64,000 bases of DNA from Georgenia muralis. GTDB taxonomy: Bacteria; Actinomycetota; Actinomycetes; Actinomycetales; Actinomycetaceae. Made by a program: the position numbers and the translations under genes. The notes beneath the pieces were generated by a model. It was not told the origin of the DNA and did not search any database. It saw only the letters and a program-made list of their open reading frames with translations. Each line of letters starts with the position of its first letter. Position 1 is the first letter of the stretch. Location of the stretch: NCBI RefSeq assembly GCF_003814705.1, contig NZ_RKRA01000001.1, positions 1,302,001 to 1,366,000 on the forward strand, in the 5' to 3' direction. Of the stretch, positions 1-64,000 are shown one piece after another.

Positions 1-192
1 GCGCGGGTCCACCGCCGTGTGGTCGACGGGGTCGAACCCGGCGTCGGCGCCGTCGTAGGGGGTGAAGAACGGTAGGAGGTGCACCCCCTCGAAGACGTCC
101 GCGAGCGGGCCGTCGAGCAGGTCGAGCAGGCCTGCGACCGAGCCGCCGAAGCGGTCGGCGTAGGCGATGAGCTGGACACCGGGCTTCCCCAT
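1..192 (-). CDS. Sucrose phosphorylase-like GH13 enzyme, N-terminal part only
   Basis: The first 64 residues are visible; the gene runs off the left edge. The opening MGKPGVQLIAYADRFGG and the later HLLPFFTPYDGADAGFDP stretch are the hallmark start of GH13 subfamily 18 phosphorylases. These cytoplasmic enzymes split sucrose, or related glucosides such as glucosylglycerate or glucosylglycerol, with phosphate to give glucose 1-phosphate. Which substrate applies cannot be told without the catalytic barrel. The ATG at 192 has a good AGAGGAG ribosome site about 7 nt upstream. The gene diverges from the subtilase across a 277-bp gap that holds a perfect 16-bp palindrome, a possible operator. Confidence 0.85.
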   Translation of the reverse strand, partial: MGKPGVQLIAYADRFGGSVAGLLDLLDGPLADVFEGVHLLPFFTPYDGADAGFDPVDHTAVDPR

Positions 193-336
193 GGCTGCGT
201 CTCCTCTGACGACGGGCTCGACCTGCTGTGCCCGCGGTGGGCGGGGCACGGGACGGGTGCTTGCCGCACCAGTCTTGCGCGAACCGGCCGCGGCGTCCCG
301 GGGACCACGCGCCAGGGACGGCCCGGGGTGGCCGGA

Positions 337-352
337 TCGTGCCATGGCACGA
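337..352. promoter_or_regulatory. 16-bp perfect palindrome between divergent genes
   Basis: TCGTGCCATGGCACGA is a perfect inverted repeat. It lies 145 bp from the start of the phosphorylase-like gene and 118 bp from the subtilase start. Its form suits a dimeric repressor or activator site, but no regulator gene is adjacent. A copy differing at one base lies at 30481-30496 upstream of the LanC-like gene. The rest of the 193-469 gap shows no other clear feature to me. Confidence 0.45.
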
Positions 353-469
353 AGAGGTCAAGCGGGAACCGCATGCGGCTACAGACAAACGGACATCCGG
401 GCGCATTGAATACCGGAACCTGTCGTCCCCGACAACCTGTGCCGTCTCTTGACCGTAGGAGATCCATCG

Positions 470-3400
470 ATGTCAGCCTCTTCCAGGTCGCGCCGGCGCG
501 CAGCAGCCGCCGCGGCCACCCTCGGAGTCGTCCTCGCGGCGCTCCCCACCGCCGCGAGCGCCGGCTACCTGCCGGCCGTCGCGGCCCCTGCCGGGCTCAC
601 CCTCACCGGCACCGCCGACACCGGGCTCACCGAGCTCGCCGAGGACTCCGCGTTCGAGGACGGCGCCTACGTCGTCGTCATGGACGACGCCCCCGTCGCC
701 GCCTACACCGGCGGCGTCGCGGGCTACGCGGCGACCAGGCCGGCCGCCGGGGAGAAGTTCGACCCCACGACCGCCGCCGCGAACCGCTACCGCGGCCTGC
801 TGCAGAAGGAGCAGGAGCGCGTCATCGCGGCCACGGGCGTGGAGGCGCGTCAGCGGTTCACCGACACGGTCAGCGGCTTCTCGGCCACCCTGACCGCCGC
901 GCAGGCCGAGGCGCTCGCCAAGCAGCCCGGGGTTCTCGGGGTCACCCCCGACGACCTCATGCAGCCCGACACGGCGGTCTCGCCCGACGTCCTGGGTCTC
1001 TCCGGCGAGGACGGCGTGTGGGAGCGGCTCGGCGGCGTGGAGAACCTCCGTGGCGGCGCGGGCTCCGGCGTCGTCGTCGGGATCATCGACTCCGGCATCC
1101 GGCCCGAGCACCCCTCCTTCGCCGACCTCGGCCTGCGCGCCGCCCCCGCCACGGGCTGGCGGGGCGCGTGCGAGACCGGGGAGGAGGAGGACTTCTCCTG
1201 CTCGGACAAGCTCGTCGGCGCCCGGTTCTACGCCGAGACCTTCGCGGCGAACAACGACCTCGCCGAGTACGAGAGCCTGTCCCCGCTCGACGTGGACGGT
1301 CACGGCACCCACACCGCCAGCACCGCGGCCGGCAACGCCGGCGTCGAGGCGGTCATCGACGGCGTGAGCTACGGCGAGATCTCCGGCATGGCCCCGGCCG
1401 CCCAGGTGGCGGCCTACAAGGTCTGCTGGGACTCCACGACCGGGGGCGGCTGCTACGGCAGCGACTCCGTCGCCGCCATCGAGGACGCGGTCGCCGACGG
1501 CGTCGACGTCCTCAACTTCTCCATCAGCGGCACCCTGACCAACGTCCTCGACCCCGTCGAGCTGGCCTTCCTCGGCGCCGCCGAGGCCGGCGTCTTCGTC
1601 GCCGCCTCCGCGGGCAACAGCGGCCCCGGCGTCTCGACCGTGGCGCACCCGTCGCCGTGGATCACCACCGTGGCCGCCTCGACCCACAACGTCATGGAGG
1701 CCACCCTCGTCACCGGCGACGGGCAGCGCTACATCGGCGCCTCCGTCCAGGGCGAGATCACCACCGACACCCAGATGGTCGTCTCCGAGGACATCCCCGC
1801 GGACGGCGCGAGCGTCGCGGACGCCGGGCTGTGCGTGCCCGGCTCGCTCGACCCGACCGGCGCAGCAGGGAAGATCGTGGTCTGCGACCGTGGCGTCATC
1901 GCCCGCGTCGACAAGAGCGCGGCGGTCGAGCAGGCCGGCGGCGTCGGCATGGTCCAGCTCAACGTCACCGAGAGCTCGCTCGACGCCGACATCCACGCCG
2001 TCCCCTCCGTGCACCTGTCCCACACGTACCGCGACGCCGTCCGGGCCTACGTCCGCACGGCCGAGAACCCGGTGGGCCGGATCCTCGACACGAACGAGGG
2101 CACCACCACCGAGGTGCCCGAGGTAGCGGGCTTCTCCTCCCGCGGGCCCTCGCTCGCGGCGGGCGGCGACCTGCTCAAGCCCGACGTCTCCGCGCCCGGT
2201 GTGAGCGTCCTCGCCGGGTACAGCCCCGAGCTGGGCGGCATGGACTTCAACTTCGTCTCCGGCACGTCGATGTCCTCCCCCCACATCGCGGGCCTGGCCG
2301 CCCTGGTGATCCAGGAGCACCCGAGGTGGTCGCCCATGGCGGTCAAGTCGGCGATGATGACGACGGCGGACCCGCACGCGAGCGCCACCTCGTCCGACCC
2401 GTTCGCCTCCGGCGCCGGGTTCGTCGACCCGAGGGAGTTCCTCGACCCGGGCCTCGTCTACGAGACCAGCTCCCAGGACTGGTGGGACTTCCTCGCCGGC
2501 CAGGGCGTCGTCTGGGGCGACGGGACGCCCGTCTCGGACAACCCCGTCGACGCCTCCGACCTCAACCTGCCGTCGATCGCGATCGGGCAGCTCGTCGGCT
2601 CGCAGACGGTGACGCGCACCATCACCAACGTCACCGGGAGGACCGCGACGTTCACCGCCGAGATCACCGGGCTCGCCGGGCTGGATGTGACCGTCTCGCC
2701 CGAGACCGTCACCCTCAAGAAGGGCGCCTCCGCCGAGGTCACGATCACCGTCGCCGGCACGGACGCGACGCGGATGGGCGCCTACGCCAAGGGTGAGCTC
2801 GTGTGGACCGGCTCCGACGGCTCGTCCGTGGGCAGCCCCGTCGTCGTCCGGCCGGTCCCGGCCTCCGCGCCGGCGATCGTCACCGCCCCGGCGGGCGCAG
2901 GTTCCGTCGACATCGAGATCCTGCCCGGCTTCAGCGGCACCATCGGGACCGACGTCGACGGTCTCGCCGCCGGCGAGGTCACCGCGGCCACCGCGCCGGA
3001 CACCGCCGGCGCGGACGGCGGCGCGGCGATCACCGCGGGGCAGGTCTACTCCCAGGACTTCACCATCGGCACGGACAGCCCGCTGGTCCGCATCGAGCTG
3101 AGGTCGACCGACCCCGACGGCGACGACCTCGACCTCTTCCTCACCAGGAAGGACAGCACTGAGATCGTCGCCGCAGCGGCGACCGGGGCGGCCGACGAGG
3201 CCCTCACCATCGACAACTTCCCGTCCGGGGAGTGGACGCTCCACGTCCAGGCGTGGGCGGTCGGGGACGGCTCGGCCGAGGCCGAGTTCGACGTCCGGTT
3301 CTTCGAGGTGCCGGACGCCGACACCGGGAACCTCACCCTGGACCCGAGCGAGCTCGTCGTGGCCCGCGGCGAGCCGGCGACGGTGACCGCGGTCCTGCCG

Positions 3401-3487
3401 GGCGACGCGACGGTGCCGTACTTCGGCCGGGTGAACTTCACCTCGGGCGGGTCCACCGTCGCCTCGACCCTGGTCTCGGTGGGCTGA
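470..3487 (+). CDS. Secreted S8 subtilisin-like serine peptidase
   Basis: This 1005-residue protein has an Arg-rich n-region, an Ala-rich hydrophobic core and probable signal cleavage near residue 30. An I9-type propeptide region follows (to about 190), then the subtilase domain. The catalytic triad is readable: Asp207 in IIDSGI, His278 in DGHGTHT and Ser600 in SGTSMSSPH, with the oxyanion Asn in ASAGNSGPG. A PA-type insert between His and Ser (roughly 400-520) and Fn3-like and pre-peptidase C-terminal-like domains after about 690 match large plant-like and actinobacterial subtilases. It probably digests extracellular protein. ATG 470 is preferred over an upstream TTG at 449 because AGGAGA lies about 7 nt before it. 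No sorting signal or C-terminal membrane anchor is seen. Confidence 0.93.
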   Translation: MSASSRSRRRAAAAAATLGVVLAALPTAASAGYLPAVAAPAGLTLTGTADTGLTELAEDSAFEDGAYVVVMDDAPVAAYTGGVAGYAATRPAAGEKFDPTTAAANRYRGLLQKEQERVIAATGVEARQRFTDTVSGFSATLTAAQAEALAKQPGVLGVTPDDLMQPDTAVSPDVLGLSGEDGVWERLGGVENLRGGAGSGVVVGIIDSGIRPEHPSFADLGLRAAPATGWRGACETGEEEDFSCSDKLVGARFYAETFAANNDLAEYESLSPLDVDGHGTHTASTAAGNAGVEAVIDGVSYGEISGMAPAAQVAAYKVCWDSTTGGGCYGSDSVAAIEDAVADGVDVLNFSISGTLTNVLDPVELAFLGAAEAGVFVAASAGNSGPGVSTVAHPSPWITTVAASTHNVMEATLVTGDGQRYIGASVQGEITTDTQMVVSEDIPADGASVADAGLCVPGSLDPTGAAGKIVVCDRGVIARVDKSAAVEQAGGVGMVQLNVTESSLDADIHAVPSVHLSHTYRDAVRAYVRTAENPVGRILDTNEGTTTEVPEVAGFSSRGPSLAAGGDLLKPDVSAPGVSVLAGYSPELGGMDFNFVSGTSMSSPHIAGLAALVIQEHPRWSPMAVKSAMMTTADPHASATSSDPFASGAGFVDPREFLDPGLVYETSSQDWWDFLAGQGVVWGDGTPVSDNPVDASDLNLPSIAIGQLVGSQTVTRTITNVTGRTATFTAEITGLAGLDVTVSPETVTLKKGASAEVTITVAGTDATRMGAYAKGELVWTGSDGSSVGSPVVVRPVPASAPAIVTAPAGAGSVDIEILPGFSGTIGTDVDGLAAGEVTAATAPDTAGADGGAAITAGQVYSQDFTIGTDSPLVRIELRSTDPDGDDLDLFLTRKDSTEIVAAAATGAADEALTIDNFPSGEWTLHVQAWAVGDGSAEAEFDVRFFEVPDADTGNLTLDPSELVVARGEPATVTAVLPGDATVPYFGRVNFTSGGSTVASTLVSVG

Positions 3488-3525
3488 GGCGGCACCACCG
3501 CACCAGCCGGCACCACCGCACCACC

Positions 3526-3562
3526 CCGCTGCCCCGTCGAGCCCGGCTCGGCGGGGCAGCGG
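3526..3562 (+). terminator. GC-rich hairpin after subtilase gene
   Basis: Eleven-base arms CCGCTGCCCCG and CGGGGCAGCGG pair perfectly around an inner GAGCC/GGCTC stem. It starts 38 bp after the subtilase stop and has no U-tract, as is common for terminators in high-GC actinobacteria. Confidence 0.6.
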
Positions 3563-3705
3563 CGTGCGGACGTCGCGGTCCGCGCGGGAAGGAGCCCTTC
3601 CGGCGAGCGGAATGAGGCGGTGTGCCCCAGTGTTGACCCTGGAGCCGGCGACGCCGGCGCCCTGCGCGCGCGTGTGCGCGGGCGGTACACGACCGTAGGA
3701 CACCT

Positions 3706-4413
3706 GTGAGCGTCAGCACCGAGACCACCCGCCCGAGCGTGCCGGGCCTGCCGCCCTGGCGGCGGGCCCTGGTCGTCGTCGCGCACCCCGACGACGAGTC
3801 CTTCGGCCTCGGCGCGGTCATCGACCGGCTCGTCAGCGCCGGGACGGCCGTGGAGGTCCTCTGCCTCACCCACGGCGAGGCCTCCACCCTCCACGGGGTC
3901 GAGGGCGACCTCGCCGTCCTCCGCGCCGCCGAGCTCGACCGTGCCGCCGAGGCCCTCGGCATCAGCCGCACCGTTCTGCGGTCCTACCCCGACGGTGGCC
4001 TCGGCGGTGTCGGCACGGACCTGCTCGCCGAGGAGGTGGTCGCGGCGCTCGGCGACGGCGACCTCCCCGACGCCCTCCTCACGTTCGACCCCAGCGGCAT
4101 CACCGGCCACCCCGACCACCGGGCCGCGACGGACGCCGCCCTCGCCGCGGCCGCGCGCCTCGACCTGCCGGTCCTCGGCTGGACCCTGCCGGCCGACGTC
4201 GCCCGCGACCTCGCCGAGGAGTTCGGCGCCCCGTTCGCCGGGCACGGCCCCGACGACGTCGACCTCGTCCTGCCGGTGACGCGACGCCGCCAGCGGGTGG
4301 CCGCCGCGGCGCACGCCAGCCAGGCGCTGCCCGAGTCGGTGCTGTGGCGCCGCCTCGAGCTGCTCGGCGACGTCGAGCACCTGCGGTGGCTGCGACCCCC
4401 GGCTCGGGCGTGA
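3706..4413 (+). CDS. PIG-L family deacetylase (LmbE-like)
   Basis: A 235-residue protein of the zinc-dependent N-acetylglucosaminyl deacetylase fold. The AHPDDE motif at residues 26-31 supplies two zinc ligands and the general base Asp. A downstream GHPDHRA motif supplies the third ligand and a catalytic His. Family members include MshB and Mca of mycothiol metabolism and many antibiotic and glycan deacetylases; the substrate cannot be fixed here, and this protein is shorter than typical MshB. The GTG at 3706 follows GTAGGAC. The stop overlaps the GTG of the next gene (GTGA), so the two are probably translated together. Confidence 0.88.
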   Translation: MSVSTETTRPSVPGLPPWRRALVVVAHPDDESFGLGAVIDRLVSAGTAVEVLCLTHGEASTLHGVEGDLAVLRAAELDRAAEALGISRTVLRSYPDGGLGGVGTDLLAEEVVAALGDGDLPDALLTFDPSGITGHPDHRAATDAALAAAARLDLPVLGWTLPADVARDLAEEFGAPFAGHGPDDVDLVLPVTRRRQRVAAAAHASQALPESVLWRRLELLGDVEHLRWLRPPARA

Positions 4414-5393
4414 CCCCCTTCCCCGACTCCTGCAGCGGGCTCAGCCTCGCCGCGGGCGAGACCCTGGCGGGCACGGCGTCCACCGCCACCGGCTACCTCC
4501 TGCTCGAGCACGGCGGCCCCTGGGGCGCGAAGGTCATGCGCGACGCCGTCTTCCCCGGACCCGGCGGCGACGGGCTCGGCGGCCGGCTGCAGGCGATCCT
4601 CACCCCGCTCGGGGTGACCCCCCTGCTGGTCCGGCGGTGCGGGGCCCGGCACGGCGTGCCGTACCCTGCCACCGTCATGCTCGTCGCCCTGGGTGCGGCC
4701 GGTGGTCACGGCGCGGTCCGGCAGGTCACCCACCTCGGCGAGGTCGCCGGCTGGGACCTGGCCGCGGCGCTGGCGACCCTGCGCGCGGGGACCGTGCCGG
4801 ACGGCTGGGAGCCGCTCGGCACCCAGTACCTCGTGTGCACCCACGCCCGCCGCGACCCGTGCTGCGGCCGCCTGGGACGGCCGCTGGCCGCCGCCCTCAC
4901 CGCCTCCGTCCCGGACCGCACCTGGGAGGCGAGCCACCTCGGCGGGCACCGCCTCGCCGCGAACACCCTCGTGGTTCCGGACGGGGTGGTGTACGGCCGC
5001 CTGACCCCCGCCGACGTCCCCTCCCTCACCGAGGCGCACGACGGCGGCCGGCTCCTCCTCGGTGCGCTGCGCGGACGGGCGGCGCTGCCACCGCCGCACC
5101 AGGCGGCGGAGATCGGCCTGCGTCTCGCCGCGGGCGTCGACGCGGCCGGGGCTCTGACCTTCCTCGGCGCGGAGGAGCTGGGCGCGACCGGGACGCCGGC
5201 CCCGGAACGGACCGACGTCGACGACGGCGCCATCACGACCTGGGTCAGCCGGTGGGAGGCGGTCGGTCGCAGCTGGAAGGTGGTGGTCGACGTCGTCCCG
5301 GGAACGGGCGGTCCACGCCCCGCGAGCTGCGGGGACGAGCCCGTCCCGCCGGCGGCCCGCCACGAGGTCACCTCCGTCACCGCGGAGTACTGA
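4410..5393 (+). CDS. Sucrase/ferredoxin-like protein
   Basis: About 327 residues, belonging to the Suc_Fer-like family with a thioredoxin-like [2Fe-2S] ferredoxin fold. Cys143, Cys151 and Cys152 in CTHARRDPCCGRLG are the likely cluster ligands, and SHLGGHRLAANTLVVPDG is a conserved stretch of the family. Despite the name, sucrose cleavage is not established for bacterial members; the role is unknown and probably redox. I start at GTG 4410 because it overlaps the deacetylase stop as GTGA and leaves a short N-terminus before the first conserved Cys. In-frame GTGs at 4344 and 4386 would run further into the upstream gene. Confidence 0.82.
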   Translation: MTPFPDSCSGLSLAAGETLAGTASTATGYLLLEHGGPWGAKVMRDAVFPGPGGDGLGGRLQAILTPLGVTPLLVRRCGARHGVPYPATVMLVALGAAGGHGAVRQVTHLGEVAGWDLAAALATLRAGTVPDGWEPLGTQYLVCTHARRDPCCGRLGRPLAAALTASVPDRTWEASHLGGHRLAANTLVVPDGVVYGRLTPADVPSLTEAHDGGRLLLGALRGRAALPPPHQAAEIGLRLAAGVDAAGALTFLGAEELGATGTPAPERTDVDDGAITTWVSRWEAVGRSWKVVVDVVPGTGGPRPASCGDEPVPPAARHEVTSVTAEY

Positions 5394-5454
5394 CCGGGGC
5401 GGGCGTCGCCACCGAGGCGTGCTCACCGCCCCGGCGTGCCACACACACGCGCCC

Positions 5455-6654
5455 TCAGCGCCGGGGCGGCACCCGGCCCGCGCCGGCCGGGACCGGGAGG
5501 GGCGCGACGATCCGCAGCCGTTCGGCGACCGGCTCGACGAACCGCGCCAGCAGCGGGCCGACGACCGCGAGGACGAGGACGTACGCCGCGGCCACGGGGC
5601 CGATGGCGGGGGCGAGCGGCACGGCGAGCCCGGCGATGACGACGGAGAACTCCCCGCGGGGCACGAGGGCGGCGCCCGCGCGCAGCCGGCCGCGGCGGCG
5701 GACGCCGTCCCGCGCGGCCGCGAACCAGCCGGTGCCCATCTTCGTCCCGGTGGTCACCGCCGCGAGCGCGAACGCCGCGGGGAGCACCGGCCACAGCGCC
5801 GCGGGATCGGTGGACAGGCCGAACGCGACGAAGAAGATGGAGGCGAAGAGGTCCCGGAGGGGGCTGAGGAGCCGGCGGGCCCGGTCCGCGAAGCTCGTCG
5901 GCACCGCCAGGCCGACGAGGAACGCCCCGACGCCGGCGCTGGCGCCGAGGCCCTGGGCGAAGCCGGCCACGAGCAGCGTCAGGCCCATGAGTCGCAGCAG
6001 CACCAGCTCGTCGTCGTCGTGGGCGAGGAGCCGGCCCACGCGGTGCCCGCCACGGTGAGCCGCCAGGAGCACGAGGAGCACCGCCCCGAGGGCGAGCAGC
6101 ACCCCGACCAGCGCCTGGAGCGGCCCCCCGCCGGCCAGGATCACCACGAGCACCGGGAGGAACAGCGCCATCGCGATGTCCTCGATGACCAGGACCGAGA
6201 GGACGGCGGGCGTCTCGCGGTTGCCGAGCCGGTCGAGGTCGGTGAGGAGTCGCGCGACGATGCCCGAGGAGGAGATCCACGTGACGCCGCCGAGCGCGAC
6301 CGCGGCCGGCCAGGGCAGGCCCAGGAGCAGCCCGGCGACGAGCCCCGGCGGGAAGTTCAGGAGCAGGTCGGTCAGCCCGGAGGAGCTGTGACGCCGCAGC
6401 GAGCCGATGAGCTCGGGCGCGGAGAACTCCAGACCCAGGGTGAGCAGCAGGAGGACGACGCCGATCTCGGCACCGACGTCGACGAACGGCTCCGCCGCGT
6501 TCAGGGGGACGAGCCCGCCGTCGCCGAACGCCAGGCCGGCGAGGAGGTAGAAGGGGATGGGTGAGAGTCCCACGGAGCGGGCGAGGAGCCCGAGGACGGA
6601 CAGCCCGGCGAAGAGCGCGCCGAGCTCGACGAGCAGCCTCGCGAGCTCGTCCAC
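5455..6654 (-). CDS. CPA2 cation:proton antiporter, membrane subunit
   Basis: A 399-residue, about 12-helix protein of the KefB/NapA type (Na+/H+ exchanger domain). A long first helix pair, the LGLEFS segment and the conserved GGVTWISSSGIVA region typify CPA2 transporters that exchange K+ or Na+ for protons. It lacks the C-terminal RCK domain of KefB/C. That regulatory part is supplied by the separate TrkA-C protein encoded 9 bp upstream, the arrangement known from KhtTU/YhaTU. The GTG at 6654 follows TAGGACG. Confidence 0.88.
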   Translation of the reverse strand: MDELARLLVELGALFAGLSVLGLLARSVGLSPIPFYLLAGLAFGDGGLVPLNAAEPFVDVGAEIGVVLLLLTLGLEFSAPELIGSLRRHSSSGLTDLLLNFPPGLVAGLLLGLPWPAAVALGGVTWISSSGIVARLLTDLDRLGNRETPAVLSVLVIEDIAMALFLPVLVVILAGGGPLQALVGVLLALGAVLLVLLAAHRGGHRVGRLLAHDDDELVLLRLMGLTLLVAGFAQGLGASAGVGAFLVGLAVPTSFADRARRLLSPLRDLFASIFFVAFGLSTDPAALWPVLPAAFALAAVTTGTKMGTGWFAAARDGVRRRGRLRAGAALVPRGEFSVVIAGLAVPLAPAIGPVAAAYVLVLAVVGPLLARFVEPVAERLRIVAPLPVPAGAGRVPPRR

Positions 6655-6663
6655 GCGTGCGTC

Positions 6664-7149
6664 CTAGGCCGGCTCGTCGAGGAGCGCGCCGAGCTCGTGC
6701 AGACCGGCCTCGCCGCCGATGGCGACGAGGACGTCGCCCCCGCGCAGCGACGCATCCGGTCCGGGGGCGGTCACGACGTCGTCGCGCCGCACGATGGCGA
6801 CGACCGAGCACCCCGTGCGCGTCCGGGCCTGGGTGTCGCCCAGCACGGCGCCGTCGTAGCGGCTGCCCGGCTCGACGGTCAGGCGCGCCGAGACCAGTCC
6901 CGGGACCTCCCGGGAGAGGTCGGCGAAGCGCTGGGTGACCCGCGGTGCGCCCATGAGCTCGGCGAGCGCGGTCGCCTCCTCCGCCTGGAGGTGGACCGTG
7001 TCGGTGGCCTCGTCCGGGTCGTCCTCGGCGTAGGAGAAGAGGTCCACCTCCCCATCGCGGTGGACGACGAGCCCGATGCTGCGACCCTCCCGGGTGGACA
7101 GCTCGTAGCGGATGCCCACGCCGGGCAGCAGGGTCTCGACGATCTCCAC
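6664..7149 (-). CDS. Antiporter regulatory subunit with TrkA-C domain
   Basis: A 161-residue soluble protein. The N-terminal half (from VEIVETLLPGVGIRYEL) matches the KhtT-type domain seen in antiporter regulatory subunits. The C-terminal half (about 85-160) is an RCK_C/TrkA-C fold with the usual CSVVAIVRRDDVV and GDVLVAIG strands, which binds nucleotides or cyclic di-AMP in relatives. It likely gates the membrane subunit encoded directly downstream. The GTG at 7149 has AGGA about 8 nt before it. Reading further upstream would add 56 residues of arginine-rich, non-conserved sequence. Confidence 0.85.
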   Translation of the reverse strand: MEIVETLLPGVGIRYELSTREGRSIGLVVHRDGEVDLFSYAEDDPDEATDTVHLQAEEATALAELMGAPRVTQRFADLSREVPGLVSARLTVEPGSRYDGAVLGDTQARTRTGCSVVAIVRRDDVVTAPGPDASLRGGDVLVAIGGEAGLHELGALLDEPA

Positions 7150-7286
7150 GGGCTCATCCTGCCAGGGACGGCCGACCACGGACGGACCCCTCACGTCACA
7201 GGCGCGTGCCATCATGATGACGCCGGCCCGAGGCCCGTCCGCACGCCGGTCCCGCCCCCCGGCGGCCGCCGAGAGCCGAGGTCCCG

Positions 7287-8609
7287 ATGACAGCTCCGAC
7301 CGCAGAACCGCCGACATCGTCCCGGGCCGTCCCCGTCAGCGTCGTGCTCGTCGTCGTCGCCGCGTCGGTGACGGTCGCGGTGGCGGGACTCAACGCCGTC
7401 CAGGGGATCTTCGCGCCCACCTTCTTCGCCCTCACCCTGGTCATCGCCGGGCGTCCGTTCCAGAAGTGGCTCGTGCGGGTGGGCTGGCCGCCGTGGCTCG
7501 CGGGGACGGCGGTGCTCCTCGGCCTGTACGGGCTGCTCCTGGTCCTCGTGGCCGGGACGGGCATCGCCGTCGCCCATCTCTCCACGGCACTGCCCCGCTA
7601 CGCGGGCCGGTTCACCGGGATGTGGGACGAGGTCCTGCTCTGGCTCGAGGGCCTCGGCGTGGCCACCGGGCAGATCGACGACGCCCTCGACAGCTTCAGC
7701 GTGGACAGCCTCGTGGGCCTGGCCGGGAGCCTGCTCGACAGCCTCGGAGCCGCCTCGTCACAGGTCCTGCTCCTGGTCATGATGATGTTCTTCATCAGCC
7801 TCGACGTCACGGCCGGCGCCCACCGCTGGGACCTGCTGCGCCGCGCGCGGCCACTGCTCGCGGGAGCGCTGGCCGACTTCGCCCTGCGCGTGCGCCGGTA
7901 CTGGGTGGTCAGCACGGCGTTCGGCCTGCTCGTGGCCGCGCTCGACGTCGTCGCGCTGCTCGTCCTGGGCGTCCCGATGGCCCTGACCTGGGGGGTCTTT
8001 GCCTTCGTCACGAACTACATCCCCAACATCGGCTTCGTCATCGGGCTCATCCCGCCGGCCCTGCTCGCCCTTCTCGACGGTGACGTCGCCACCATGGTGT
8101 GGGTCGTCGTCGTGTACTCGGTCGTCAACTTCACGATGCAGAGCGTCGTCCAGCCCAAGTTCGTCGGCGACGCCGTGGGCCTCAACCCGACCGTGACGTT
8201 CCTGTCCCTGGTGTTCTGGTCCCTCGTCGTCGGTCCTCTCGGGGCGATCCTCGCCGTCCCGCTCACGCTCTTCTTCCAGGCGGTGCTCATCACCGCCGAC
8301 CCCCGGGCGCACTGGCTCAACGCCTTCCTCGAGTCGGGCCGGGTGGCCGACGCCGAGACCGCCCGGAGCGCTACCGCGCCCCCGGCACCCGACGTCATCG
8401 GCGTCGCCCCACTCGAACCCGACACGGCCGCGGGTACGGAGCCCGTCGTCGCCCACGCTCTGGCCGCCCCACCGGACGACCCCGCCGGACCCGCGCCACC
8501 CGCGAGCCGGACGGCGCCCCCGCCGGTTGCCGCGCCGAGCCCGCTGGGCGTCACCGCCGCCGACGCCGGCCCGGCCGCCCCACCCCCCGACCGTACCGAC
8601 ACGCCGTGA
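7287..8609 (+). CDS. AI-2E family transporter (PerM-like permease)
   Basis: A 440-residue membrane protein with about 7-8 helices. The signature region around residues 230-320 reads WGVFAFVTNYIPNIGFVIG followed by QSVVQPKFVGDAVGLNPTV. This is typical of the UPF0118/AI-2E transporter family, whose best studied members export autoinducer-2 or act as Na+/H+ antiporters; the substrate here is unknown. The last 90 residues are Pro/Ala-rich and cytoplasmic. Its stop overlaps the GTG of the RNase Z gene, implying coupling. Confidence 0.85.
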   Translation: MTAPTAEPPTSSRAVPVSVVLVVVAASVTVAVAGLNAVQGIFAPTFFALTLVIAGRPFQKWLVRVGWPPWLAGTAVLLGLYGLLLVLVAGTGIAVAHLSTALPRYAGRFTGMWDEVLLWLEGLGVATGQIDDALDSFSVDSLVGLAGSLLDSLGAASSQVLLLVMMMFFISLDVTAGAHRWDLLRRARPLLAGALADFALRVRRYWVVSTAFGLLVAALDVVALLVLGVPMALTWGVFAFVTNYIPNIGFVIGLIPPALLALLDGDVATMVWVVVVYSVVNFTMQSVVQPKFVGDAVGLNPTVTFLSLVFWSLVVGPLGAILAVPLTLFFQAVLITADPRAHWLNAFLESGRVADAETARSATAPPAPDVIGVAPLEPDTAAGTEPVVAHALAAPPDDPAGPAPPASRTAPPPVAAPSPLGVTAADAGPAAPPPDRTDTP

Positions 8610-9493
8610 CGCGCGAGCTCGTCGTCCTCGGAACCGCCTCCCAGGTGCCCACCCGGACCCGCAACCACAACGGCTACCTCCTGCGGTGGGACGGGACGGG
8701 CTACCTCTTCGACCCCGGGGAGGGCACGCAGCGGCAGATGACCCACGCGGGTGTGGCGTCGTCGTCGGTCCACCACATCTGCCTCACCCACGTCCACGGC
8801 GACCACTGCTACGGGCTGCCCGGGGTCCTCTCACGCCTGGCGCTGGACGGTGTCGAGCACCCCGTCCACCTGCACTACCCGGCGCAGGGCGAGGAGGTCG
8901 TGCGGGCGCTGGTGGAGGTTGCCACCCGCCCCCCGGACCTCCGCCTGCACCCGCACGGATCGGCGGGTGAGGTCGCCGAGGGGCTGTCCGTGGCGCCCCT
9001 GTGCCACCGGGTGGCCACCTTCGGCTACCGGCTGGCCGAGCCTGCGGGACGCAGCCTCGTCCCCGAGCGGCTGGCCTCGGCGGGGATCGCCGGGCCCGAC
9101 GTCGGCCGGCTGCTGCGTGCGGGGACCCTCCACGGGACCACCCTGGCCGACGTCAGCGTCCCGCGGCCGGGCCAGAGCTTCGCCCTGGTGATGGACACCG
9201 CGCCGTGCGCCGGGGCCGAGGAGCTGGCCGACGGGGTGACCCTGCTCCTCTGCGAGTCGACCTTCGCCGACGACGACGCCGCGCTCGCGCACACCTACCT
9301 CCACCTCACGGCGGGCCAGGCGGGCGAGCTCGCGGCGACGGCCGGCGTCGGCCAGTTCGTCCTCACGCACTTCTCGTCCCGGTGTCCCGACGTCGAGGTC
9401 CTCGTCCGGCAGGCCCGCGCCCGCGCCGGGACGGTCGCGGTGGTGGCCGCCGCGGACCTCGACCGGTACGTCCTGCCGCCGCGCCGGGCCTGA
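8606..9493 (+). CDS. rnz: Ribonuclease Z (tRNA 3' endonuclease), MBL fold
   Basis: A 295-residue metallo-beta-lactamase-fold protein. The His-motif T61-H62-V-H64-G-D66-H67 supplies the dinuclear zinc ligands. The VMDTAP, LLCESTFADDD and LTHFSSRC motifs further on are those of RNase Z, which trims the 3' trailer of tRNA precursors lacking an encoded CCA. The GTG at 8606 overlaps the stop of the transporter gene, so translation is probably coupled. Length matches short-form RNase Z. Another MBL hydrolase function is possible but less likely given the motif set. Confidence 0.85.
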   Translation: MTRELVVLGTASQVPTRTRNHNGYLLRWDGTGYLFDPGEGTQRQMTHAGVASSSVHHICLTHVHGDHCYGLPGVLSRLALDGVEHPVHLHYPAQGEEVVRALVEVATRPPDLRLHPHGSAGEVAEGLSVAPLCHRVATFGYRLAEPAGRSLVPERLASAGIAGPDVGRLLRAGTLHGTTLADVSVPRPGQSFALVMDTAPCAGAEELADGVTLLLCESTFADDDAALAHTYLHLTAGQAGELAATAGVGQFVLTHFSSRCPDVEVLVRQARARAGTVAVVAAADLDRYVLPPRRA

Positions 9494-9520
9494 GCGCCGC
9501 CGTGCACGAGCGGGCGGGGC

Positions 9521-10624
9521 TCAGGCCTGGGCCGTGCCCCAGCGCTCCTCGATGCGGCCGAACCGCCACACCGTGACGCTGACGAGCCAGACCAGGACGA
9601 ACGTGGCGACCAGGCCGTACCCGACGTAGGTCATGTCCAGGGCGGCGACGGCACCGAGGGGTCCGCCCTCGACGTCGAAGGTCTCCGCGACGAGCTGGCC
9701 CAGCACGACCGTGCCGATGCCCAGTGCCGCGACGACCGAGATCACGGTGACGGTGAGGTTGTAGTAGACCTTGCGGACCGGGCGCAGGAACGCCCAGCGG
9801 TAGGCCCGGGCCATGAAGATCCCGTCGGCGGCGTCGAAGAGGCTCATCCCGGCGGCGAAGAGGACCGGCAGGACGAGGATCGCGTACCAGGGCAGGGTGA
9901 ACGCGGCGGTGCCGCCGGCCAGGACGAGCAGGGCCACCTGGGTGGCGGTGTCGAAGCCGAGGCCCATGAGCAGGCCCACGGGGTAGAGGTGCCAGGCCTT
10001 GGTCACCCGACGCATCACGCGCGAGAGCAGCCGGGCGAGCAGGCCGCGGTTGTTGAGCAGGCGCTCGAGCTCGGCCTCGTCGAGCGGCGCCCCGCGCATC
10101 TCGCGGAAGACCTTGACGATCCCCGAGACCGACCCGAGGTTCATGAGGCCGATGACGATGAGGAAGGTCCCCGCGACGACCGTGCCGATCAGCCCGAGCG
10201 TCTGCTGGAGCTGGGAGCTCTCGTCCTGGACCGGGCCGGCCAGGACCCGCACGCCCAGAGCCAGCAGCAGCGAGAGCGCGAACACGACGCTGGAGTGGCC
10301 GAGCGAGAACCAGAAGCCGGCGCTGAGGGCCGGCCGCCCCTCGCCGACCAGCTTGCGGGTGGTGTTGTCGATCGCGGCGATGTGGTCCGCGTCGACGGCG
10401 TGCCGTACGCCCAGGAGGAAGGCGGTCATCCCCAGGCCGACCCCGAAGACGCCGGTGGCGCCGACCGCGATCTGCTGCGGGGCGACGGCGAGGAGGAGCA
10501 CGCCCCAGCCGACGACGTTGAGGAGGACGACCACCGCGGCCATGCCGGCGACGGAACGCCGCTCCGGGCCGGACCAGGAGCGCCGGGCGGTCGGCGTGCG
10601 CGGGTGGGTCAGCGTGTCGGGCAT
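9521..10624 (-). CDS. NiCoT nickel/cobalt transporter
   Basis: A 367-residue membrane protein with about eight helices. RHAVDADHIAAIDN (about residues 74-87) is the HX4DH signature of the HoxN/NixA/RcnA-type NiCoT family, which imports Ni2+ or Co2+ across the plasma membrane. The second family region LGFDTATQVALL also appears. It lies 70 bp downstream of the TauE gene in the same direction, so it may be the last gene of the sulfur operon that begins at 13265. No cobalamin or nickel riboswitch is visible in the short gap. Metal preference is not deducible. Confidence 0.9.
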   Translation of the reverse strand: MPDTLTHPRTPTARRSWSGPERRSVAGMAAVVVLLNVVGWGVLLLAVAPQQIAVGATGVFGVGLGMTAFLLGVRHAVDADHIAAIDNTTRKLVGEGRPALSAGFWFSLGHSSVVFALSLLLALGVRVLAGPVQDESSQLQQTLGLIGTVVAGTFLIVIGLMNLGSVSGIVKVFREMRGAPLDEAELERLLNNRGLLARLLSRVMRRVTKAWHLYPVGLLMGLGFDTATQVALLVLAGGTAAFTLPWYAILVLPVLFAAGMSLFDAADGIFMARAYRWAFLRPVRKVYYNLTVTVISVVAALGIGTVVLGQLVAETFDVEGGPLGAVAALDMTYVGYGLVATFVLVWLVSVTVWRFGRIEERWGTAQA

Positions 10625-10694
10625 GGCGATCCTTCCGGCAGCGGGCGGGGGCGGCAGTGGTGGGAGGAGTGTGGCAGCGGGGCGGGAGTGACCG

Positions 10695-11522
10695 TCAGAG
10701 CAGCCGGGGGACGGACTGCACCGCCATGGCCAGGGCCACGAGGACGAGCAGCACCGTGAAGGCCAGGCTGAGGCGCTCGGGACGCACCCGGGTGACCACC
10801 CGGCTGCCCAGGAGGCTGCCGGCGACCGCGGCCGCGGTGAACAGGCCGAGAACCGCCCAGTCCAGGCTCACGTCCTGCCCCAGGCGCGCGGCCAGGGAGG
10901 TGACGCTGTTGACGCTGATGACGACGAGGGAGGTGCCCACGGCCACCGGCATCGGCAGCCGCAGCGCCAGCACGAGCGCCGGGACCGCAGCGAAGCCGCC
11001 CCCGACCCCGAAGAAGCCGGTGAGCAGGCCGACCGCGGCGGCCGTGAGGACCAGGACGACCGCCCGGCCGCAGTCGCAGCGCAGCGGTCGCAGGCTCAGG
11101 ATCGGGCTCGTGCGCGCCTCGACGACCGGCCCGCCGGCCCGGGCGGACCGGGCGGACCGGGCGGCGCTGCGCCTGCGCTGCGTCATCAGACCGGCGACCA
11201 CCAGGAGCAGCCCGGCGAACGCGACCAGGAGCACCTGGGGGTCGACCCGCACGGACAGCAACGACGCCGGGTACGCACCGGCCACGCCGAGGAGCCCGAA
11301 GACCAGACCCTGCCCCAGCCGCACCCGGCCCGCCCGCAGGTGCGGGAGCATCCCGATCGCGGTGGTGATCCCGACGATGATGAGCGAGCCGGTGGTGGCC
11401 GATCGCACGTCCTGGCCGAGGAGGTACACCAGCGCCGGGACGGTGAGGATCGAGCCGCCACCGCCGAGCGCCCCGAGCGTGATGCCGACGAGCAGGCCGA
11501 GCGGGATGGTCAGCGCGAGCAC
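10695..11522 (-). CDS. Sulfite exporter TauE/SafE family protein
   Basis: A 275-residue protein with about eight helices in two repeats. LGALGGGGSILTVPAL near the N-terminus and GFFGVGGGFAAVPAL in the second half are the paired TauE/SafE motifs. Members move sulfite, sulfoacetate or other organosulfur anions. Sitting 2 bp after the persulfide-dioxygenase-like gene, it would expel the sulfite made by that enzyme. GTG 11522 is the first in-frame start after the upstream stop. The two halves are joined by an Arg-rich cytoplasmic loop holding a CDC motif. Confidence 0.9.
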   Translation of the reverse strand: MLALTIPLGLLVGITLGALGGGGSILTVPALVYLLGQDVRSATTGSLIIVGITTAIGMLPHLRAGRVRLGQGLVFGLLGVAGAYPASLLSVRVDPQVLLVAFAGLLLVVAGLMTQRRRSAARSARSARAGGPVVEARTSPILSLRPLRCDCGRAVVLVLTAAAVGLLTGFFGVGGGFAAVPALVLALRLPMPVAVGTSLVVISVNSVTSLAARLGQDVSLDWAVLGLFTAAAVAGSLLGSRVVTRVRPERLSLAFTVLLVLVALAMAVQSVPRLL

Positions 11523-11524
11523 CG

Positions 11525-12895
11525 TCAGACCGCCGCGGTCTCCTCGAGCACCGGCAGGCCGGCGGCGCGGGCGGACTGGTCGAAGGAGTCGTCGATGACG
11601 ACGACCCGGTGGCCCCTGGCCATGAGGAACGAGGCGGCCATGGTGGCGCGGTAGCCGGCGGCGCAGTGCACCCACACCTCACCGGCGGGCACCTCGTCGA
11701 TCCGGCCCAGGAGGTCGTGGAGCGGGATGTGCACGGAGCCCTCGATGTGCCCGTCGCGCCACTCCGAGACCCGGCGGACGTCGACCACGGAGACCTCGCG
11801 GTGGTGGCGGACCTGCGCGAGGTCGGCGAAGGTCGCCCGGTCGATCGTGGCCAGCGGCTCGTCGGTCCAGTCCTCCGGCCCGCCGGTCGCGGCCGCCGCG
11901 GGCCGGTCGATGCCGATGCGGACCAGCTCGCGCTGGGCCTCGGCGACCTGCTCGCGGGTCTCGCCCAGCAGGGTGACCGGGGTCCCCCAGGGGATGAGCC
12001 AGCCGAGGTAGGTGGAGAACTGCCCGTCCAGCCCGAAGGCGAACGAGCCGGGGACGTGCCCGGCCGCGAAGGCGGTGCGGGTGCGCAGGTCCACGAGCCA
12101 CTCCCCCGCCTCGAGACGGCGGCGCAGCTCGGCCTTGTCGGCCTGCTCGGGGAAGGACAGGTCCGGTGCGGCGGGACCGGCCGCGTTGGCCGGGCCCATG
12201 TGGACGTAGTACGCGGGGTAGACGTCGAGCCCGGCGACGACCTCGGCGACGTAGTCCGCCTCGTCCTGGGACAGGACGGGGTTGATGAGCCGCTCCTGGG
12301 CGATGGTCGACGCGGTGGTGTCGCCGCCGGTCGAGGTGGCCGAGCAGAAGCTGCCGAACCCGTGGGTCGGCATGACCTTCGTCGAGCCCGGGAGCTCCTC
12401 GGCAAGGCGGCGCGCCGAGCGGAACTGGTGGTGGGCGAGGTCGTGGGTGTGCTCGGCGCCGAGGAGGTCGGGCCGGCCGGTGGAGCCGAAGAGCAGCGAG
12501 CCGCCGGAGAAGACGGCCGGCGAGTCACCCTCGAGGGCGTAGGACATGTGGGTGAAGGTGTGGCCGGGCGTGTGCATGGCCCGGACCCTCAGCTCGGGGC
12601 TGACCTCGACGACGTCGCCGTCGTGGATGGGCTCGCGCTCGAAGGAGACGTCGTCGGCGGCGTTGACGTGGTAACGCGCGCCCACCTGCTGCGCGAGGGC
12701 GTACCCGCCGGTGACGTAGTCGTTGTGGATGTGGGTCTCGAAGACGTGGGTGATCCGCACGCCGGCCTTCTCGGCCGCGTCGAGCATGCGGTCGATGTCG
12801 CGCTGGGGGTCGACGACGAAGGCGACCTCGCCGTCGTGGACCAGGTAGCTGCGGTCGCCGAGGGAGGGGGTCTCGATGGAGATGATCGTGGCCAT
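11525..12895 (-). CDS. MBL-fold persulfide dioxygenase-like protein with two rhodanese domains
   Basis: A 456-residue fusion. Residues 1-230 form a metallo-beta-lactamase domain of the ETHE1/CstB type. FETHIHNDYVTGG carries the metal-binding HxHxD, with Tyr in place of the last His, which is not an iron ligand in mononuclear persulfide dioxygenases. The first rhodanese repeat (about 255-345) has no active Cys in its loop (LLGETREQ), while the second (about 365-450) has VHCAAGYRA with a catalytic Cys. It likely oxidises persulfides to sulfite and shuttles sulfane sulfur. It is the middle gene of an operon with a rhodanese and a TauE exporter. ATG 12895 is used; long in-frame sequence upstream is non-coding. 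Confidence 0.88.
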   Translation of the reverse strand: MATIISIETPSLGDRSYLVHDGEVAFVVDPQRDIDRMLDAAEKAGVRITHVFETHIHNDYVTGGYALAQQVGARYHVNAADDVSFEREPIHDGDVVEVSPELRVRAMHTPGHTFTHMSYALEGDSPAVFSGGSLLFGSTGRPDLLGAEHTHDLAHHQFRSARRLAEELPGSTKVMPTHGFGSFCSATSTGGDTTASTIAQERLINPVLSQDEADYVAEVVAGLDVYPAYYVHMGPANAAGPAAPDLSFPEQADKAELRRRLEAGEWLVDLRTRTAFAAGHVPGSFAFGLDGQFSTYLGWLIPWGTPVTLLGETREQVAEAQRELVRIGIDRPAAAATGGPEDWTDEPLATIDRATFADLAQVRHHREVSVVDVRRVSEWRDGHIEGSVHIPLHDLLGRIDEVPAGEVWVHCAAGYRATMAASFLMARGHRVVVIDDSFDQSARAAGLPVLEETAAV

Positions 12896-12941
12896 CAGGT
12901 CAGAGTCCTTTGCGGTGTCGGGTTGCTGGGCGGTGACGCGC

Positions 12942-13265
12942 TCAGGCGCGGTCGCGGTTCGGTCCGGTGACGACCGGGTGGCCCTGGGAGATCCACGCCA
13001 TGGTGCCGCCGTCGACGGAGTAGGCGTCGTGGCCGGCCCGGACGAGGTAGTCCATGACGGTCCGGCTGCGGTTGCCGCTGCGGCAGATGACGTACACCGG
13101 CTCGCCCTTGGGCAGGTCGGTGTGGCGGACGGGCACCTGGCCCATGGGCAGCAGCTCCGCGCCGGGGACGTGGCCCTCGACGTACTCGGAGGGCTCGCGC
13201 ACGTCCAGGACGTAGGCGCCGGTGGCGCGAGCGGCGGCGAGCTGGTCGATGGTGACGACGGGCAT
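12942..13265 (-). CDS. Single-domain rhodanese
   Basis: A 107-residue rhodanese. The active loop is C61-R-S-G-N-R-S, typical of PspE/GlpE-like sulfurtransferases that carry sulfane sulfur. It is the first gene of the sulfur operon, 46 bp before the persulfide-dioxygenase-like gene. About 40 bp upstream of its ATG lies the 18-bp palindrome at 13306-13323. That suggests control by a copper- or persulfide-type CsoR-family repressor, although none is encoded in this window. An AGGAGTGACC site precedes the ATG. Confidence 0.9.
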   Translation of the reverse strand: MPVVTIDQLAAARATGAYVLDVREPSEYVEGHVPGAELLPMGQVPVRHTDLPKGEPVYVICRSGNRSRTVMDYLVRAGHDAYSVDGGTMAWISQGHPVVTGPNRDRA

Positions 13266-13305
13266 GGATGGTCACTCCTGTTCTGTGTGGGGCAGGACCG
13301 GACGT

Positions 13306-13323
13306 TATACCCCATGGGGTATA
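13306..13323. promoter_or_regulatory. CsoR/CstR-type operator palindrome
   Basis: TATACCCCATGGGGTATA is a perfect 18-bp inverted repeat, 41 bp upstream of the rhodanese start. TACCCC...GGGGTA arms are the pattern of CsoR-family operators, including those of the persulfide sensor CstR that represses rhodanese, CstB and TauE genes. The genes downstream fit the CstR regulon. The assignment to a particular sensor is inference. Confidence 0.7.
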
Positions 13324-13416
13324 GGCGCAAACAGGAGGGGTCCCGGAGATATTCCACGCCTCTCTTCCCCGCCGCGCCAGGGCCGCAGGGCCCGGGCCCG
13401 GTCACCGGCCGGCCCG

Positions 13417-13471
13417 CGGGCGGCCGTCGGGCGGCCGTCGGGCGGCCTTGGGGCGGCCGTCGGGCGGCCGT
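13417..13471. repeat. Five tandem 11-bp units
   Basis: Five consecutive copies of CGGGCGGCCGT (the third and fourth with one or two changes) lie between the rhodanese promoter and the DUF2202 gene. They probably arose by slippage. The remainder of the 13266-13601 gap holds the operator above and no other gene that I can see. Confidence 0.8.
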
Positions 13472-13601
13472 CGCCGGAGCGGCCGCGGCCGGCCGCCGCT
13501 TCACGAAGGCTTCACACGGGCGATGCCGAGGCCCTCACGCGGGGGCGGTGGACTTGTCCTCAAGACCGAGAGGGCATCGAGCCCCGGGAGAGGTGAGAAC
13601 G

Positions 13602-14282
13602 ATGAGGATCATGAGGACGGGTGCTGTGGCACTGGCCGTCGCCGCCGTCGCCGTGGGGACGGCGGGCGTCGCGACGGCGCGACCGGCGGGCCCCGGCGAC
13701 GGCTGGCCCGGCGGCCCCAACCGCAGCGGCGACCCGGTCGCGGCGGTGACGGTGGACCTCACCGACGAGGAGGTGGCTGGCCTGGTCTTCACCCGCGAGG
13801 AGGAGGCGATGGCGCGCGACGTCTACCAGTCGTTCGCCGAGCTGTACCCGGAGACGGAGGTCTTCACCCGCATCGCGACGAGCGAGCAGCGTCACTTCGA
13901 CGCGATCGGCAACGTCCTCGAACGGTACGGGATCGACGACCCCAGCACGGGTGAGCCGGGCGTGTACGTCGACGGCGCGGTCCAGGACCTCTACGACGGC
14001 TGGCTGGCGGACGGCTCCGTGTCGGTGCAGGCCGCGTACGAGGTCGGCGTCGAGCTCGAGACGGTCGACATCGAGGACCTCCAGGGTCTCGTCGACGCCA
14101 CCGACAACGCGATGCTGGACCGGGTGTACTCGAACCTGCTGGCGGGCTCGGAGAACCACCTCGCCGCCTTCGAGGCGGCGGCCGCCGGCGAGACCCCGGC
14201 CCTGTGCACTCAGGACGGCACGGGCATGCAGGACCGGCAGATGATGGGCCGGGGCGGTCACGGCCCGGGTCACCGGAGCTGA
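13602..14282 (+). CDS. Secreted DUF2202 ferritin-like protein
   Basis: A 226-residue exported protein. Residues 1-27 form a signal peptide ending near ATARPAG. The mature part (about 55-205) matches DUF2202, a four-helix ferritin-like family. EEEAMARDVY, SEQRHFDAI and ENHLAAF supply the Glu/His positions that could bind a di-metal centre. The C-terminus is Met/His/Gly-rich (DRQMMGRGGHGPGHRS), a look common in metal-handling proteins. ATG 13602 is chosen because GGGAGAGG lies 9 nt upstream; an in-frame GTG at 13593 overlaps that site. The function of the family is not established. Confidence 0.85.
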   Translation: MRIMRTGAVALAVAAVAVGTAGVATARPAGPGDGWPGGPNRSGDPVAAVTVDLTDEEVAGLVFTREEEAMARDVYQSFAELYPETEVFTRIATSEQRHFDAIGNVLERYGIDDPSTGEPGVYVDGAVQDLYDGWLADGSVSVQAAYEVGVELETVDIEDLQGLVDATDNAMLDRVYSNLLAGSENHLAAFEAAAAGETPALCTQDGTGMQDRQMMGRGGHGPGHRS

Positions 14283-14302
14283 CGGACCGGCACGGCACGC
14301 CG

Positions 14303-14350
14303 GGCAGTACTCGCCAGGCACTTACCCGCCAGGCAGTACTCGCCAGGCAC
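14303..14350. repeat. Two 19-bp direct repeats
   Basis: GGCAGTACTCGCCAGGCAC occurs at 14303-14321 and again at 14332-14350, a 29-bp period, just after the DUF2202 gene. The function is unknown; local duplication is the simplest reading. Confidence 0.8.
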
Positions 14351-14351
14351 G

Positions 14352-14386
14352 GAACGGGCGGCACCCCCAGGGGGCGCCGCTCGTTC
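14352..14386 (+). terminator. Strong hairpin after DUF2202 gene
   Basis: Two 17-base arms (GAACGGGCGGCACCCCC and its partner ending CGCTCGTTC) pair with only two mismatched positions, both wobble-compatible on one strand. The site is 70 bp after the DUF2202 stop and has no U-tract. It could also serve the converging SufE operon, although it is far from it. Confidence 0.6.
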
Positions 14387-14672
14387 CCGCGCTCGGACCC
14401 TCTCGTGGGCAATATCCGCCGCTCCGACGGGGAGAAAGTGACGGATCGGTCACATCCGGCGGCTCATCCCCGCCGATGTCTCCCCGACGAGGGCCACAAT
14501 CCCTGCATCGCTGCGGCTGACCCCGGCGCCTGGGCTGACCCTCCCAGACCTGGCCGACCCTGCCGGGACGTGGCCGACCCTGCCGCGCCGGCCACCGGGG
14601 CTCGCGCGTCGCCGCGGTTCGCACGTCGCCGCGGTTCGCGCGTCGCCCGAGCCAACCGGCCCGACGGCGGGC
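14387..14672. other. Non-coding gap between DUF2202 and sufE
   Basis: No gene is supported here. The gap holds a GTGAC-N6-GTCAC palindrome at 14438-14453 and 17-bp tandem units at 14604-14647 (GCGCGTCGCCGCGGTTC, then one copy with a single change and a partial copy). It also has two copies of TGGCCGACCCTGCC. No known riboswitch fold was recognised. Confidence 0.6.
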
Positions 14673-15122
14673 TCAGATCCCGGCCTTCTCCTTGACCTGG
14701 CGCTTGATGCGCCCGAGCATCCCCGCCATGCCCCGCAGGCGCAGCGGGCTGACGGCCTCGGCGAGGCCGAGCCGGCCGGTGAAGTCGGCGGGCACGTCGA
14801 GGATCTCCTGCGCCGTCCGGCCGTCGAGTCCCTCGTGGAGGATGCCCGCGAAGCCCCGGGTGGTGGGCGCCTCGCGCGGGGCGGAGAAGTACAGCCGGAC
14901 CACGGCGTCCCCGCCGGCGCCCTCGACCTCGGTGAGCAGGAAGATCGGCGACTGGCACTCCGGGACCGGCTCGAGGAGCTCGGGGTGCTCCGCGTACCGC
15001 TCCGGCAGGTCGGGCAGCCCCTGGCTGAACTCCAGCAGCAGCTGGAGCCGCTCGGGCACGGGCATCGCGGTGAAGTCCTCCGCGATCCCGGCGAGGCCCT
15101 CGGGGAGGTCGGTGGCCGTCAC
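14673..15122 (-). CDS. sufE: SufE-type cysteine desulfuration acceptor
   Basis: A 149-residue SufE-fold protein. Cys56 in PECQSP is the conserved acceptor Cys that takes persulfide from a SufS-type cysteine desulfurase. Two Arg/Gly-rich conserved stretches (ETRGFAGIL-like TTRGFAGIL and [11 protein letters not shown]) also fit. No suf operon is nearby. Instead the gene overlaps the 3' end of a two-domain sulfurtransferase by 4 bp (ATGA). That pairing recurs in actinobacteria as I recall, and it suggests SufE may accept sulfur from or pass it to that enzyme. Confidence 0.92.
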
Positions 15123-16015
15123 CGCGTCACCTCACCCGGCTCCTCGCCGCGGGCGATGGGCACCCGCACGGCGTTGCCCCACTCGGTCCACGAGCCGTCG
15201 TAGTTGCGCACGTCCGGGAAGCCGAGGAGCTGCTGCAGGACGAACCACGTGTGGCTGGACCGCTCCCCGATGCGGCAGTAGGTGATGACCGGCTCGGCGG
15301 CGTCGAGGCCCTTCTCGTCGACGTAGATCGCGGCGAGCTCGTCGCGCGAGCGGAACGTCCCGTCCTCGTTCGCGGCCCGCGCCCACGGCACGGACTGCGC
15401 GCCGGGGATGTGCCCGCCCCGCAGCGCCCCCTCCTCGGGGTAGTCCGGCATGTGGGTGCGCTCGCCGGTGTACTCCGGCAGCGACCGCACGTCGACGAGC
15501 TGCCCGCCGAGGAAGGCCAGGACGTCGTCCTTGAACGCCCGCACGGGTGCGTCCTCCCGCTCGACGACCGGGTAGTCCGCCGCTGCCGGCGACGGCCTCG
15601 CGGTGGTCATCTCCCGGCCCTCCGCCTCCCACTTGGCGCGGCCGCCGTCGAGCAGGCGCACGTCCTGGTGGCCGAACAGGGTGAAGACCCACAGCGCGTA
15701 CGCGGCCCACCAGTTGTTCTTGTCGCCGTAGATGACGACCGTGGTCTCGCGGCCGATCCCCCTGGCGGACATGAGCCGGGCGAACCCGGCTCCGTCGACG
15801 TAGTCCCGGGTGACGGGGTCGTTGAGGTCGAGGTGCCAGTCGACCTTGACCGCACCGGGGATGTGCCCGGTCTCGTAGAGCAGGACGTCCTCGTCGCTCT
15901 CGACGACGACGAGTCCCGGCTCGCCGAGGTGGGCGGCGAGCCACGCGGTGCTCACGAGCCGCTCGGGGTGGGCGTAGTCGGCGAACTTCGGGTCGTCGTC
16001 GCGGGGCAGGGTCAT
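15119..16015 (-). CDS. Two-domain thiosulfate/3-mercaptopyruvate sulfurtransferase
   Basis: A 298-residue tandem rhodanese of the CysA2/SseA type. The N-terminal rhodanese is inactive and structural ([17 protein letters not shown], no loop Cys). The C-terminal domain has the active loop [13 protein letters not shown] with the catalytic Cys. It transfers sulfane sulfur from thiosulfate or mercaptopyruvate. It is translationally coupled to sufE through an ATGA overlap. Its promoter lies in the short gap shared with the divergent SRAP gene. Confidence 0.92.
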
Positions 16016-16082
16016 GGCGGCTGGCCTCTCGGTCGGGGGGTTGCGGCTGCTCCCATCCTCTCACCGGAGCACACTGGTCGGT

Positions 16083-16796
16083 ATGTGCGGTCGCTACGCC
16101 AACGCCCGTCGGGACGCCGACCTGGTGGGAGCCTTCGGGATCGAGGACGTCGTCGGGGACGAGCCGGCGCCGTCGTGGAACGTCGCGCCGACCGACGACG
16201 TGCGGGTGGTGCTCGAGCGGGCCCCGCGCGAGGAGCCCGAGGAACGTCCCGCGCGCCAGCTGCGCACCGTCCGGTGGGGGCTGGTGCCCTCGTGGGCGAA
16301 GGACGCCTCGATCGGCGCCCGGCTCATCAACGCCCGCTCCGAGTCGGTGACCGAGAAGCCGGCCTTCAAGGCCGCGGCCGCCCGGCGCCGCTGCCTGGTT
16401 CCCGCGGACGGGTACTACGAGTGGGAGAAGCTGCCGTCTGGCGGCAAGCAGCCGTACTTCCTCCACGGCGACGGCGTGCTCGGCTTCGCCGGTCTGTACG
16501 AGCTGTGGCCGGACCCCTCGAGGGACGCGGACGACCCGGCGCGGTGGTGGTGGACGTTCACGATCCTCACCACCCGGGCCGGTGATACGCTGGGGCACAT
16601 CCACGACCGCACACCGGTGGTGGTGCCACCCGCCATGGCCGGCGACTGGCTCGACCCGCGGCTGACGAAGCCCTCGGAGGTGCGCGCGATGATCGAGGCG
16701 ATGCCCGAGCCGGTGCTCGAGCCGCGGCCCGTGGGCCGGGCGGTGGGCAACGTCGCCAACAACGGGCCGCAGCTCGTCGAGCGCGTCGAGCTCTAG
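16083..16796 (+). CDS. SRAP-domain abasic-site protein (YedK/HMCES family)
   Basis: A 237-residue SRAP protein that shields abasic sites in single-stranded DNA by a thiazolidine DNA-protein cross-link. The obligate Cys2 (after Met removal) is present in MCGRYAN. Further active-site pieces are NARSES, the Glu in YYEWEK and His in GHIHDRTPV. The start is fixed by Cys2; reading upstream would bury it. A CACACT -10-like hexamer ends 7 nt before the ATG and there is no Shine-Dalgarno sequence, so the mRNA is probably leaderless. It stands alone, divergent from the sulfurtransferase. Confidence 0.93.
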   Translation: MCGRYANARRDADLVGAFGIEDVVGDEPAPSWNVAPTDDVRVVLERAPREEPEERPARQLRTVRWGLVPSWAKDASIGARLINARSESVTEKPAFKAAAARRRCLVPADGYYEWEKLPSGGKQPYFLHGDGVLGFAGLYELWPDPSRDADDPARWWWTFTILTTRAGDTLGHIHDRTPVVVPPAMAGDWLDPRLTKPSEVRAMIEAMPEPVLEPRPVGRAVGNVANNGPQLVERVEL

Positions 16797-16820
16797 CACG
16801 CGGTCACCGCGGCCCGGCCG

Positions 16821-16888
16821 GTGCTCCCGGCGGGCTGGTGCTCCCGGCAGGCCGGTGCTCCCGGCAGGCCGGTGCTCCCGGCGGGCCG
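16821..16888. repeat. Four tandem 17-bp units
   Basis: GTGCTCCCGGCGGGCTG and three close copies run head to tail between the SRAP stop and the lipoprotein stop. They are non-coding. They may form alternative hairpins between two convergent genes, but I see no defined terminator. Confidence 0.85.
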
Positions 16889-17347
16889 CTACTGCGCGGC
16901 GGCCTGGAGCTCGTCGGTGAGGTCCGCGATCCGGTCCCCGAGGGACTCCAGCACGGCCCGGACCTCCGGCTCAGCGTCGTCGGCGGCGGCGGAGACCTGG
17001 TCGCCGGCCTCGGCGAGGGAGTCCTCCGCGGCCTGGACGGCCTCGGCGTCGTCCGCGTTCTCGAGGGCGGCCTGGGCGTCCTCGATCGCCGAGCCGGCGG
17101 AGGTGACGGCCTCCTCGACCTCGGCGCGGGCGTCGGGGGCGAGGTCCTCCAGGGCCGACTGGGCGTCGTCGAGCGCCGCGCCCGCCTCGTCGGCGGCCTG
17201 GCGTGCGGCCTCGCCGAGGTCACCGGCGGCGGCGGAGACGGTGTCCCCGACCTCCTCGAGCCCCGGGGTCTCCTCCTCGGTGCACCCGGTCAGGGCCAGG
17301 GCGGCGGCCAGGGCGAGGACGGCGGTGGCGGAACGACGGCGGGACAC
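16889..17347 (-). CDS. Small coiled-coil lipoprotein
   Basis: A 152-residue exported lipoprotein. A short basic start (VSRRRS), a hydrophobic core and the lipobox LTGC place the acylated Cys near residue 22. The mature part is almost entirely Ala/Glu/Asp helix with heptad-like spacing and no catalytic motif. It is therefore likely a cell-envelope coiled coil; the function is unknown. The GTG at 17347 has an excellent GAAGGAGA site. Longer in-frame sequence upstream lies inside the divergent peptidase gene and was rejected. Confidence 0.8.
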   Translation of the reverse strand: MSRRRSATAVLALAAALALTGCTEEETPGLEEVGDTVSAAAGDLGEAARQAADEAGAALDDAQSALEDLAPDARAEVEEAVTSAGSAIEDAQAALENADDAEAVQAAEDSLAEAGDQVSAAADDAEPEVRAVLESLGDRIADLTDELQAAAQ

Positions 17348-17425
17348 GGGATCTCCTTCGGTCGGTGCGGTTCGCTCCCATTGTGCGGTCGCGCCCGGGG
17401 GGCCGCGAGTGGTGGGATACCCGGC

Positions 17426-21144
<3,719 letters not shown>

Positions 21145-21148
21145 GTCC

Positions 21149-22165
21149 TCAGATCTCCTCGTCGTGCCAGCCGTGTGAGCGGCGCAGACTCCTGGCCCGG
21201 TCCTCGTCGGCCAGGCGCCTGGCCTCGCTGCGGTCGCTCGCCCGGGTGTCGCGCACCTCGACCACGACGCTCTGCTCGGCCCGGAGCCCCGAGACGAGCT
21301 GGCGTGCCCGCTGGACCTCGGCGTCGACCTCGGCGCCGAGGAGCAGCGCCATGTTGATGATCCACAGCCACAGGAAGAACGCGATGACGCCCGCGAGTGC
21401 CGAGCCGTACGTCAGGTCGAGACGCCCGAAGGTCGAGAGGTAGAGCCGGAACAGCAGCGAGGCCACCCCGGCCAGGGCCAGGGCGAGGGCCGACCCGTGC
21501 GAGACGAGCCGGAACCGGGGGTGGCGCACGTTCGGGGTGGCGAAGTAGAGCACCGCGACCACACCCGCGGTCGCCAGGAGCAGCACGGGCCACCGGGCCA
21601 CCTGCCAGAGCGTGACCGTGGCCTCGCCCAGCCCGAGCACCCGGCCCACCGCCTCGGCGACCGGCCCCGAGACGACGAGCAGGAGCGTCACCAGCCCGGA
21701 GAACGCCACCAGCACCACGGTGGTGAGCAGGTGCCAGACCTGCAGCCGCCACAGCGGCCGGCCCTCGGTGACCCCGTAGACGACGTTCATCGCCCGGCCG
21801 AACGCCCCGACGTAGCCCGCCGCCATCCACAGACCCGTGGCGAGGCCCAGGACGAAGGTCAACCCGGCGGAGGGCTGACGCAGCACCGCGAGGACCGGCG
21901 CACTGAGGGCCTCGACCCCCTCGGCGTCGGGCGCCACCTGGACGAGGATCTCCAGCACGGCCGCGGTGCTCTCCTCGCCCTGGCCCACCAGCGCGAGGAC
22001 CGAGACGAGGGCGACGGCGATCGGCGGGACGGAGAGCACCGCGAAGAACGTCATCGCGGCGGAGCGGTCCCAGCCGTCGTCGGCGAAGAACTCGCGCAGC
22101 GCCTTGCCCACCATGAACCGTTTCGACGGTCGGCGGCCGGGCGTCCTGGCGACCTGCTGCGTCAT
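21149..22165 (-). CDS. YihY/virulence factor BrkB family membrane protein
   Basis: A 338-residue protein with about six helices. ALREFFADDGWDRSAAMTFF near the N-terminus and GSALAGVIAFFLWLWIINMALLLGAEVDAE near residue 270 are typical of the YihY (formerly 'RNase BN') family. The family was once misannotated as tRNA nuclease. These are inner-membrane proteins of unsettled function, proposed to influence envelope or transport. The final 60 residues are charged and cytoplasmic. ATG 22165 has GGGAGGAC upstream; an extra in-frame N-terminal extension is low-complexity and not supported. It converges on guaB1 with only 4 bp between stops. Confidence 0.87.
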   Translation of the reverse strand: MTQQVARTPGRRPSKRFMVGKALREFFADDGWDRSAAMTFFAVLSVPPIAVALVSVLALVGQGEESTAAVLEILVQVAPDAEGVEALSAPVLAVLRQPSAGLTFVLGLATGLWMAAGYVGAFGRAMNVVYGVTEGRPLWRLQVWHLLTTVVLVAFSGLVTLLLVVSGPVAEAVGRVLGLGEATVTLWQVARWPVLLLATAGVVAVLYFATPNVRHPRFRLVSHGSALALALAGVASLLFRLYLSTFGRLDLTYGSALAGVIAFFLWLWIINMALLLGAEVDAEVQRARQLVSGLRAEQSVVVEVRDTRASDRSEARRLADEDRARSLRRSHGWHDEEI

Positions 22166-22281
22166 CGGCGTCCTCCCTGGGCCCAGGCAAGCACTGTCCC
22201 ACCCCGCGCGCACGGCAGGCGCCCCCGCGCCCGTGGCGCCGGGCTGCCCGTCCGCCCGGCCCGGTGGCACACTTCGACAGC

Positions 22282-23343
22282 ATGGGTCCAGGGCAGGGGC
22301 GGCCGCGCGGCACGGACGCGGCGACGGGCGTGTGGCTCGCGCTGGTCTCGGCCGCGGCTTTCGGCACGTCCGGGTCGCTCGCGAAGTCGCTGCTGGAGGC
22401 CGGCTGGTCACCGGCCGCCGCGGTCACGGCGCGCATCGGCGTCGCCGCCCTCGTCCTCGCCCCGGCGGCCCTGGTCTCCCTCCGCGGACGGTGGCACCTG
22501 CTGCGCGGCAACGCCCGGCTCGTGACCACCTACGGGCTCGTGGCCGTGGCGGGGTGCCAGCTCATGTACTTCAACGCCGTCGCCACCCTCTCGGTGGGGG
22601 TGGCGCTGCTCCTGGAGTACCTCGGACCCGTCCTCGTCGTCGTGTGGCTCTGGCTGCGGCACGGTCGGCGGCCGCGCCGGTGGACGCTCGCCGGGATCGC
22701 GCTGGCGGTAGCCGGCCTGGTGCTCGTCCTGGACGTGACCGCCGGTGTCCGGGTGGACGTCGGCGGGGCGCTGTGGGCGTTCGGTGCCGCCGTTGGGCTC
22801 GCGGCCTTCTTCGTGCTCTCGGCGGACGACTCGACGGGCCTGCCGCCCCTGGTGATGGCCACCGGCGGGCTGGTGGTCGCGACCCTCACCCTCGTCGTGG
22901 CGGGACTGGTGGGGGTGGTGCCGGTGGAGTACTCCACGGCGGACGTGGTCCTGGCGGGCCGGGCGGTCCCCTGGTTCGTGCCGGTCGCGCTGCTGTCGCT
23001 GGTGGCGGCGGCCCTCGCGTACGCCTCCGGCATCGGGGCGGCCCGCCGGCTCGGGTCGAAGGTCGCCTCGTTCGTCGGGCTGACGGAGGTGGTCTTCGCG
23101 GTGCTCATCGCCTGGCTGGTCCTGGGTGAGCTCCCGGTCCCGGTCCAGCTCGCCGGGGGCGTGCTCATCGTGGCGGGGGTGCTGGCGGTCCGCCACGACG
23201 AGGCGGCACCCGTCCTCGCGGCGAGCGCGAACGGCCACCGGGAGCGGGTAGGCGTCCCGGCCCCGGAGGGGACCGGCCCGACCCGGCCATCCGCGTCGGG
23301 AGCGGCGGGTGGGCCCGACCCGGTCCCGACCGCCCACGGCTGA
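22282..23343 (+). CDS. EamA/RhtA-type drug/metabolite exporter
   Basis: A 353-residue DMT-superfamily transporter with ten helices in two EamA repeats (about 15-150 and 160-290). FGTSGSLAKSLLEAGWSP and the LLLEYLGPVLVVVWLW segment resemble the RhtA threonine/homoserine exporter branch. The last 50 residues are a polar cytoplasmic tail. A CACACT -10-like element ends 8 nt before ATG 22282 and there is no ribosome site, so leaderless initiation is likely; a GTG at 22264 is an alternative. It runs into the next gene with a 9-bp gap. Confidence 0.87.
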   Translation: MGPGQGRPRGTDAATGVWLALVSAAAFGTSGSLAKSLLEAGWSPAAAVTARIGVAALVLAPAALVSLRGRWHLLRGNARLVTTYGLVAVAGCQLMYFNAVATLSVGVALLLEYLGPVLVVVWLWLRHGRRPRRWTLAGIALAVAGLVLVLDVTAGVRVDVGGALWAFGAAVGLAAFFVLSADDSTGLPPLVMATGGLVVATLTLVVAGLVGVVPVEYSTADVVLAGRAVPWFVPVALLSLVAAALAYASGIGAARRLGSKVASFVGLTEVVFAVLIAWLVLGELPVPVQLAGGVLIVAGVLAVRHDEAAPVLAASANGHRERVGVPAPEGTGPTRPSASGAAGGPDPVPTAHG

Positions 23344-23352
23344 GGAGGTCTC

Positions 23353-24273
23353 GTGGTCGCGGTCTCGGTGCAGGGCGGTCCGCGTGACGCCGCGTCCTGG
23401 CTCTCGCTCGCCCGTCGGACGGAGGACGCGGGCTTCGACGCGCTGCTCGCCGCCGACCACCCCGGCGCGACGGCCTCGCCCTTCGTCGCGCTCGCCGCGG
23501 CGGCCGCGGTGACCTCACGGCTGCGCGTGGGACCGTACGTTGCCAACGCCGGCGTCCGCGACCCGATGCTCCTCGCGGCGGACGCCGCGACGCTCGACGT
23601 CGTCTCCGCCGGGCGCTCGCTCCTCGGCCTCGGGGCGGGGCACACCCCGGCGGAGTGGCTGGCGGTGGGCCGCGAGCGTCCCGGCGTCGCAGCACGGGTG
23701 CGCCGGTGCATCGCCGTCGCCGAGGCGGTGCAGACCCTGCTGGCCGGCGGGCCGGTCGACGTCGACGGTCCGGACGTCCGGCTGAGCGGGGTCCTCGAGC
23801 GGCCCCGGCCCGTGGCCGACCCGGTCCCGCTCACCGTCGGGACCGCCAACACGACCCTCCTGCGGTGGGCCGGCGCCCACGCCGACGTCGTGGGTCTGTC
23901 CGGGCTCGGCCGCACCCGCCCCGACGGCTACAGCCACGACGTCCGCTGGACCACCGCCGTCCTGGACGACCAGGTGGCGGCCGTCACCGACGGGGCCGTC
24001 GGGCGCTCCCGTCCGCCTGAGCTCGAGGCCCTCGTCCAGGTCGTCCAGGTCACGGACGACGTCGAGGCCGGCCTCGCACCGCTGGGTGCCGAGCTCGGAC
24101 TCACGACCGAGCAGCTCCTGGCGGTCCCGTACGTCCTGGCGGGGACAGCGGAGGAGATCGTCGCCGCCGTCGCGGCGCACCGGCACCGATGGGGCGTCAC
24201 CCGCTACGTCGTCCGTGCCGACGTCCTGGAGGACGTCGCTCCCCTGCTGCCCCAGCTGGCCGCCATCGGCTGA
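23353..24273 (+). CDS. LLM class F420/FMN-dependent oxidoreductase
   Basis: A 306-residue TIM-barrel protein of the luciferase-like monooxygenase class. GFDALLAADHPG, RLRVGPYVANAGVRDP and the LGLGAGHTPAEW segment are the usual strand ends around the flavin or F420 site. In actinobacteria many such proteins use coenzyme F420; the substrate cannot be named. GTG 23353 is preceded by GAGGAGG at 7 nt. Co-directional and 9 bp from the EamA exporter, it is probably cotranscribed, so exporter and enzyme may handle the same small molecule. Confidence 0.85.
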   Translation: MVAVSVQGGPRDAASWLSLARRTEDAGFDALLAADHPGATASPFVALAAAAAVTSRLRVGPYVANAGVRDPMLLAADAATLDVVSAGRSLLGLGAGHTPAEWLAVGRERPGVAARVRRCIAVAEAVQTLLAGGPVDVDGPDVRLSGVLERPRPVADPVPLTVGTANTTLLRWAGAHADVVGLSGLGRTRPDGYSHDVRWTTAVLDDQVAAVTDGAVGRSRPPELEALVQVVQVTDDVEAGLAPLGAELGLTTEQLLAVPYVLAGTAEEIVAAVAAHRHRWGVTRYVVRADVLEDVAPLLPQLAAIG

Positions 24274-24343
24274 GCAGATCCGGCCGGGCCCTCGACCGAG
24301 CAGGTCCGGCCGGCCGCGCGCGACCGAGCAGGCCCGACCGGGC
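24272..24343. repeat. Three imperfect 18-bp repeats
   Basis: GAGCAGATCCGGCCGGGC at 24272 is followed by two variants at 24298 and 24326 in the gap between the convergent LLM and VKOR genes. The first copy overlaps the LLM stop codon. No clean terminator stem is formed. Confidence 0.6.
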
Positions 24344-24374
24344 TCCGCGCGGCCCGGCGCGTGGTCGGAGCGGT

Positions 24375-25034
24375 TCAGCCGAAGAAGACGTGCTGGTACT
24401 TCAGGACGATCGCCGCGGCGAGGACCGTGAACCAGGCGGCGACGAGGGCGTAGTCGAGCCCGATCCGCAGCCACGAGGTGAGCCGCTCATGGAGCCGTGG
24501 TGACAGTCGGAAGCTGTTCTCGCGGATGTTGTAGCGCAGCAGGCTCGTGAAGACCGTCGTCGTCGAGGCGGTCACGACCAGGCACCAGGGGCACAGGGCG
24601 TCGATGACGAAGTAGGACTGGACGAAGAGCCAGTACGCGAAGAACAGGCCGATGAGGTAGACGACCTGCGCCGCCACCATGAACCAGCGGGGGAAGCGGA
24701 CCCGGGCCAGGCCGGCCACGGCGATGGTGATGACCACGGGTTCGGTGACGAGGCCGAGGAAGGCGTTGGGGAAGCCCAGCAGGCTGGCCTGCCAGGCCTG
24801 CGCCACCTTGCCGCAGGAGATCGCCTCGTTGATGTTGCAGCCGAGGACGACGTCGGGGTTCGCAGCCAGCCGGACCGCGTCGACCGAGAGCACGAACGAG
24901 GCGACCAGGCTCAGGAGCGACGAGGCCAGCATCGCGACGAACGTCCAGCGGTGGTCGTAGCGCGCCGGGACGTCCTCCTCGAGCAGGAGGTCGTCGCGGG
25001 TCGCGCGGGGTCCGGGAGCAGGGTGGCCGGTCAC
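24375..25034 (-). CDS. Vitamin K epoxide reductase (VKOR) family protein
   Basis: A 219-residue membrane protein with about five helices. The active-site pair is C-P-W-C near residue 160 (IDALCPWCLVV). The loop pair is in VLGCNINEAISCGKV near residue 80. Bacterial VKOR reoxidises DsbA-like proteins with a quinone as acceptor and so drives disulfide formation outside the cell. No DsbA is fused or adjacent. The GTG at 25034 is 6 nt downstream of a perfect TATGAT -10 box with no ribosome site: a clear leaderless case. Confidence 0.92.
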   Translation of the reverse strand: MTGHPAPGPRATRDDLLLEEDVPARYDHRWTFVAMLASSLLSLVASFVLSVDAVRLAANPDVVLGCNINEAISCGKVAQAWQASLLGFPNAFLGLVTEPVVITIAVAGLARVRFPRWFMVAAQVVYLIGLFFAYWLFVQSYFVIDALCPWCLVVTASTTTVFTSLLRYNIRENSFRLSPRLHERLTSWLRIGLDYALVAAWFTVLAAAIVLKYQHVFFG

Positions 25035-25040
25035 ACCGGG

Positions 25041-25046
25041 ATCATA
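25041..25046 (-). promoter_or_regulatory. -10 box TATGAT of leaderless VKOR gene
   Basis: Read on the minus strand, TATGAT is followed by CCCGGT and then the GTG start. Transcription would begin at or next to the start codon. No convincing -35 was found. Confidence 0.65.
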
Positions 25047-25117
25047 AGTTGCCCGTGGGACGGGTGGCCGGGACCGCGACGTAGGACCGCTCTCGGCCGT
25101 CCATACCCTCACGAGGG

Positions 25118-25143
25118 CCATATTCCATTACTATGTAGAACAG
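25118..25143 (+). promoter_or_regulatory. AT-rich promoter island before MFS-arsR operon
   Basis: This short island is far richer in A and T than its surroundings and includes a TACTAT -10-like hexamer at 25129-25134. An imperfect inverted repeat (CATA...TATG) spans it. It is a plausible promoter-operator for the ArsR-type regulator encoded at the end of the operon, but the operator is inference. Confidence 0.5.
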
Positions 25144-25206
25144 TTGAGTACTGGCGTGAATCAGTTGAGGGTCGCCGCGATCCTCCATGACACCCCGGAG
25201 GATCGC

Positions 25207-26541
25207 TTGGGCCCCATCGCGCGTGCCGGCCGGCCGGCCGGCGCCGGCCCCACCCTGGGTCTGCGCGCCAACGCGGCGCAGTTCGCCCTGCTCGTCGCCG
25301 TGAATGCCCTCGTCGGCGGCATGCTGGGACAGGAGCGCACCGTGCTGCCACTCCTGGCCGAGGCCGAGTTCGGCCTGCAGGCCTACACCGCCACCCTCAC
25401 GTACATCCTGGCCTTCGGGCTGGCCAAGGCCGCGACGAACTACCTCGCGGGCACCCTGTCCGACCGCTACGGCCGCAAGCCGGTCCTCGTCGTCGGGTGG
25501 CTGGTCGCGATCCCGGTGCCGCTGCTCCTCATCGGTGCACCGACGTGGTCGTGGATCGTCGTGGCGAACATCCTGCTCGGGGTCAGCCAGGGCCTGACCT
25601 GGTCCACCACCGTGATCATGAAGATCGATCTGGTCGGCCCGACGCGGCGGGGCACCGCGATGGGCCTGAACGAGGCCGCCGGGTACGTGGCCGTCGCCGC
25701 GACGGCGCTGGCCACGGGCTACCTCGCCGAGTCCGCCGGGCTGCGGCCCGCCCCCTTCCTCCTGGGGGTGGCGTTCGCGGCCCTGGGCCTGGGCCTGTCC
25801 ACCCTGGCGGTGCGCGAGACGCGAGGTCATGCCCGCCTCGAGGCGGCGGGCCACACCCCGGCCGCCCACCGCGGCGAGCGCGACGACGGAGACGACGGTC
25901 CGGGCCCGGGCCGCGAGAGCCCTCGCGGCGGTGACCAACGCGGCCTCACCGACGGCGAGGTGTTCGCCCGCACATCGTTCCGCGAGCCTGCCCTGTCCGC
26001 CGCCAGCCAGGCCGGCCTGGTGAACAACCTCAACGACGGCCTGGCCTGGGGTCTCTTCCCGGTCCTGTTCGTGGGAGCCGGGCTCTCGGTGAGCCAGGTC
26101 GGCATCCTCGCGGCGCTCTACCCGGCCGTCTGGGGGCTCGGGCAGCTCGTGACGGGAGCCTGGTCCGACCGGCGCGGCCGCAAGCCGTTCGTCGTCGGCG
26201 GCATGACCGTCCAGGCGGTGGCCCTGGCACTGGTCGCCCTCGGCGACACGTTCGCCGCCTGGGCGGTGGCGTCGGTCCTCCTCGGAGCCGGCACGGCCAT
26301 GGTCTACCCGACCCTCCTCGCCGCGGTCGGCGACGTCGCGCACCCGGCGTGGCGGGCGCGCGCCGTCGGGGTCTACCGCCTCTGGCGCGACCTCGGCTTC
26401 GCCGTGGGGGCGCTGCTCGCCGGTCTGGTGGCCGACCTCCTGGGTGTGCGCGCAGCGGTCTGGGTGGTCGCCGCGCTCACCGCGGTGTCGGGCATCATCG
26501 TCGCCATGCGGATGTACGAGACGCACGGCACCGATGGCTGA
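25207..26541 (+). CDS. MFS transporter upstream of ArsR-rhodanese gene
   Basis: A twelve-helix major facilitator protein of about 444 residues. GTLSDRYGRKPVLVVGW and GAWSDRRGRKPFVVGG are the A-motifs of the two halves. A charged central loop (about 215-250) separates them. I choose TTG 25207 because GGAGG lies 5 nt upstream; in-frame TTG 25144 and GTG 25156 would add 21 or 17 residues and lack a ribosome site. Its 3' end overlaps the ArsR-rhodanese gene by 8 bp, so the pump is probably under that regulator. The substrate is unknown; arsenic, antimony or sulfur-linked compounds are guesses from context. Confidence 0.85.
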   Translation: MGPIARAGRPAGAGPTLGLRANAAQFALLVAVNALVGGMLGQERTVLPLLAEAEFGLQAYTATLTYILAFGLAKAATNYLAGTLSDRYGRKPVLVVGWLVAIPVPLLLIGAPTWSWIVVANILLGVSQGLTWSTTVIMKIDLVGPTRRGTAMGLNEAAGYVAVAATALATGYLAESAGLRPAPFLLGVAFAALGLGLSTLAVRETRGHARLEAAGHTPAAHRGERDDGDDGPGPGRESPRGGDQRGLTDGEVFARTSFREPALSAASQAGLVNNLNDGLAWGLFPVLFVGAGLSVSQVGILAALYPAVWGLGQLVTGAWSDRRGRKPFVVGGMTVQAVALALVALGDTFAAWAVASVLLGAGTAMVYPTLLAAVGDVAHPAWRARAVGVYRLWRDLGFAVGALLAGLVADLLGVRAAVWVVAALTAVSGIIVAMRMYETHGTDG

Positions 26542-27193
26542 CCGCGACGCGAAGACCGCCCTGCTCGAGGAGTTCGCCGCGGTGGGCAAGGCCCTGGGCA
26601 GCCCCGCACGCCTGGAGCTCCTCGACCTCCTCACCCAGGGACCGCGCACGGTCGAGGACCTCGCCCGCACCGCCGGCCTGGGACTGTCGACCTGCTCGGC
26701 CCACCTTCAGCGCCTCCACGGCGCCGGCCTGGTGACCACGCGGCGCGACGGCACCCGGATCTGGTACTCCCTGGCCGGGGACGACGTCGCCGGCCTGCTC
26801 GCCGGGCTGCGCCGCGTCGCGCGACGACGCCGGCCGGGGACCGAGAGCGCGCGGCGACGGTACGTGGGCGAGGACGTCGGCGTCGTCGAGGTGGCCGCCC
26901 TCCTCCGCGCGGACCGCGACGCGGGCGTGGTCGTCCTCGACGTCCGGCCGGCCGCCGAGTTCGCCGCCGGCCACCTTCCCGGCGCCGTGCACATCCCGCT
27001 CGAGGAGCTCGTGGAGCGGCTCGGCGAGCTGCCCACGGACCGCGAGGTCGTCGCCTACTGCCGCGGCGACTACTGCGCCCTCGCCCACGAGGCCGTCCGT
27101 GTGCTCACCGCCCACGGCCGGCGTGCGCGACGCGTCAGCGACGGAATCCTGGAGTGGCGGGCGGCCGGTGTCCCACTGGTCCCCTCGTCCTGA
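26534..27193 (+). CDS. ArsR-family regulator fused to a rhodanese domain
   Basis: A 219-residue fusion. Residues 5-95 are a winged helix of ArsR type (GSPARLELLDLLTQGPRTVEDLA and STCSAHLQRLHGAGLV). Residues 110-215 are a rhodanese with active loop YC176RGDYC181. Joining a repressor to a sulfurtransferase suggests that DNA binding responds to sulfane sulfur, or that the protein relays persulfide. The ArsR part lacks the classic ELCVCDL metal site, but it has a Cys in the recognition-helix region. It overlaps the MFS gene upstream by 8 bp, as expected for an autoregulated pump operon. Confidence 0.88.
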   Translation: MADRDAKTALLEEFAAVGKALGSPARLELLDLLTQGPRTVEDLARTAGLGLSTCSAHLQRLHGAGLVTTRRDGTRIWYSLAGDDVAGLLAGLRRVARRRRPGTESARRRYVGEDVGVVEVAALLRADRDAGVVVLDVRPAAEFAAGHLPGAVHIPLEELVERLGELPTDREVVAYCRGDYCALAHEAVRVLTAHGRRARRVSDGILEWRAAGVPLVPSS

Positions 27194-27202
27194 CCCGGTC
27201 GG

Positions 27203-27463
27203 TCAGACGCAGTCGTGGTCGCAGGCGCCGCAGCACGCGCAGAAGCCGTCGAGCACCTGCGCCGGCCCGTCGGCGAACGAGCACCACACTCGGGGGCAGT
27301 CGGCGTAGGCGTCGACCTCGACCTCTACGCGGGCGGCCACGTCCGTCCCGGCAGGGTCAGCGAGGCCCCTCCCAGCGTGGGCACCGACCTCGGCGGACTG
27401 AGGGACCGTGAGCTCGGGCACGAGCCCGACGTCGTCGATCTCCAGCACGGTCATGACGGCCAT
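27203..27463 (-). CDS. Cys-rich 86-residue protein of unknown function
   Basis: A small acidic protein, not recognised. Its first 50 residues are free of Cys. The last 31 hold seven Cys (56, 61, 75, 77, 78, 81, 85) in the pattern C-x4-C-x13-C-x-C-C-x2-C-x3-C, plus His83. Such density suggests metal binding or disulfides. A lanthipeptide is unlikely, because only one Ser and no Thr accompany the cysteines. AAGGGAG stands about 8 nt before ATG 27463, which supports translation. It converges on the ArsR-rhodanese gene with a 9-bp gap. Confidence 0.6.
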   Translation of the reverse strand: MAVMTVLEIDDVGLVPELTVPQSAEVGAHAGRGLADPAGTDVAARVEVEVDAYADCPRVWCSFADGPAQVLDGFCACCGACDHDCV

Positions 27464-27584
27464 GTCCCGCTCCCTTCCTCGTGGTTCCCCGACCGTCCCA
27501 CGAGGCACTGACATCGGCCCCGGACGGCGCGGTCACCCCACGATCACACCGGGGCGGCGTCGAGCGGCGGCGCCACGCCGGAGG

Positions 27585-28097
27585 TCAGGCGGTGCCGCCG
27601 TCCTTCATCCACGACGGCGGGGGCGGGGGCGCGGCCGGTGGCTGCGGTGCCGGCTGCGGCGGCGGTGGGGGTGCGGCACCGGGGCCGTCGCCGGGCCCGC
27701 GACCTGCCGGACCACCGCTCCCCGGAGCACCACCAGCCGGAGCACCACCAGCCGGAGCGCCACCCGCCGGCGCTCCACCGGCCGGGGGCGGCGGCGTCGT
27801 CGGTCCGTAGCCTGATGACGGCCCCGTCCCCGGTGCCGGTGGTGGCGCCGTGTGGAGGGCGTACGAGCGGATCGTGCCCCGCGCGTCCATCTCGCGCAGG
27901 GCAGCCATGATGCGCTCGCGTTCGCCCGAGGGTGCGGGACGTCCGCTCCACTCGAGGTACGCGAGGACGCCCAGGTCGCGGAAGTACCTCTCCGCATCAC
28001 CCCCTCCGGGTCCGGCCATGCCCGCGCCGCTCAGGGCGGTGTCCGCCTTGGCGGCGAGGTCGTTGGCCGCAGCCTTGGCCTTGTCGAGGAAACCCAT
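27585..28097 (-). CDS. Hypothetical protein with Gly/Pro-rich tail, divergent from AIM24 gene
   Basis: A 170-residue protein. The first 85 residues look folded: an amphipathic Ala/Lys helix (MGFLDKAKAAANDLAAKADTA) and a segment RYFRDLGVLAYLEWSGR with a basic helix REMDARGTIRSY. The second half is low complexity, made of APAGG repeats and proline runs. No signal peptide is present. GGAGG lies close before ATG 28097. It shares a 108-bp promoter gap with the divergent AIM24 gene; a functional link is likely from context, but the role is unknown. Confidence 0.75.
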   Translation of the reverse strand: MGFLDKAKAAANDLAAKADTALSGAGMAGPGGGDAERYFRDLGVLAYLEWSGRPAPSGERERIMAALREMDARGTIRSYALHTAPPPAPGTGPSSGYGPTTPPPPAGGAPAGGAPAGGAPAGGAPGSGGPAGRGPGDGPGAAPPPPPQPAPQPPAAPPPPPSWMKDGGTA

Positions 28098-28205
28098 CGT
28101 CGACCTCCATCGTCACGCTGACGGTCGAAAGCCTACGCAGCGGCCACGGCCGTCGTTAGAGTTCCAGCGAAGCGGCCGAACCGGCCGGCCCACGAGGGAG
28201 GCACC

Positions 28206-28925
28206 ATGCCCATCCATGGCCCACTGTTCACCGAGCACCGTGAGAACTCCTCGCAGGACCCGTTCTCGCTGCAGAACAAGAAGCTCCTGAAGATCCAGAT
28301 GGGTTTCGGCCCGGTGTGGGCCAGGAGCGGGTCGATGGTGGCCTACCAGGGGGACGTGCGCTTCGAGAACAAGGGCTCGGGCGGTCTGGGCAAGATGTTC
28401 AAGTCCGCCGTCACCGGCGAGGGCGTCGCCATGATGCAGTGCACCGGGCAGGGCGAGCTCTTCGTGGCCGACCGTGCCGCCGAGGTGCAGGTGATGTACC
28501 TCGAGAACGACATGATCTCGGTCAACGGCAGCAACGTCCTCGCGTTCTCGGCCTCGATCGACTGGGACATCCAGCGCATCCAGGCGCGGGGGGCCGCGAT
28601 GACCGGCGGGCTGTACAACGTCACCCTGCGCGGGACGGGGTACGTCGCCGTGACCACCAAGGGTGAACCCGTCGCCCTCGACGTCGCGAGCGCGCCGACC
28701 TTCGCCGACGCCCAGGCGGTGGTGCTGTGGACCGCGGGGGTGAGCATGGACATCCGGGTCGACACCGGCGGGCTGAGGTCCATGGTCCGCGGCGGCACCG
28801 GGGAGACGTTCCAGATGGCGTTCGGCGGGCAGGGCTACGTGGTCGTCCAGCCGAGCGAGTCCGTGACGCAGGGCGGCCACGAGAACAAGGGCGGGAGCGG
28901 GCTGGGCGACATCTTCGGCGGCTGA
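28206..28925 (+). CDS. AIM24 family protein
   Basis: A 239-residue protein of the AIM24/TIGR00266 family, a beta-rich double-psi/tubby-like fold with no enzyme motif. It has recurring MVAYQGDVRFE, GQGELFVA and GTGYVAVTTKGEP strands and a C-terminal Gly/Asn tail. In yeast AIM24 acts at the mitochondrial inner membrane; bacterial roles are unsettled. GGGAGG precedes ATG 28206. It is followed 95 bp later by a small acidic protein in the same direction. Confidence 0.87.
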   Translation: MPIHGPLFTEHRENSSQDPFSLQNKKLLKIQMGFGPVWARSGSMVAYQGDVRFENKGSGGLGKMFKSAVTGEGVAMMQCTGQGELFVADRAAEVQVMYLENDMISVNGSNVLAFSASIDWDIQRIQARGAAMTGGLYNVTLRGTGYVAVTTKGEPVALDVASAPTFADAQAVVLWTAGVSMDIRVDTGGLRSMVRGGTGETFQMAFGGQGYVVVQPSESVTQGGHENKGGSGLGDIFGG

Positions 28926-29020
28926 CGGGTCCCCTCCTCCTCCGGGTGCGTGCCGACGACCGTCTGGCTACGGTCGGGTCAGGCCGGCGAGCCCCGCCGG
29001 CTCAGGAGGAGGCGATCGAC

Positions 29021-29209
29021 ATGGCCGACACCACGAGCGCCGGAGGCACGGACCCGGCCGCCGAGATGGAGACAGGTCCGGTCCAGACCGAGGCGCAACG
29101 GGCCGAGGCGGCACAGGCGGCCGCGGCGGGCGCGCCGGACGCCGTTCCCGGCCAGGGGCCGCAGGACGATCCCGACGCCGAGGGCGAGGAGCGCTTCGAC
29201 GCCGGGTGA
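29021..29209 (+). CDS. Small acidic hypothetical protein
   Basis: A 62-residue Ala/Glu/Asp-rich protein that is probably disordered. It is supported by a strong AGGAGGAGG site 9 nt before ATG 29021. No motif, Cys or membrane segment is present. It may be cotranscribed with the AIM24 gene. It ends 16 bp from the converging LanC-like gene. Confidence 0.55.
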   Translation: MADTTSAGGTDPAAEMETGPVQTEAQRAEAAQAAAAGAPDAVPGQGPQDDPDAEGEERFDAG

Positions 29210-29225
29210 GCCGGCCGCGGCACGC

Positions 29226-30368
29226 TCAGGAGAAGAGGAAGATCCGCCCGTCACCCGCGCCCATGAGGGCCTCGAGGGCCAGCAGCGTCCCGGCCGCGCC
29301 GGAGAGCAGGCCCGCACCGGTGCTGCGGACGTCGATCTTTGCGCCGAGCAGGCCCAGGCGCCCGAGGTGCGGCCCCATCACCGCGCGGCGCTGGACCGGG
29401 GTGTCCCACGGGGTGCGGCGCAGGTGCCACAGCGCCATCGCCACGCCCGCGGCGCCGCCGTCGAGCCCGGCCTCCTCGGGGCTGTAGCACTCGGCGGCCG
29501 TGGCGATCCACTCGGCGGCGTCACCCAGCCAGCGGTCGTCCAGGTGCGCCATCGCCTCGCGGATGACCATCGCGAGCCCCGCGCTGCCCTGACCGAGGGT
29601 GGGCTGCTGCCACCACAGCGGAGCGGCACCGTCCCCGCTCAGCGGCGCCCAGCCGAGCTTCCCGAGGTCCTGCAGGAGGGCGGCCTCGGCCGGGCCGAGG
29701 AGCGACTCGTCCTCGGTGATCTCGTACAGGTGGATGAGGAAGAGGGCCGCACCGGCCCCGCCCTCGAGGAGCCCGCTGCCGTGGTCGCACGCACCGAGCC
29801 GCACGATGAGCTCGCCGGCGATCTCGGTCAGCCGGGCCATGAGGGCGTCCTCGTCGCCGATCGGCGCACGCTCGAGGAGCGCCAGTCCCAGACCGGCGAG
29901 CCCGCTGCTCACGGAGACGTCGAGGCGTCCCAGGGGCGCCTCGTCGGCCCGCCGCCACAGCCGGGCGGCGTCGTCGTGGCGGCCGAGACGGTCCAGGGCC
30001 AGGGCGGCTCCGCTGGCGCCGTCGAACAGGCCGGGGGCGGTGAGCTCGTCCGCCCGGGCGACGAGCCAGTCGACCAGCCGCTCGGGGACGTCGGCGCCGA
30101 TCTCGGCGAGCGCCCACAGGACGCCGGCCGCGCCGGTCCCGAGCGAGGCGCCGTCGGTCCCCGGGAAGAGCCGGTCGGCCCGGGCGGGGGTCGCCGAGCG
30201 CAGGATCTCGCGCACGAGGGCGGAGCGGGCCTGGCGGTGGGCGAGGGCCCCCCGGTCACGCAGGTGCAGGACGTCGGCCGGCGCATCGGGCGCGAGCAGG
30301 TCCACGGCGTCCCGAGCCGGGCGGACGACGGCGGCGTGCGGTCGCACCCACTGGGTCGTAGCGCTCAT
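29226..30368 (-). CDS. Stand-alone LanC-like (lanthionine synthetase C) protein
   Basis: A 380-residue alpha/alpha-barrel protein. Seven GxxG-type repeats are readable: GTGAAGVLWAL, GLFDGASGAALAL, SSGLAGLGLALL, GLLEGGAGAALFL, GQGSAGLAMV, GLDGGAAGVAMAL and GLLSGAAGTLLAL. The Cys/Cys-His zinc ligands of LanC cyclases are not evident; the usual CHG is GLLSG. It thus resembles the C-domain of class III/IV synthetases, but has no kinase or lyase domain. No precursor, LanB/LanM or protease gene is nearby. It may be a binding or scaffold protein. ATG 30368 follows CAGGGGGA. Confidence 0.8.
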   Translation of the reverse strand: MSATTQWVRPHAAVVRPARDAVDLLAPDAPADVLHLRDRGALAHRQARSALVREILRSATPARADRLFPGTDGASLGTGAAGVLWALAEIGADVPERLVDWLVARADELTAPGLFDGASGAALALDRLGRHDDAARLWRRADEAPLGRLDVSVSSGLAGLGLALLERAPIGDEDALMARLTEIAGELIVRLGACDHGSGLLEGGAGAALFLIHLYEITEDESLLGPAEAALLQDLGKLGWAPLSGDGAAPLWWQQPTLGQGSAGLAMVIREAMAHLDDRWLGDAAEWIATAAECYSPEEAGLDGGAAGVAMALWHLRRTPWDTPVQRRAVMGPHLGRLGLLGAKIDVRSTGAGLLSGAAGTLLALEALMGAGDGRIFLFS

Positions 30369-30589
30369 GACGGGTCCCCCTGCTGCTCACCGGTTACTCG
30401 GCCTGCCAATGCAGGACGATTGCTGTATCGGCAAAATTACCGTCCGGGATAGCGGTCTCCGGCCGTCCGGCCCGTGCACTTCGTGCCATGGCAGGAACGT
30501 GCCATCCAGCGGCCGGCCGGGCGCCCGTCGTCTCGGGGTCTGCCCGTCGTCTCGGGGGTCGCTACGGCGTGAGCGTGAGGTTGCGGCGC
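30369..30589. promoter_or_regulatory. Upstream region of LanC-like gene
   Basis: This 221-bp gap lies between the LanC-like start and the IMPase stop. It holds CCTGC-CAAT-GCAGG (30402-30415), a short AT-rich patch at about 30416-30435, and TCGTGCCATGGCAGGA at 30481-30496. The last matches the perfect palindrome at 337-352 in 15 of 16 positions. It may be the promoter-operator of the LanC-like gene. No gene of its own is supported. Confidence 0.4.
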
Positions 30590-31402
30590 TCAGGCGCCCG
30601 CCGCACGCAGGGCAGCGGCCAGCTCCTCGACCAGGTCGTACCCGCCGGCGATGGTCATGGCGGGTGACGCCGGTCCCCCAGTCAGGCCCTGCACCGCCCC
30701 GCCCGCCTCGCTGACCACGAGCGAGCCGGCCGCCATGTCCCACGGGTTGAGGCCGATCTCGTAGTAGGCGTCGAGGCGGCCGTCCGCCACGAGGCACAGG
30801 TCGATCGCAGCCGAGCCGAGCCGGCGGATGTCGCGCACCTGGGGGAGGATCTGCGCGACGAGCGCCCCTTCCAGGGTCCGCTCCTCGACCGTGTAGCCGA
30901 AACCGGTGCCGACCAGTGCCCGTGCCAGCGGCGGGGCAGGCCGCGGGCCGAGACGCTCGCCGTCGCGCCACGCGCCGAGACCTCGCGCCGCGGTCCAGGT
31001 GGTGCCCAGCGCGACGGCGTGGACGCACCCGGCCTCGGCGGTCCAGGTCAGCGGGTCGGCGCTGCCGGAGACCACGGCGACGGAGATCGAGTAGGACGGG
31101 ATGCCGTAGAGGAAGTTCACCGTCCCGTCGATGGGGTCGACCACCCAGGTCAGCCCCGACGTGCCCGCGACCGACCCCTCCTCCTCACCCAGGACGCCGT
31201 CGTCGGGCCGCAGCTCGGCCAGGCGCGCGCGCAGGAGCGCCTCGACCTCCTCGTCCACGGCGGTGACGACGTCGACGGCGGAGGACTTGGTGCGGGCGAC
31301 GCCGCCGTGGTCGGCGGTCCGGGCCCGGGCGTGCTCCCCCGCGGTGCGGGCGAGGTCCTCGCAGAGGGCGAGGAGCTCGGCGGGGTCGGGGATGGTGCTC
31401 AC
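30590..31402 (-). CDS. Inositol monophosphatase family protein
   Basis: A 270-residue Mg2+-dependent phosphatase. The metal-site motifs are in order: GEEEGS (about residue 70), WVVDPIDGTVNFLYG (about 85-100) and GLNPWDMAAG (about 210). In actinobacteria relatives dephosphorylate myo-inositol 1-phosphate, histidinol phosphate (HisN) or fructose 1,6-bisphosphate. The ino1 gene about 12 kb away makes inositol phosphate synthesis a sensible context, but the substrate is not proven. GTG 31402 follows GGGAG and gives the normal family length; longer reads are not supported. Confidence 0.88.
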   Translation of the reverse strand: MSTIPDPAELLALCEDLARTAGEHARARTADHGGVARTKSSAVDVVTAVDEEVEALLRARLAELRPDDGVLGEEEGSVAGTSGLTWVVDPIDGTVNFLYGIPSYSISVAVVSGSADPLTWTAEAGCVHAVALGTTWTAARGLGAWRDGERLGPRPAPPLARALVGTGFGYTVEERTLEGALVAQILPQVRDIRRLGSAAIDLCLVADGRLDAYYEIGLNPWDMAAGSLVVSEAGGAVQGLTGGPASPAMTIAGGYDLVEELAAALRAAGA

Positions 31403-31567
31403 GTCGGTCTCCCGGTGTTCGGCAGGGATGGTCGGCACAAGCCTGTCACGCGGTACGCCACGGTCGGGGCAGGGCCACCTCGGCGGCACCTCGGCGGGGA
31501 GCGCCCGAGCCCGACGTCGGGCCGGGCCGGGTGGCGCGGTGCCGGGCCGGGTGGCGCCGTTCCGGAG

Positions 31568-32455
31568 CTAGTCGACCTGACCGGCGGCGCTGCACCGCGC
31601 CAGCTCATCCTCGTCCAGGATGAGGTCGGCCGCCGCGGCGGAGTCGACGATGGACGCCGGCCGACGGGCGCCGGGGATCGGGATGACCCGCTCGCTCAGC
31701 GCGAGCTCCCAGGCCAGCACCACCTGCTGTGGGCTCACCCCGTGGTCGGCGGCGATGTCAGCGAAGGCGGAGAACTCGGTTCCTACGGAACGACCCCCGC
31801 CGCCGGTGCCGCCGAGGGGGCTCCACGGCAGGAAGGCGATCCCCTGCTCGGCGCAGTACCGCAGCTCCCCCTCGGAGCTGCGGTAGCGGGGGGAGAACTC
31901 GTTCTGCACGCTGACGAGACCGCCCGGGCCCAGGACGTCCTGCGCGATGCGGATCTCCTCGACGTTCGCGTTGGAGATCCCGACGCAGCGGACCTTTCCC
32001 TCCTGGACGAGCGCCGCGAAGTTGCCCACCACCTCGGCGTAGTCCATCGACCGGTCGGGTCGGTGCCACTGGTAGAGGTCGATCACGTCCCGCCCGAGGC
32101 GACGCAGCGAGCCCTCGACCGCGCTGCGCAGGTAGGACATCGACCCGTCCCGTCCCCACGTGTCCCCGGGCCCGCGGGTGATACCGCCCTTGGTGGCGAC
32201 GACGAGCCCGTCCGGCAGCGTGCCGTAGGCGCGCAGCGCCGCGGCGACGAGCTCCTCGTTGTGGCCGAACGTGTCCCAGCTCGGTGCGTAGATGTCGGCG
32301 GTGTCCAGGAGGGTGACGCCGGCGTCGAGGGCGGCGTGGATCGTGGCGACCGACTCCTCCCGGCCGGGGTACTCGTGGTCGTTGTTCATCGACATCGGCA
32401 TGCAGCCGAGGCCGATGGCGGAGACGTCGAACGGGCCGAGGGTGCGGGTCTTCAT
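31568..32455 (-). CDS. Aldo/keto reductase
   Basis: A 295-residue TIM-barrel NADPH oxidoreductase. The catalytic set is visible: Asp in LLDTADIYA, Tyr four residues on, Lys in VVATKGG and His in YQWHRPD. The cofactor-binding end is near IPIPGARRP. The substrate is unknown. ATG 32455 lies 6 nt downstream of a TACCGT -10-like hexamer with no ribosome site, so the transcript is probably leaderless. Confidence 0.9.
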   Translation of the reverse strand: MKTRTLGPFDVSAIGLGCMPMSMNNDHEYPGREESVATIHAALDAGVTLLDTADIYAPSWDTFGHNEELVAAALRAYGTLPDGLVVATKGGITRGPGDTWGRDGSMSYLRSAVEGSLRRLGRDVIDLYQWHRPDRSMDYAEVVGNFAALVQEGKVRCVGISNANVEEIRIAQDVLGPGGLVSVQNEFSPRYRSSEGELRYCAEQGIAFLPWSPLGGTGGGGRSVGTEFSAFADIAADHGVSPQQVVLAWELALSERVIPIPGARRPASIVDSAAAADLILDEDELARCSAAGQVD

Positions 32456-32516
32456 AGGGCGACGGTAGGGCACCCGGTCGACGTCCGCGTCCCGGGCCGC
32501 GGCTGTCCTCCCGGCG

Positions 32517-35126
32517 CTACCGCGCCATGTCGACGAACCGGGAGTAGTGGCCCTGGAAGGCCACGACCACGGTGTCGGTCGGTCCGTTGCGGTGCTTGGC
32601 CACGATGATGTCGGCCTCGCCGGCGCGTGGGGACTCCTTCTCGTAGGCGTCCTCGCGGTGCAGGAGCATGACGACGTCGGCGTCCTGCTCGAGCGAGCCA
32701 CTCTCACGAAGGTCGCTCATCATCGGCTTCTTGTCCGTGCGCTGCTCGGGACCACGGTTGAGCTGGGCGACCGCGATGACCGGCACCTCGATCTCCTTGG
32801 CCAGGAGCTTCAGCGCCCGGGAGAACTCGGAGACCTCCTGCTGGCGCGACTCCACCCGCTTGCCCGAGCTCATGAGCTGGAGGTAGTCGACGACGACGAG
32901 GCGGAGGTCGTGGCGCTGCTTGAGGCGCCGGCACTTCGCGCGGATCTCCATGAGCGACATGTTCGGGCTGTCGTCGATGAACAGGGGCGCCTCGGAGACC
33001 CGGCTCATGGCCGTCGCCATCCGGGTCCAGTCCTCCTCGCGCATGGTGCCCTTGCGCATGTTCTGCAGCGGCACCTGCGCCTCGGCGGAGAGCAGTCGCA
33101 TCGTCAGCTCGGTCCGGCCCATCTCGAGGGAGAACACCACGGAGGTGAGGCCGTGCTTGATGGACGCCGACCGGCAGATGTCGAGCGCCATGGTGGAGTT
33201 GTGGGTCGGGATCATCGACCGTGAGGCGAGGTACAGGTGCGTGGGGTGGTCGATCTGGACGCACCGAACCGGGACTGCGTCGATGCGCCGAACGCCGGTG
33301 ATGAAGCGCTCGGTGCGCCGCCCGGTAGCCGTGGTTCTCCGCTCAGCGTGGACGCGCTGCTTGCGGGTGAGCGCGAAGACCTGGTCGTCGGTGGTGAAGG
33401 TGATGGTGTAGGCGACAGACGTCTCGGCCAGGCGCCCCCGCACCGTCCTGGTCGACCAGCCGGTGCGGTACCCCAGGCTGTGCACCAGCTCCCGGACGTC
33501 ATGCGCGAGGCGAGCACTGGTGACGGTGAACTGCACGGCGCCCGTAGGACTGACCGTGCCGTCGGTGTCGAGCAGGCCCGCGAGGAGTGCCCGACGCTGT
33601 CGCTCGCTCGCCCGGAGGTATGACTGGGGGATGTGCTTGCTGCCCAGGACTCCCAGCTTGCGCAGCAGCGCGTGGACGTTGCCGTGGTCGTGCCAGCACA
33701 CCTGACACAGCCGGGACCCCGAGCTGTCCTTGCCACAGTCCGGGCACGCCGGACGGACCTTCTCCAGCAGAAGCGTCTTGCGCTTCCCCCCGCAGCTGCG
33801 GCCACACGTGCGTACGTGCGCCTGCTTGGACACGTAGGCGACGCCGCAGACGTCGCACGCGCGCTCCTGCGGGGCCGGCGAGGGCGGCAGTCCGATGGAG
33901 TAGTTCAGGCCGGCCCCGGCTCGCACCACATAGCCTGCTGCCTCGACGAGCGTGGCCACCTCTGGGTCCGCAGAAGTGAAACGGGCTCCGGCGCTGTGCC
34001 CGTCGCCCAGCCAGACGCCCAGGACGTACGCGTCGAGCGGCAGGTCGGCATCGGGAAGGATGATCGGAGCGGCGTTGGTGACCGAGTGGTTGAGGCGCCG
34101 GTCCGCCGTCGGGCAGCGCAGGGTGTTCGCGATCTCCTCGGTGGTGCGCACCTGGGCGAAGGTCACCTGGTTTCGGTAACCGTTGTACCCGGTGGCCGCC
34201 TGCTGCGCCGAACGCCGCGACGCCCTGGTCTCAGTCAGCCACTGGTGCTGCCCGTCGGCGACGATGGTCGTGCCGTCGTCGAACGTCACCTCGTAGCACG
34301 GGCGGTCCGTCATGACGTCGGTCGCCGCCACCACGGTGGTGGGCGTGCCGTCCACGGCGATGAGCTGGTCGCCAACAGCTACCTCACCCATCGTGGTCCA
34401 GCCAGTAGGCGTCGGCAGCGGCGTGTCCAGGGCGAGGGCCTTACCAATAGCTGGTCTCGCCGCGATAATGATCATCTGTCCGCCGTGCAAACCGTTGGTC
34501 AAGGCGTCCAGGTCGGCGAAGCCCGTGGGCACGCCGACCATCCCCTCCCCGCGGTTGGCGGCGTGCTCGATCTCCTCCATCGTGAGGTTGATGGTGTCCC
34601 GCAGCGGGACGTAGTCCTCGCTCGTCCGGCGCTCGGTCACGGCGTAGACCTCGGCCTGCGCCGAGTTGACGAGGTCGTCGACGTCGCCGCCCTCGGTGGC
34701 GTACCCCAGCTGGACGATGCGGGTCCCCGCCTCGACCAGCCGGCGCAGCACGGCCTGCTCACGCACGATGCGGGCGTAGTAGCCGGCGTTGGCAGCGGTG
34801 GGCACGGACGAGATGAGCGTGTGCAGGTAGGGCGCGCCGCCGACCCGGGCCATCTCGCCGCGCTTGGTCAGCTCGGCGGCGACGGTGACGGCGTCGGCCG
34901 GCTCACCGCGGCCGTAGAGGTCGATGATCGCCTCGTAGACCATCTCGTGCGCGGGGCGGTAGAAGTCGTTGCCCCGCAGCTCCTCGACGACGTCGGCGAT
35001 GGCGTCCTTGGACAGCAGCATGCCGCCGAGGACACTCTGCTCCGCCGCCACGTCCTGGGGCGGGGTGCGGTCGAAGGACTCCCGCTCCTGGTAGGCGCGC
35101 GCCCCGACCTGCTCGTCAACCGACAC
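32517..35126 (-). CDS. dnaB: Replicative DNA helicase DnaB with in-frame intein
   Basis: An 869-residue precursor; removal of the 414-residue intein leaves 455 residues, normal for DnaB. The N-terminal domain starts with RTPPQDVAAEQSVLGGMLL. The RecA-like ATPase has its Walker A split by the intein (ARPAIGK | STMALD), then SLEMGRTEL, the Walker B VVVDYLQLM and the Arg-finger region near the end. It unwinds DNA at the replication fork. GTG 35126 has GGGAGGAC at 6 nt. The upstream gap carries several DnaA-box-like 9-mers. Until splicing restores the P-loop the precursor cannot hydrolyse ATP. Confidence 0.96.
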   Translation of the reverse strand: MSVDEQVGARAYQERESFDRTPPQDVAAEQSVLGGMLLSKDAIADVVEELRGNDFYRPAHEMVYEAIIDLYGRGEPADAVTVAAELTKRGEMARVGGAPYLHTLISSVPTAANAGYYARIVREQAVLRRLVEAGTRIVQLGYATEGGDVDDLVNSAQAEVYAVTERRTSEDYVPLRDTINLTMEEIEHAANRGEGMVGVPTGFADLDALTNGLHGGQMIIIAARPAIGKALALDTPLPTPTGWTTMGEVAVGDQLIAVDGTPTTVVAATDVMTDRPCYEVTFDDGTTIVADGQHQWLTETRASRRSAQQAATGYNGYRNQVTFAQVRTTEEIANTLRCPTADRRLNHSVTNAAPIILPDADLPLDAYVLGVWLGDGHSAGARFTSADPEVATLVEAAGYVVRAGAGLNYSIGLPPSPAPQERACDVCGVAYVSKQAHVRTCGRSCGGKRKTLLLEKVRPACPDCGKDSSGSRLCQVCWHDHGNVHALLRKLGVLGSKHIPQSYLRASERQRRALLAGLLDTDGTVSPTGAVQFTVTSARLAHDVRELVHSLGYRTGWSTRTVRGRLAETSVAYTITFTTDDQVFALTRKQRVHAERRTTATGRRTERFITGVRRIDAVPVRCVQIDHPTHLYLASRSMIPTHNSTMALDICRSASIKHGLTSVVFSLEMGRTELTMRLLSAEAQVPLQNMRKGTMREEDWTRMATAMSRVSEAPLFIDDSPNMSLMEIRAKCRRLKQRHDLRLVVVDYLQLMSSGKRVESRQQEVSEFSRALKLLAKEIEVPVIAVAQLNRGPEQRTDKKPMMSDLRESGSLEQDADVVMLLHREDAYEKESPRAGEADIIVAKHRNGPTDTVVVAFQGHYSRFVDMAR
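33198..34439 (-). other. Class 3-type intein with zinc-knuckle LAGLIDADG homing endonuclease
   Basis: A 414-residue intein at precursor residues 230-643, between Lys229 and Ser644. It starts with Ala, not Cys or Ser. His65 and Trp67 lie in block B (GQHQWLT), Cys393 in block F (VRCVQID) and Thr412-His-Asn414 at the end. The W-C-T triplet defines class 3 inteins, which start splicing from the block F Cys. Endonuclease motifs are VLGVWLGDG (139-147) and LLAGLLDTDG (285-294), both with the catalytic Asp. Between them lie C195-x2-C198, C212-x3-C216, C232-x2-C235 and C245-x2-C248, two probable zinc sites. Confidence 0.93.
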
Positions 35127-35431
35127 GTGCGTCCTCCCACCCCGGGGCCCGTCCCCGGGCCCCGTCCTACATCCGGCCACCCACACCGGGCCGGCCGCGA
35201 GCACCACGTGGTGGCGCCCGCGCGACGTTAGGGCCTCAGCCTGGTGGGACCAAACGCCCCCTGTGCAGGGCGGCGACCTATTCTGTGGACGGCGTGTGGA
35301 CGAGGGCCGCCCTGGTTGTGCACAGTCGGTGGACAAGAATGTGGGTAACCGTTTGCATCGCGCCGGTTCTGACGCGGCACGGCCCTCCACAGCCATGCAC
35401 ACACTGTGGACAGAAAGAGGTCGGTGGATCC
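35127..35431. promoter_or_regulatory. dnaB-MATE divergent gap with DnaA-box-like cluster
   Basis: Within 130 bp five 9-mers match the DnaA box (TTGTCCACA or its complement TGTGGACAA) at 7-8 of 9 positions. They are TGTGGACGG (35284), TGTGGACGA (35295), TTGTGCACA (35316), GGTGGACAA (35328) and TGTGGACAG (35405). The gap lies between divergent dnaB and MATE starts. It may tie dnaB expression to DnaA or be an origin-proximal DnaA sink. It is not flanked by dnaA or dnaN, so I do not call it oriC. Confidence 0.5.
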
Positions 35432-36826
35432 GTGGACGACACGCCCGGGGACGGCTCCGACCCTCGACCCACCCCTGAGTCGCCCGGACGCACCGACCGG
35501 GTGGGCGGCGCCTCGATCGACCGGCAGATCCTCGCCCTGGCAGTACCGGCGCTGGGCGCGCTGGTGGCGGAACCGCTGTTCGTCCTCGTCGACTCGGCGA
35601 TGGTCGGGCGCCTGGGCACCGCCGAGCTCGCCGGGCTGTCGCTCAGCTCGACCCTGCTCACCACCGTCGTCGGCGTCTTCGTCTTCCTCGCCTACGCCAC
35701 GACCGCGGCCACTGCCCGACGTGTCGGCGCCGGCGACCGGGCCGGGGCCGTCGCCGCAGGGGTCGACGGGATGTGGCTGGCGCTTCTGCTCGGTGCCCTC
35801 TCCGCCGGCGCCGCGCTCCTCGCCGCTCCGTGGGTGGTCGCGGCGCTCGGCGCGCCGGAGACGGTCGTCCCGCACGCCGTCGCCTACCTGCGCGCGTCCG
35901 CGGCGGGTCTGCCAGGCATGCTCGTGGTCCTGGCGGCGACCGGCACGCTGAGGGGTCTGCTGGACACCCGCACGCCGTTCGTCGTCGCCGTGGCCGGGGC
36001 GCTGGCCAACATCGGGCTGAACTTCATCCTCATCTACGGCGCGGGTCTCGGGGTCGCCGGGTCGGGCTTCGGCACGGCGATCGCCCAGACGTCGATGGGG
36101 CTGGCGCTGGCCTGGACCGTCCTGCGGGGGGCCCGCAGCCTCGGGGTGAGCCTGCGCCCGCACGGCGCCGGGATCTGGGCGTCGGCCGCGCAGGGACTGC
36201 CGCTCATGGTCCGCACGCTCACGCTGCGCGCCGCGATCCTCGTGACGGTCGCCGTCGCGACATCCCTGGGGACGGTGGTCCTCGCCGCGCACCAGGTCGT
36301 CACCGCCATGTGGAGTCTCGCGGCGTTCGGGCTCGACGCCCTGGCGATCGCCGGGCAGGCACTCGTGGGACGCGGCCTGGGAGCCGGCGACCTCGCGACG
36401 GTACGCGCCGTCATGCGCCGCTCCCTGCAGTGGGGCGTCGCGGCCGGGGCCGGCCTGGGTGTGCTCTTTGCCGCCGGCGGGTGGTTCCTCGCGCCGCTGT
36501 TCACCGGGGACGACGACGTCCGGCTCGCCGCCGCCGTCGGCCTGGCGGTGGCGGGGGCCTGCCTGCCGGTGGCGGGGTGGGTCTTCGTCCTCGACGGTGT
36601 GCTCATCGGGGCCGGCGACGGTCGGTACCTGGCCTGGGCGGGCGTCGTCACGCTGGTGGTCTACGTCCCGCTCGCGATGGCGGTCGGGGCCTGGGCTCCG
36701 GGAGGGGCGGTCGGCACCGCCTGGCTCTGGGCGACCTTCGGCGGGGCCTTCATGCTCGCCCGGGCCGTGACCACAGGGCTGCGGGCCCGCGGGGAGACCT
36801 GGATGGTCCCGGGGGCCGCGCGCTGA
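35432..36826 (+). CDS. MATE family efflux transporter (DinF-like)
   Basis: A 464-residue, twelve-helix multidrug and toxin extrusion protein. PALGALVAEPLFVLVDSAMVG at the start and AGSGFGTAIAQ and LDALAIAGQALVGRGLG further on are typical of the DinF branch of MATE antiporters, which use a Na+ or H+ gradient. The first 35 residues are polar and cytoplasmic. GTG 35432 is chosen; AGAGG lies about 12 nt upstream and no nearer start is in frame. It diverges from dnaB. Confidence 0.9.
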   Translation: MDDTPGDGSDPRPTPESPGRTDRVGGASIDRQILALAVPALGALVAEPLFVLVDSAMVGRLGTAELAGLSLSSTLLTTVVGVFVFLAYATTAATARRVGAGDRAGAVAAGVDGMWLALLLGALSAGAALLAAPWVVAALGAPETVVPHAVAYLRASAAGLPGMLVVLAATGTLRGLLDTRTPFVVAVAGALANIGLNFILIYGAGLGVAGSGFGTAIAQTSMGLALAWTVLRGARSLGVSLRPHGAGIWASAAQGLPLMVRTLTLRAAILVTVAVATSLGTVVLAAHQVVTAMWSLAAFGLDALAIAGQALVGRGLGAGDLATVRAVMRRSLQWGVAAGAGLGVLFAAGGWFLAPLFTGDDDVRLAAAVGLAVAGACLPVAGWVFVLDGVLIGAGDGRYLAWAGVVTLVVYVPLAMAVGAWAPGGAVGTAWLWATFGGAFMLARAVTTGLRARGETWMVPGAAR

Positions 36827-36932
36827 GTGGCACCGGGGCTGGGCGGGGGCCGGCCGCGCGCTCTTGCCGCGGCGGCACCGGGCACGCGACCATGACGCCG
36901 ATCCGCACGACCCGACCGACGGAGGAGGACCC

Positions 36933-37412
36933 GTGCGTCCGATCGTCCCCAACCTGTGGTTCGACACCGCGGCCGAGGAGGCCGCGAGCTTCTACGTCGG
37001 GGTGTTCGGTGGTGGGATCACCGCCGTCTCCCGCTACGGCCCGGACTCCCCCCGGGAGGAGGGGCTGGCCCTCACGGTCGACTTCACCCTCCAGGACCAG
37101 CGCTTCACCGCCATCAACGGAGGTCCGCAGTTCCCCTTCACCGAGGCCGTCTCCTTCCTCGTGCCCTGCGCGGACCAGGAGGAGGTGGACCGGTGCTGGG
37201 CGGCCCTGGTCGACGGCGGTGAGCCCCGCCCGTGCGGGTGGCTCAAGGACCGCTACGGGCTGTCCTGGCAGATCGTGCCGGACGCGCTGGGCGAGATGAT
37301 GAGCGACCCCGACCCGGAGAGGGTCGCCCGGGTGACCCAGGCGATGCTCGCCACCCAGGGGAAGTTCGACGTCGCCGCGCTCAGGGCGGCCTTCGACGGC
37401 GTGGCGGGCTGA
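36933..37412 (+). CDS. PhnB-like VOC family protein
   Basis: A 159-residue vicinal-oxygen-chelate fold protein of the PhnB/3-demethylubiquinone-type group. PNLWFDTAAEEAASFYVGVF at the start, FTAINGGPQFPFTEAVSF and WLKDRYGLSWQIVP are standard for the family. The name methyltransferase is historic; the function is unknown. GTG 36933 follows GGAGGAGG. Confidence 0.87.
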   Translation: MRPIVPNLWFDTAAEEAASFYVGVFGGGITAVSRYGPDSPREEGLALTVDFTLQDQRFTAINGGPQFPFTEAVSFLVPCADQEEVDRCWAALVDGGEPRPCGWLKDRYGLSWQIVPDALGEMMSDPDPERVARVTQAMLATQGKFDVAALRAAFDGVAG

Positions 37413-37474
37413 GGCCGGGTCGCCCGCACCGCCCGCGGATCCACCCCGCGCCCACCCGCTCGCTCGGCGCGGAC

Positions 37475-37825
37475 CTACCCGGCGTGTGCCTGGACGACGC
37501 AGAACTCGTTGCCCTGGACGTCGGCGAGCACCGTCCAGCGGGCCCCGTCCTCGTCGAGGTCACCGAGCCGGGCGGCGCCGAGGCTCAGCAGGCGGGTCAC
37601 CTCGGCCTCACGGTCGTCCGCCTCGAGGTCGAGGTGCACGCGGTTCTTCGCCGACTTCGGCTCCGGCACGGCGATGAACAGGTAGCGACCGCCCGGACCG
37701 GTCGCCTGGGCGAAGTCGGCCGAGGCGCCGTCGGCGACCGACAGCCCGAGGGCTGCCGCCCAGAACCGGGCGAGCTCCGCGGCGTCCTCGGCGTCGAAGG
37801 TCACGGACTGCACCGTCAGGCTCAT
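37475..37825 (-). CDS. VOC family (glyoxalase-like) protein
   Basis: A 116-residue single-module VOC protein of the glyoxalase-like/DUF class. It has TFDAEDAAELARFWAAALGL, the mid-strand KNRVHLDLEADDRE and the end VLADVQGNEFCVVQ. The role is unknown. ATG 37825 lies 8 nt downstream of TAGTCT on the minus strand and has no ribosome site, consistent with a leaderless mRNA. Confidence 0.85.
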   Translation of the reverse strand: MSLTVQSVTFDAEDAAELARFWAAALGLSVADGASADFAQATGPGGRYLFIAVPEPKSAKNRVHLDLEADDREAEVTRLLSLGAARLGDLDEDGARWTVLADVQGNEFCVVQAHAG

Positions 37826-37896
37826 GTCGCCACAGACTAGGCGCTGGGCCGGAGGCTGACGAGGCCAGGCCTGCGCGCGAGCCGCCGTGGACGCAC

Positions 37897-37928
37897 CACG
37901 GCCCGCCCCCCAGGGGGACCGGGCCGTG
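37897..37928 (-). terminator. Hairpin ending the rpsF-ssb-rpsR-rplI operon
   Basis: CACGGCCCG and CGGGCCGTG form nine perfect pairs, extended inside by C-run/G-run pairing. It lies 38 bp after the rplI stop and has no U-tract. Confidence 0.7.
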
Positions 37929-37965
37929 ACGTGGCTCCAGCGGGCCGGTGCGACCCGCCGTCGTC

Positions 37966-38415
37966 CTAGGCGGGGACGACCGTGACCTCGACGGTCGCCT
38001 GGAGGTCCTCGTGCAGCCGCACGGTGACCTTGTGCTCGCCGAGGGACTTGATCGGGGTCGGGACCTCGATGCGCCGACGGTCGAGCTGGGGGCCACCGGC
38101 CGCCTTGACGGCCTCCGCGATGTCGGTGGTGGTCACGGCGCCGAAGAGGCGGCCGCTCTCACCCGCGCGCACCGCGATGGTGACGGGGTTGGCCTGGAGA
38201 CGGTCGCGGACGTCGCGAGCCTCCTCGATCGAGTGGATCGCGCGGGCCTTGCGGGCCGCGGTGATCTGGTCGACCTGCTTCTGGCCACCCTTGGTCCAGC
38301 GCGTGGCCAGGCCACGCGGGACGAGGTAGTTACGGGCGTACCCGTCCTTGACCTCGACCACGTCGCCGGCGGTGCCGAGACCGGTGACCTCGTGGGTCAG
38401 GATCAGCTTTGCCAT
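37966..38415 (-). CDS. rplI: 50S ribosomal protein L9
   Basis: A 149-residue bL9 protein. The N-terminal RNA-binding domain ([31 protein letters not shown] pattern, residues 1-50) is joined by a long helix to the C-terminal domain ending in a VEVTVVP strand. It is the last gene of the S6 operon, 11 bp after rpsR. Length and motifs are normal. Confidence 0.97.
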
Positions 38416-38426
38416 GTCTGCCTCCC

Positions 38427-38663
38427 TCAGCGAGCCGAGCTCGAGTAAGGCAGCAGAGCCATCTCGCGGGCGTTCTTGACCGCCTTGGCGATGAGTCGCT
38501 GCTCCTGGACGGACACGCCGGTGACCCGACGGGCGCGGATCTTGCCGCGGTCCGAGATGAACTTCCGCAGCAGGGCGGTGTCCTTGTAGTCGATGTTGTC
38601 GATCTTCCCCGCCTTGAGCGGGTTGGCCTTCTTCTTCGGCTTGCGAAGAACGGGCTTCGCCAT
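38427..38663 (-). CDS. rpsR: 30S ribosomal protein S18
   Basis: A 78-residue bS18 protein with [18 protein letters not shown] and the [28 protein letters not shown] core (two overlapping family stretches). It pairs with S6 in the 30S platform, and the two are known to control their operon together in other bacteria. No CXXC zinc pair is seen, so it is the zinc-free type. Confidence 0.97.
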
Positions 38664-38719
38664 GGTGATGCTCCTCGATGATCCGTCCGGGTGCCGTGGC
38701 GCCCGGGCAAGCGTGTGTC

Positions 38720-39268
38720 TTAGAAGGGGGGCTCGTCGTTGAACGCGCTCGAGCCGCCCGTGGCCCAGGGGTCGTCGGCCTGGCCGCCGCCGGGCGCGGA
38801 GTACCCGCCACCCTGACCGCCGGTGGGGGCGTTGCTGAACCCGCCACCCTGGCCGCCGCCCTGGTTCCCGCTGTAGCCACCCTGGCCGCCGCCGCCGCCA
38901 CCGCGCTGGGAGCGCGTGACCTTGGCCGTGGCGTAGCGCAGCGAAGGACCGACCTCGTCGACCTGCATCTCGACCACGGTGCGCTTCTCGCCCTCGCGGG
39001 TCTCGAAGGACCGCTGCACGAGCCGGCCCTGCACGAGGACCCGGGTGCCCTTGGTCAGCGACTCGGCGACGTTCTCCGCGGCCTCGCGCCAGACCGAGCA
39101 GCGCATGAACAGGGTCTCCCCGTCCTTCCACTCGTTGCTCTGGCGGTCGAAGGTGCGCGGCGTGGACGCCACGGTGAAGCTGGCCACGGCCGCCCCGGAG
39201 GGGGTGAATCGCAGCTCGGGGTCCGCCGTCAGGTTCCCGACGACGGTGATGACGGTCTCGCCTGCCAT
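38720..39268 (-). CDS. ssb: Single-stranded DNA-binding protein
   Basis: A 182-residue SSB. The OB fold occupies residues 1-110 ([50 protein letters not shown]). A flexible Gly/Gln-rich linker follows, and the acidic tip FNDEPPF recruits repair and replication partners. It lies between rpsF and rpsR, its usual place. Confidence 0.97.
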
Positions 39269-39317
39269 GTCCTTGCCTCCTGCTGGTGGGTGAGGGTGGT
39301 GCTCAGCGAGCAGTGGC

Positions 39318-39608
39318 TCAGTGAGCGTCCGGGCGGATGAGCTTGGTCCGCAGGATCGACTCGTTGAGGCCGAGCTGGCGGTCGAGCTCCTTGGCGAGCT
39401 CCGGCGTCGTCGTCATGTCGACGACGGCGTAGATGCCCTCGGAGCGCTTCTTGATCTCGTAGGCGAGACGACGCTTGCCCCAGATGTCGACGTTCTCGAC
39501 GGTGCCGCCGCCGGTCTTGACGACCGTGAGCAGCTTGTCGAGCGACGGGGCCACCGTGCGCTCGTCGACCTCCGGGTCGAGGATGATCATCAGTTCGTAC
39601 TGACGCAT
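39318..39608 (-). CDS. rpsF: 30S ribosomal protein S6
   Basis: A 96-residue bS6 protein ([37 protein letters not shown]). First gene of the rpsF-ssb-rpsR-rplI operon. Its leader holds a hairpin and a possible anti-Shine-Dalgarno sequence (see the leader entry). The ATG at 39608 is preceded by AGGAGGTGGG. Confidence 0.97.
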
Positions 39609-39725
39609 GCTTGATACCCACCTCCTCTGGACTTGAGCGGTCACGGTCCTTCCGTGACAGGAGGGTGATGCGTTCTCAGGTCCGTCCGCGTCCGCAGGTC
39701 GCGGGTGCGTACGGAACCAGCGGAC
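39609..39725 (-). promoter_or_regulatory. rpsF promoter and leader, candidate S6:S18 regulatory RNA
   Basis: On the minus strand a TAATGT -10-like box near 39730 would start an RNA of about 110 nt. It contains CACCCTCCT, a perfect GTCACGG-N5-CCGTGAC hairpin (39640-39658) and then AGGAGG. CCTCCT can pair with AGGAGG and enclose the hairpin, hiding the ribosome site. S6 and S18 are known to bind such leaders in many bacteria; that this one is of that class is inference. Confidence 0.45.
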
Positions 39726-39816
39726 AACATTACCGTAACGGCGTCGTCCGCCAGGACGTGGGGTTACCCACAGGTGCGGGCGCAGGGCCGGGGCTGCCGG
39801 CCCTGCGCCGCGGTGT

Positions 39817-42276
39817 TCACGAGCCCTGGCCCGCGAACCACTCCTCGAGACGGGCCGCAGCCGTGTCGACCGGGCCCTCCGTCGGCTGCTGGCCGGGCGC
39901 GTCGCCGGAGCCGCCCGGGAGGGTCGCGGTGGGTGTGGGTTCCGGCTCACCGTTCGGCGTCGGGTCCTGGCTGTCCGGGATGCCGTCGCCGTCGGAGTCC
40001 ATCTGGTCCGGATCCTGGCTGTCCGGGGTCCCGTCGCCATCAGAGTCCATCTGGTCCGGATCCTGGCTGTCCGGGGTCCCGTCGCCGTCAGAGTCCATCT
40101 GGTCCGGATCCCGGCTGTCCGGGGTCCCGTCGCCGTCAGAGTCCATCTGGTCCGGATCCTGGCTGTCCGGGATGCCGTCGCCGTCGGAGTCCATCTGGTC
40201 CGGATCCTGGCTGTCCGGGATGCCGTCGCCGTCGGAGTCCGGCTCTTCCGTCGTCGGCTCCTCCGTGGGCGCCACCGTCGTCGGGGCGGGCGCCGGGGCC
40301 GGCTCGGGGCGGACCGGCTCGGAGCGCGCGGGGAACTCCAGGACCTCCATGCCCTCGGTCGCGACCATCATGTAGTCGCGCCAGATCTGGGTGGGGAAGG
40401 AGCCGCCCGAGATGGGCTCGACACCGCCGAACCCGGTGAGGATCTCCTCGGTGCCGTCCTCGCCGGGCTGGAACATGGCGACCGTGGTGGACAGCTGCGG
40501 GACGAACCCGGAGAACCACGCGGAGCGGTACTCGTTGGACGAGCCCGTCTTGCCCGCGGCGGGTCGACCGATCTCGCTGGCGGTGATCCCGGTGCCGGAG
40601 CTGACCACCTGCTGCATGGCATAGGTGGCGTCGGCCATCACCTGCTCGTCGAAGACGCGCTCGCCCTCGGTGTTGCCGGCAAAGACAGTGTTGCCGTCGC
40701 CGTCGCGGACCTCGGCCACGATGTGGGACTCGTGCCGCTCACCCTGGGCGGCGAAGGTGGCGTACGCCGTCGCGGTGTCTATCGGGTTCGGCGAGGCGGG
40801 CCCGAGCACGTTGGACGGCGTCGCGACGAGACCCGGGGTGTCCTCCGGGAGACCCGCGCGCGTGGCGACGTCGACGGTCTTCTCGGGACCGACCTCGACG
40901 TTCATCTGGGCGTAGACGGTGTTGACCGAGTTCTCCGTGGCCTCGACGACGTCGATCCAGCCGCGGTCGACCCGGTCGAAGTTCGAGACCTCGAAGTCGT
41001 AGCCGGGGATCGCCATCGGGGAGTAGCTCTGGAACTCCTCCTCGAGGGGCATGCCGGACTCCAGCGCCGCGACGAGTGTGAACGGCTTGAAGGTCGACCC
41101 GCCCTGGGCGACGGCCTGCGTGGCATTGTTCAGCGGACGCTCGACGAAGTCCGGCCCGCCGTACAGCGCCACGATGCCACCGGTGGCCGGGTCGATGGAG
41201 ATCAGGGCGACCTGGTTGTTGGCCGGACGGTCGTCGGGCAGGTTGTCCACCGCCTGGACCGCGGCCTCCTGGTTGCGCTGGTCGATCGTGGTGACGATGC
41301 TCAGCCCGCGGGTCTCGATCTCCTCCTCGGACATGCCCGCCTTGTTCACGAGCTCGCCGCGGACCATGTCGAGCAGATACCCGTTCGTGCCGCCGAAGAG
41401 GTTCTCCGTGCTGGGGGCCACCGCCTCGGGGTACTGGGCCGCGTCTCGGTCCTCCTGGGTGATCCACCCGTCCTGGACCATGAGGTCCATGACCCGCTCC
41501 CAGCGCTCCTGGGCGCGATCGGGGCTCACCGCCGGGTCCCAGGCGCTCGGCGCCGGGATGATGCCCGCGATCAGCGCCGACTCGGCCGCGCTCAGCTCTG
41601 CGGCCGGCTTGTCGAAGTAGGCGTTCGCCGCCTTCTCGATGCCGTAGGCGCCGCGGCCGAAGTAGATCGTGTTGAGGTAGTTCTCGAGGATCTCGTCCTT
41701 GGTCTGGGACTGGTCGATCTTCAGCGCGAGGATGGTCTCCTTGAACTTGCCCAGGTAGCTCGTCGTCGTGCCGGTGTAGTAACGCTCTACGTACTGCTGG
41801 GTGAGCGTGGAGCCGCCCTGCGTGGGTAGCCCGCGCACGTTGTTCCACAGGGCCCGGGCGATGCCGCGCGGGTCCACGCCGTTGTTCTCGTAGAACCCGC
41901 GGTCCTCGGAGGCGATCACCGCCCCGGAGACGTGCTCGGGGAGGGTGTCCAGCGGCACGCTCGCGCGCTCGACCTCGGCGAAGGAGCCCATCGGGGTCTC
42001 GCCGTCCGCATAGTAGACGGTGGTGGACTGCGCCAGGGCGAAGTCGTCCGGCTCGGGAACGTCCGTCTGGGCGTACGCGGCGGCGAACAGGCCGATCAGG
42101 ACGGCGGCTCCGGTCAGGGCGGCGCCGAGAACGACGCGCCAGCTCGGCAGCCAGCGGCCCACGGGCCCCTTGCCGCTGCGCGGGTAGTCGAGGAAGCGCT
42201 TCTTCGCCGGGGCGGTCCGGCCGCGCCGGGCTCCCGACGCGGTCGCGCGTCGGCCGTTGCTGGAGCTGCGTGCCAC
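39817..42276 (-). CDS. Class A penicillin-binding protein (transglycosylase/transpeptidase) with TSP3-like tail
   Basis: An 819-residue bifunctional PBP. A basic tail and one helix (about 48-70) are followed by a GT51 transglycosylase with [15 protein letters not shown] and [12 protein letters not shown]. The transpeptidase has the S-x-x-K in [11 protein letters not shown] in ENSVNTVYA and KTG in [11 protein letters not shown]. After the enzyme come six 16-residue DSDGDG repeats (39952-40239), a Pro/Thr stretch and a short helix. Asp-rich repeats suggest calcium binding outside the cell. GTG 42276 is chosen, with AGGCAGG upstream; a TTG at 42423 adds 49 basic residues. Confidence 0.93.
39952..40239 (-). 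repeat. Six 48-bp repeats encoding DSDGDG calcium-type motifs
   Basis: Six in-frame 48-bp units encode [16 protein letters not shown] or near copies (Thr for Ile in three, Arg for Gln in one; the last ends differently). The pattern DxDxDGxxD is that of thrombospondin type 3 repeats. Near identity of the DNA copies implies recent expansion or homogenisation. Confidence 0.95.
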
Positions 42277-42530
42277 GTAGGCGCCTGCCTTTCGACGTCC
42301 CGCACGATCGTCGTGTCCTGGGGCGCCAGAGCGCGGTCGCGCGCCACCCTGCGGCCTGCGGGATGACCGCGCGGGGACGCCGCGCCGAGGCGCAGATCGA
42401 ATCCCAGTATGCGTCAGACTCAAGCGCCGCGCGCTGGTCGGGCTCCAAGTGCGGTGCGGTTCACACGCGCGAGCGCGAGCGGCACGGGGCTACCGGTCGT
42501 CCATTGTGGCGGGTGGCGGTCACCTGAGAT

Positions 42531-42548
42531 ATATCGGTGCGATATGTT
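42531..42548 (+). promoter_or_regulatory. Inverted repeat overlapping padR-ino1 promoter
   Basis: ATATCG-GTG-CGATAT (42531-42545) is a perfect 6-base inverted repeat, extendable to 8 bases with one mismatch. It overlaps a TATGTT -10-like box at 42543-42548. PadR-family repressors bind such AT-rich palindromes at their own promoters, so autoregulation of padR and ino1 is likely. Confidence 0.6.
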
Positions 42549-42610
42549 AGGGCGCTATCAGCTACCCGGCTGCCGGCTCCCGCCGTCCCATGCCCCGCCC
42601 AGGAGGTCCG

Positions 42611-43255
42611 TTGAGCACCCGCGCGCAGGTCCTCGAGCTGGCGATCCTCGGCCGGCTGAGCGAGTCACCCACGCACGGGTACGAGATCCGCAAGCACCTC
42701 AACGCCACGCTGGGCGCGTTCCAGACGCTGTCGTACGGCTCGCTGTACCCGGCCCTGAAGTCGTTGACCGCCAAGGGCTACATCGCGGCGTCGGCGAGCG
42801 AGCCCGGCTCGCTGGCCGGCCGGCGCGGGAAGATCGTCTACGAGCTCACCGGCGCCGGTCGCGCGCACCTCGAGGACGCGCTGGCCTCCGCCGGTCCCGC
42901 CGCCTGGGACGACGAGGCCTTCGACGTCCGCTTCACCCTCTTCGCGGAGACCGACGCGACCACGCGCCTGCGGATCCTCGAGGGCAGGCGCGCCCGCATG
43001 GTCGAGCGGATGGACATGCTGCGCCAGTCCTTCGGGCGGACGTCGCGCCGCATGGACGACTACACCCGCGAGCTCGCCCGGCACGGCCTGGAGCAGGTCG
43101 AGCGCGAGGTCGAGTGGCTGGAGAAGGTCATCGACACCGAGCGAGGCACCCGCGGGCCGCTCGACCTCAGGCCGGCGGCATCGGCTGCCCCCGACAACGC
43201 GGACGCCGCAGGCGATCCCGTCCACGCAGATACAACGAACAAGGAGCAAGCATGA
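42611..43255 (+). CDS. PadR family transcriptional regulator
   Basis: A 214-residue regulator. The N-terminal winged helix carries [38 protein letters not shown] and [11 protein letters not shown] long dimerisation part (Vir_C-like, 100-190) follows. TTG 42611 is preferred because AGGAGG ends 4 nt before it; an ATG at 42590 is the alternative. It overlaps ino1 as ATGA. The M. tuberculosis homologue of ino1 also has a PadR neighbour (Rv0047c), so control of inositol synthesis is a reasonable proposal. Confidence 0.88.
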
Positions 43256-44331
43256 GTGCTATTCGCGTCGCGATCGTCGGCGTCGGGAACTGCGCGTCCT
43301 CGCTGGTCCAAGGCGTGCACTACTACGCCGACGCCGACCCCGAGAGCACCGTCCCCGGCCTGATGCACGTCCAGTTCGGTGAGTACCACGTCCGGGACAT
43401 CGAGTTCGTCGCCGCCTTCGACGTCGACGGCAAGAAGGTCGGCACGGACCTCGCCGAGGCCATCAACGCCAGCGAGAACAACACCATCAAGATCGCCGAC
43501 GTCCCGCCCACCGGCATCAACGTCCAGCGCGGTCACACGCTCGACGGTCTCGGCAAGTACTACCGGGAGACCATCGAGGAGTCCGGCGCCGAGGCGGTCG
43601 ACGTCGTCGCCGCCCTCAAGGAGGCCCGGGCCGACGTCGTCGTCTGCTACCTGCCCGTGGGCTCGGAGGACGCGGCGAAGTTCTACGCGCAGTGCGCCAT
43701 CGACGCCGGCTGCGGCTTCGTCAACGCCCTGCCCGTCTTCATCGCCGGCACCAAGGAGTGGGCCGACAAGTTCACCGCGGCGGGCCTGCCCATCGTGGGC
43801 GACGACATCAAGTCCCAGGTGGGCGCCACGATCACCCACCGGGTGCTCGCGAAGCTGTTCGAGGACCGCGGCGTCATCCTCGACCGGACGTACCAGCTCA
43901 ACGTCGGCGGCAACATGGACTTCAAGAACATGCTCGAGCGCGACCGGCTCGAGTCCAAGAAGATCTCCAAGACGCAGGCCGTGACGTCCAACCTCCAGCA
44001 CGACCTCGGTGCCAAGAACGTCCACATCGGCCCCTCGGACTACGTCCAGTGGCTCGACGACCGCAAGTGGGCCTACGTGCGCCTCGAGGGCCGCGCCTTC
44101 GGTGAGGCCCCCATCAACCTCGAGTACAAGCTCGAGGTCTGGGACTCCCCGAACTCCGCCGGCATCATCATCGACGCCGTCCGTGCGGCGAAGATCGCCA
44201 TGGACCGCGGCATCGGTGGGCCCCTGCTCTCCGCGGCGTCGTACTTCATGAAGTCCCCGCCCGAGCAGCGCCCCGACGACCTCGCCCGCGAGTCGGTCGA
44301 GGCGTTCATCTCCGGCGACCTCGAGCGCTGA
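43252..44331 (+). CDS. ino1: Myo-inositol-1-phosphate synthase
   Basis: A 359-residue enzyme that turns glucose 6-phosphate into inositol 1-phosphate with NAD+. It starts with the Rossmann motif [14 protein letters not shown]. Active-site stretches are [15 protein letters not shown] and [13 protein letters not shown]. Length is that of actinobacterial Ino1, much shorter than the eukaryotic enzyme. Inositol feeds phosphatidylinositol and mycothiol in actinobacteria. It is coupled to the padR gene by a 4-bp overlap and has AAGGAG upstream. Confidence 0.96.
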
Positions 44332-44445
44332 CCCGGCTGGTCGGGGGGCTCCGCCGGCAACCGCCACGCCTGAGCGGCAAGGAGGAGCGGTGCGGATCCG
44401 TCCTCCCGGTGCGGTCCTCCGCCGAGCGGTGGGGAAGAAGTGATC

Positions 44446-44490
44446 GACGGGGATGTTCCGGTGGCGATCTGCCGCCGGAACGTCCCCGTC
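44446..44490. terminator. Long hairpin between ino1 and AbiEi-like pseudogene
   Basis: Two 20-base arms around GATCT pair fully if two wobble pairs are allowed. The left arm begins GACGGGGATG and the right ends GTCCCCGTC. It probably terminates ino1. Parts of the right arm (CCGGAAC-TCCCC) recur near 45772, hinting at a small intergenic repeat family. Confidence 0.65.
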
Positions 44491-44550
44491 CATCGACCCG
44501 CCACTACCGCGGCCGTCGCCAGCGCCCCTCCGCAAGCGGCCGGTCGAGCG

Positions 44551-44566
44551 CGTTTCACGTGACTCG
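44551..44566. promoter_or_regulatory. Degenerate parS-like site
   Basis: CGTTTCACGTGACTCG matches the 16-bp parS consensus TGTTTCACGTGAAACA at 12 of 16 positions, including an unbroken GTTTCACGTGA core. The right half is weak. parB lies about 19 kb to the right. Chance is possible. Confidence 0.35.
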
Positions 44567-45509
44567 GGCGCTCCCCGCGGAGCAGCGCGGCCCACAGAGC
44601 CGCAGAACCCCGGTCCATCCGCGCGTCCTCAGCGCCGACACCACCTGGCCGGCGGTGCGGCAGGGATCACCGGCGATGTGCGACCACCGGTAGCGCAGGG
44701 TCAGCTCGCCGCGCTCGAGGAGCACCGCGTTGTCCCGCCACGTGTCGGCGTCCGTCCGCCCACCTGGATGCCCGAGCTGCCCGTCCATCTCGACCCGCAA
44801 CCGCGAACTCCGGGTACCAGCCGTCCGACCGGATCCGCCGCCCGTCGACGACGTCCCGCTTCTGCAGGCGGCACGGTGGTAACCCATGACGGCGGGCCAC
44901 ATCCCGGACATACCGGTGCTCCATCGGTGACTCGACGCCCGCCCCCGTCTCGGTGAGCAGGTCGGTGAGCAGGCTCCGACCTCTCAGCCGGCCACGCCCG
45001 CGGGATGCTCTCGAGATCTCGGTCACCGTCACGTGGGCGCGTGCGGCGGTGGCGAGGAGCGCCACGCGGTCATCAACCGTCGTCAGCTCCTCCCACACGT
45101 CGAGGACGGCCTCCGCGGGCAGGACGGCTGCGAGCGGTCCGAGGACCGGCGGCATGCAACGACGGCGACGGATGCGAAGGCCGGGCTGGTGCACGACGCG
45201 TCGCCGCCACGGCACGGCGATGTCGAGCACACGCGGGGCGTCGACCGTCAGTCCCCAGACGAACGCGGCCGAGCGGTGACTGAGCGCGGCCCCGGGCCCC
45301 GCGTAGAGCAGTGCGCCGAACGTCCGGGTCCGCCAGGGCACTGGGCCGGAGTGGGTGACCGCCACCCCGGGGTAGAGGCGCTGCCACGCTCCGGAGCTGA
45401 CCTTCTCGGCGAGGTGGCCGGGTGCGAAGCCCACCTCCACGAGCTGCCGACGCGAGACGGCGCCCGCCTGGAGTCGCGTCAGCTCTGCGATCTCGGACGG
45501 TGTTGTCAT
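44555..45509 (-). pseudogene. AbiEi/DUF559-type protein, frameshifted
   Basis: The N-terminal 220 residues (from MTTPSEIAELTRLQAGAVSR) read as the winged-helix and AbiEi-like part common in actinobacteria. The frame then shifts at about 44805-44815, after IRSDGWYPEF. The expected continuation (LRVEMDGQLGHPGG, then TWRDNAVL) is in the +1 frame down to the stop at 44555. That segment carries a Vsr/DUF559 nuclease-like core. One extra base, or loss of two, breaks the gene. A sequencing error is the alternative. Relatives are annotated as type IV toxin-antitoxin or hypothetical proteins. Confidence 0.75.
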
Positions 45510-45625
45510 CGGCGCATCGTGGTGCCGCCGGCGGGCGGCGACGTGGGTCCACCGCCTGCGTGGTGGACGAGCGGGACGGACGACAGGTGGTGGAGGGGAC
45601 TCGCGGCCAGGCTGGCGGCAATGAA

Positions 45626-45774
45626 CGGGGAGGAACCGGCGGACCGGGTCACATCCGACGGCCCACGACCGCCGAAAGCTCCCCGACAATCGCCCCGCTC
45701 TCAGCACGCCACCCCAGGGCGCGACCGGGGAGGAACCGGCGGACCGGGTCACATCCGACGGCCCACGACCGCCG
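45626..45774. repeat. Direct duplication with 100-bp period
   Basis: Forty-nine bases at 45626-45674 recur exactly at 45726-45774, and the next 25 bases are also related. The 45510-45951 gap is otherwise non-coding. Near its right end two similar GGACGTCCCGTCAGCTCC-like strings occur at 45915 and 45943. Confidence 0.85.
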
Positions 45775-45951
45775 GAACATCCCCACAAACCGCCCCGCTG
45801 GCGGAGCCGCCCGCGGAGCCGCCCGCTGAACCGCCCGAGGTCAGCGGACGAGCGCGGCGACGGCGCCGGTGCCGTGCCGGTGCAGCGCCCGCACGAGCAG
45901 GCCGCGGTCCTGGACGTCCCGTCAGCTCCCACGCACCCGCGGACGTTCCCG

Positions 45952-48786
45952 TCAACTCCGGCGGGCGCGCGCCCGCGCCCGTACCCGCGCCCGCCACAGC
46001 CCCTTGCGCACCTCGTCGAACCACAGCACCGCGGACGCCGCCGCCACGCACACCGCCCATTGCCAGCCGTCGAGCGCCGCGGTGCCGAAGGCGCTCTGCA
46101 GCACCGGCACGTGCACGACGAGGAGCTGCAGCACCACCGCCAGTCCCACCGACGCCCACAGCCACGTGTTGGTGAACAGCCCCCGGAACGCCGAGGTCGT
46201 CTCCGAGCGCGAGTTGAACGCGTTGAACAGCTGTGCCAGCACGAGCGTGGTGAACCCCGCCGTGCGCGCCACCTCGAGAGAGTCGGCGCCCACCACCAGC
46301 CCGCCGGGCAGGACGGCACGCTCGACGAGACCGCCGGGGAGGAACACGTCGATGGTGAGCAGCGTCGCGAGCGCCATGACCAGGCCGATCGTCAGCACGC
46401 CGGTCCACATCCGCCGGTCGATGATGCGCTCGCTGAGCCGCCGGGGCGGACGGGCCATGACGTCGTCGATCTCCGGGTCGACCCCCATCGCGAGCGCGGG
46501 CCCGGAGTCCGTGACGAGGTTGATCCACAGGATCTGGGTGGCCAGGAGCGGCACGACGACGGCGTCGTCGCCCGCACCGGCGAGCCCGATGACGCCTGCG
46601 AGGACGACGCCGAGGAAGACGGTGAGGACCTCGCCCATGTTGGAGGAGAGCAGGTAGCGCAGGAACTTGCGGATGTTGTCGAAGATGACCCGGCCCAGGC
46701 GGACGGCGACGACGATCGTGGCGAAGTTGTCGTCGCCGAGGATCATCTTCGAGGCCTCCTTCGTGACCTCGGTGCCCGTCACGCCCATCGCGATGCCGAT
46801 GTCGGCGGACTTCAGGGCCGGGGCGTCGTTGACGCCGTCGCCGGTCATCGCCACGACCTGACCGTCGGCCTGGAGCGCGTCGACGATGCGGAGCTTGTGC
46901 TCGGGCGCCACCCGGGCGTAGACGGAGTGCTCGCGCACGGTCGAGATGAGCTCCTTCGCCGACATCTCCTCGAGCCGGGCGCCGGTGACCGCCCGTTCCC
47001 CGGCGACGGCGATGCCCAGGTCCGTAGCGATCCGGGCAGCGGTGGAGGGGTGGTCACCGGTGATCATCATGACCCGCACGCCGGCCCGGTGGGCCTCGGC
47101 GACGGCGGCGGCCGCCTCGGGCCGGGGCGGGTCGATGATCCCGACCACGCCGAGGTAGACGAGGTCCCGCTCGACGCTCTCGTCGAGGTCGTCGGCGTGC
47201 GCGCCGGCGTCGACCCGGCGGTAGGCGACCCCGAGCGTGCGGAACGCCTGGGCGGACAGGGCCTCGACGTCGGCGAGGGCCTGCTCGCGCCGGGCGTCGT
47301 CGAGGACCTCGACGCCCTCGCCGACCTGCAGCCCGGTGCACCGGCCGAGGAGGACGTCCGGGGCGCCCTTGGTGACGATCGCCCAGGGTCCCGGGCCGGC
47401 GGGGTCCACCAGCGCCGTCATGAGCTTGCGTTCGGAGGTGAAGGGGACCTCGCCGCGCCGCTCGACGCCGCCGACCCGGTCGCTGGTGCCCGCGAGCTTG
47501 CGGGCCGCGACGAGGAAGGCGGCCTCCGTCGGGTCGCCCTGGATCTCCCAGACACCGTCGTGCTCGCGGAGCTGGGCGTTGTTGGCGAGCGTGCCGCCGC
47601 CGAGCACCATGACCGCCTCGCGCAGGACCATCGGGTCGGTGGCGTCGCGCCCCACCTGGCGCACGGTCCCCTCGGGCCGGTACCCGACGCCGGTCAGCTC
47701 GAGCTCGCCCGAGGCGGTCCGCACCCGCTGCACGGTCATCTCGTTCTTCGTGAGCGTGCCGGTCTTGTCGGAGGCGATGACCGAGGCCGAGCCGAGGGTC
47801 TCCACGGAGTGGAGCCGCTTGACGACGGCGTTGCGCCCCGCCATCCGCTGCACACCGATGGCCAGGACCACCGAGAGGATGGCGGGCAGTCCCTCGGGCA
47901 CCGCGGCCACGGCGAGGGAGACACCGAGCAGCAGCACCGTGACGAACCCGGTGAGCGTGGTGACCTCGTTGACGAGCGCGGTGACCACCATGACCACCAC
48001 CGCGATGGCGACGACGGTCCCCCCGAGGAGGCGGGAGACGGCGGCGATCTCACGCTGCAGCGGGGTGGGGTCCTCCTCCGTGGAGTCGAGCATCTCGGCG
48101 ATCGCGCCCATCTCGGTCGCCATGCCGGTGGCGGTGACCACCGCCCGTCCCACCCCCTGGGCGACGGCGGTGCCGCGGTAGACCATGTCCAGCCGGTCAC
48201 CCAACGAGGCCGGGGCGGGCAGGGTCGCCGGGTCCTTGAGCACCGCCTCGCTCTCCCCGGTCAGGGAGGCCTCGGCCACCCTCAGCCCCGTCGCGGTGAC
48301 GAGCCGGGCGTCGGCCCCCACGGCGTCGCCCTCGCTCAGGACGAGCACGTCGCCACGGACGAGCTCGGCCGATGGGACGGTGAGCAGCTCACCGTCGCGC
48401 AGGACGGTCGATGCCGAGGCGGTCATCGCCGCCAGCGCGGCGACGGCGTCCTCGGCCCGGCTCTCCTGGACCAGGCCGAGGACGGCGTTGAGGACGACGA
48501 CGGCGAGGATGACCACCGCGTCGACCGGGACGCCGTCGGCACCCTCGGCGAACCACGCCGCCACCGAGATGACCACCGCGACCAGCAGGAGGTAGACGAG
48601 CGGGTCCTGGAACTGGCGCAGCACCCGGCGCCACAGCGGGACGGGCGGGGTCGGGCGCAGCTCGTTGGGGCCGTCCCGCTCGAGCCGGCGGGCCGCCTCG
48701 GTGCCGGTGAGCCCGAGGGCCGGGTCGACCCCGAGCCCCGCCGCGACGTCCGCCGCGTCACGCACGGAGCAGTCGGTGGTGTCCAC
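45952..48786 (-). CDS. Cation-translocating P-type ATPase (P2-type)
   Basis: A 944-residue ATPase. The N-terminal cation-ATPase domain is followed by TM1-2, an actuator with LTGESEAV, TM3-4 with the ion-site motif AAVPEGLPA, the phosphorylation site Asp340 in SDKTGTLT, the nucleotide domain and MTGDGVNDAPALK, then six C-terminal helices. PEGLPA and the overall layout put it with P2-type Ca2+ or Na+/K+-like pumps; the ion is not certain. GTG 48786 is chosen, with a weak GACTGT -10 just upstream and little ribosome site. The C-terminus is Arg/Ala-rich. Confidence 0.93.
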   Translation of the reverse strand: MDTTDCSVRDAADVAAGLGVDPALGLTGTEAARRLERDGPNELRPTPPVPLWRRVLRQFQDPLVYLLLVAVVISVAAWFAEGADGVPVDAVVILAVVVLNAVLGLVQESRAEDAVAALAAMTASASTVLRDGELLTVPSAELVRGDVLVLSEGDAVGADARLVTATGLRVAEASLTGESEAVLKDPATLPAPASLGDRLDMVYRGTAVAQGVGRAVVTATGMATEMGAIAEMLDSTEEDPTPLQREIAAVSRLLGGTVVAIAVVVMVVTALVNEVTTLTGFVTVLLLGVSLAVAAVPEGLPAILSVVLAIGVQRMAGRNAVVKRLHSVETLGSASVIASDKTGTLTKNEMTVQRVRTASGELELTGVGYRPEGTVRQVGRDATDPMVLREAVMVLGGGTLANNAQLREHDGVWEIQGDPTEAAFLVAARKLAGTSDRVGGVERRGEVPFTSERKLMTALVDPAGPGPWAIVTKGAPDVLLGRCTGLQVGEGVEVLDDARREQALADVEALSAQAFRTLGVAYRRVDAGAHADDLDESVERDLVYLGVVGIIDPPRPEAAAAVAEAHRAGVRVMMITGDHPSTAARIATDLGIAVAGERAVTGARLEEMSAKELISTVREHSVYARVAPEHKLRIVDALQADGQVVAMTGDGVNDAPALKSADIGIAMGVTGTEVTKEASKMILGDDNFATIVVAVRLGRVIFDNIRKFLRYLLSSNMGEVLTVFLGVVLAGVIGLAGAGDDAVVVPLLATQILWINLVTDSGPALAMGVDPEIDDVMARPPRRLSERIIDRRMWTGVLTIGLVMALATLLTIDVFLPGGLVERAVLPGGLVVGADSLEVARTAGFTTLVLAQLFNAFNSRSETTSAFRGLFTNTWLWASVGLAVVLQLLVVHVPVLQSAFGTAALDGWQWAVCVAAASAVLWFDEVRKGLWRARVRARARARRS

Positions 48787-48854
48787 CCCTGACAGTCTCG
48801 TCCGGAACCGCTGCCGTGACGAGAGACGGAAGGGCCGTCGGATACGCTGCTGCG

Positions 48855-48953
48855 GTGCCGCTCGCCCCTGCCTCCGCCCGCGACGGCAGGGCTCACGCGG
48901 CCGCGGTGGCCCTGGCCGCCGTAGCGCCGCGTCCCCGCCCGGTCCTGCTGTGA
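48855..48953 (+). CDS. Candidate leaderless 32-codon upstream ORF
   Basis: TACGCT (48843-48848) is followed 6 nt later by GTG 48855. The frame runs for 32 codons to TGA at 48951, which overlaps the GTG of the MFS gene (GTGA). The MFS gene itself has no ribosome site. The peptide is Ala/Pro/Arg-rich with no motif. This looks like a leader that delivers ribosomes to the MFS start, though it could be chance. Confidence 0.4.
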   Translation: MPLAPASARDGRAHAAAVALAAVAPRPRPVLL

Positions 48954-50254
48954 GGGTCCTGGGCGACCTGCGGTCCCTCGCCGTCCACGCCGGCTTCCGC
49001 AAGCTCTTCGCCGTCCGCCTGGTCTCCCAGGCCGGGGACGGGATGTTCCAGATCGGCCTGGCCACCCTCTTCTTCTTCAGCCCGCAGAACATGGCGACCG
49101 CGTCCGGCGTCGCCGCGGCGTTCGCGGTGCTGCTCCTGCCGTTCACGGTGGTCGGACCGTTCGCGGGGCCGCTGCTGGACCGGTGGCGCCGGCGTCAGGT
49201 CCTCCTCCTGGGCAACGCCCTGCGGGTGGTGCTGACCCTGGTCCTGGCCACCCTCATGGTCACCGTCGGGGTGGGACCGCCCGTCTACGTCCTCGCGCTC
49301 GTCACGCTCGGGGTCAACCGGTTCCTGCTCGCCGCCCTCTCGGCGGGCCTGCCCCGCGTGGTCCCGCGCGAGCAGCTCCTCCTGGCCAACACCCTGACCC
49401 CCACCCTCGGCGCGGTCTCGGCGGTGGCGGGCGCCGTCCTCGGGTTCGTCATCGGCTGGCTGGTCCCCGCCGGTCCGGTCAAGGACGGCGTCGTCCTCGC
49501 CGTGGCGGCGGCGGTCCTGGCCGTGGCCGCCGCCCTGGCGCTGCGCCTGGGCCGGGACGAGCTGGGCCCGGACCAGCGCCCCGGTCCCGCCGGCCTGTGG
49601 CACGACGTGCGGACGACCGCGGCGGACATGGTGCTCGGCGCCCGGTACCTCATCGCCCGCCGGACCCCCGGGCTGGCCCTGGGCGTCATGGCAGCGCACC
49701 GGTTCCTGTACGGGCTGAACTTCATCGCGCTGCTGCTCATGTCGCGCAACCTCTTCGCCGACCCCGCCGACACCAGCGCGGGGCTGGCGGTGTTCGCCAC
49801 GCTCACCGGCCTCTCCTTCCTCGGCAACGGCCTGGCCATCGTCCTGACCCCACTCGCGCACGAGCGGGTGCGGCCCTCGGTGTGGGTGACGGTGTGCCTG
49901 GGGGTCGCGGCGGTGAGCCAGGCGCTGCTCGTCACCTCCTCGGCGCTGGGTGTCGTGGTCGCGGCGGCGGTGCTCATGGGGCTGGGGGTGCAGGGCGCCA
50001 AGATCGCGGTGGACACGATCGTCCAGCGCGACACCGACGACGCCTTCCGAGGTCGGGCGTTCGCCCTCTACGACGTGCTGTACAACGCCGCGTTCGTCGG
50101 GGCCGCGGCGCTGGCGGCCGTCGCCCTGCCCGACACGGGCTGGTCGCCGGGAGTCTTCGCGGTGCTCACCGGGGTGTACGTCGTCGTCGCGCTGGCCTAC
50201 CGCGCGGGCACCGTCCGGGTCGGCGACGAGCCGGTGGCTACCGTGCGTCGCTGA
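48950..50254 (+). CDS. MFS transporter
   Basis: A 434-residue, twelve-helix MFS protein of the MDR/enterobactin-exporter-like (MFS_3) kind. Features are FRKLFAVRLVSQAGDGMFQIGL at the start, GPFAGPLLDRWRRRQVLLLGN as the A-motif and FRGRAFALYDVLYNAAF late. The substrate is unknown. GTG 48950 lacks a Shine-Dalgarno sequence and overlaps the stop of the upstream mini-ORF, which suggests coupled initiation. It diverges from the P-type ATPase. Confidence 0.87.
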   Translation: MRVLGDLRSLAVHAGFRKLFAVRLVSQAGDGMFQIGLATLFFFSPQNMATASGVAAAFAVLLLPFTVVGPFAGPLLDRWRRRQVLLLGNALRVVLTLVLATLMVTVGVGPPVYVLALVTLGVNRFLLAALSAGLPRVVPREQLLLANTLTPTLGAVSAVAGAVLGFVIGWLVPAGPVKDGVVLAVAAAVLAVAAALALRLGRDELGPDQRPGPAGLWHDVRTTAADMVLGARYLIARRTPGLALGVMAAHRFLYGLNFIALLLMSRNLFADPADTSAGLAVFATLTGLSFLGNGLAIVLTPLAHERVRPSVWVTVCLGVAAVSQALLVTSSALGVVVAAAVLMGLGVQGAKIAVDTIVQRDTDDAFRGRAFALYDVLYNAAFVGAAALAAVALPDTGWSPGVFAVLTGVYVVVALAYRAGTVRVGDEPVATVRR

Positions 50255-50263
50255 GGTCCGGCG

Positions 50264-50812
50264 CTACTTCGCGTCCGTGACGACCTCCCAGGCCTCGACG
50301 GGCCCGGGGACGACGACGAAGAGGCGGTGGACGGCGGGAGCCGCGACGTCGGCGAGCCGTTCGCGGCGGGCCGGGTCGCGCACGGCGAGCTTGGCCAGGA
50401 GGTGACGCCACTCGTGGGCCAGCTGCCCGTCGGTGACCGGGATGCGCGGCACGCCGGGCGACCCGGCGGCGGGGAGGGCGGGCGACCCGGCGGCGGGGAG
50501 GGCGGCCGACCCGGCGGCGGGGAGGGCGGCCGACCCGTCAGTGGGGACGCCGGGCGATCCGGCCGGCGGGTGCAGGATCTTGGTGACGTCGTAGCGGTAG
50601 CCGCGGCGGGTGGCCTCCTCGGCCACCCCCGCCAGGTACTCCCCGACCGCGGCGAGCGGGTCGGGCTGCTCCCGGAACCGGGTGAGCTGGGGGTGGTGCC
50701 GGTAGCCCCGCGTGCGTCCCGCGAGGACGGCCTGGGCCAGGAGCGCCTCACGCCAGCCCGCGGTCAGGCCCTGGCGGTCGAGGTAGGCCGGGTCCAGGGA
50801 CCAGATCCTCAT
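50264..50812 (-). CDS. Pyrimidine dimer DNA glycosylase/endonuclease V family protein
   Basis: A 182-residue protein. MRIWSLDPAYLDRQGLTAGW, the following REALLAQAVLAGRTRGYRHHPQL segment and RGYRYDVTKI match the Pyr_excise family related to T4 endonuclease V, which excises UV dimers. Between the two conserved halves is a low-complexity insert of 8-residue GSPALPAA-like units encoded by 24-bp DNA repeats. ATG 50812 overlaps the stop of pcnA, so the two are coupled. Confidence 0.82.
   Translation of the reverse strand: MRIWSLDPAYLDRQGLTAGWREALLAQAVLAGRTRGYRHHPQLTRFREQPDPLAAVGEYLAGVAEEATRRGYRYDVTKILHPPAGSPGVPTDGSAALPAAGSAALPAAGSPALPAAGSPGVPRIPVTDGQLAHEWRHLLAKLAVRDPARRERLADVAAPAVHRLFVVVPGPVEAWEVVTDAK
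50460..50535. repeat. 24-bp tandem repeats inside endonuclease V-like gene
   Basis: ACCCGGCGGCGGGGAGGGCG starts at 50461, 50485 and 50509, with a diverged fourth unit at 50533. The units are in frame and encode Ala/Pro linker residues. Slippage here would change only linker length. Confidence 0.85.
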
Positions 50813-52269
50813 GCGGGCCGGGCCGCCCACCACGCGAGCAGGGCCTCGCGGGCGGCCTCCTCACCGAGTGGGCCGCGCTCCATCCGCAGGTCGAGGAGGA
50901 ACCGGTAGGCCTCGCCGACCACCGGCCCGGCCGGGACCTGGAGGACCTCCATGATGGCCGTGCCGTCGAGGTCGGGCCGGATCGAGCGCAGCTCCTCCTC
51001 CTCGCGCAGCCGGGCGATGCGCTCCTCGAGGTCGTCGTAAGCCGCCGACAGCCGCATGGCCTTGCGCTGGTTGCGGGTGGTTGAGTCGGCGCGGGTGAGT
51101 CGGTGGAGCCGCTCGAGGAGGTGGCCCGCGTCCGTGACGTAGCGGCGCACGGCCGAGTCCGTCCACGCCCCCTCGCCGTAGCCGTGGAAGCGCAGGTGCA
51201 GCTCGACCAGGCGGCTGACGTCCTTGACGGTCTGCTTGTCGAAGCGGAGCTCCTTGAGCCGCTTGCTCGTCAGCTTCGCGCCGACGAGCTCGTGGTGGTG
51301 GAAGCTGACGCCACCGCCCGGCTCGAACCGGCGGGTGGCCGGCTTGCCGACGTCGTGCATGAGCGCGGCCAGCCGCAGGACCAGGTCGGGCCCGGGCACG
51401 GGGCCGTCGGGGCCGGTCTCGAGGTCGATCGCCTGCTCGAGGACCGTGAGGGTGTGCTCGTAGACGTCCTTGTGGCGGCGGTGCTCGTCGACCGTGTGCT
51501 GCAGGGCGGCGAGCTCGGGCAGGACGACGTCGGCGACGCCGGTGTAGACCATGAGCTCCAGGCCGCGCCGGGGCCGGCGCGAGAGGAGGAGCCGTTCGAG
51601 CTCGGCCCGGACCCGCTCGGCGGAGACGATCCCCAGGCGCGGCGCCATCGCAGCCATCGCCCGCATGACGTCCTCGGCGACGTCGAAGCCGAGCTGGGCG
51701 CTGAAGCGGGCGGCGCGCATGATCCGCAAGGGGTCGTCGTCGAAGGAGCGCTCGGCGCCGGCGGGGGTGCGCAGGAGCCGGTCGGCGAGGTCGCCGAGGC
51801 CGTCGTGGGGGTCGACGAAGGTCAGCCCGGGCAGCCGCACGGCCATGGCGTTGACCGTGAAGTCCCTGCGCGAGAGGTCGCCCTCGAGCGTCTCCCCGTA
51901 CTCGACGGCCGGCTTGCGCGAGCCCACCTCGTACGCCTCGGTGCGGTAGGTGGTGACCTCGACGACGACGTCACCCTTGCGGGCGCCGATCGTGCCGAAC
52001 TCCTTGCCGATGTCCCAGCGGGCGTCGCCCCAGGCGCGCAGGAGCCGCTCGGTCTGCTCCGGACGGGCCGAGGTGGCGAAGTCGAGGTCGTGGGACACCG
52101 CGCCGAGGAAGGCGTCACGGACGGGACCGCCGACGAGGGCGAGCTCGTGGCCGGCGTCGGCGAAGACCCTGCCCACCTCCTGGACGGCGGCGGGCAGGCC
52201 GGCGAGCGAGGCCAGTGCGGCACGCTGGAGCTCGAGGCGGCGGTCGGTCGCTGGCTGGGGGCTGGGCAC
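50809..52269 (-). CDS. pcnA: CCA tRNA nucleotidyltransferase
   Basis: A 486-residue class II nucleotidyltransferase that adds or repairs the tRNA CCA end. The head domain has LVGGPVRDAFLG and the metal-binding HDLDFAT. RRDFTVNAMA and the D-D-P-LRIMRAARF neck follow. A C-terminal HD domain (MHDVGKP, about residue 300) suggests added phosphatase or 2',3'-phosphodiesterase activity. Gene position next to a divergent NUDIX gene matches Rv3907c. GTG 52269 is 6 nt after CACCCT without a ribosome site, probably leaderless. Confidence 0.93.
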   Translation of the reverse strand: MPSPQPATDRRLELQRAALASLAGLPAAVQEVGRVFADAGHELALVGGPVRDAFLGAVSHDLDFATSARPEQTERLLRAWGDARWDIGKEFGTIGARKGDVVVEVTTYRTEAYEVGSRKPAVEYGETLEGDLSRRDFTVNAMAVRLPGLTFVDPHDGLGDLADRLLRTPAGAERSFDDDPLRIMRAARFSAQLGFDVAEDVMRAMAAMAPRLGIVSAERVRAELERLLLSRRPRRGLELMVYTGVADVVLPELAALQHTVDEHRRHKDVYEHTLTVLEQAIDLETGPDGPVPGPDLVLRLAALMHDVGKPATRRFEPGGGVSFHHHELVGAKLTSKRLKELRFDKQTVKDVSRLVELHLRFHGYGEGAWTDSAVRRYVTDAGHLLERLHRLTRADSTTRNQRKAMRLSAAYDDLEERIARLREEEELRSIRPDLDGTAIMEVLQVPAGPVVGEAYRFLLDLRMERGPLGEEAAREALLAWWAARPA

Positions 52270-52373
52270 CGACCAAGGGTGCCACGCCGCCGCCGTGGAC
52301 CTCCCGCCGGGGCGGCGTGCGGCCGGTCACCCCCGGTCGCGCGGTGGAGCCAGCCGGACGCGCCCGTGCCATT

Positions 52374-52379
52374 TACAGT
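52374..52379 (+). promoter_or_regulatory. -10 box TACAGT of leaderless NUDIX operon
   Basis: TACAGT ends 7 nt before ATG 52387, and there is no ribosome site between. Transcription is expected to start at the ATG. This would be the promoter of the NUDIX-DUF6049-murJ operon. Confidence 0.65.
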
Positions 52380-52386
52380 GGACTGC

Positions 52387-52911
52387 ATGCCAACCGCCTT
52401 CCCCGTGCCGCGACCTCAGGTCCCGCGGCAGCCACGGAACCGGTTGGTGGCCGCGCGCTCGAGCGCGCTGCCGGTCGTCGACGAGACCTCCGCGGGGGGC
52501 CTGGTCGTCGACGTCGTCGAGGGGCGGGCGTTCACGGCGGTCATCGCGCGACGCAACCGCGCGGGTCGCCTGGAGTGGTGCCTGCCCAAGGGGCACCTCG
52601 AGGGGGAGGAGACCCCCGCCGAGGCCGCCGTGCGCGAGATCGCCGAGGAGACGGGCATCGCCGGGCGGGTCCTGCGCCACCTCGCGACCATCGACTACTG
52701 GTTCGCCGGCACCGACCGCCGCGTGCACAAGGTGGTCCACCACTTCCTGCTGGAGGCCACCGGTGGCTTCCTCACGATCGAGAACGACCCCGACCACGAG
52801 GCCGAGGACGTCGCCTGGGTCGGCCTCGAGGAGGTCGCCACCCGGCTGGCGTACCCCAACGAGCGCCGGGTGGTCGCCACCGCGCGGGACGTGCTGGCCG
52901 GCCGCGCATGA
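52387..52911 (+). CDS. NUDIX hydrolase (MutT4-like)
   Basis: A 174-residue NUDIX protein. The box GHLEGEETPAEAAVREIAEETGI fits GX5EX7REUXEEXGU exactly apart from the split needed here for length. It hydrolyses a nucleoside diphosphate linked to another group; the mycobacterial neighbour MutT4 (Rv3908) is the positional counterpart. The N-terminal 40 residues are a Pro/Arg-rich extension. It overlaps the next gene as ATGA. Confidence 0.92.
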   Translation: MPTAFPVPRPQVPRQPRNRLVAARSSALPVVDETSAGGLVVDVVEGRAFTAVIARRNRAGRLEWCLPKGHLEGEETPAEAAVREIAEETGIAGRVLRHLATIDYWFAGTDRRVHKVVHHFLLEATGGFLTIENDPDHEAEDVAWVGLEEVATRLAYPNERRVVATARDVLAGRA

Positions 52912-55247
52912 ACCCACGACGGGTGTGGGCCGGGGCGGCCCTCGCCGCCGGGGCCGCCCTCCTGACCCCCGCCGTGCTGCCTGCGGCCGCGGTGCCCGCC
53001 GCCGCACGGACGGCGAGCAGCAGCGAGGCCCACACCGTGGCCCGGCCGGCCGCGGTCGAGGGTGACGGCACCGCGGACCTCGAGGTCGAGATCACCGACG
53101 TCGCCCCGGCCGTCCTGCGCCCGGACCAACCGCTGCGGGTGACGGGCACCATCGTCAACGACACCGCGGAGGACGTCACCGCCCCGGTGGTGCGGCTGCG
53201 GGTGCAGCGCACCACCCCCGTCTCACGGTCGGCGCTCGAGCGTTGGCTGCAGCCCGGCACGCTCTCGAGCACGGTGGTCGTCGCCCGCGAGGAGCTCCCT
53301 GCCGAGCTGCCCGCGGGCGCCACCGCCACCTTCTCCGTCGAGATCGAGCCGGCGACCCTGCCGCTCCTCGCGAGCCACGCCTCGTGGGGGCCACGGGGCA
53401 TCGAGGCGAGCGTGCACGACGCGTCGGGCACCACCTCGCTGGAGGGGGCCGACCGGTCGTACCTGCTGTGGGAGCCGGACCTCGACCTCACCGCGATGCC
53501 CGTCGGCCTGCTGGTCCCGGTGGTCCCGACCGCCGAGGAGCTCCGCGAGGCCCGCGCGGAGGGCACGGACGTGGCCACCGCGGCGACGCCGCGACTCCTC
53601 GAGGTGCTCGCCGCGGTCGACCAGCCGGGCGTCACCCTCGCCGTGGACGGCTTGCTCCTCGCCGAGCCGGGGCCGGGTCCCCAGGACGACGGCGCCACCG
53701 ACGACACCGGCGACGACGCGGGCACCACCGCGTCCGGGGAGGAGGACGCCGTGCCGGACGGTCCCCTCGTCCCCGGCCCGACCGAGGGGGACGACGGCGC
53801 CACGGTTGGTCCGGACGACGCCGGGAGCCCCGGCGCCACCGACGACGCGACCGACGACGCGACCGACGAACCCACCGACGAACCCACCGGTGACCCGACG
53901 GACGCCCCCGCCCCTCGGGAGGAGGGCGGTGGCCTCGTCGAGGCGCTCGCCCTGCGCTCGACCGCCGAGGGGAGCGAGGTCACGGTCCTGCCGTGGTCCG
54001 ACGCCGACGTCGCCGCTCTCGCCCACGCCGGCCGCCCCGACCTGCTCACCCGCGCCCTGGACCGCGCGCAGGCCGCGGCGGAGGACGCCGGGCTCACCGC
54101 CGGCACGGACCTGTCCTGGCCGGTCTCGGTCGACCAGGTCACCGCCGCCCGCGCCACCGCGAACGGAGCCGGCGCACTCGTCGTCCCGGACTCGGCCGTG
54201 CCGACGTCGACCGAGCTGACCTTCACGCCCTCGGGTCGGACCGACCTCGTCGTCGCCGCGGACGCGACCCTGCCGGCCCTCGTCGTGGACGAACGGCTCT
54301 CCGCCGTCCTCGGCGGCACCCTGCCCGGCGCGACCACCGACGACGAGGCGCTCGACCTCACGGCGCTCGACGCCCGCCAGCTCCTGCTCGCCGAGACCGC
54401 CGTCATCGCCCGCGAGCGCCCCAACGACCCGCGCGCCGTCGTCATGACGCTCCCGCGCGCCGTCGGCACGGGCACGGACCTCGACCTCGTCGCCGTCGCC
54501 CTCGACGCGCTGGCCGACGCGCCGTGGACCGAGCCAGCCACCGCCGGCGACCTCACCGCCCTGGCCGCCGCGACGACCTCGCGCCAGGCCCTGCCCGAGG
54601 AGAGCGTCGCCGGGAGTGAGGTCGACCCCGGCCTCCTCGCCGCCGCGGACGCCGTCGCCGCCGACGCCGTCACCTTCGCGGCGATCACGCCCGAGCCGGA
54701 CGTCATCACCACGCCGGTGGTCGACGCCCTCACCCCGGTCGTCTCCACCGCCTGGCGGGAGGACCCGGCCGGCCGCGAGTCGCTCGTCGCCGGCGTCGCC
54801 GCCGAGGTCGCCGCGCTGGACGGGCTCGTCGTCGCGCTGCCGTCGTCCACCCTCAACCTCATCAACTCCTCCGCCCAGATCCCGGTGAACGTGCGCAACG
54901 ACCTCGGCGTCGACGTCACCGTCCGGGTCCTCCTCGAGCCGGGCGACCTGCGGCTGCAGGCCCCCCAGCCCGTCCCGCTCGTCGTGCCGGCCGGCTCCCA
55001 GGCGACCGCCCAGGTGCAGGTGCGCGCCGTCGGCAGCGGTGACGTGCGCGCCGGCATCACCCTCCTCGGCCCGGACGGCGCCGAGGTGGGCACCGCCGCC
55101 GACCTGCAGGTCCGGGTGCGGGCCGACTGGGAGAACGTCGGGACGGCGGTCGTCGCCGGCCTGCTCGGCGTCATGCTCGTCGTCGGGATCGTCCGCACCG
55201 TGCGCCGCGGGCCGCGGACGCCCCCGGTCGTGGACGAGGACTCGTGA
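52908..55247 (+). CDS. DUF6049 family exported membrane protein
   Basis: A 779-residue protein corresponding in position to Rv3909. It has a signal peptide (about 1-35), a beta-rich domain starting LEVEITDVAPAVLRPDQPL, a central Asp/Thr/Pro linker (about 255-340) and a second extracellular domain. A late Ig-like part (PVNVRNDLGVDVTVRVLLEP) precedes one C-terminal helix near 750 and a short cytoplasmic tail. It is always next to murJ in actinobacteria as far as I recall, so a cell-wall role is likely but unproven. Both ends overlap neighbours by 4 bp. Confidence 0.87.
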   Translation: MNPRRVWAGAALAAGAALLTPAVLPAAAVPAAARTASSSEAHTVARPAAVEGDGTADLEVEITDVAPAVLRPDQPLRVTGTIVNDTAEDVTAPVVRLRVQRTTPVSRSALERWLQPGTLSSTVVVAREELPAELPAGATATFSVEIEPATLPLLASHASWGPRGIEASVHDASGTTSLEGADRSYLLWEPDLDLTAMPVGLLVPVVPTAEELREARAEGTDVATAATPRLLEVLAAVDQPGVTLAVDGLLLAEPGPGPQDDGATDDTGDDAGTTASGEEDAVPDGPLVPGPTEGDDGATVGPDDAGSPGATDDATDDATDEPTDEPTGDPTDAPAPREEGGGLVEALALRSTAEGSEVTVLPWSDADVAALAHAGRPDLLTRALDRAQAAAEDAGLTAGTDLSWPVSVDQVTAARATANGAGALVVPDSAVPTSTELTFTPSGRTDLVVAADATLPALVVDERLSAVLGGTLPGATTDDEALDLTALDARQLLLAETAVIARERPNDPRAVVMTLPRAVGTGTDLDLVAVALDALADAPWTEPATAGDLTALAAATTSRQALPEESVAGSEVDPGLLAAADAVAADAVTFAAITPEPDVITTPVVDALTPVVSTAWREDPAGRESLVAGVAAEVAALDGLVVALPSSTLNLINSSAQIPVNVRNDLGVDVTVRVLLEPGDLRLQAPQPVPLVVPAGSQATAQVQVRAVGSGDVRAGITLLGPDGAEVGTAADLQVRVRADWENVGTAVVAGLLGVMLVVGIVRTVRRGPRTPPVVDEDS

Positions 55248-58200
55248 GTCCCGGCCGCAAGGGCGTCGCGGGGTCCTCCGCGGTGATGTTCGCCGGCACG
55301 CTGGTCTCGCGCTTGCTCGGCATGGTCAAGAGCCCGGTGCTGCTCGGTGCGGTCATCGGCCTCAACACCGGCGCCGCCAACGCGTTCTCGGTGTCCAACA
55401 AGCTGCCCAACCTCATCTACATGCTCATCGCCGGCGGGGTGCTCAACGCGATCCTCGTCCCGCAGATCGTGCGCGCCGTCAAGGAGGACGACGACGGCGG
55501 CCAGGTGTACGTCAACCGTCTGCTGACCCTGGGGATCGTCGTGCTCGGCACGGTCGCCACCGTCCTGACCCTCGCCTCCCCGCTGCTCGTGCGGCTCTAC
55601 GCCTCGGGCCTGCCGCCCGAGTGGTTCGACCTGGCGGTGACGTTCGGGTACTGGTGCATCCCACAGCTGTTCTTCTACGGCCTGTACACCCTGCTGGGGC
55701 AGGTCCTCAACGCCCGGGGGATCTTCGGGCCGTACATGTGGGCCCCGGTGCTCAACAACGTCGTCGCGATCGCCGGGCTCGTCCTGTACCTGCTGGTCTT
55801 CGGCGGCGTCTCGGCGCTCGACCCGGCGGATCCCAGCGTGTGGACCACCAACCGGACGGCGCTGCTGGCCGGGACCGCGTCCCTGGGCATCGTCGCGCAG
55901 GCCCTCGTCCTGCTCGTGCCGCTGCGCCGAGCGGGGTTCCGGTTCCGCCCCACCTGGGGGCTGCGCGGGTCGGCGCTGGGCCGCGCCGGCCGGGTGGCGA
56001 CGTGGGTGTTCGCGGCCCTGGCCGTCAACCAGGCCGCGTACGTGGTCGTCTCCAACGCGGCCGCCCGCGCCTCCCGGCTGGGCGGGGGCGCGCTGGACGT
56101 GCCCGGCAACGCCGGCTACGACGCCGCCTTCCTCGTCTACACCCTCCCGACGTCGCTCGTCGTCGTCTCCCTCGTGACCGCCCTCTTCACGCGCATGTCC
56201 GAGGGTGCGGCCGCCGGCGACCTGGCCAAGGTCCGCGCCGACCTCTCGGTCGGGCTGCGCACCGTGGGGGTCTTCACGGTCCTGGCGGCCGGCGCGATCA
56301 TGGTCCTCGCGCTGCCGGTCGTGCGGGTGATCTCGCCCGCGGTCACCTACCCCGAGGTGCAGTCGATCGCGCGGGTCGTCGTCGCGATGGTCGCCGGCCT
56401 GGTCGCGGTGGGGGTCTTCACGGTGGCGCAGCGGGTCTACTACGCCTTCGAGGACGCCCGCGCCCTGTTCCGCCTCCAGCTCCCCATGGTCGCCGTCCTG
56501 GCGGCGGGCGCCGCGGCGTCGATGCTCCTGCCCCCGCGGTGGACGGTGGTCGGGATCGGTGTGGCGATGGCGCTGTCCAACTGGACGGGTGCCGTGCTCA
56601 CCTACCTGGGGCTGCGCCGGCACCTGCGGACCGTCGACGGCGGACGGGTCCTGCGCACCCACGTGCGGCTGGTCCTCGCGGCCGGGCCCGCGAGCCTCGT
56701 CGGGTGGGGGCTGCTCCACCTGACCGGGACGTCCTCCGCCGAGCTGAGCGTGTGGGGCGCGCTGTGGCGGGTGGCGGTGGTCGGATCGGTCATGGTGGCG
56801 GTCTACGTGGCCCTGCTCCGCGCCCTGCACGTCGACGAGCTCGCGACCCTGGCCCGTCCCCTCGGCCGCGCGGTCACCGCAGCGGGGCGCCGCCTGCCCG
56901 GCCCGCTCGGGCGAGGGCTCGTGCGGGTGGGACAGGCGGTGACGCCCCCGGCCGCCGCGGCCGCACCCCTCGGGCGGCCCGGCCCGGACGACGACGACGA
57001 CGACGGACCCGACCACGACGGACCCGGTCGTGGGTCCGGGTCCAGCCCGAGCGACGAGCCCGGTGACAGGCCCGGCCCCGGTGACAGGCCCGGCACCGGC
57101 GTCGACGGCGGTCGCGCCGGGGTCACCGCGCCCCCGCCCCCGCCCCTCGGCGCGCCGCCGCCACCCGTGGCCGACGACCCGGCCTTGCGTACACTCGGCC
57201 ACGACCGACGCGCCGGCACGGACGCGCAGGACCCAGGAGGAGCGGCGCTGGACGTGGGCACTGAGCAGACGACCGGGACCGCCCGGCCCTTGGTGCTGGG
57301 CGGACGCTACGAGCTCGGCCGGTCCCTCCCCGCGGATGCCGCCGGCACCGAGCGGTGGCGGGCGCGCGACACCATCCTCCAGCGCGACGTCGAGGCGCTC
57401 GTCCTGACGACCGCGTTGCCGGAGGTCCTCGACGCTGCGCGGCGGGCGTCCCTCGTCGACGACCACCGGCTCGCCCACGTCCTCGACGTCGGGGGCTTCT
57501 ACGTGGTCACCGACGTCGTGTCGGGACCCGACCTCGGCGAGCTCGCCGGCCGCGGGCCCCTGCCGGCGGCGCAGGCCCGCGCGATCGTGGGCGAGTGCGC
57601 CAGCGCGCTGGAGACCGCCCGCCGACACGGCGTCCGGCACCTCGCCCTCGGCCCGGGCAGCGTGCACGTCACCCCCGACGGGCAGGTCCTCGTGACCGGG
57701 CTGGGGACCGACGCCGCCCTGCTCGGCTCGGCGGAGCCCGACGCCGACCCGCTCGCCGCCGACCGCCGCGACGCCGGTGACCTCGTCCGGCTCCTCTACC
57801 TCGCCCTGACCGGCACCTGGCCGGCCGGCGAGGGCGTCCGCCCGCCGCGCGAGCTGCGCCCCGACGTCCCCGCCGAGCTCGACGACCTCTGCGTCCGGAC
57901 CCTCCTCGAGGGGGGCGGCCCCCGCAGCACCGGTGAGCTCATCCGCGAGCTGGCCCCGTGGCGCGACGTGGACCCCGCGGCGCTGCGCCCGGCCCCTGCG
58001 GTCCCCGCCTTCACGCCCGTGCGCGGGACGGGGGCGACCGCCGTCGCCGCGGACCCGGACGACGCGCCCGTCGCGGACCCCCAGGACGCGTCCGACGACG
58101 CGTCGGCCCCCCTCGGCCCGGGTTCGCCGGGCCCGACCGGACCCGCCACGCCGACCACCTCGGCCCCGCCACCGCCACCGCCGCCGCCCGCGCACGACGA

Positions 58201-59263
58201 GGCGCCCCGGGGCGGGATCGTCACCGCGCCACGCGAGATCTCCTGGTCGCCGCGGCGCCCGGGCACCGCGGCGGCGCCAGGGTTCACCGACATCGTCGGC
58301 GGCGCGAGCGAGGACGAGGACGTACCCCACCAGGCCCGTCACAGCCGCATGACCGGCGCGCTCGTCGGACTGGGCGTCGTGGCCGGCTCCGCGGCCCGTG
58401 CCGCCGCCGCGACCGTGGCCGAGCGGGGTCGCCGCGCCGCCGACACCACCCGCCGGGGTGCGTCGACGGCCGGAGCGAGGCTGGGGCCCCTGGCCACGCA
58501 GGCCCGCACCGGTCTGGGGACGGCGGTCACGACGGGCCGTGACCGGGTGGCCGCCCGGGCGGGCGCGCGGACGGACCCGGCCGAGCGCTACAGCGACGTC
58601 GACGGACCCGAGGTGCCGTTCCCCGACCGACGCATCAACCCCACGCCCGTCGTCCTGGTCGCGTTCGCCGCGCTCGTCCTGGTCCTGTTCCTCCTCTCGG
58701 TGCGCACCCTGCTGGCGCCGCCCGAGGAGGTCACCATCCCCGACGTCGGCCCGGCCGCGACCGCCCAGGCGACCCCGGAGGCGACGGCCGCGCCCGAGCC
58801 CACCACGGAGGCTCCACCGCCCGAGCCGCCGGCAGCCACCCCGGTCATCGCCTCGCTGGCCCCGCTGGACCCGCAGGGCGACGGCGCCGAGAACCCGGAG
58901 CTGACCCCCCGCGCCACCGACGGGGACCCCGCGACCTTCTGGCGCTCACGGTCCTACGTCAACCCCGAGTACGGCATGAAGGAGGGCATCGGGCTGGCCG
59001 TGACCCTCCAGGGCAACGCCACGGTGAGCCGGGTGGAGATCGACCTGCGCGGCACCGGCGGGCTGGTGCAGATCCGCGCGACGGACCCGGGCACCCCGAC
59101 CGAGGGGGAGGTCCTGGCCGAGGGGGAGATGGGTCCGGGGTCGGTGTTCACCTTCGCCGAGCCGGTCGAGACCGACACGCTCGTGCTGTGGTTCCCGCGC
59201 CTGCCGGTGGCCGAGTCCGACGGCAGCAACCGCATCGAGCTCGGCGAGCTGCGGGTCGGGTGA
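55244..59263 (+). CDS. murJ: MurJ lipid II flippase fused to pseudokinase and extracellular C-terminal domain
   Basis: A 1339-residue protein. Residues 1-560 form the 14-helix MviN/MurJ flippase (SSAVMFAGTLVSRLLGMVKS, PNLIYMLIAGG) that moves lipid II across the membrane. A long Pro/Asp linker follows. A kinase-like domain (about 685-905) has RHLALGPGS and VTGLGTDAA where HRD and DFG should be, so it is a pseudokinase. Another linker, one helix (about 1133-1155) and a discoidin-like extracellular domain (1205-1339) complete it. The layout equals mycobacterial MviN (Rv3910), whose pseudokinase binds FhaA. Possible internal start: see 57190. Confidence 0.92.
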   Translation: MSPGRKGVAGSSAVMFAGTLVSRLLGMVKSPVLLGAVIGLNTGAANAFSVSNKLPNLIYMLIAGGVLNAILVPQIVRAVKEDDDGGQVYVNRLLTLGIVVLGTVATVLTLASPLLVRLYASGLPPEWFDLAVTFGYWCIPQLFFYGLYTLLGQVLNARGIFGPYMWAPVLNNVVAIAGLVLYLLVFGGVSALDPADPSVWTTNRTALLAGTASLGIVAQALVLLVPLRRAGFRFRPTWGLRGSALGRAGRVATWVFAALAVNQAAYVVVSNAAARASRLGGGALDVPGNAGYDAAFLVYTLPTSLVVVSLVTALFTRMSEGAAAGDLAKVRADLSVGLRTVGVFTVLAAGAIMVLALPVVRVISPAVTYPEVQSIARVVVAMVAGLVAVGVFTVAQRVYYAFEDARALFRLQLPMVAVLAAGAAASMLLPPRWTVVGIGVAMALSNWTGAVLTYLGLRRHLRTVDGGRVLRTHVRLVLAAGPASLVGWGLLHLTGTSSAELSVWGALWRVAVVGSVMVAVYVALLRALHVDELATLARPLGRAVTAAGRRLPGPLGRGLVRVGQAVTPPAAAAAPLGRPGPDDDDDDGPDHDGPGRGSGSSPSDEPGDRPGPGDRPGTGVDGGRAGVTAPPPPPLGAPPPPVADDPALRTLGHDRRAGTDAQDPGGAALDVGTEQTTGTARPLVLGGRYELGRSLPADAAGTERWRARDTILQRDVEALVLTTALPEVLDAARRASLVDDHRLAHVLDVGGFYVVTDVVSGPDLGELAGRGPLPAAQARAIVGECASALETARRHGVRHLALGPGSVHVTPDGQVLVTGLGTDAALLGSAEPDADPLAADRRDAGDLVRLLYLALTGTWPAGEGVRPPRELRPDVPAELDDLCVRTLLEGGGPRSTGELIRELAPWRDVDPAALRPAPAVPAFTPVRGTGATAVAADPDDAPVADPQDASDDASAPLGPGSPGPTGPATPTTSAPPPPPPPPAHDEAPRGGIVTAPREISWSPRRPGTAAAPGFTDIVGGASEDEDVPHQARHSRMTGALVGLGVVAGSAARAAAATVAERGRRAADTTRRGASTAGARLGPLATQARTGLGTAVTTGRDRVAARAGARTDPAERYSDVDGPEVPFPDRRINPTPVVLVAFAALVLVLFLLSVRTLLAPPEEVTIPDVGPAATAQATPEATAAPEPTTEAPPPEPPAATPVIASLAPLDPQGDGAENPELTPRATDGDPATFWRSRSYVNPEYGMKEGIGLAVTLQGNATVSRVEIDLRGTGGLVQIRATDPGTPTEGEVLAEGEMGPGSVFTFAEPVETDTLVLWFPRLPVAESDGSNRIELGELRVG
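57190..57256 (+). promoter_or_regulatory. Possible internal promoter and start within murJ
   Basis: TACACT (57190-57195) resembles a -10 box. AGGAGGAG (57235-57242) precedes an in-frame GTG at 57254. Initiation here would give a separate protein of about 670 residues holding the pseudokinase, helix and discoidin-like domain. In some actinobacteria these are separate genes. Confidence 0.4.
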
Positions 59264-59274
59264 CCCAGGGGCCC

Positions 59275-59300
59275 GGAAGAACTCGGGCCTACGATCTGTT
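59275..59300 (+). promoter_or_regulatory. SigR-type promoter of trxB-trxA
   Basis: GGAAG (59275-59279), an 18-nt spacer and GTT (59298-59300) match the GGAAT-N18/19-GTT promoters used by the thiol-stress sigma factor SigR/SigH, whose regulon includes trxBA. A TACGAT housekeeping-like -10 also lies inside the spacer. Confidence 0.55.
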
Positions 59301-59338
59301 GCAGACAACGGACCATCGTCGAGACAAACCGAGGACAC

Positions 59339-60415
59339 ATGACTTCGAACGCCTTCTCCTCCGCCCTGGGCGCCCTCTCGGGCCTGGTCACGGGCGCCGA
59401 GGCCGCCGCCGAGAACGGCCACCGCGCCGCCGAGGTGCGCGACGTCATCATCGTCGGCTCGGGCCCGGCCGGGTACACGGCCGCCGTCTACGGCGCCCGT
59501 GCCAACCTGCGCCCCCTCGTGTTCGCCGGCTCCGTCACCGCCGGCGGCGCGCTGATGAACACCACCGAGGTCGAGAACTTCCCCGGCTTCCCCGAGGGCA
59601 TCCTCGGCCCGCAGCTCATGGAGAACATGCAGGCCCAGGCCGAGCGGTTCGGCGCCGAGGTCCGGTACGAGGACGTCGTCTCGGTGGACCTCACCGGCGA
59701 GACGAAGACCGTGACCACCGACGACGGCGACACCTTCGCCGCGCGGACGGTCATCCTGGCCAACGGCTCCGAGTACAAGGAGATCGGTCTGCCCGCGGAA
59801 AAGACCCTCTCCGGCAAGGGCGTCTCCTACTGCGCCACCTGCGACGGGTTCTTCTTCCGCGACCAGCACATCGTCGTCGTCGGCGGCGGTGACTCCGCCA
59901 TGGAGGAGGCGACCTTCCTCACGCGCTTCGCCTCCAAGGTCACGGTCGTCCACCGCCGCGACGAGCTGCGCGCCTCGAAGATCATGGCCGAGCGCGCGCT
60001 GGGCAACGACAAGATCGAGTTCGCCTGGAACTCCGTCGTCTCCGCCATCCACGGCGAGGACAAGGTCACGGGCGTCACCCTGACCGACACCGTCACCGGG
60101 CAGACCCGCGAGCTCGACGCCACCGGCGTCTTCGTGGCCATCGGGCACGTCCCGCGCACCGGCATCCTCACCGGTCAGGTGGACCTCGACGACTCCGGCT
60201 ACATCAAGGTCGACTCCCCGACGACGCTGACGAACATCCCCGGCGTCTTCGCGTGCGGCGACGCCGTCGACCACACCTACCGCCAGGCGATCACCGCCGC
60301 GGGCACCGGCTGCTCCGCCGCCCTGGACGCCGAGCGCTACCTCGCCGTCCTGGACGAGGCGGGCGAGCCCGCGACCGACGCCTCGCAGACCCCGCAGGGC
60401 GACGTCCTCGTCTGA
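59339..60415 (+). CDS. trxB: Thioredoxin reductase
   Basis: A 358-residue FAD/NADPH enzyme that reduces thioredoxin. The FAD motif is [14 protein letters not shown], the active pair C165-A-T-C168, the NADPH motif [13 protein letters not shown], and the late FAD motif [16 protein letters not shown]. The first 33 residues (MTSNAFSS onward) are an Ala-rich extension absent from most TrxB. A GTG at 59437 would give the usual length, but GAGG precedes ATG 59339. It is followed by trxA 78 bp later. Confidence 0.94.
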
Positions 60416-60493
60416 CCTCGGCCCGGCGGGACGACGCACGCGCGCGTCCTGCCGGTTCGTCACCACCCCACCACCGAACGACCAGGAGAGCCC

Positions 60494-60820
60494 GTGAGCA
60501 ACGTCACCGCCGTCACCGACGCCACCTTCGACGCGGAGGTGCTGCAGTCGGACAAGCCCGTCCTGGTGGACTTCTGGGCCACCTGGTGCGCCCCGTGCCG
60601 CCAGATGGAGCCCATCGTCGACGAGCTCGCCGCGCAGCACGGCGAGAAGATGAAGTTCGCCAAGCTCGACGCCGACTCCAACCCCGCGACGGTGGGGAAG
60701 TACGGGATCGTCTCGATCCCGACGTTCAACGTCTACCAGGGCGGCGAGCTCGTGAAGTCGATCGTCGGTGGCCAGCCCAAGAAGCGCTTCGCCGCTCAGC
60801 TCGCCGAGTTCCTCGACTGA
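60494..60820 (+). CDS. trxA: Thioredoxin
   Basis: A 108-residue thioredoxin with the active site W31-C32-A-P-C35, the cis-Pro segment SIPTFNVYQGG and the GGQPKKRF end. It passes electrons from TrxB to cell disulfides. GTG 60494 follows CAGGAGAG. It is in operon with trxB under a SigR-like promoter. Confidence 0.96.
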   Translation: MSNVTAVTDATFDAEVLQSDKPVLVDFWATWCAPCRQMEPIVDELAAQHGEKMKFAKLDADSNPATVGKYGIVSIPTFNVYQGGELVKSIVGGQPKKRFAAQLAEFLD

Positions 60821-60872
60821 GCACCGCCACGCGTCCCTAGGCCGGTAGGGCCTGCGGCCTCGCCGGACGCGC

Positions 60873-60907
60873 CGCCCCGCCGTCCCGCCCGGCGAGGCGG
60901 CGGGGCG
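60873..60907 (+). terminator. Hairpin after trxA
   Basis: CGCCCCGCCG and CGGCGGGGCG form ten perfect pairs around a 15-nt loop, 53 bp after the trxA stop. No U-tract follows. Confidence 0.65.
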
Positions 60908-60983
60908 TCGGGGCCGCGGACGGTGGCAGACTGCACGGGTCGACCGCGGCACGCGCGGCGTCACCGATGCGAGGGGAACCACG

Positions 60984-62348
60984 ATGAGCGCTCAGGGTGC
61001 GCAGGCAGGGCAGGGCAGGCACGGCAGGGGCGTTGCCGCTGCTGCCGCCGCCGCCCGCGCCGGCACCCGCCTGGACCCCTGGTTCGCCAGCTATGCCGAG
61101 CGTGCGCACGGCATGCGCGCCTCCGAGGTGCGCTCGCTCTTCGCCGTCGCCAACCGGCCCGAGGTGGTCTCCCTGGCCGGGGGGATGCCCAACATCGACG
61201 GCCTGCCGCTGGACTTCCTCGCCGAGATGACCGCGAAGCTCCTGCGTGAGCGCGGGGCCCGGGCCCTGCAGTACGGCGGCGGCCAGGGCGAGGAGGAGCT
61301 CCGCGAGCAGATCGTGGAGGTCATGCGCTACGACCACGTCCACGCCCATCCCGACGACGTCGTCGTCACCACGGGCTCGCAGCAGGCGCTCGACCTCGTC
61401 ACCGAGATCTTCGTCGACCCCGGGGACGTCGTCGTCGCCGAGGCCCCGAGCTACGTGGGGGCCCTCGGCGTCTTCCGTGCCTACCAGGCCGACGTGGTCC
61501 ACGTGCCGATGGACGACGACGGCCTGGTGCCCGAGGAGCTCGAGCGCACCCTCACCGAGCTCGAGCGGGCCGGCCGCCGGGTGAAGTTCCTGTATACGGT
61601 GCCCAACTTCCACAACCCCGCCGGCGTGAGCCTCTCCCTCGAGCGCCGCCCCCAGATCGTCGAGATCTGCCGCCGGCACCACGTCCTGGTCCTCGAGGAC
61701 AACCCGTACGGCCTCCTCGGGTTCGACGCCGACCCGCTGCCGTCGCTCAAGAGCTTCGACTCCGACGCCGTCGTCTACCTCGGCTCGTTCTCCAAGACCT
61801 TCGCCCCGGGCTACCGGGTCGGGTGGGCGCTGGCCCCGCACGCGGTCCGTGAGAAGCTGGTGCTGGCGAGCGAGTCCGCGATCCTCTCGCCCACGATGAT
61901 GGGTCAGCTCTCCATCGCCACCTACCTCACCACGTACGACTGGTACGGCCAGGTCAAGCAGTACCGGTCCATGTACCGCGAGCGTCGCGACGCCATGCTG
62001 GGGGCGCTGGCCGAGCACCTCCCGCAGACGCGCTGGACCGTGCCGACCGGCGGCTTCTACACGTGGGTGACGCTCCCCGACGGTCTCGACGCCCAGGCCA
62101 TGCTTCCCCGCGCCGTCACCAACCTCGTCGCCTACGTCTCGGGCACCGCGTTCTACGCCGACGGGCAGGGCCGGGACCACATGCGCCTGTCGTTCTGCTA
62201 CCCGACGCCCGACCGCATCCGCGAGGGCGTACGCCGGCTCTCGACGGTCATCCACGCCGAGAGCGAGCTCGTGGACATGTTCGGCACGCACCCGCACGCC
62301 CGCCGAGACGACGACGGCGTGGAGACGCCGTCGCCGGACCAGATCTGA
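60984..62348 (+). CDS. PLP-dependent class I/II aminotransferase (2-aminoadipate/aromatic type)
   Basis: A 454-residue fold-type I aminotransferase. It contains VVSLAGGMPNIDGLP, ALQYGGGQGEEELREQI, TTGSQQALDLV, the PLP-phosphate region and the Schiff-base Lys271 in SFSKTFAPGYRVGW. The closest named relatives are 2-aminoadipate or aromatic/branched-chain transaminases; no GntR domain is present, so it is not MocR. The N-terminal 35 residues are Ala/Gly-rich. GAGGGGAA precedes the ATG. It lies 13 bp before the Ddl-like gene, so the two are probably cotranscribed. Confidence 0.88.
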   Translation: MSAQGAQAGQGRHGRGVAAAAAAARAGTRLDPWFASYAERAHGMRASEVRSLFAVANRPEVVSLAGGMPNIDGLPLDFLAEMTAKLLRERGARALQYGGGQGEEELREQIVEVMRYDHVHAHPDDVVVTTGSQQALDLVTEIFVDPGDVVVAEAPSYVGALGVFRAYQADVVHVPMDDDGLVPEELERTLTELERAGRRVKFLYTVPNFHNPAGVSLSLERRPQIVEICRRHHVLVLEDNPYGLLGFDADPLPSLKSFDSDAVVYLGSFSKTFAPGYRVGWALAPHAVREKLVLASESAILSPTMMGQLSIATYLTTYDWYGQVKQYRSMYRERRDAMLGALAEHLPQTRWTVPTGGFYTWVTLPDGLDAQAMLPRAVTNLVAYVSGTAFYADGQGRDHMRLSFCYPTPDRIREGVRRLSTVIHAESELVDMFGTHPHARRDDDGVETPSPDQI

Positions 62349-62361
62349 CGATCGGAGAGCG

Positions 62362-63336
62362 ATGTCCCAGCACACGCACGAGCCCAGCGGCGCGGCAGGC
62401 GGCCCGCTGACCGTCGCCATCCTCGCCGGGGGCCTCTCGCACGAGCGGGACGTCTCCCTGCGCTCCGGACGACGGGTCGCCGGGGTCCTGCGCGACCAGG
62501 GCGTCCACGTGGAGGTCCTCGACGTCGACTCGTCGCTGATCCCCACCCTGGAGGCCATGCGGCCGGACGTCGTGTGGCCGCTCGTGCACGGCTCCACGGG
62601 CGAGGACGGCTCGCTCCAGGACCTCCTGAGCCTGCTCGGCGTGCCGTTCGTGGGCACGGACGCCACGGGCTGCCGGCGCGCGTCGCTCAAGCCGGTCGCG
62701 AAGTCGCTCCTCGCCGCCGTGGGGGTCGCCACGCCCGTGCACGTGGCGCTGCCCCAGGCGCTCTTCCGCGAGGTGGGGGCGCAGCGGGTCCTGGCCGCCG
62801 TCGTCGCCCGGCTCGGCCTGCCCCTGGTGGTCAAGCCCGCCGGCGGCGGCTCCGCGCTCGGGGTCACCGTGGTCACCGACGCCCGCGAGCTGCCCGAGGC
62901 CATGGTCGACTGCTTCGCCTACGGCGACGTCGCCCTCATCGAGCGCGCGGTCTCCGGCACCGAGGTCGCCGTCTCGGTGGTGGACACCGGTGACGGCCCG
63001 CGGGCGCTCCCTCCGGTCGAGATCGTCACCGACGGTCCCTACGACTACGACGCCCGGTACAACGCCGGCCGGAGCGAGTACTTCGTGCCCGCGCGGCTCG
63101 ACGACCCCGGGGCGGCCGCCGTCGCCGACCTCGCGGTCACCGTGCACACGACGCTGGGGCTCCGTCACCTCTCGCGGACGGACATGATCCTCGACGAGGC
63201 GGGAACGGCCTGGTTCCTCGACGCCAACGTCGCCCCTGGCATGACCGAGACCTCGCTCTTCCCACAGGCGGCCCAGGCCGCCGGGCACCCCGAGCAGCTC
63301 TACCTCGCGATCGTCCGCGCCGCCCTCGCGGGCTGA
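62362..63336 (+). CDS. D-alanine-D-alanine ligase-like ATP-grasp protein
   Basis: A 324-residue ATP-grasp ligase. AILAGGLSHERDVSLRSG and LVHGSTGEDGSLQDLL match the N-lobe of Ddl. LVVKPAGGGSALGV is the ATP-binding loop and SEYFVPARL precedes the metal site. In the metal site the usual E-x-N is D-A-N (LDANVAPGMTETS), with Asp replacing Glu. This copy next to parB is often annotated as Ddl in actinobacteria, but it may be a paralogue that joins other amino acids. It follows the aminotransferase by 13 bp. Confidence 0.85.
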   Translation: MSQHTHEPSGAAGGPLTVAILAGGLSHERDVSLRSGRRVAGVLRDQGVHVEVLDVDSSLIPTLEAMRPDVVWPLVHGSTGEDGSLQDLLSLLGVPFVGTDATGCRRASLKPVAKSLLAAVGVATPVHVALPQALFREVGAQRVLAAVVARLGLPLVVKPAGGGSALGVTVVTDARELPEAMVDCFAYGDVALIERAVSGTEVAVSVVDTGDGPRALPPVEIVTDGPYDYDARYNAGRSEYFVPARLDDPGAAAVADLAVTVHTTLGLRHLSRTDMILDEAGTAWFLDANVAPGMTETSLFPQAAQAAGHPEQLYLAIVRAALAG

Positions 63337-63381
63337 GCACCCCGCGGGCCCGTCCCGAGGCGGGTTCGCCGCACGCGGGCG

Positions 63382-63426
63382 GCGACGCCGGCGGTCCCGC
63401 CCCACGCGGGACCGGTCCGGCGTCGC
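63382..63426. terminator. Bidirectional hairpin between ddl-like gene and parB
   Basis: GCGACGCCGG and CCGGCGTCGC form the outer stem, GGTCCCGC and GCGGGACC the inner one, with small bulges and a CCCAC loop. It sits between two convergent stops and likely serves both genes. Confidence 0.75.
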
Positions 63427-63451
63427 AGCTACCGGGCCTGCCGGCGCCGGG

Positions 63452-64000
63452 TCAGTCCCGGTCCGTCACGAGCTGGGCCTCGCCGGGAGCGAGGACCTCG
63501 AGAATCCTGTTGAGGTCCTCGACGCTGGCGAACTCGATGGCGATCCGGCCCTTGCGCTGCCCGAGGTTGACCTTGACCCGCGTGTCGAGCCGGTCCGCCA
63601 GCCGGGTCGCGAGGCGGTTGAGCGCCTCGGTGTGCTCCCCGGCCCGGGGACGACGCCGCATCTCCGGTGCCACCGGCTCATCACCAAGGGCGACGATCTC
63701 CTCCGTGGCGCGCACGCTGAGACCCTCGGCGACGATCTTCTGCGCCAGGCGCTCCATCGCGCCGCCGTCGGAAAGGCCCAGGAGAGCCCTGGCGTGCCCC
63801 GCCGAGAGCACGCCGGCGGCCACCCGACGCTGGACGAGCGGGGGGAGCTTGAGCAGCCGGAGCGTGTTCGAGATCTGCGGACGAGACCGGGCGATCCGCG
63901 CCGCGAGCTCGTCGTGGGTGCACCCGAAGTCCTCAAGCAGGGCCTGGTAGGCGGCCGCCTCCTCGAGCGGGTTGAGCTGGGCCCGGTGGAGGTTCTCGAG
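63452..64000 (-). CDS. parB: ParB chromosome partitioning protein, C-terminal part
   Basis: The C-terminal 182 residues are visible; the gene continues past the right edge. [19 protein letters not shown] begins the visible part. A helix-turn-helix follows ([25 protein letters not shown], in two family blocks), then the [12 protein letters not shown] segment and a C-terminal dimer domain ending in a [18 protein letters not shown] strand. ParB binds parS sites and loads SMC near the origin. parA should lie beyond the window on the same strand. Confidence 0.95.

Follow-up and report, generated by a model that had tools for sequence, protein, structure and literature searches.

What do two cysteine clusters do inside a protein-splicing element? 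In Georgenia muralis, the gene for the replicative helicase DnaB carries an intein whose endonuclease part holds eight Cys in two groups of four, and the question is whether they belong to splicing or to homing. We analysed a 64,000-nucleotide stretch of the chromosome, called the window here, and followed the intein family through other genomes. The reading that we favour, at a probability of roughly three in four, is that the P-loop of chromosomal DnaB is interrupted by a class 3 intein carrying a LAGLIDADG endonuclease of its own and that the Cys module belongs to the endonuclease. Class 3 inteins and the DnaB-b insertion site are already known; the endonuclease with its Cys module appears to be the new part.

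A class 3 intein in the DnaB P-loop

The intein lies within one open DnaB frame, in which the P-loop sequence ARPAIGK is followed by 414 residues and then by STMALD. The preliminary description had placed it at 33198-34439 with ARPAIGK/STMALD junctions, and its coordinates and strand proved exact.

32517..35126, minus strand: dnaB, replicative helicase including the intein (TIGR00665, 531 bits against a cut-off of 385; PF03796 and PF00772)
34440..35126, minus strand: N-extein, 229 residues counted from the inferred start, ending ...ARPAIGK
33198..34439, minus strand: class 3 intein, 414 aa, ALALDT...PTHN
32517..33197, minus strand: C-extein, 226 residues with Ser+1 first (STMALD...), plus the stop codon
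34122..34439, minus strand: splicing domain, N-terminal part (residues 1-106 with Ala1, Cys48, D62xxH65 and Trp67; inner boundary set by us)
33198..33314, minus strand: splicing domain, C-terminal part (residues 376-414 with Cys393 and Thr412-His413-Asn414; inner boundary set by us)

Translation of dnaB probably begins at GTG 35126 (VSVDEQ...), a start that we picked by eye within an open frame spanning 32517-35402 on the minus strand. Queried with the intein, the window genome, a single 4.14-Mb contig, returns one match. Neighbours of dnaB include a MATE efflux transporter (35285-36826, plus strand) and ribosomal protein L9 (37966-38901, minus strand), both above cut-off and ordinary. Elsewhere in the window, 29226-30368 on the minus strand gives a partial match to the class III lanthionine synthetase LanKC, at 174 bits below the cut-off of 575.

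Alignment with two solved class 3 inteins places the window intein in that class. Its splicing halves match M. chimaera DnaB1 (6rix) at a phmmer E-value of 7.1e-42 and M. smegmatis DnaBi1 (6bs8) at 1.5e-39, with alignments that cover residues 1-79 and the final 35 to 51. Ala1 aligns with residue 1 of both, leaving no Cys, Ser or Thr at that position, and W67, C393 and T412 align with Trp67, Cys118 and Thr137 of DnaBi1. The block F Cys and block G Thr stand 19 residues apart in both inteins, and block B H65, the C-terminal H413-N414 and the nucleophile Ser+1 are all present. Each of the residues named in the preliminary description, and its 19-residue spacing, is where it was said to be, and the alignment to known class 3 inteins that it proposed turned up nothing at the sequence level against its assignment. 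Ala1 and the W-C-T residues occur in all 169 aligned same-site inteins, a set that includes the window copy and the 80 relatives described below.

The two solved relatives share the class 3 residues and HINT halves of the window intein and differ from it in size. DnaBi1 resembles it most: the available text of PMC6195587 places DnaBi1 at P-loop site b with Ala1, Trp67-Cys118-Thr137, a DxxH motif and Ser+1, and it also has Cys48. M. chimaera DnaB1 is described as small, with a HINT fold, in the accessible part of PMC7664689. Both are mini-inteins (chains of 139 and 145 aa) with no endonuclease, as the available sections of PMC6195587 and PMC7360933 also state for DnaBi1, whereas the window intein contains a complete LAGLIDADG domain with two Cys4 clusters. 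Assignment of the window intein to class 3 is sound on sequence, and its chemistry would be that of the studied relatives: Cys393 would attack the Lys-Ala1 bond, the N-extein would be transferred to Ser+1, and cyclisation of Asn414 would leave DnaB joined.

A LAGLIDADG endonuclease holds two four-Cys clusters

The insert between the splicing halves is a full LAGLIDADG domain, as the preliminary description had it.

33315..34121, minus strand: LAGLIDADG endonuclease region (residues 107-375, approximate; Pfam, AF2 model, Foldseek to PI-SceI)
33999..34034, minus strand: LAGLIDADG motif 1 with Asp146 (residues 136-147, DAYVLGVWLGDG)
33558..33584, minus strand: LAGLIDADG motif 2 with Asp293 (residues 286-294)
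33792..33857, minus strand: Cys cluster 1 (C195, C198, C212, C216), each Cys in 78 of 80 relatives
33696..33746, minus strand: Cys cluster 2 (C232, C235, C245, C248), complete in 80 of 80 relatives

LAGLIDADG_3 (PF14528) and Hom_end (PF05204) exceed their Pfam cut-offs, and the two motifs carry the acidic residues D146 and D293, which we take to be the usual catalytic positions of LAGLIDADG endonucleases. An AF2 model built from 88 aligned sequences (the window, 80 genome loci and 7 of 80 viral loci) has a mean pLDDT of 91.5, with 76-87 over blocks 191-250. Its top Foldseek match is PI-SceI, across the whole chain (E 6.4e-18, TM 0.63), so that the predicted overall fold fits a LAGLIDADG homing endonuclease.

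Both Cys clusters lie between motif 1 and motif 2. Their spacing is of the Cys4 type, CxxC-x13-CxxxC in cluster 1 and CxxC-x9-CxxC in cluster 2. A zinc knuckle usually follows a CCHC pattern; the label "doubly zinc-knuckled" in the preliminary description therefore holds for the presence of two four-Cys clusters and not for the kind of motif. Given the phmmer E-values, the Pfam cut-offs and the retention of the Cys in relatives, neither the clusters nor the LAGLIDADG match is likely to be due to chance.

Both clusters probably bind zinc. The pattern seen here, CxxC pairs in a cytoplasmic protein with Gly following the second Cys, is typical of structural zinc sites, and DZR_2 matches 4 of the 88 aligned members weakly at E up to 0.01 (best 0.0038). 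We consider it very unlikely that the clusters bind no zinc and instead form disulfides or another metal site, although the profile and structure searches speak somewhat for that alternative. No Pfam zinc family matches the window protein at its cut-off; DZR_2 scores 13.9 bits, where 27 would be needed. Solved structures, when searched, yielded only weak zinc-finger matches. The 79-residue module modelled alone (pLDDT 84.7, pTM 0.53) has no Foldseek match at E up to 0.001; the highest probability in 50 rows is that of the FCS finger 2w0t (0.54, E 0.93), a weak match, and the best hit of the module profile to PDB sequences, also weak, is a zinc finger protein at E 0.004. We draw no fold class for the module from matches of this strength.

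The double cluster is the norm among full-length relatives

The module is a family trait rather than an oddity of the window genome. We scanned genome contigs with a six-member family alignment and analysed the best 80 of 536 confirmed relatives, a choice that favours full-length forms. All 80 are actinobacterial, full-length and of the form GK/A...THN/S. A1, W67, C393 and T412 are present in 80 of 80, C48 in 77, D146 in 79 and D293 in 78; for cluster 1, three Cys were counted jointly and the fourth on its own. The preliminary description had called class 3 inteins rare and had singled out as unusual a full LAGLIDADG domain with two four-Cys clusters. The relatives support neither point: cluster 2 is complete in all 80, any given Cys of cluster 1 is present in 78, and an endonuclease with both clusters is what a full-length DnaB-b intein normally has.

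Among the best 80 of 536 are full-length DnaB-b inteins in Mycobacterium loci. The endonuclease-less state of the mycobacterial DnaB-b inteins compared in the available text of PMC5050341 is therefore not genus-wide. The dnaB genes of two family genomes (loci L002 and L003, genomes G107 and G058) carry a second intein downstream, after ...SDLRESG and starting CL; M. smegmatis likewise has a second DnaB intein, at site a, and the window DnaB has none there. Three further loci in family genomes (L008, L009 and L014) hold class 3-looking inteins with no double Cys clusters, in host proteins that resemble phage terminases by appearance.

Cluster 1 is the less constant of the two. The exceptions among the best 80 are G. 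thermotolerans and G. ruanii, and cluster 1 is also absent from a family member of another genus (L006); both Asps are intact in all three, so cluster 1 is either dispensable there or the enzyme died recently. For the Georgenia pair, pN/pS reaches 0.49 over the module region, compared with 0.09 and 0.11 for the two remaining parts. Over 23 pairs of full-length relatives, dN/dS is 0.148 in the module, 0.120 in the endonuclease core and 0.115 in the splicing part.

The module is lost with the catalytic Asps

At this one site, DnaB-b inteins occur in successive stages of decay. Two broader samples were taken to reduce the preference for full-length forms. In the phylum sample 44 of 396 genomes matched at 1e-10, and in the class sample 100 of 393 matched at 1e-15; loci were drawn from the matches listed. 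Class-sample genomes that have no locus in the set include G666 and G892. We examined 109 loci; 97 conformed to the DnaB-b pattern, and 12 that did not match GK/...HN/ST..D were left out. Six of the 97 were previously found family loci, and the other 91 with the window make a sample of 92 inteins. Ten of these are shorter than 150 aa, three measure 150-200, 29 measure 200-370 and 50 have at least 370. Ala1, W-C-T and Cys48 are invariant in all 92.

Two side observations come from the same loci. In nine inteins of the class sample (L281-L289), 486-501 aa long, some 80 additional residues separate block B from the endonuclease, and both clusters are present. Genome G849 has two dnaB-like loci interrupted at the same P-loop site, one by an intein of 417 aa with both clusters (L256) and the other by one of 233 aa without them (L331).

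Presence of the module tracks the presumed catalytic residues. Of the 79 endonuclease-size inserts, 43 combine cluster 2 with both Asps, two have cluster 2 only, nine have the Asps only and 25 have neither (Fisher 5e-11, kinship ignored). Two scores were set by hand: L229, in which the alignment is shifted, counts as carrying cluster 2, and L275, which reads CCRC, as not carrying it. The association persists when kinship is considered. We built a 97-row tree from which the module and the two Asp columns were excluded; on it, cluster 2 needs a minimum of 16 changes and the Asp pair 12. Of 13 independent contrasts on supported branches, an average of 7.5 run in the same direction and 5.5 leave the Asps unchanged, and none runs in the opposite direction; a tree-aware test gives a median p of 0.008 (range 0.004-0.06). 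Five family rows (L002-L006) lie outside the 79-row table and inside the tree, the change counts and the contrasts, which makes 84 two-trait rows.

The link is not absolute. We dropped the stricter rule that an insert without cluster 2 always loses its Asps, since both are kept in nine of 34 such inserts. These nine, out of 79, count against the link, as do the 5.5 of 13 contrasts that show no Asp change. Two predicted strands that precede the module are missing in eight of the nine module-less inserts that keep the Asps and in 20 of the 25 without Asps. Restricting the count to strand-keeping inserts leaves 43 with cluster 2 and Asps, one with cluster 2 only, one with Asps only and five with neither, so the link is not due to the strands alone; five is a small number, though, and it includes L275, which retains seven of the eight Cys. 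Deletion ends vary between rows, which fits repeated loss.

These patterns bear on whether the clusters could instead gate splicing, sensing zinc or redox state and controlling the release of functional DnaB. DnaBi1 gives that idea a precedent, as its splicing is inhibited by zinc (PMC7360933, available text) and stopped by a Cys48-Cys118 disulfide (PMC6195587, available text), and Cys48 is kept in the window intein and in 92 of 92 sampled inteins. The DnaBi1 effects, however, arise in an intein that has no endonuclease and so need no clusters. The clusters are missing from 34 of 79 endonuclease-size inserts and from all 13 shorter inteins, while the splicing residues stay invariant and the clusters track the Asps. 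We rate a role as splicing gate as quite unlikely. The module is kept with the catalytic Asps and repeatedly lost with them while the splicing residues remain constant, which argues that it belongs to the endonuclease. From the sequences we infer that the clusters serve that enzyme and disappear as it decays towards mini-inteins.

An empty site in the sister genome

Occupancy varies between close relatives. The intein is present in four of nine genomes of the genus, and a wider family search found any match in 13 of 213 genomes and a full-length one in six. In genome G106, sister of the window genome (100/100) with a dnaB about 97% identical, the site is empty, which we count in favour of homing. 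A search for a donor of the window intein among the five occupied relatives found none, their inteins being 66-74% identical to it.

Flanking sequence differs more than expected between the window genome and G106. Ten third-position differences fall within 40 nt of the site where 2.67 are expected (P 5e-5); the 40-nt width was selected after inspection of the data, and widths from 20 to 100 all give P <0.01. We retained this excess and dropped co-conversion as proof of recent gain, because it is the empty G106 that has the unusual base at several of the differing positions, and its branch is also the longer one (0.027 against 0.006). Nor do we claim horizontal transfer from trees, as only two branches are starred in the 11-genome dnaB tree. 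By eye, three empty alleles (L209 in G106, L210 in G105 and L213 in G109) have more A/T-ending codons just past the site than occupied ones. One idea is that silent changes at empty sites confer resistance to cutting.

The window endonuclease could also be dead already and its clusters relics, which we think unlikely. Decay is common, with at least one Asp missing in 27 of 79 endonuclease-size inserts, and intein and DnaB divergence rise together among the five relatives, as expected without recent transfer. Against this, the window copy is intact in length, in both Asps and in all eight Cys, endonuclease and module are under purifying selection in the 23 full-length pairs, and the sister site is empty. 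On our preferred reading of a working homing enzyme, the endonuclease would use Asp146 and Asp293 to cut intein-free dnaB alleles, and repair would copy the intein in. Two structural zinc sites would most likely brace its DNA-binding half-domain or widen its contact with DNA, and loss of the module would accompany a decay that ends in mini-inteins.

Phages, plasmids and other genomes

Among the relatives found, those nearest to the window intein occupy the same site in actinobacterial chromosomes. Actinobacteriophages carry class 3 inteins (in TerL, RecB and other proteins) of related sequence, but all 695 phage records matched by the intein are below 60% identity. A query with the module of the window copy, at E up to 0.01, had no match among 50,697 phage and 72,556 plasmid records. 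With phage matches this distant and the module unmatched in either collection, we set aside a phage origin of the window intein. The available part of PMC5050341 proposes that mycobacterial DnaB-b inteins share an ancestor with phage TerL1 inteins.

Other searches placed the module where it was already listed. A peptide pattern from the module alignment picked out 53 stretches in viral contigs, none of which was confirmed as the module. Of the 396 genomes in the phylum sample, six matched the 79-residue profile, one of them partly, and every match fell in a DnaB-b intein already listed. We counted CxxC pairs in the middle part of 73 distinct viral relatives and saw none in 42, one in 30 and two in a single relative.

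Zinc fingers in other homing endonucleases

Zinc fingers are not new to homing enzymes as such. The HNH and GIY-YIG endonucleases I-HmuI, I-TevI and ShiLan can carry them near the catalytic part (PMC3943268 and PMC11855218, available text), but these have other nuclease folds and none is a LAGLIDADG intein. PI-SceI, the VMA intein, is like the window intein in having a LAGLIDADG endonuclease and is the best structural match of the model; it is only 14% identical in the structural alignment and, as VDE, is described as free of a zinc finger in the accessible text of PMC7282813.

Yeast HO and WHO are named in the available part of the same 2020 paper (PMC7282813) as the only known intein-zinc finger fusions, and HO cleavage is reported there to require zinc and zinc finger residues. 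They resemble the window intein in that a LAGLIDADG protein of the intein type is combined with a region rich in CxxC, in their case a zinc finger (PMC7282813, same part). Their finger follows the intein-like part, and HO is described there as non-splicing and free of exteins, whereas the window clusters lie inside the endonuclease, between exteins, with splicing residues intact. The two are at most a parallel.

The endonuclease with a double Cys4 module is apparently a conserved variant undescribed in the literature searched. Our search by title, abstract and text, with most subscription papers, the 2011 class 3 survey and InBase outside its scope, listed no paper that names the module in its title or the opening of its abstract. 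Some full-length DnaB inteins are entered in InBase, and individual full-length members may already have been noticed by others. The available text of PMC3196547 and PMC7765530 makes no mention of such a module.

Meaning for the DnaB-b family

Judged from the pattern of loss across the family, the fate of the double Cys4 module appears to follow homing rather than splicing. A wider proposal joins three parts: a second, independent, bacterial origin of zinc-finger intein endonucleases, loss of the module early in decay, and a tie between zinc and homing. We advance it tentatively, rating its chances as somewhat short of even. If it is true, the module would sit in the endonuclease of an intein that still splices, and its loss would come early in the repeated decay to the class 3 mini-inteins that now serve as models. 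Zinc may then couple homing to the metal state of the cell, the same metal that can stall DnaB splicing. Full-length actinobacterial DnaB-b forms stand beside the stages of their decay to mini-inteins, all at one site. The set offers a natural series in which to test how a homing endonuclease is lost from inteins whose splicing is preserved.
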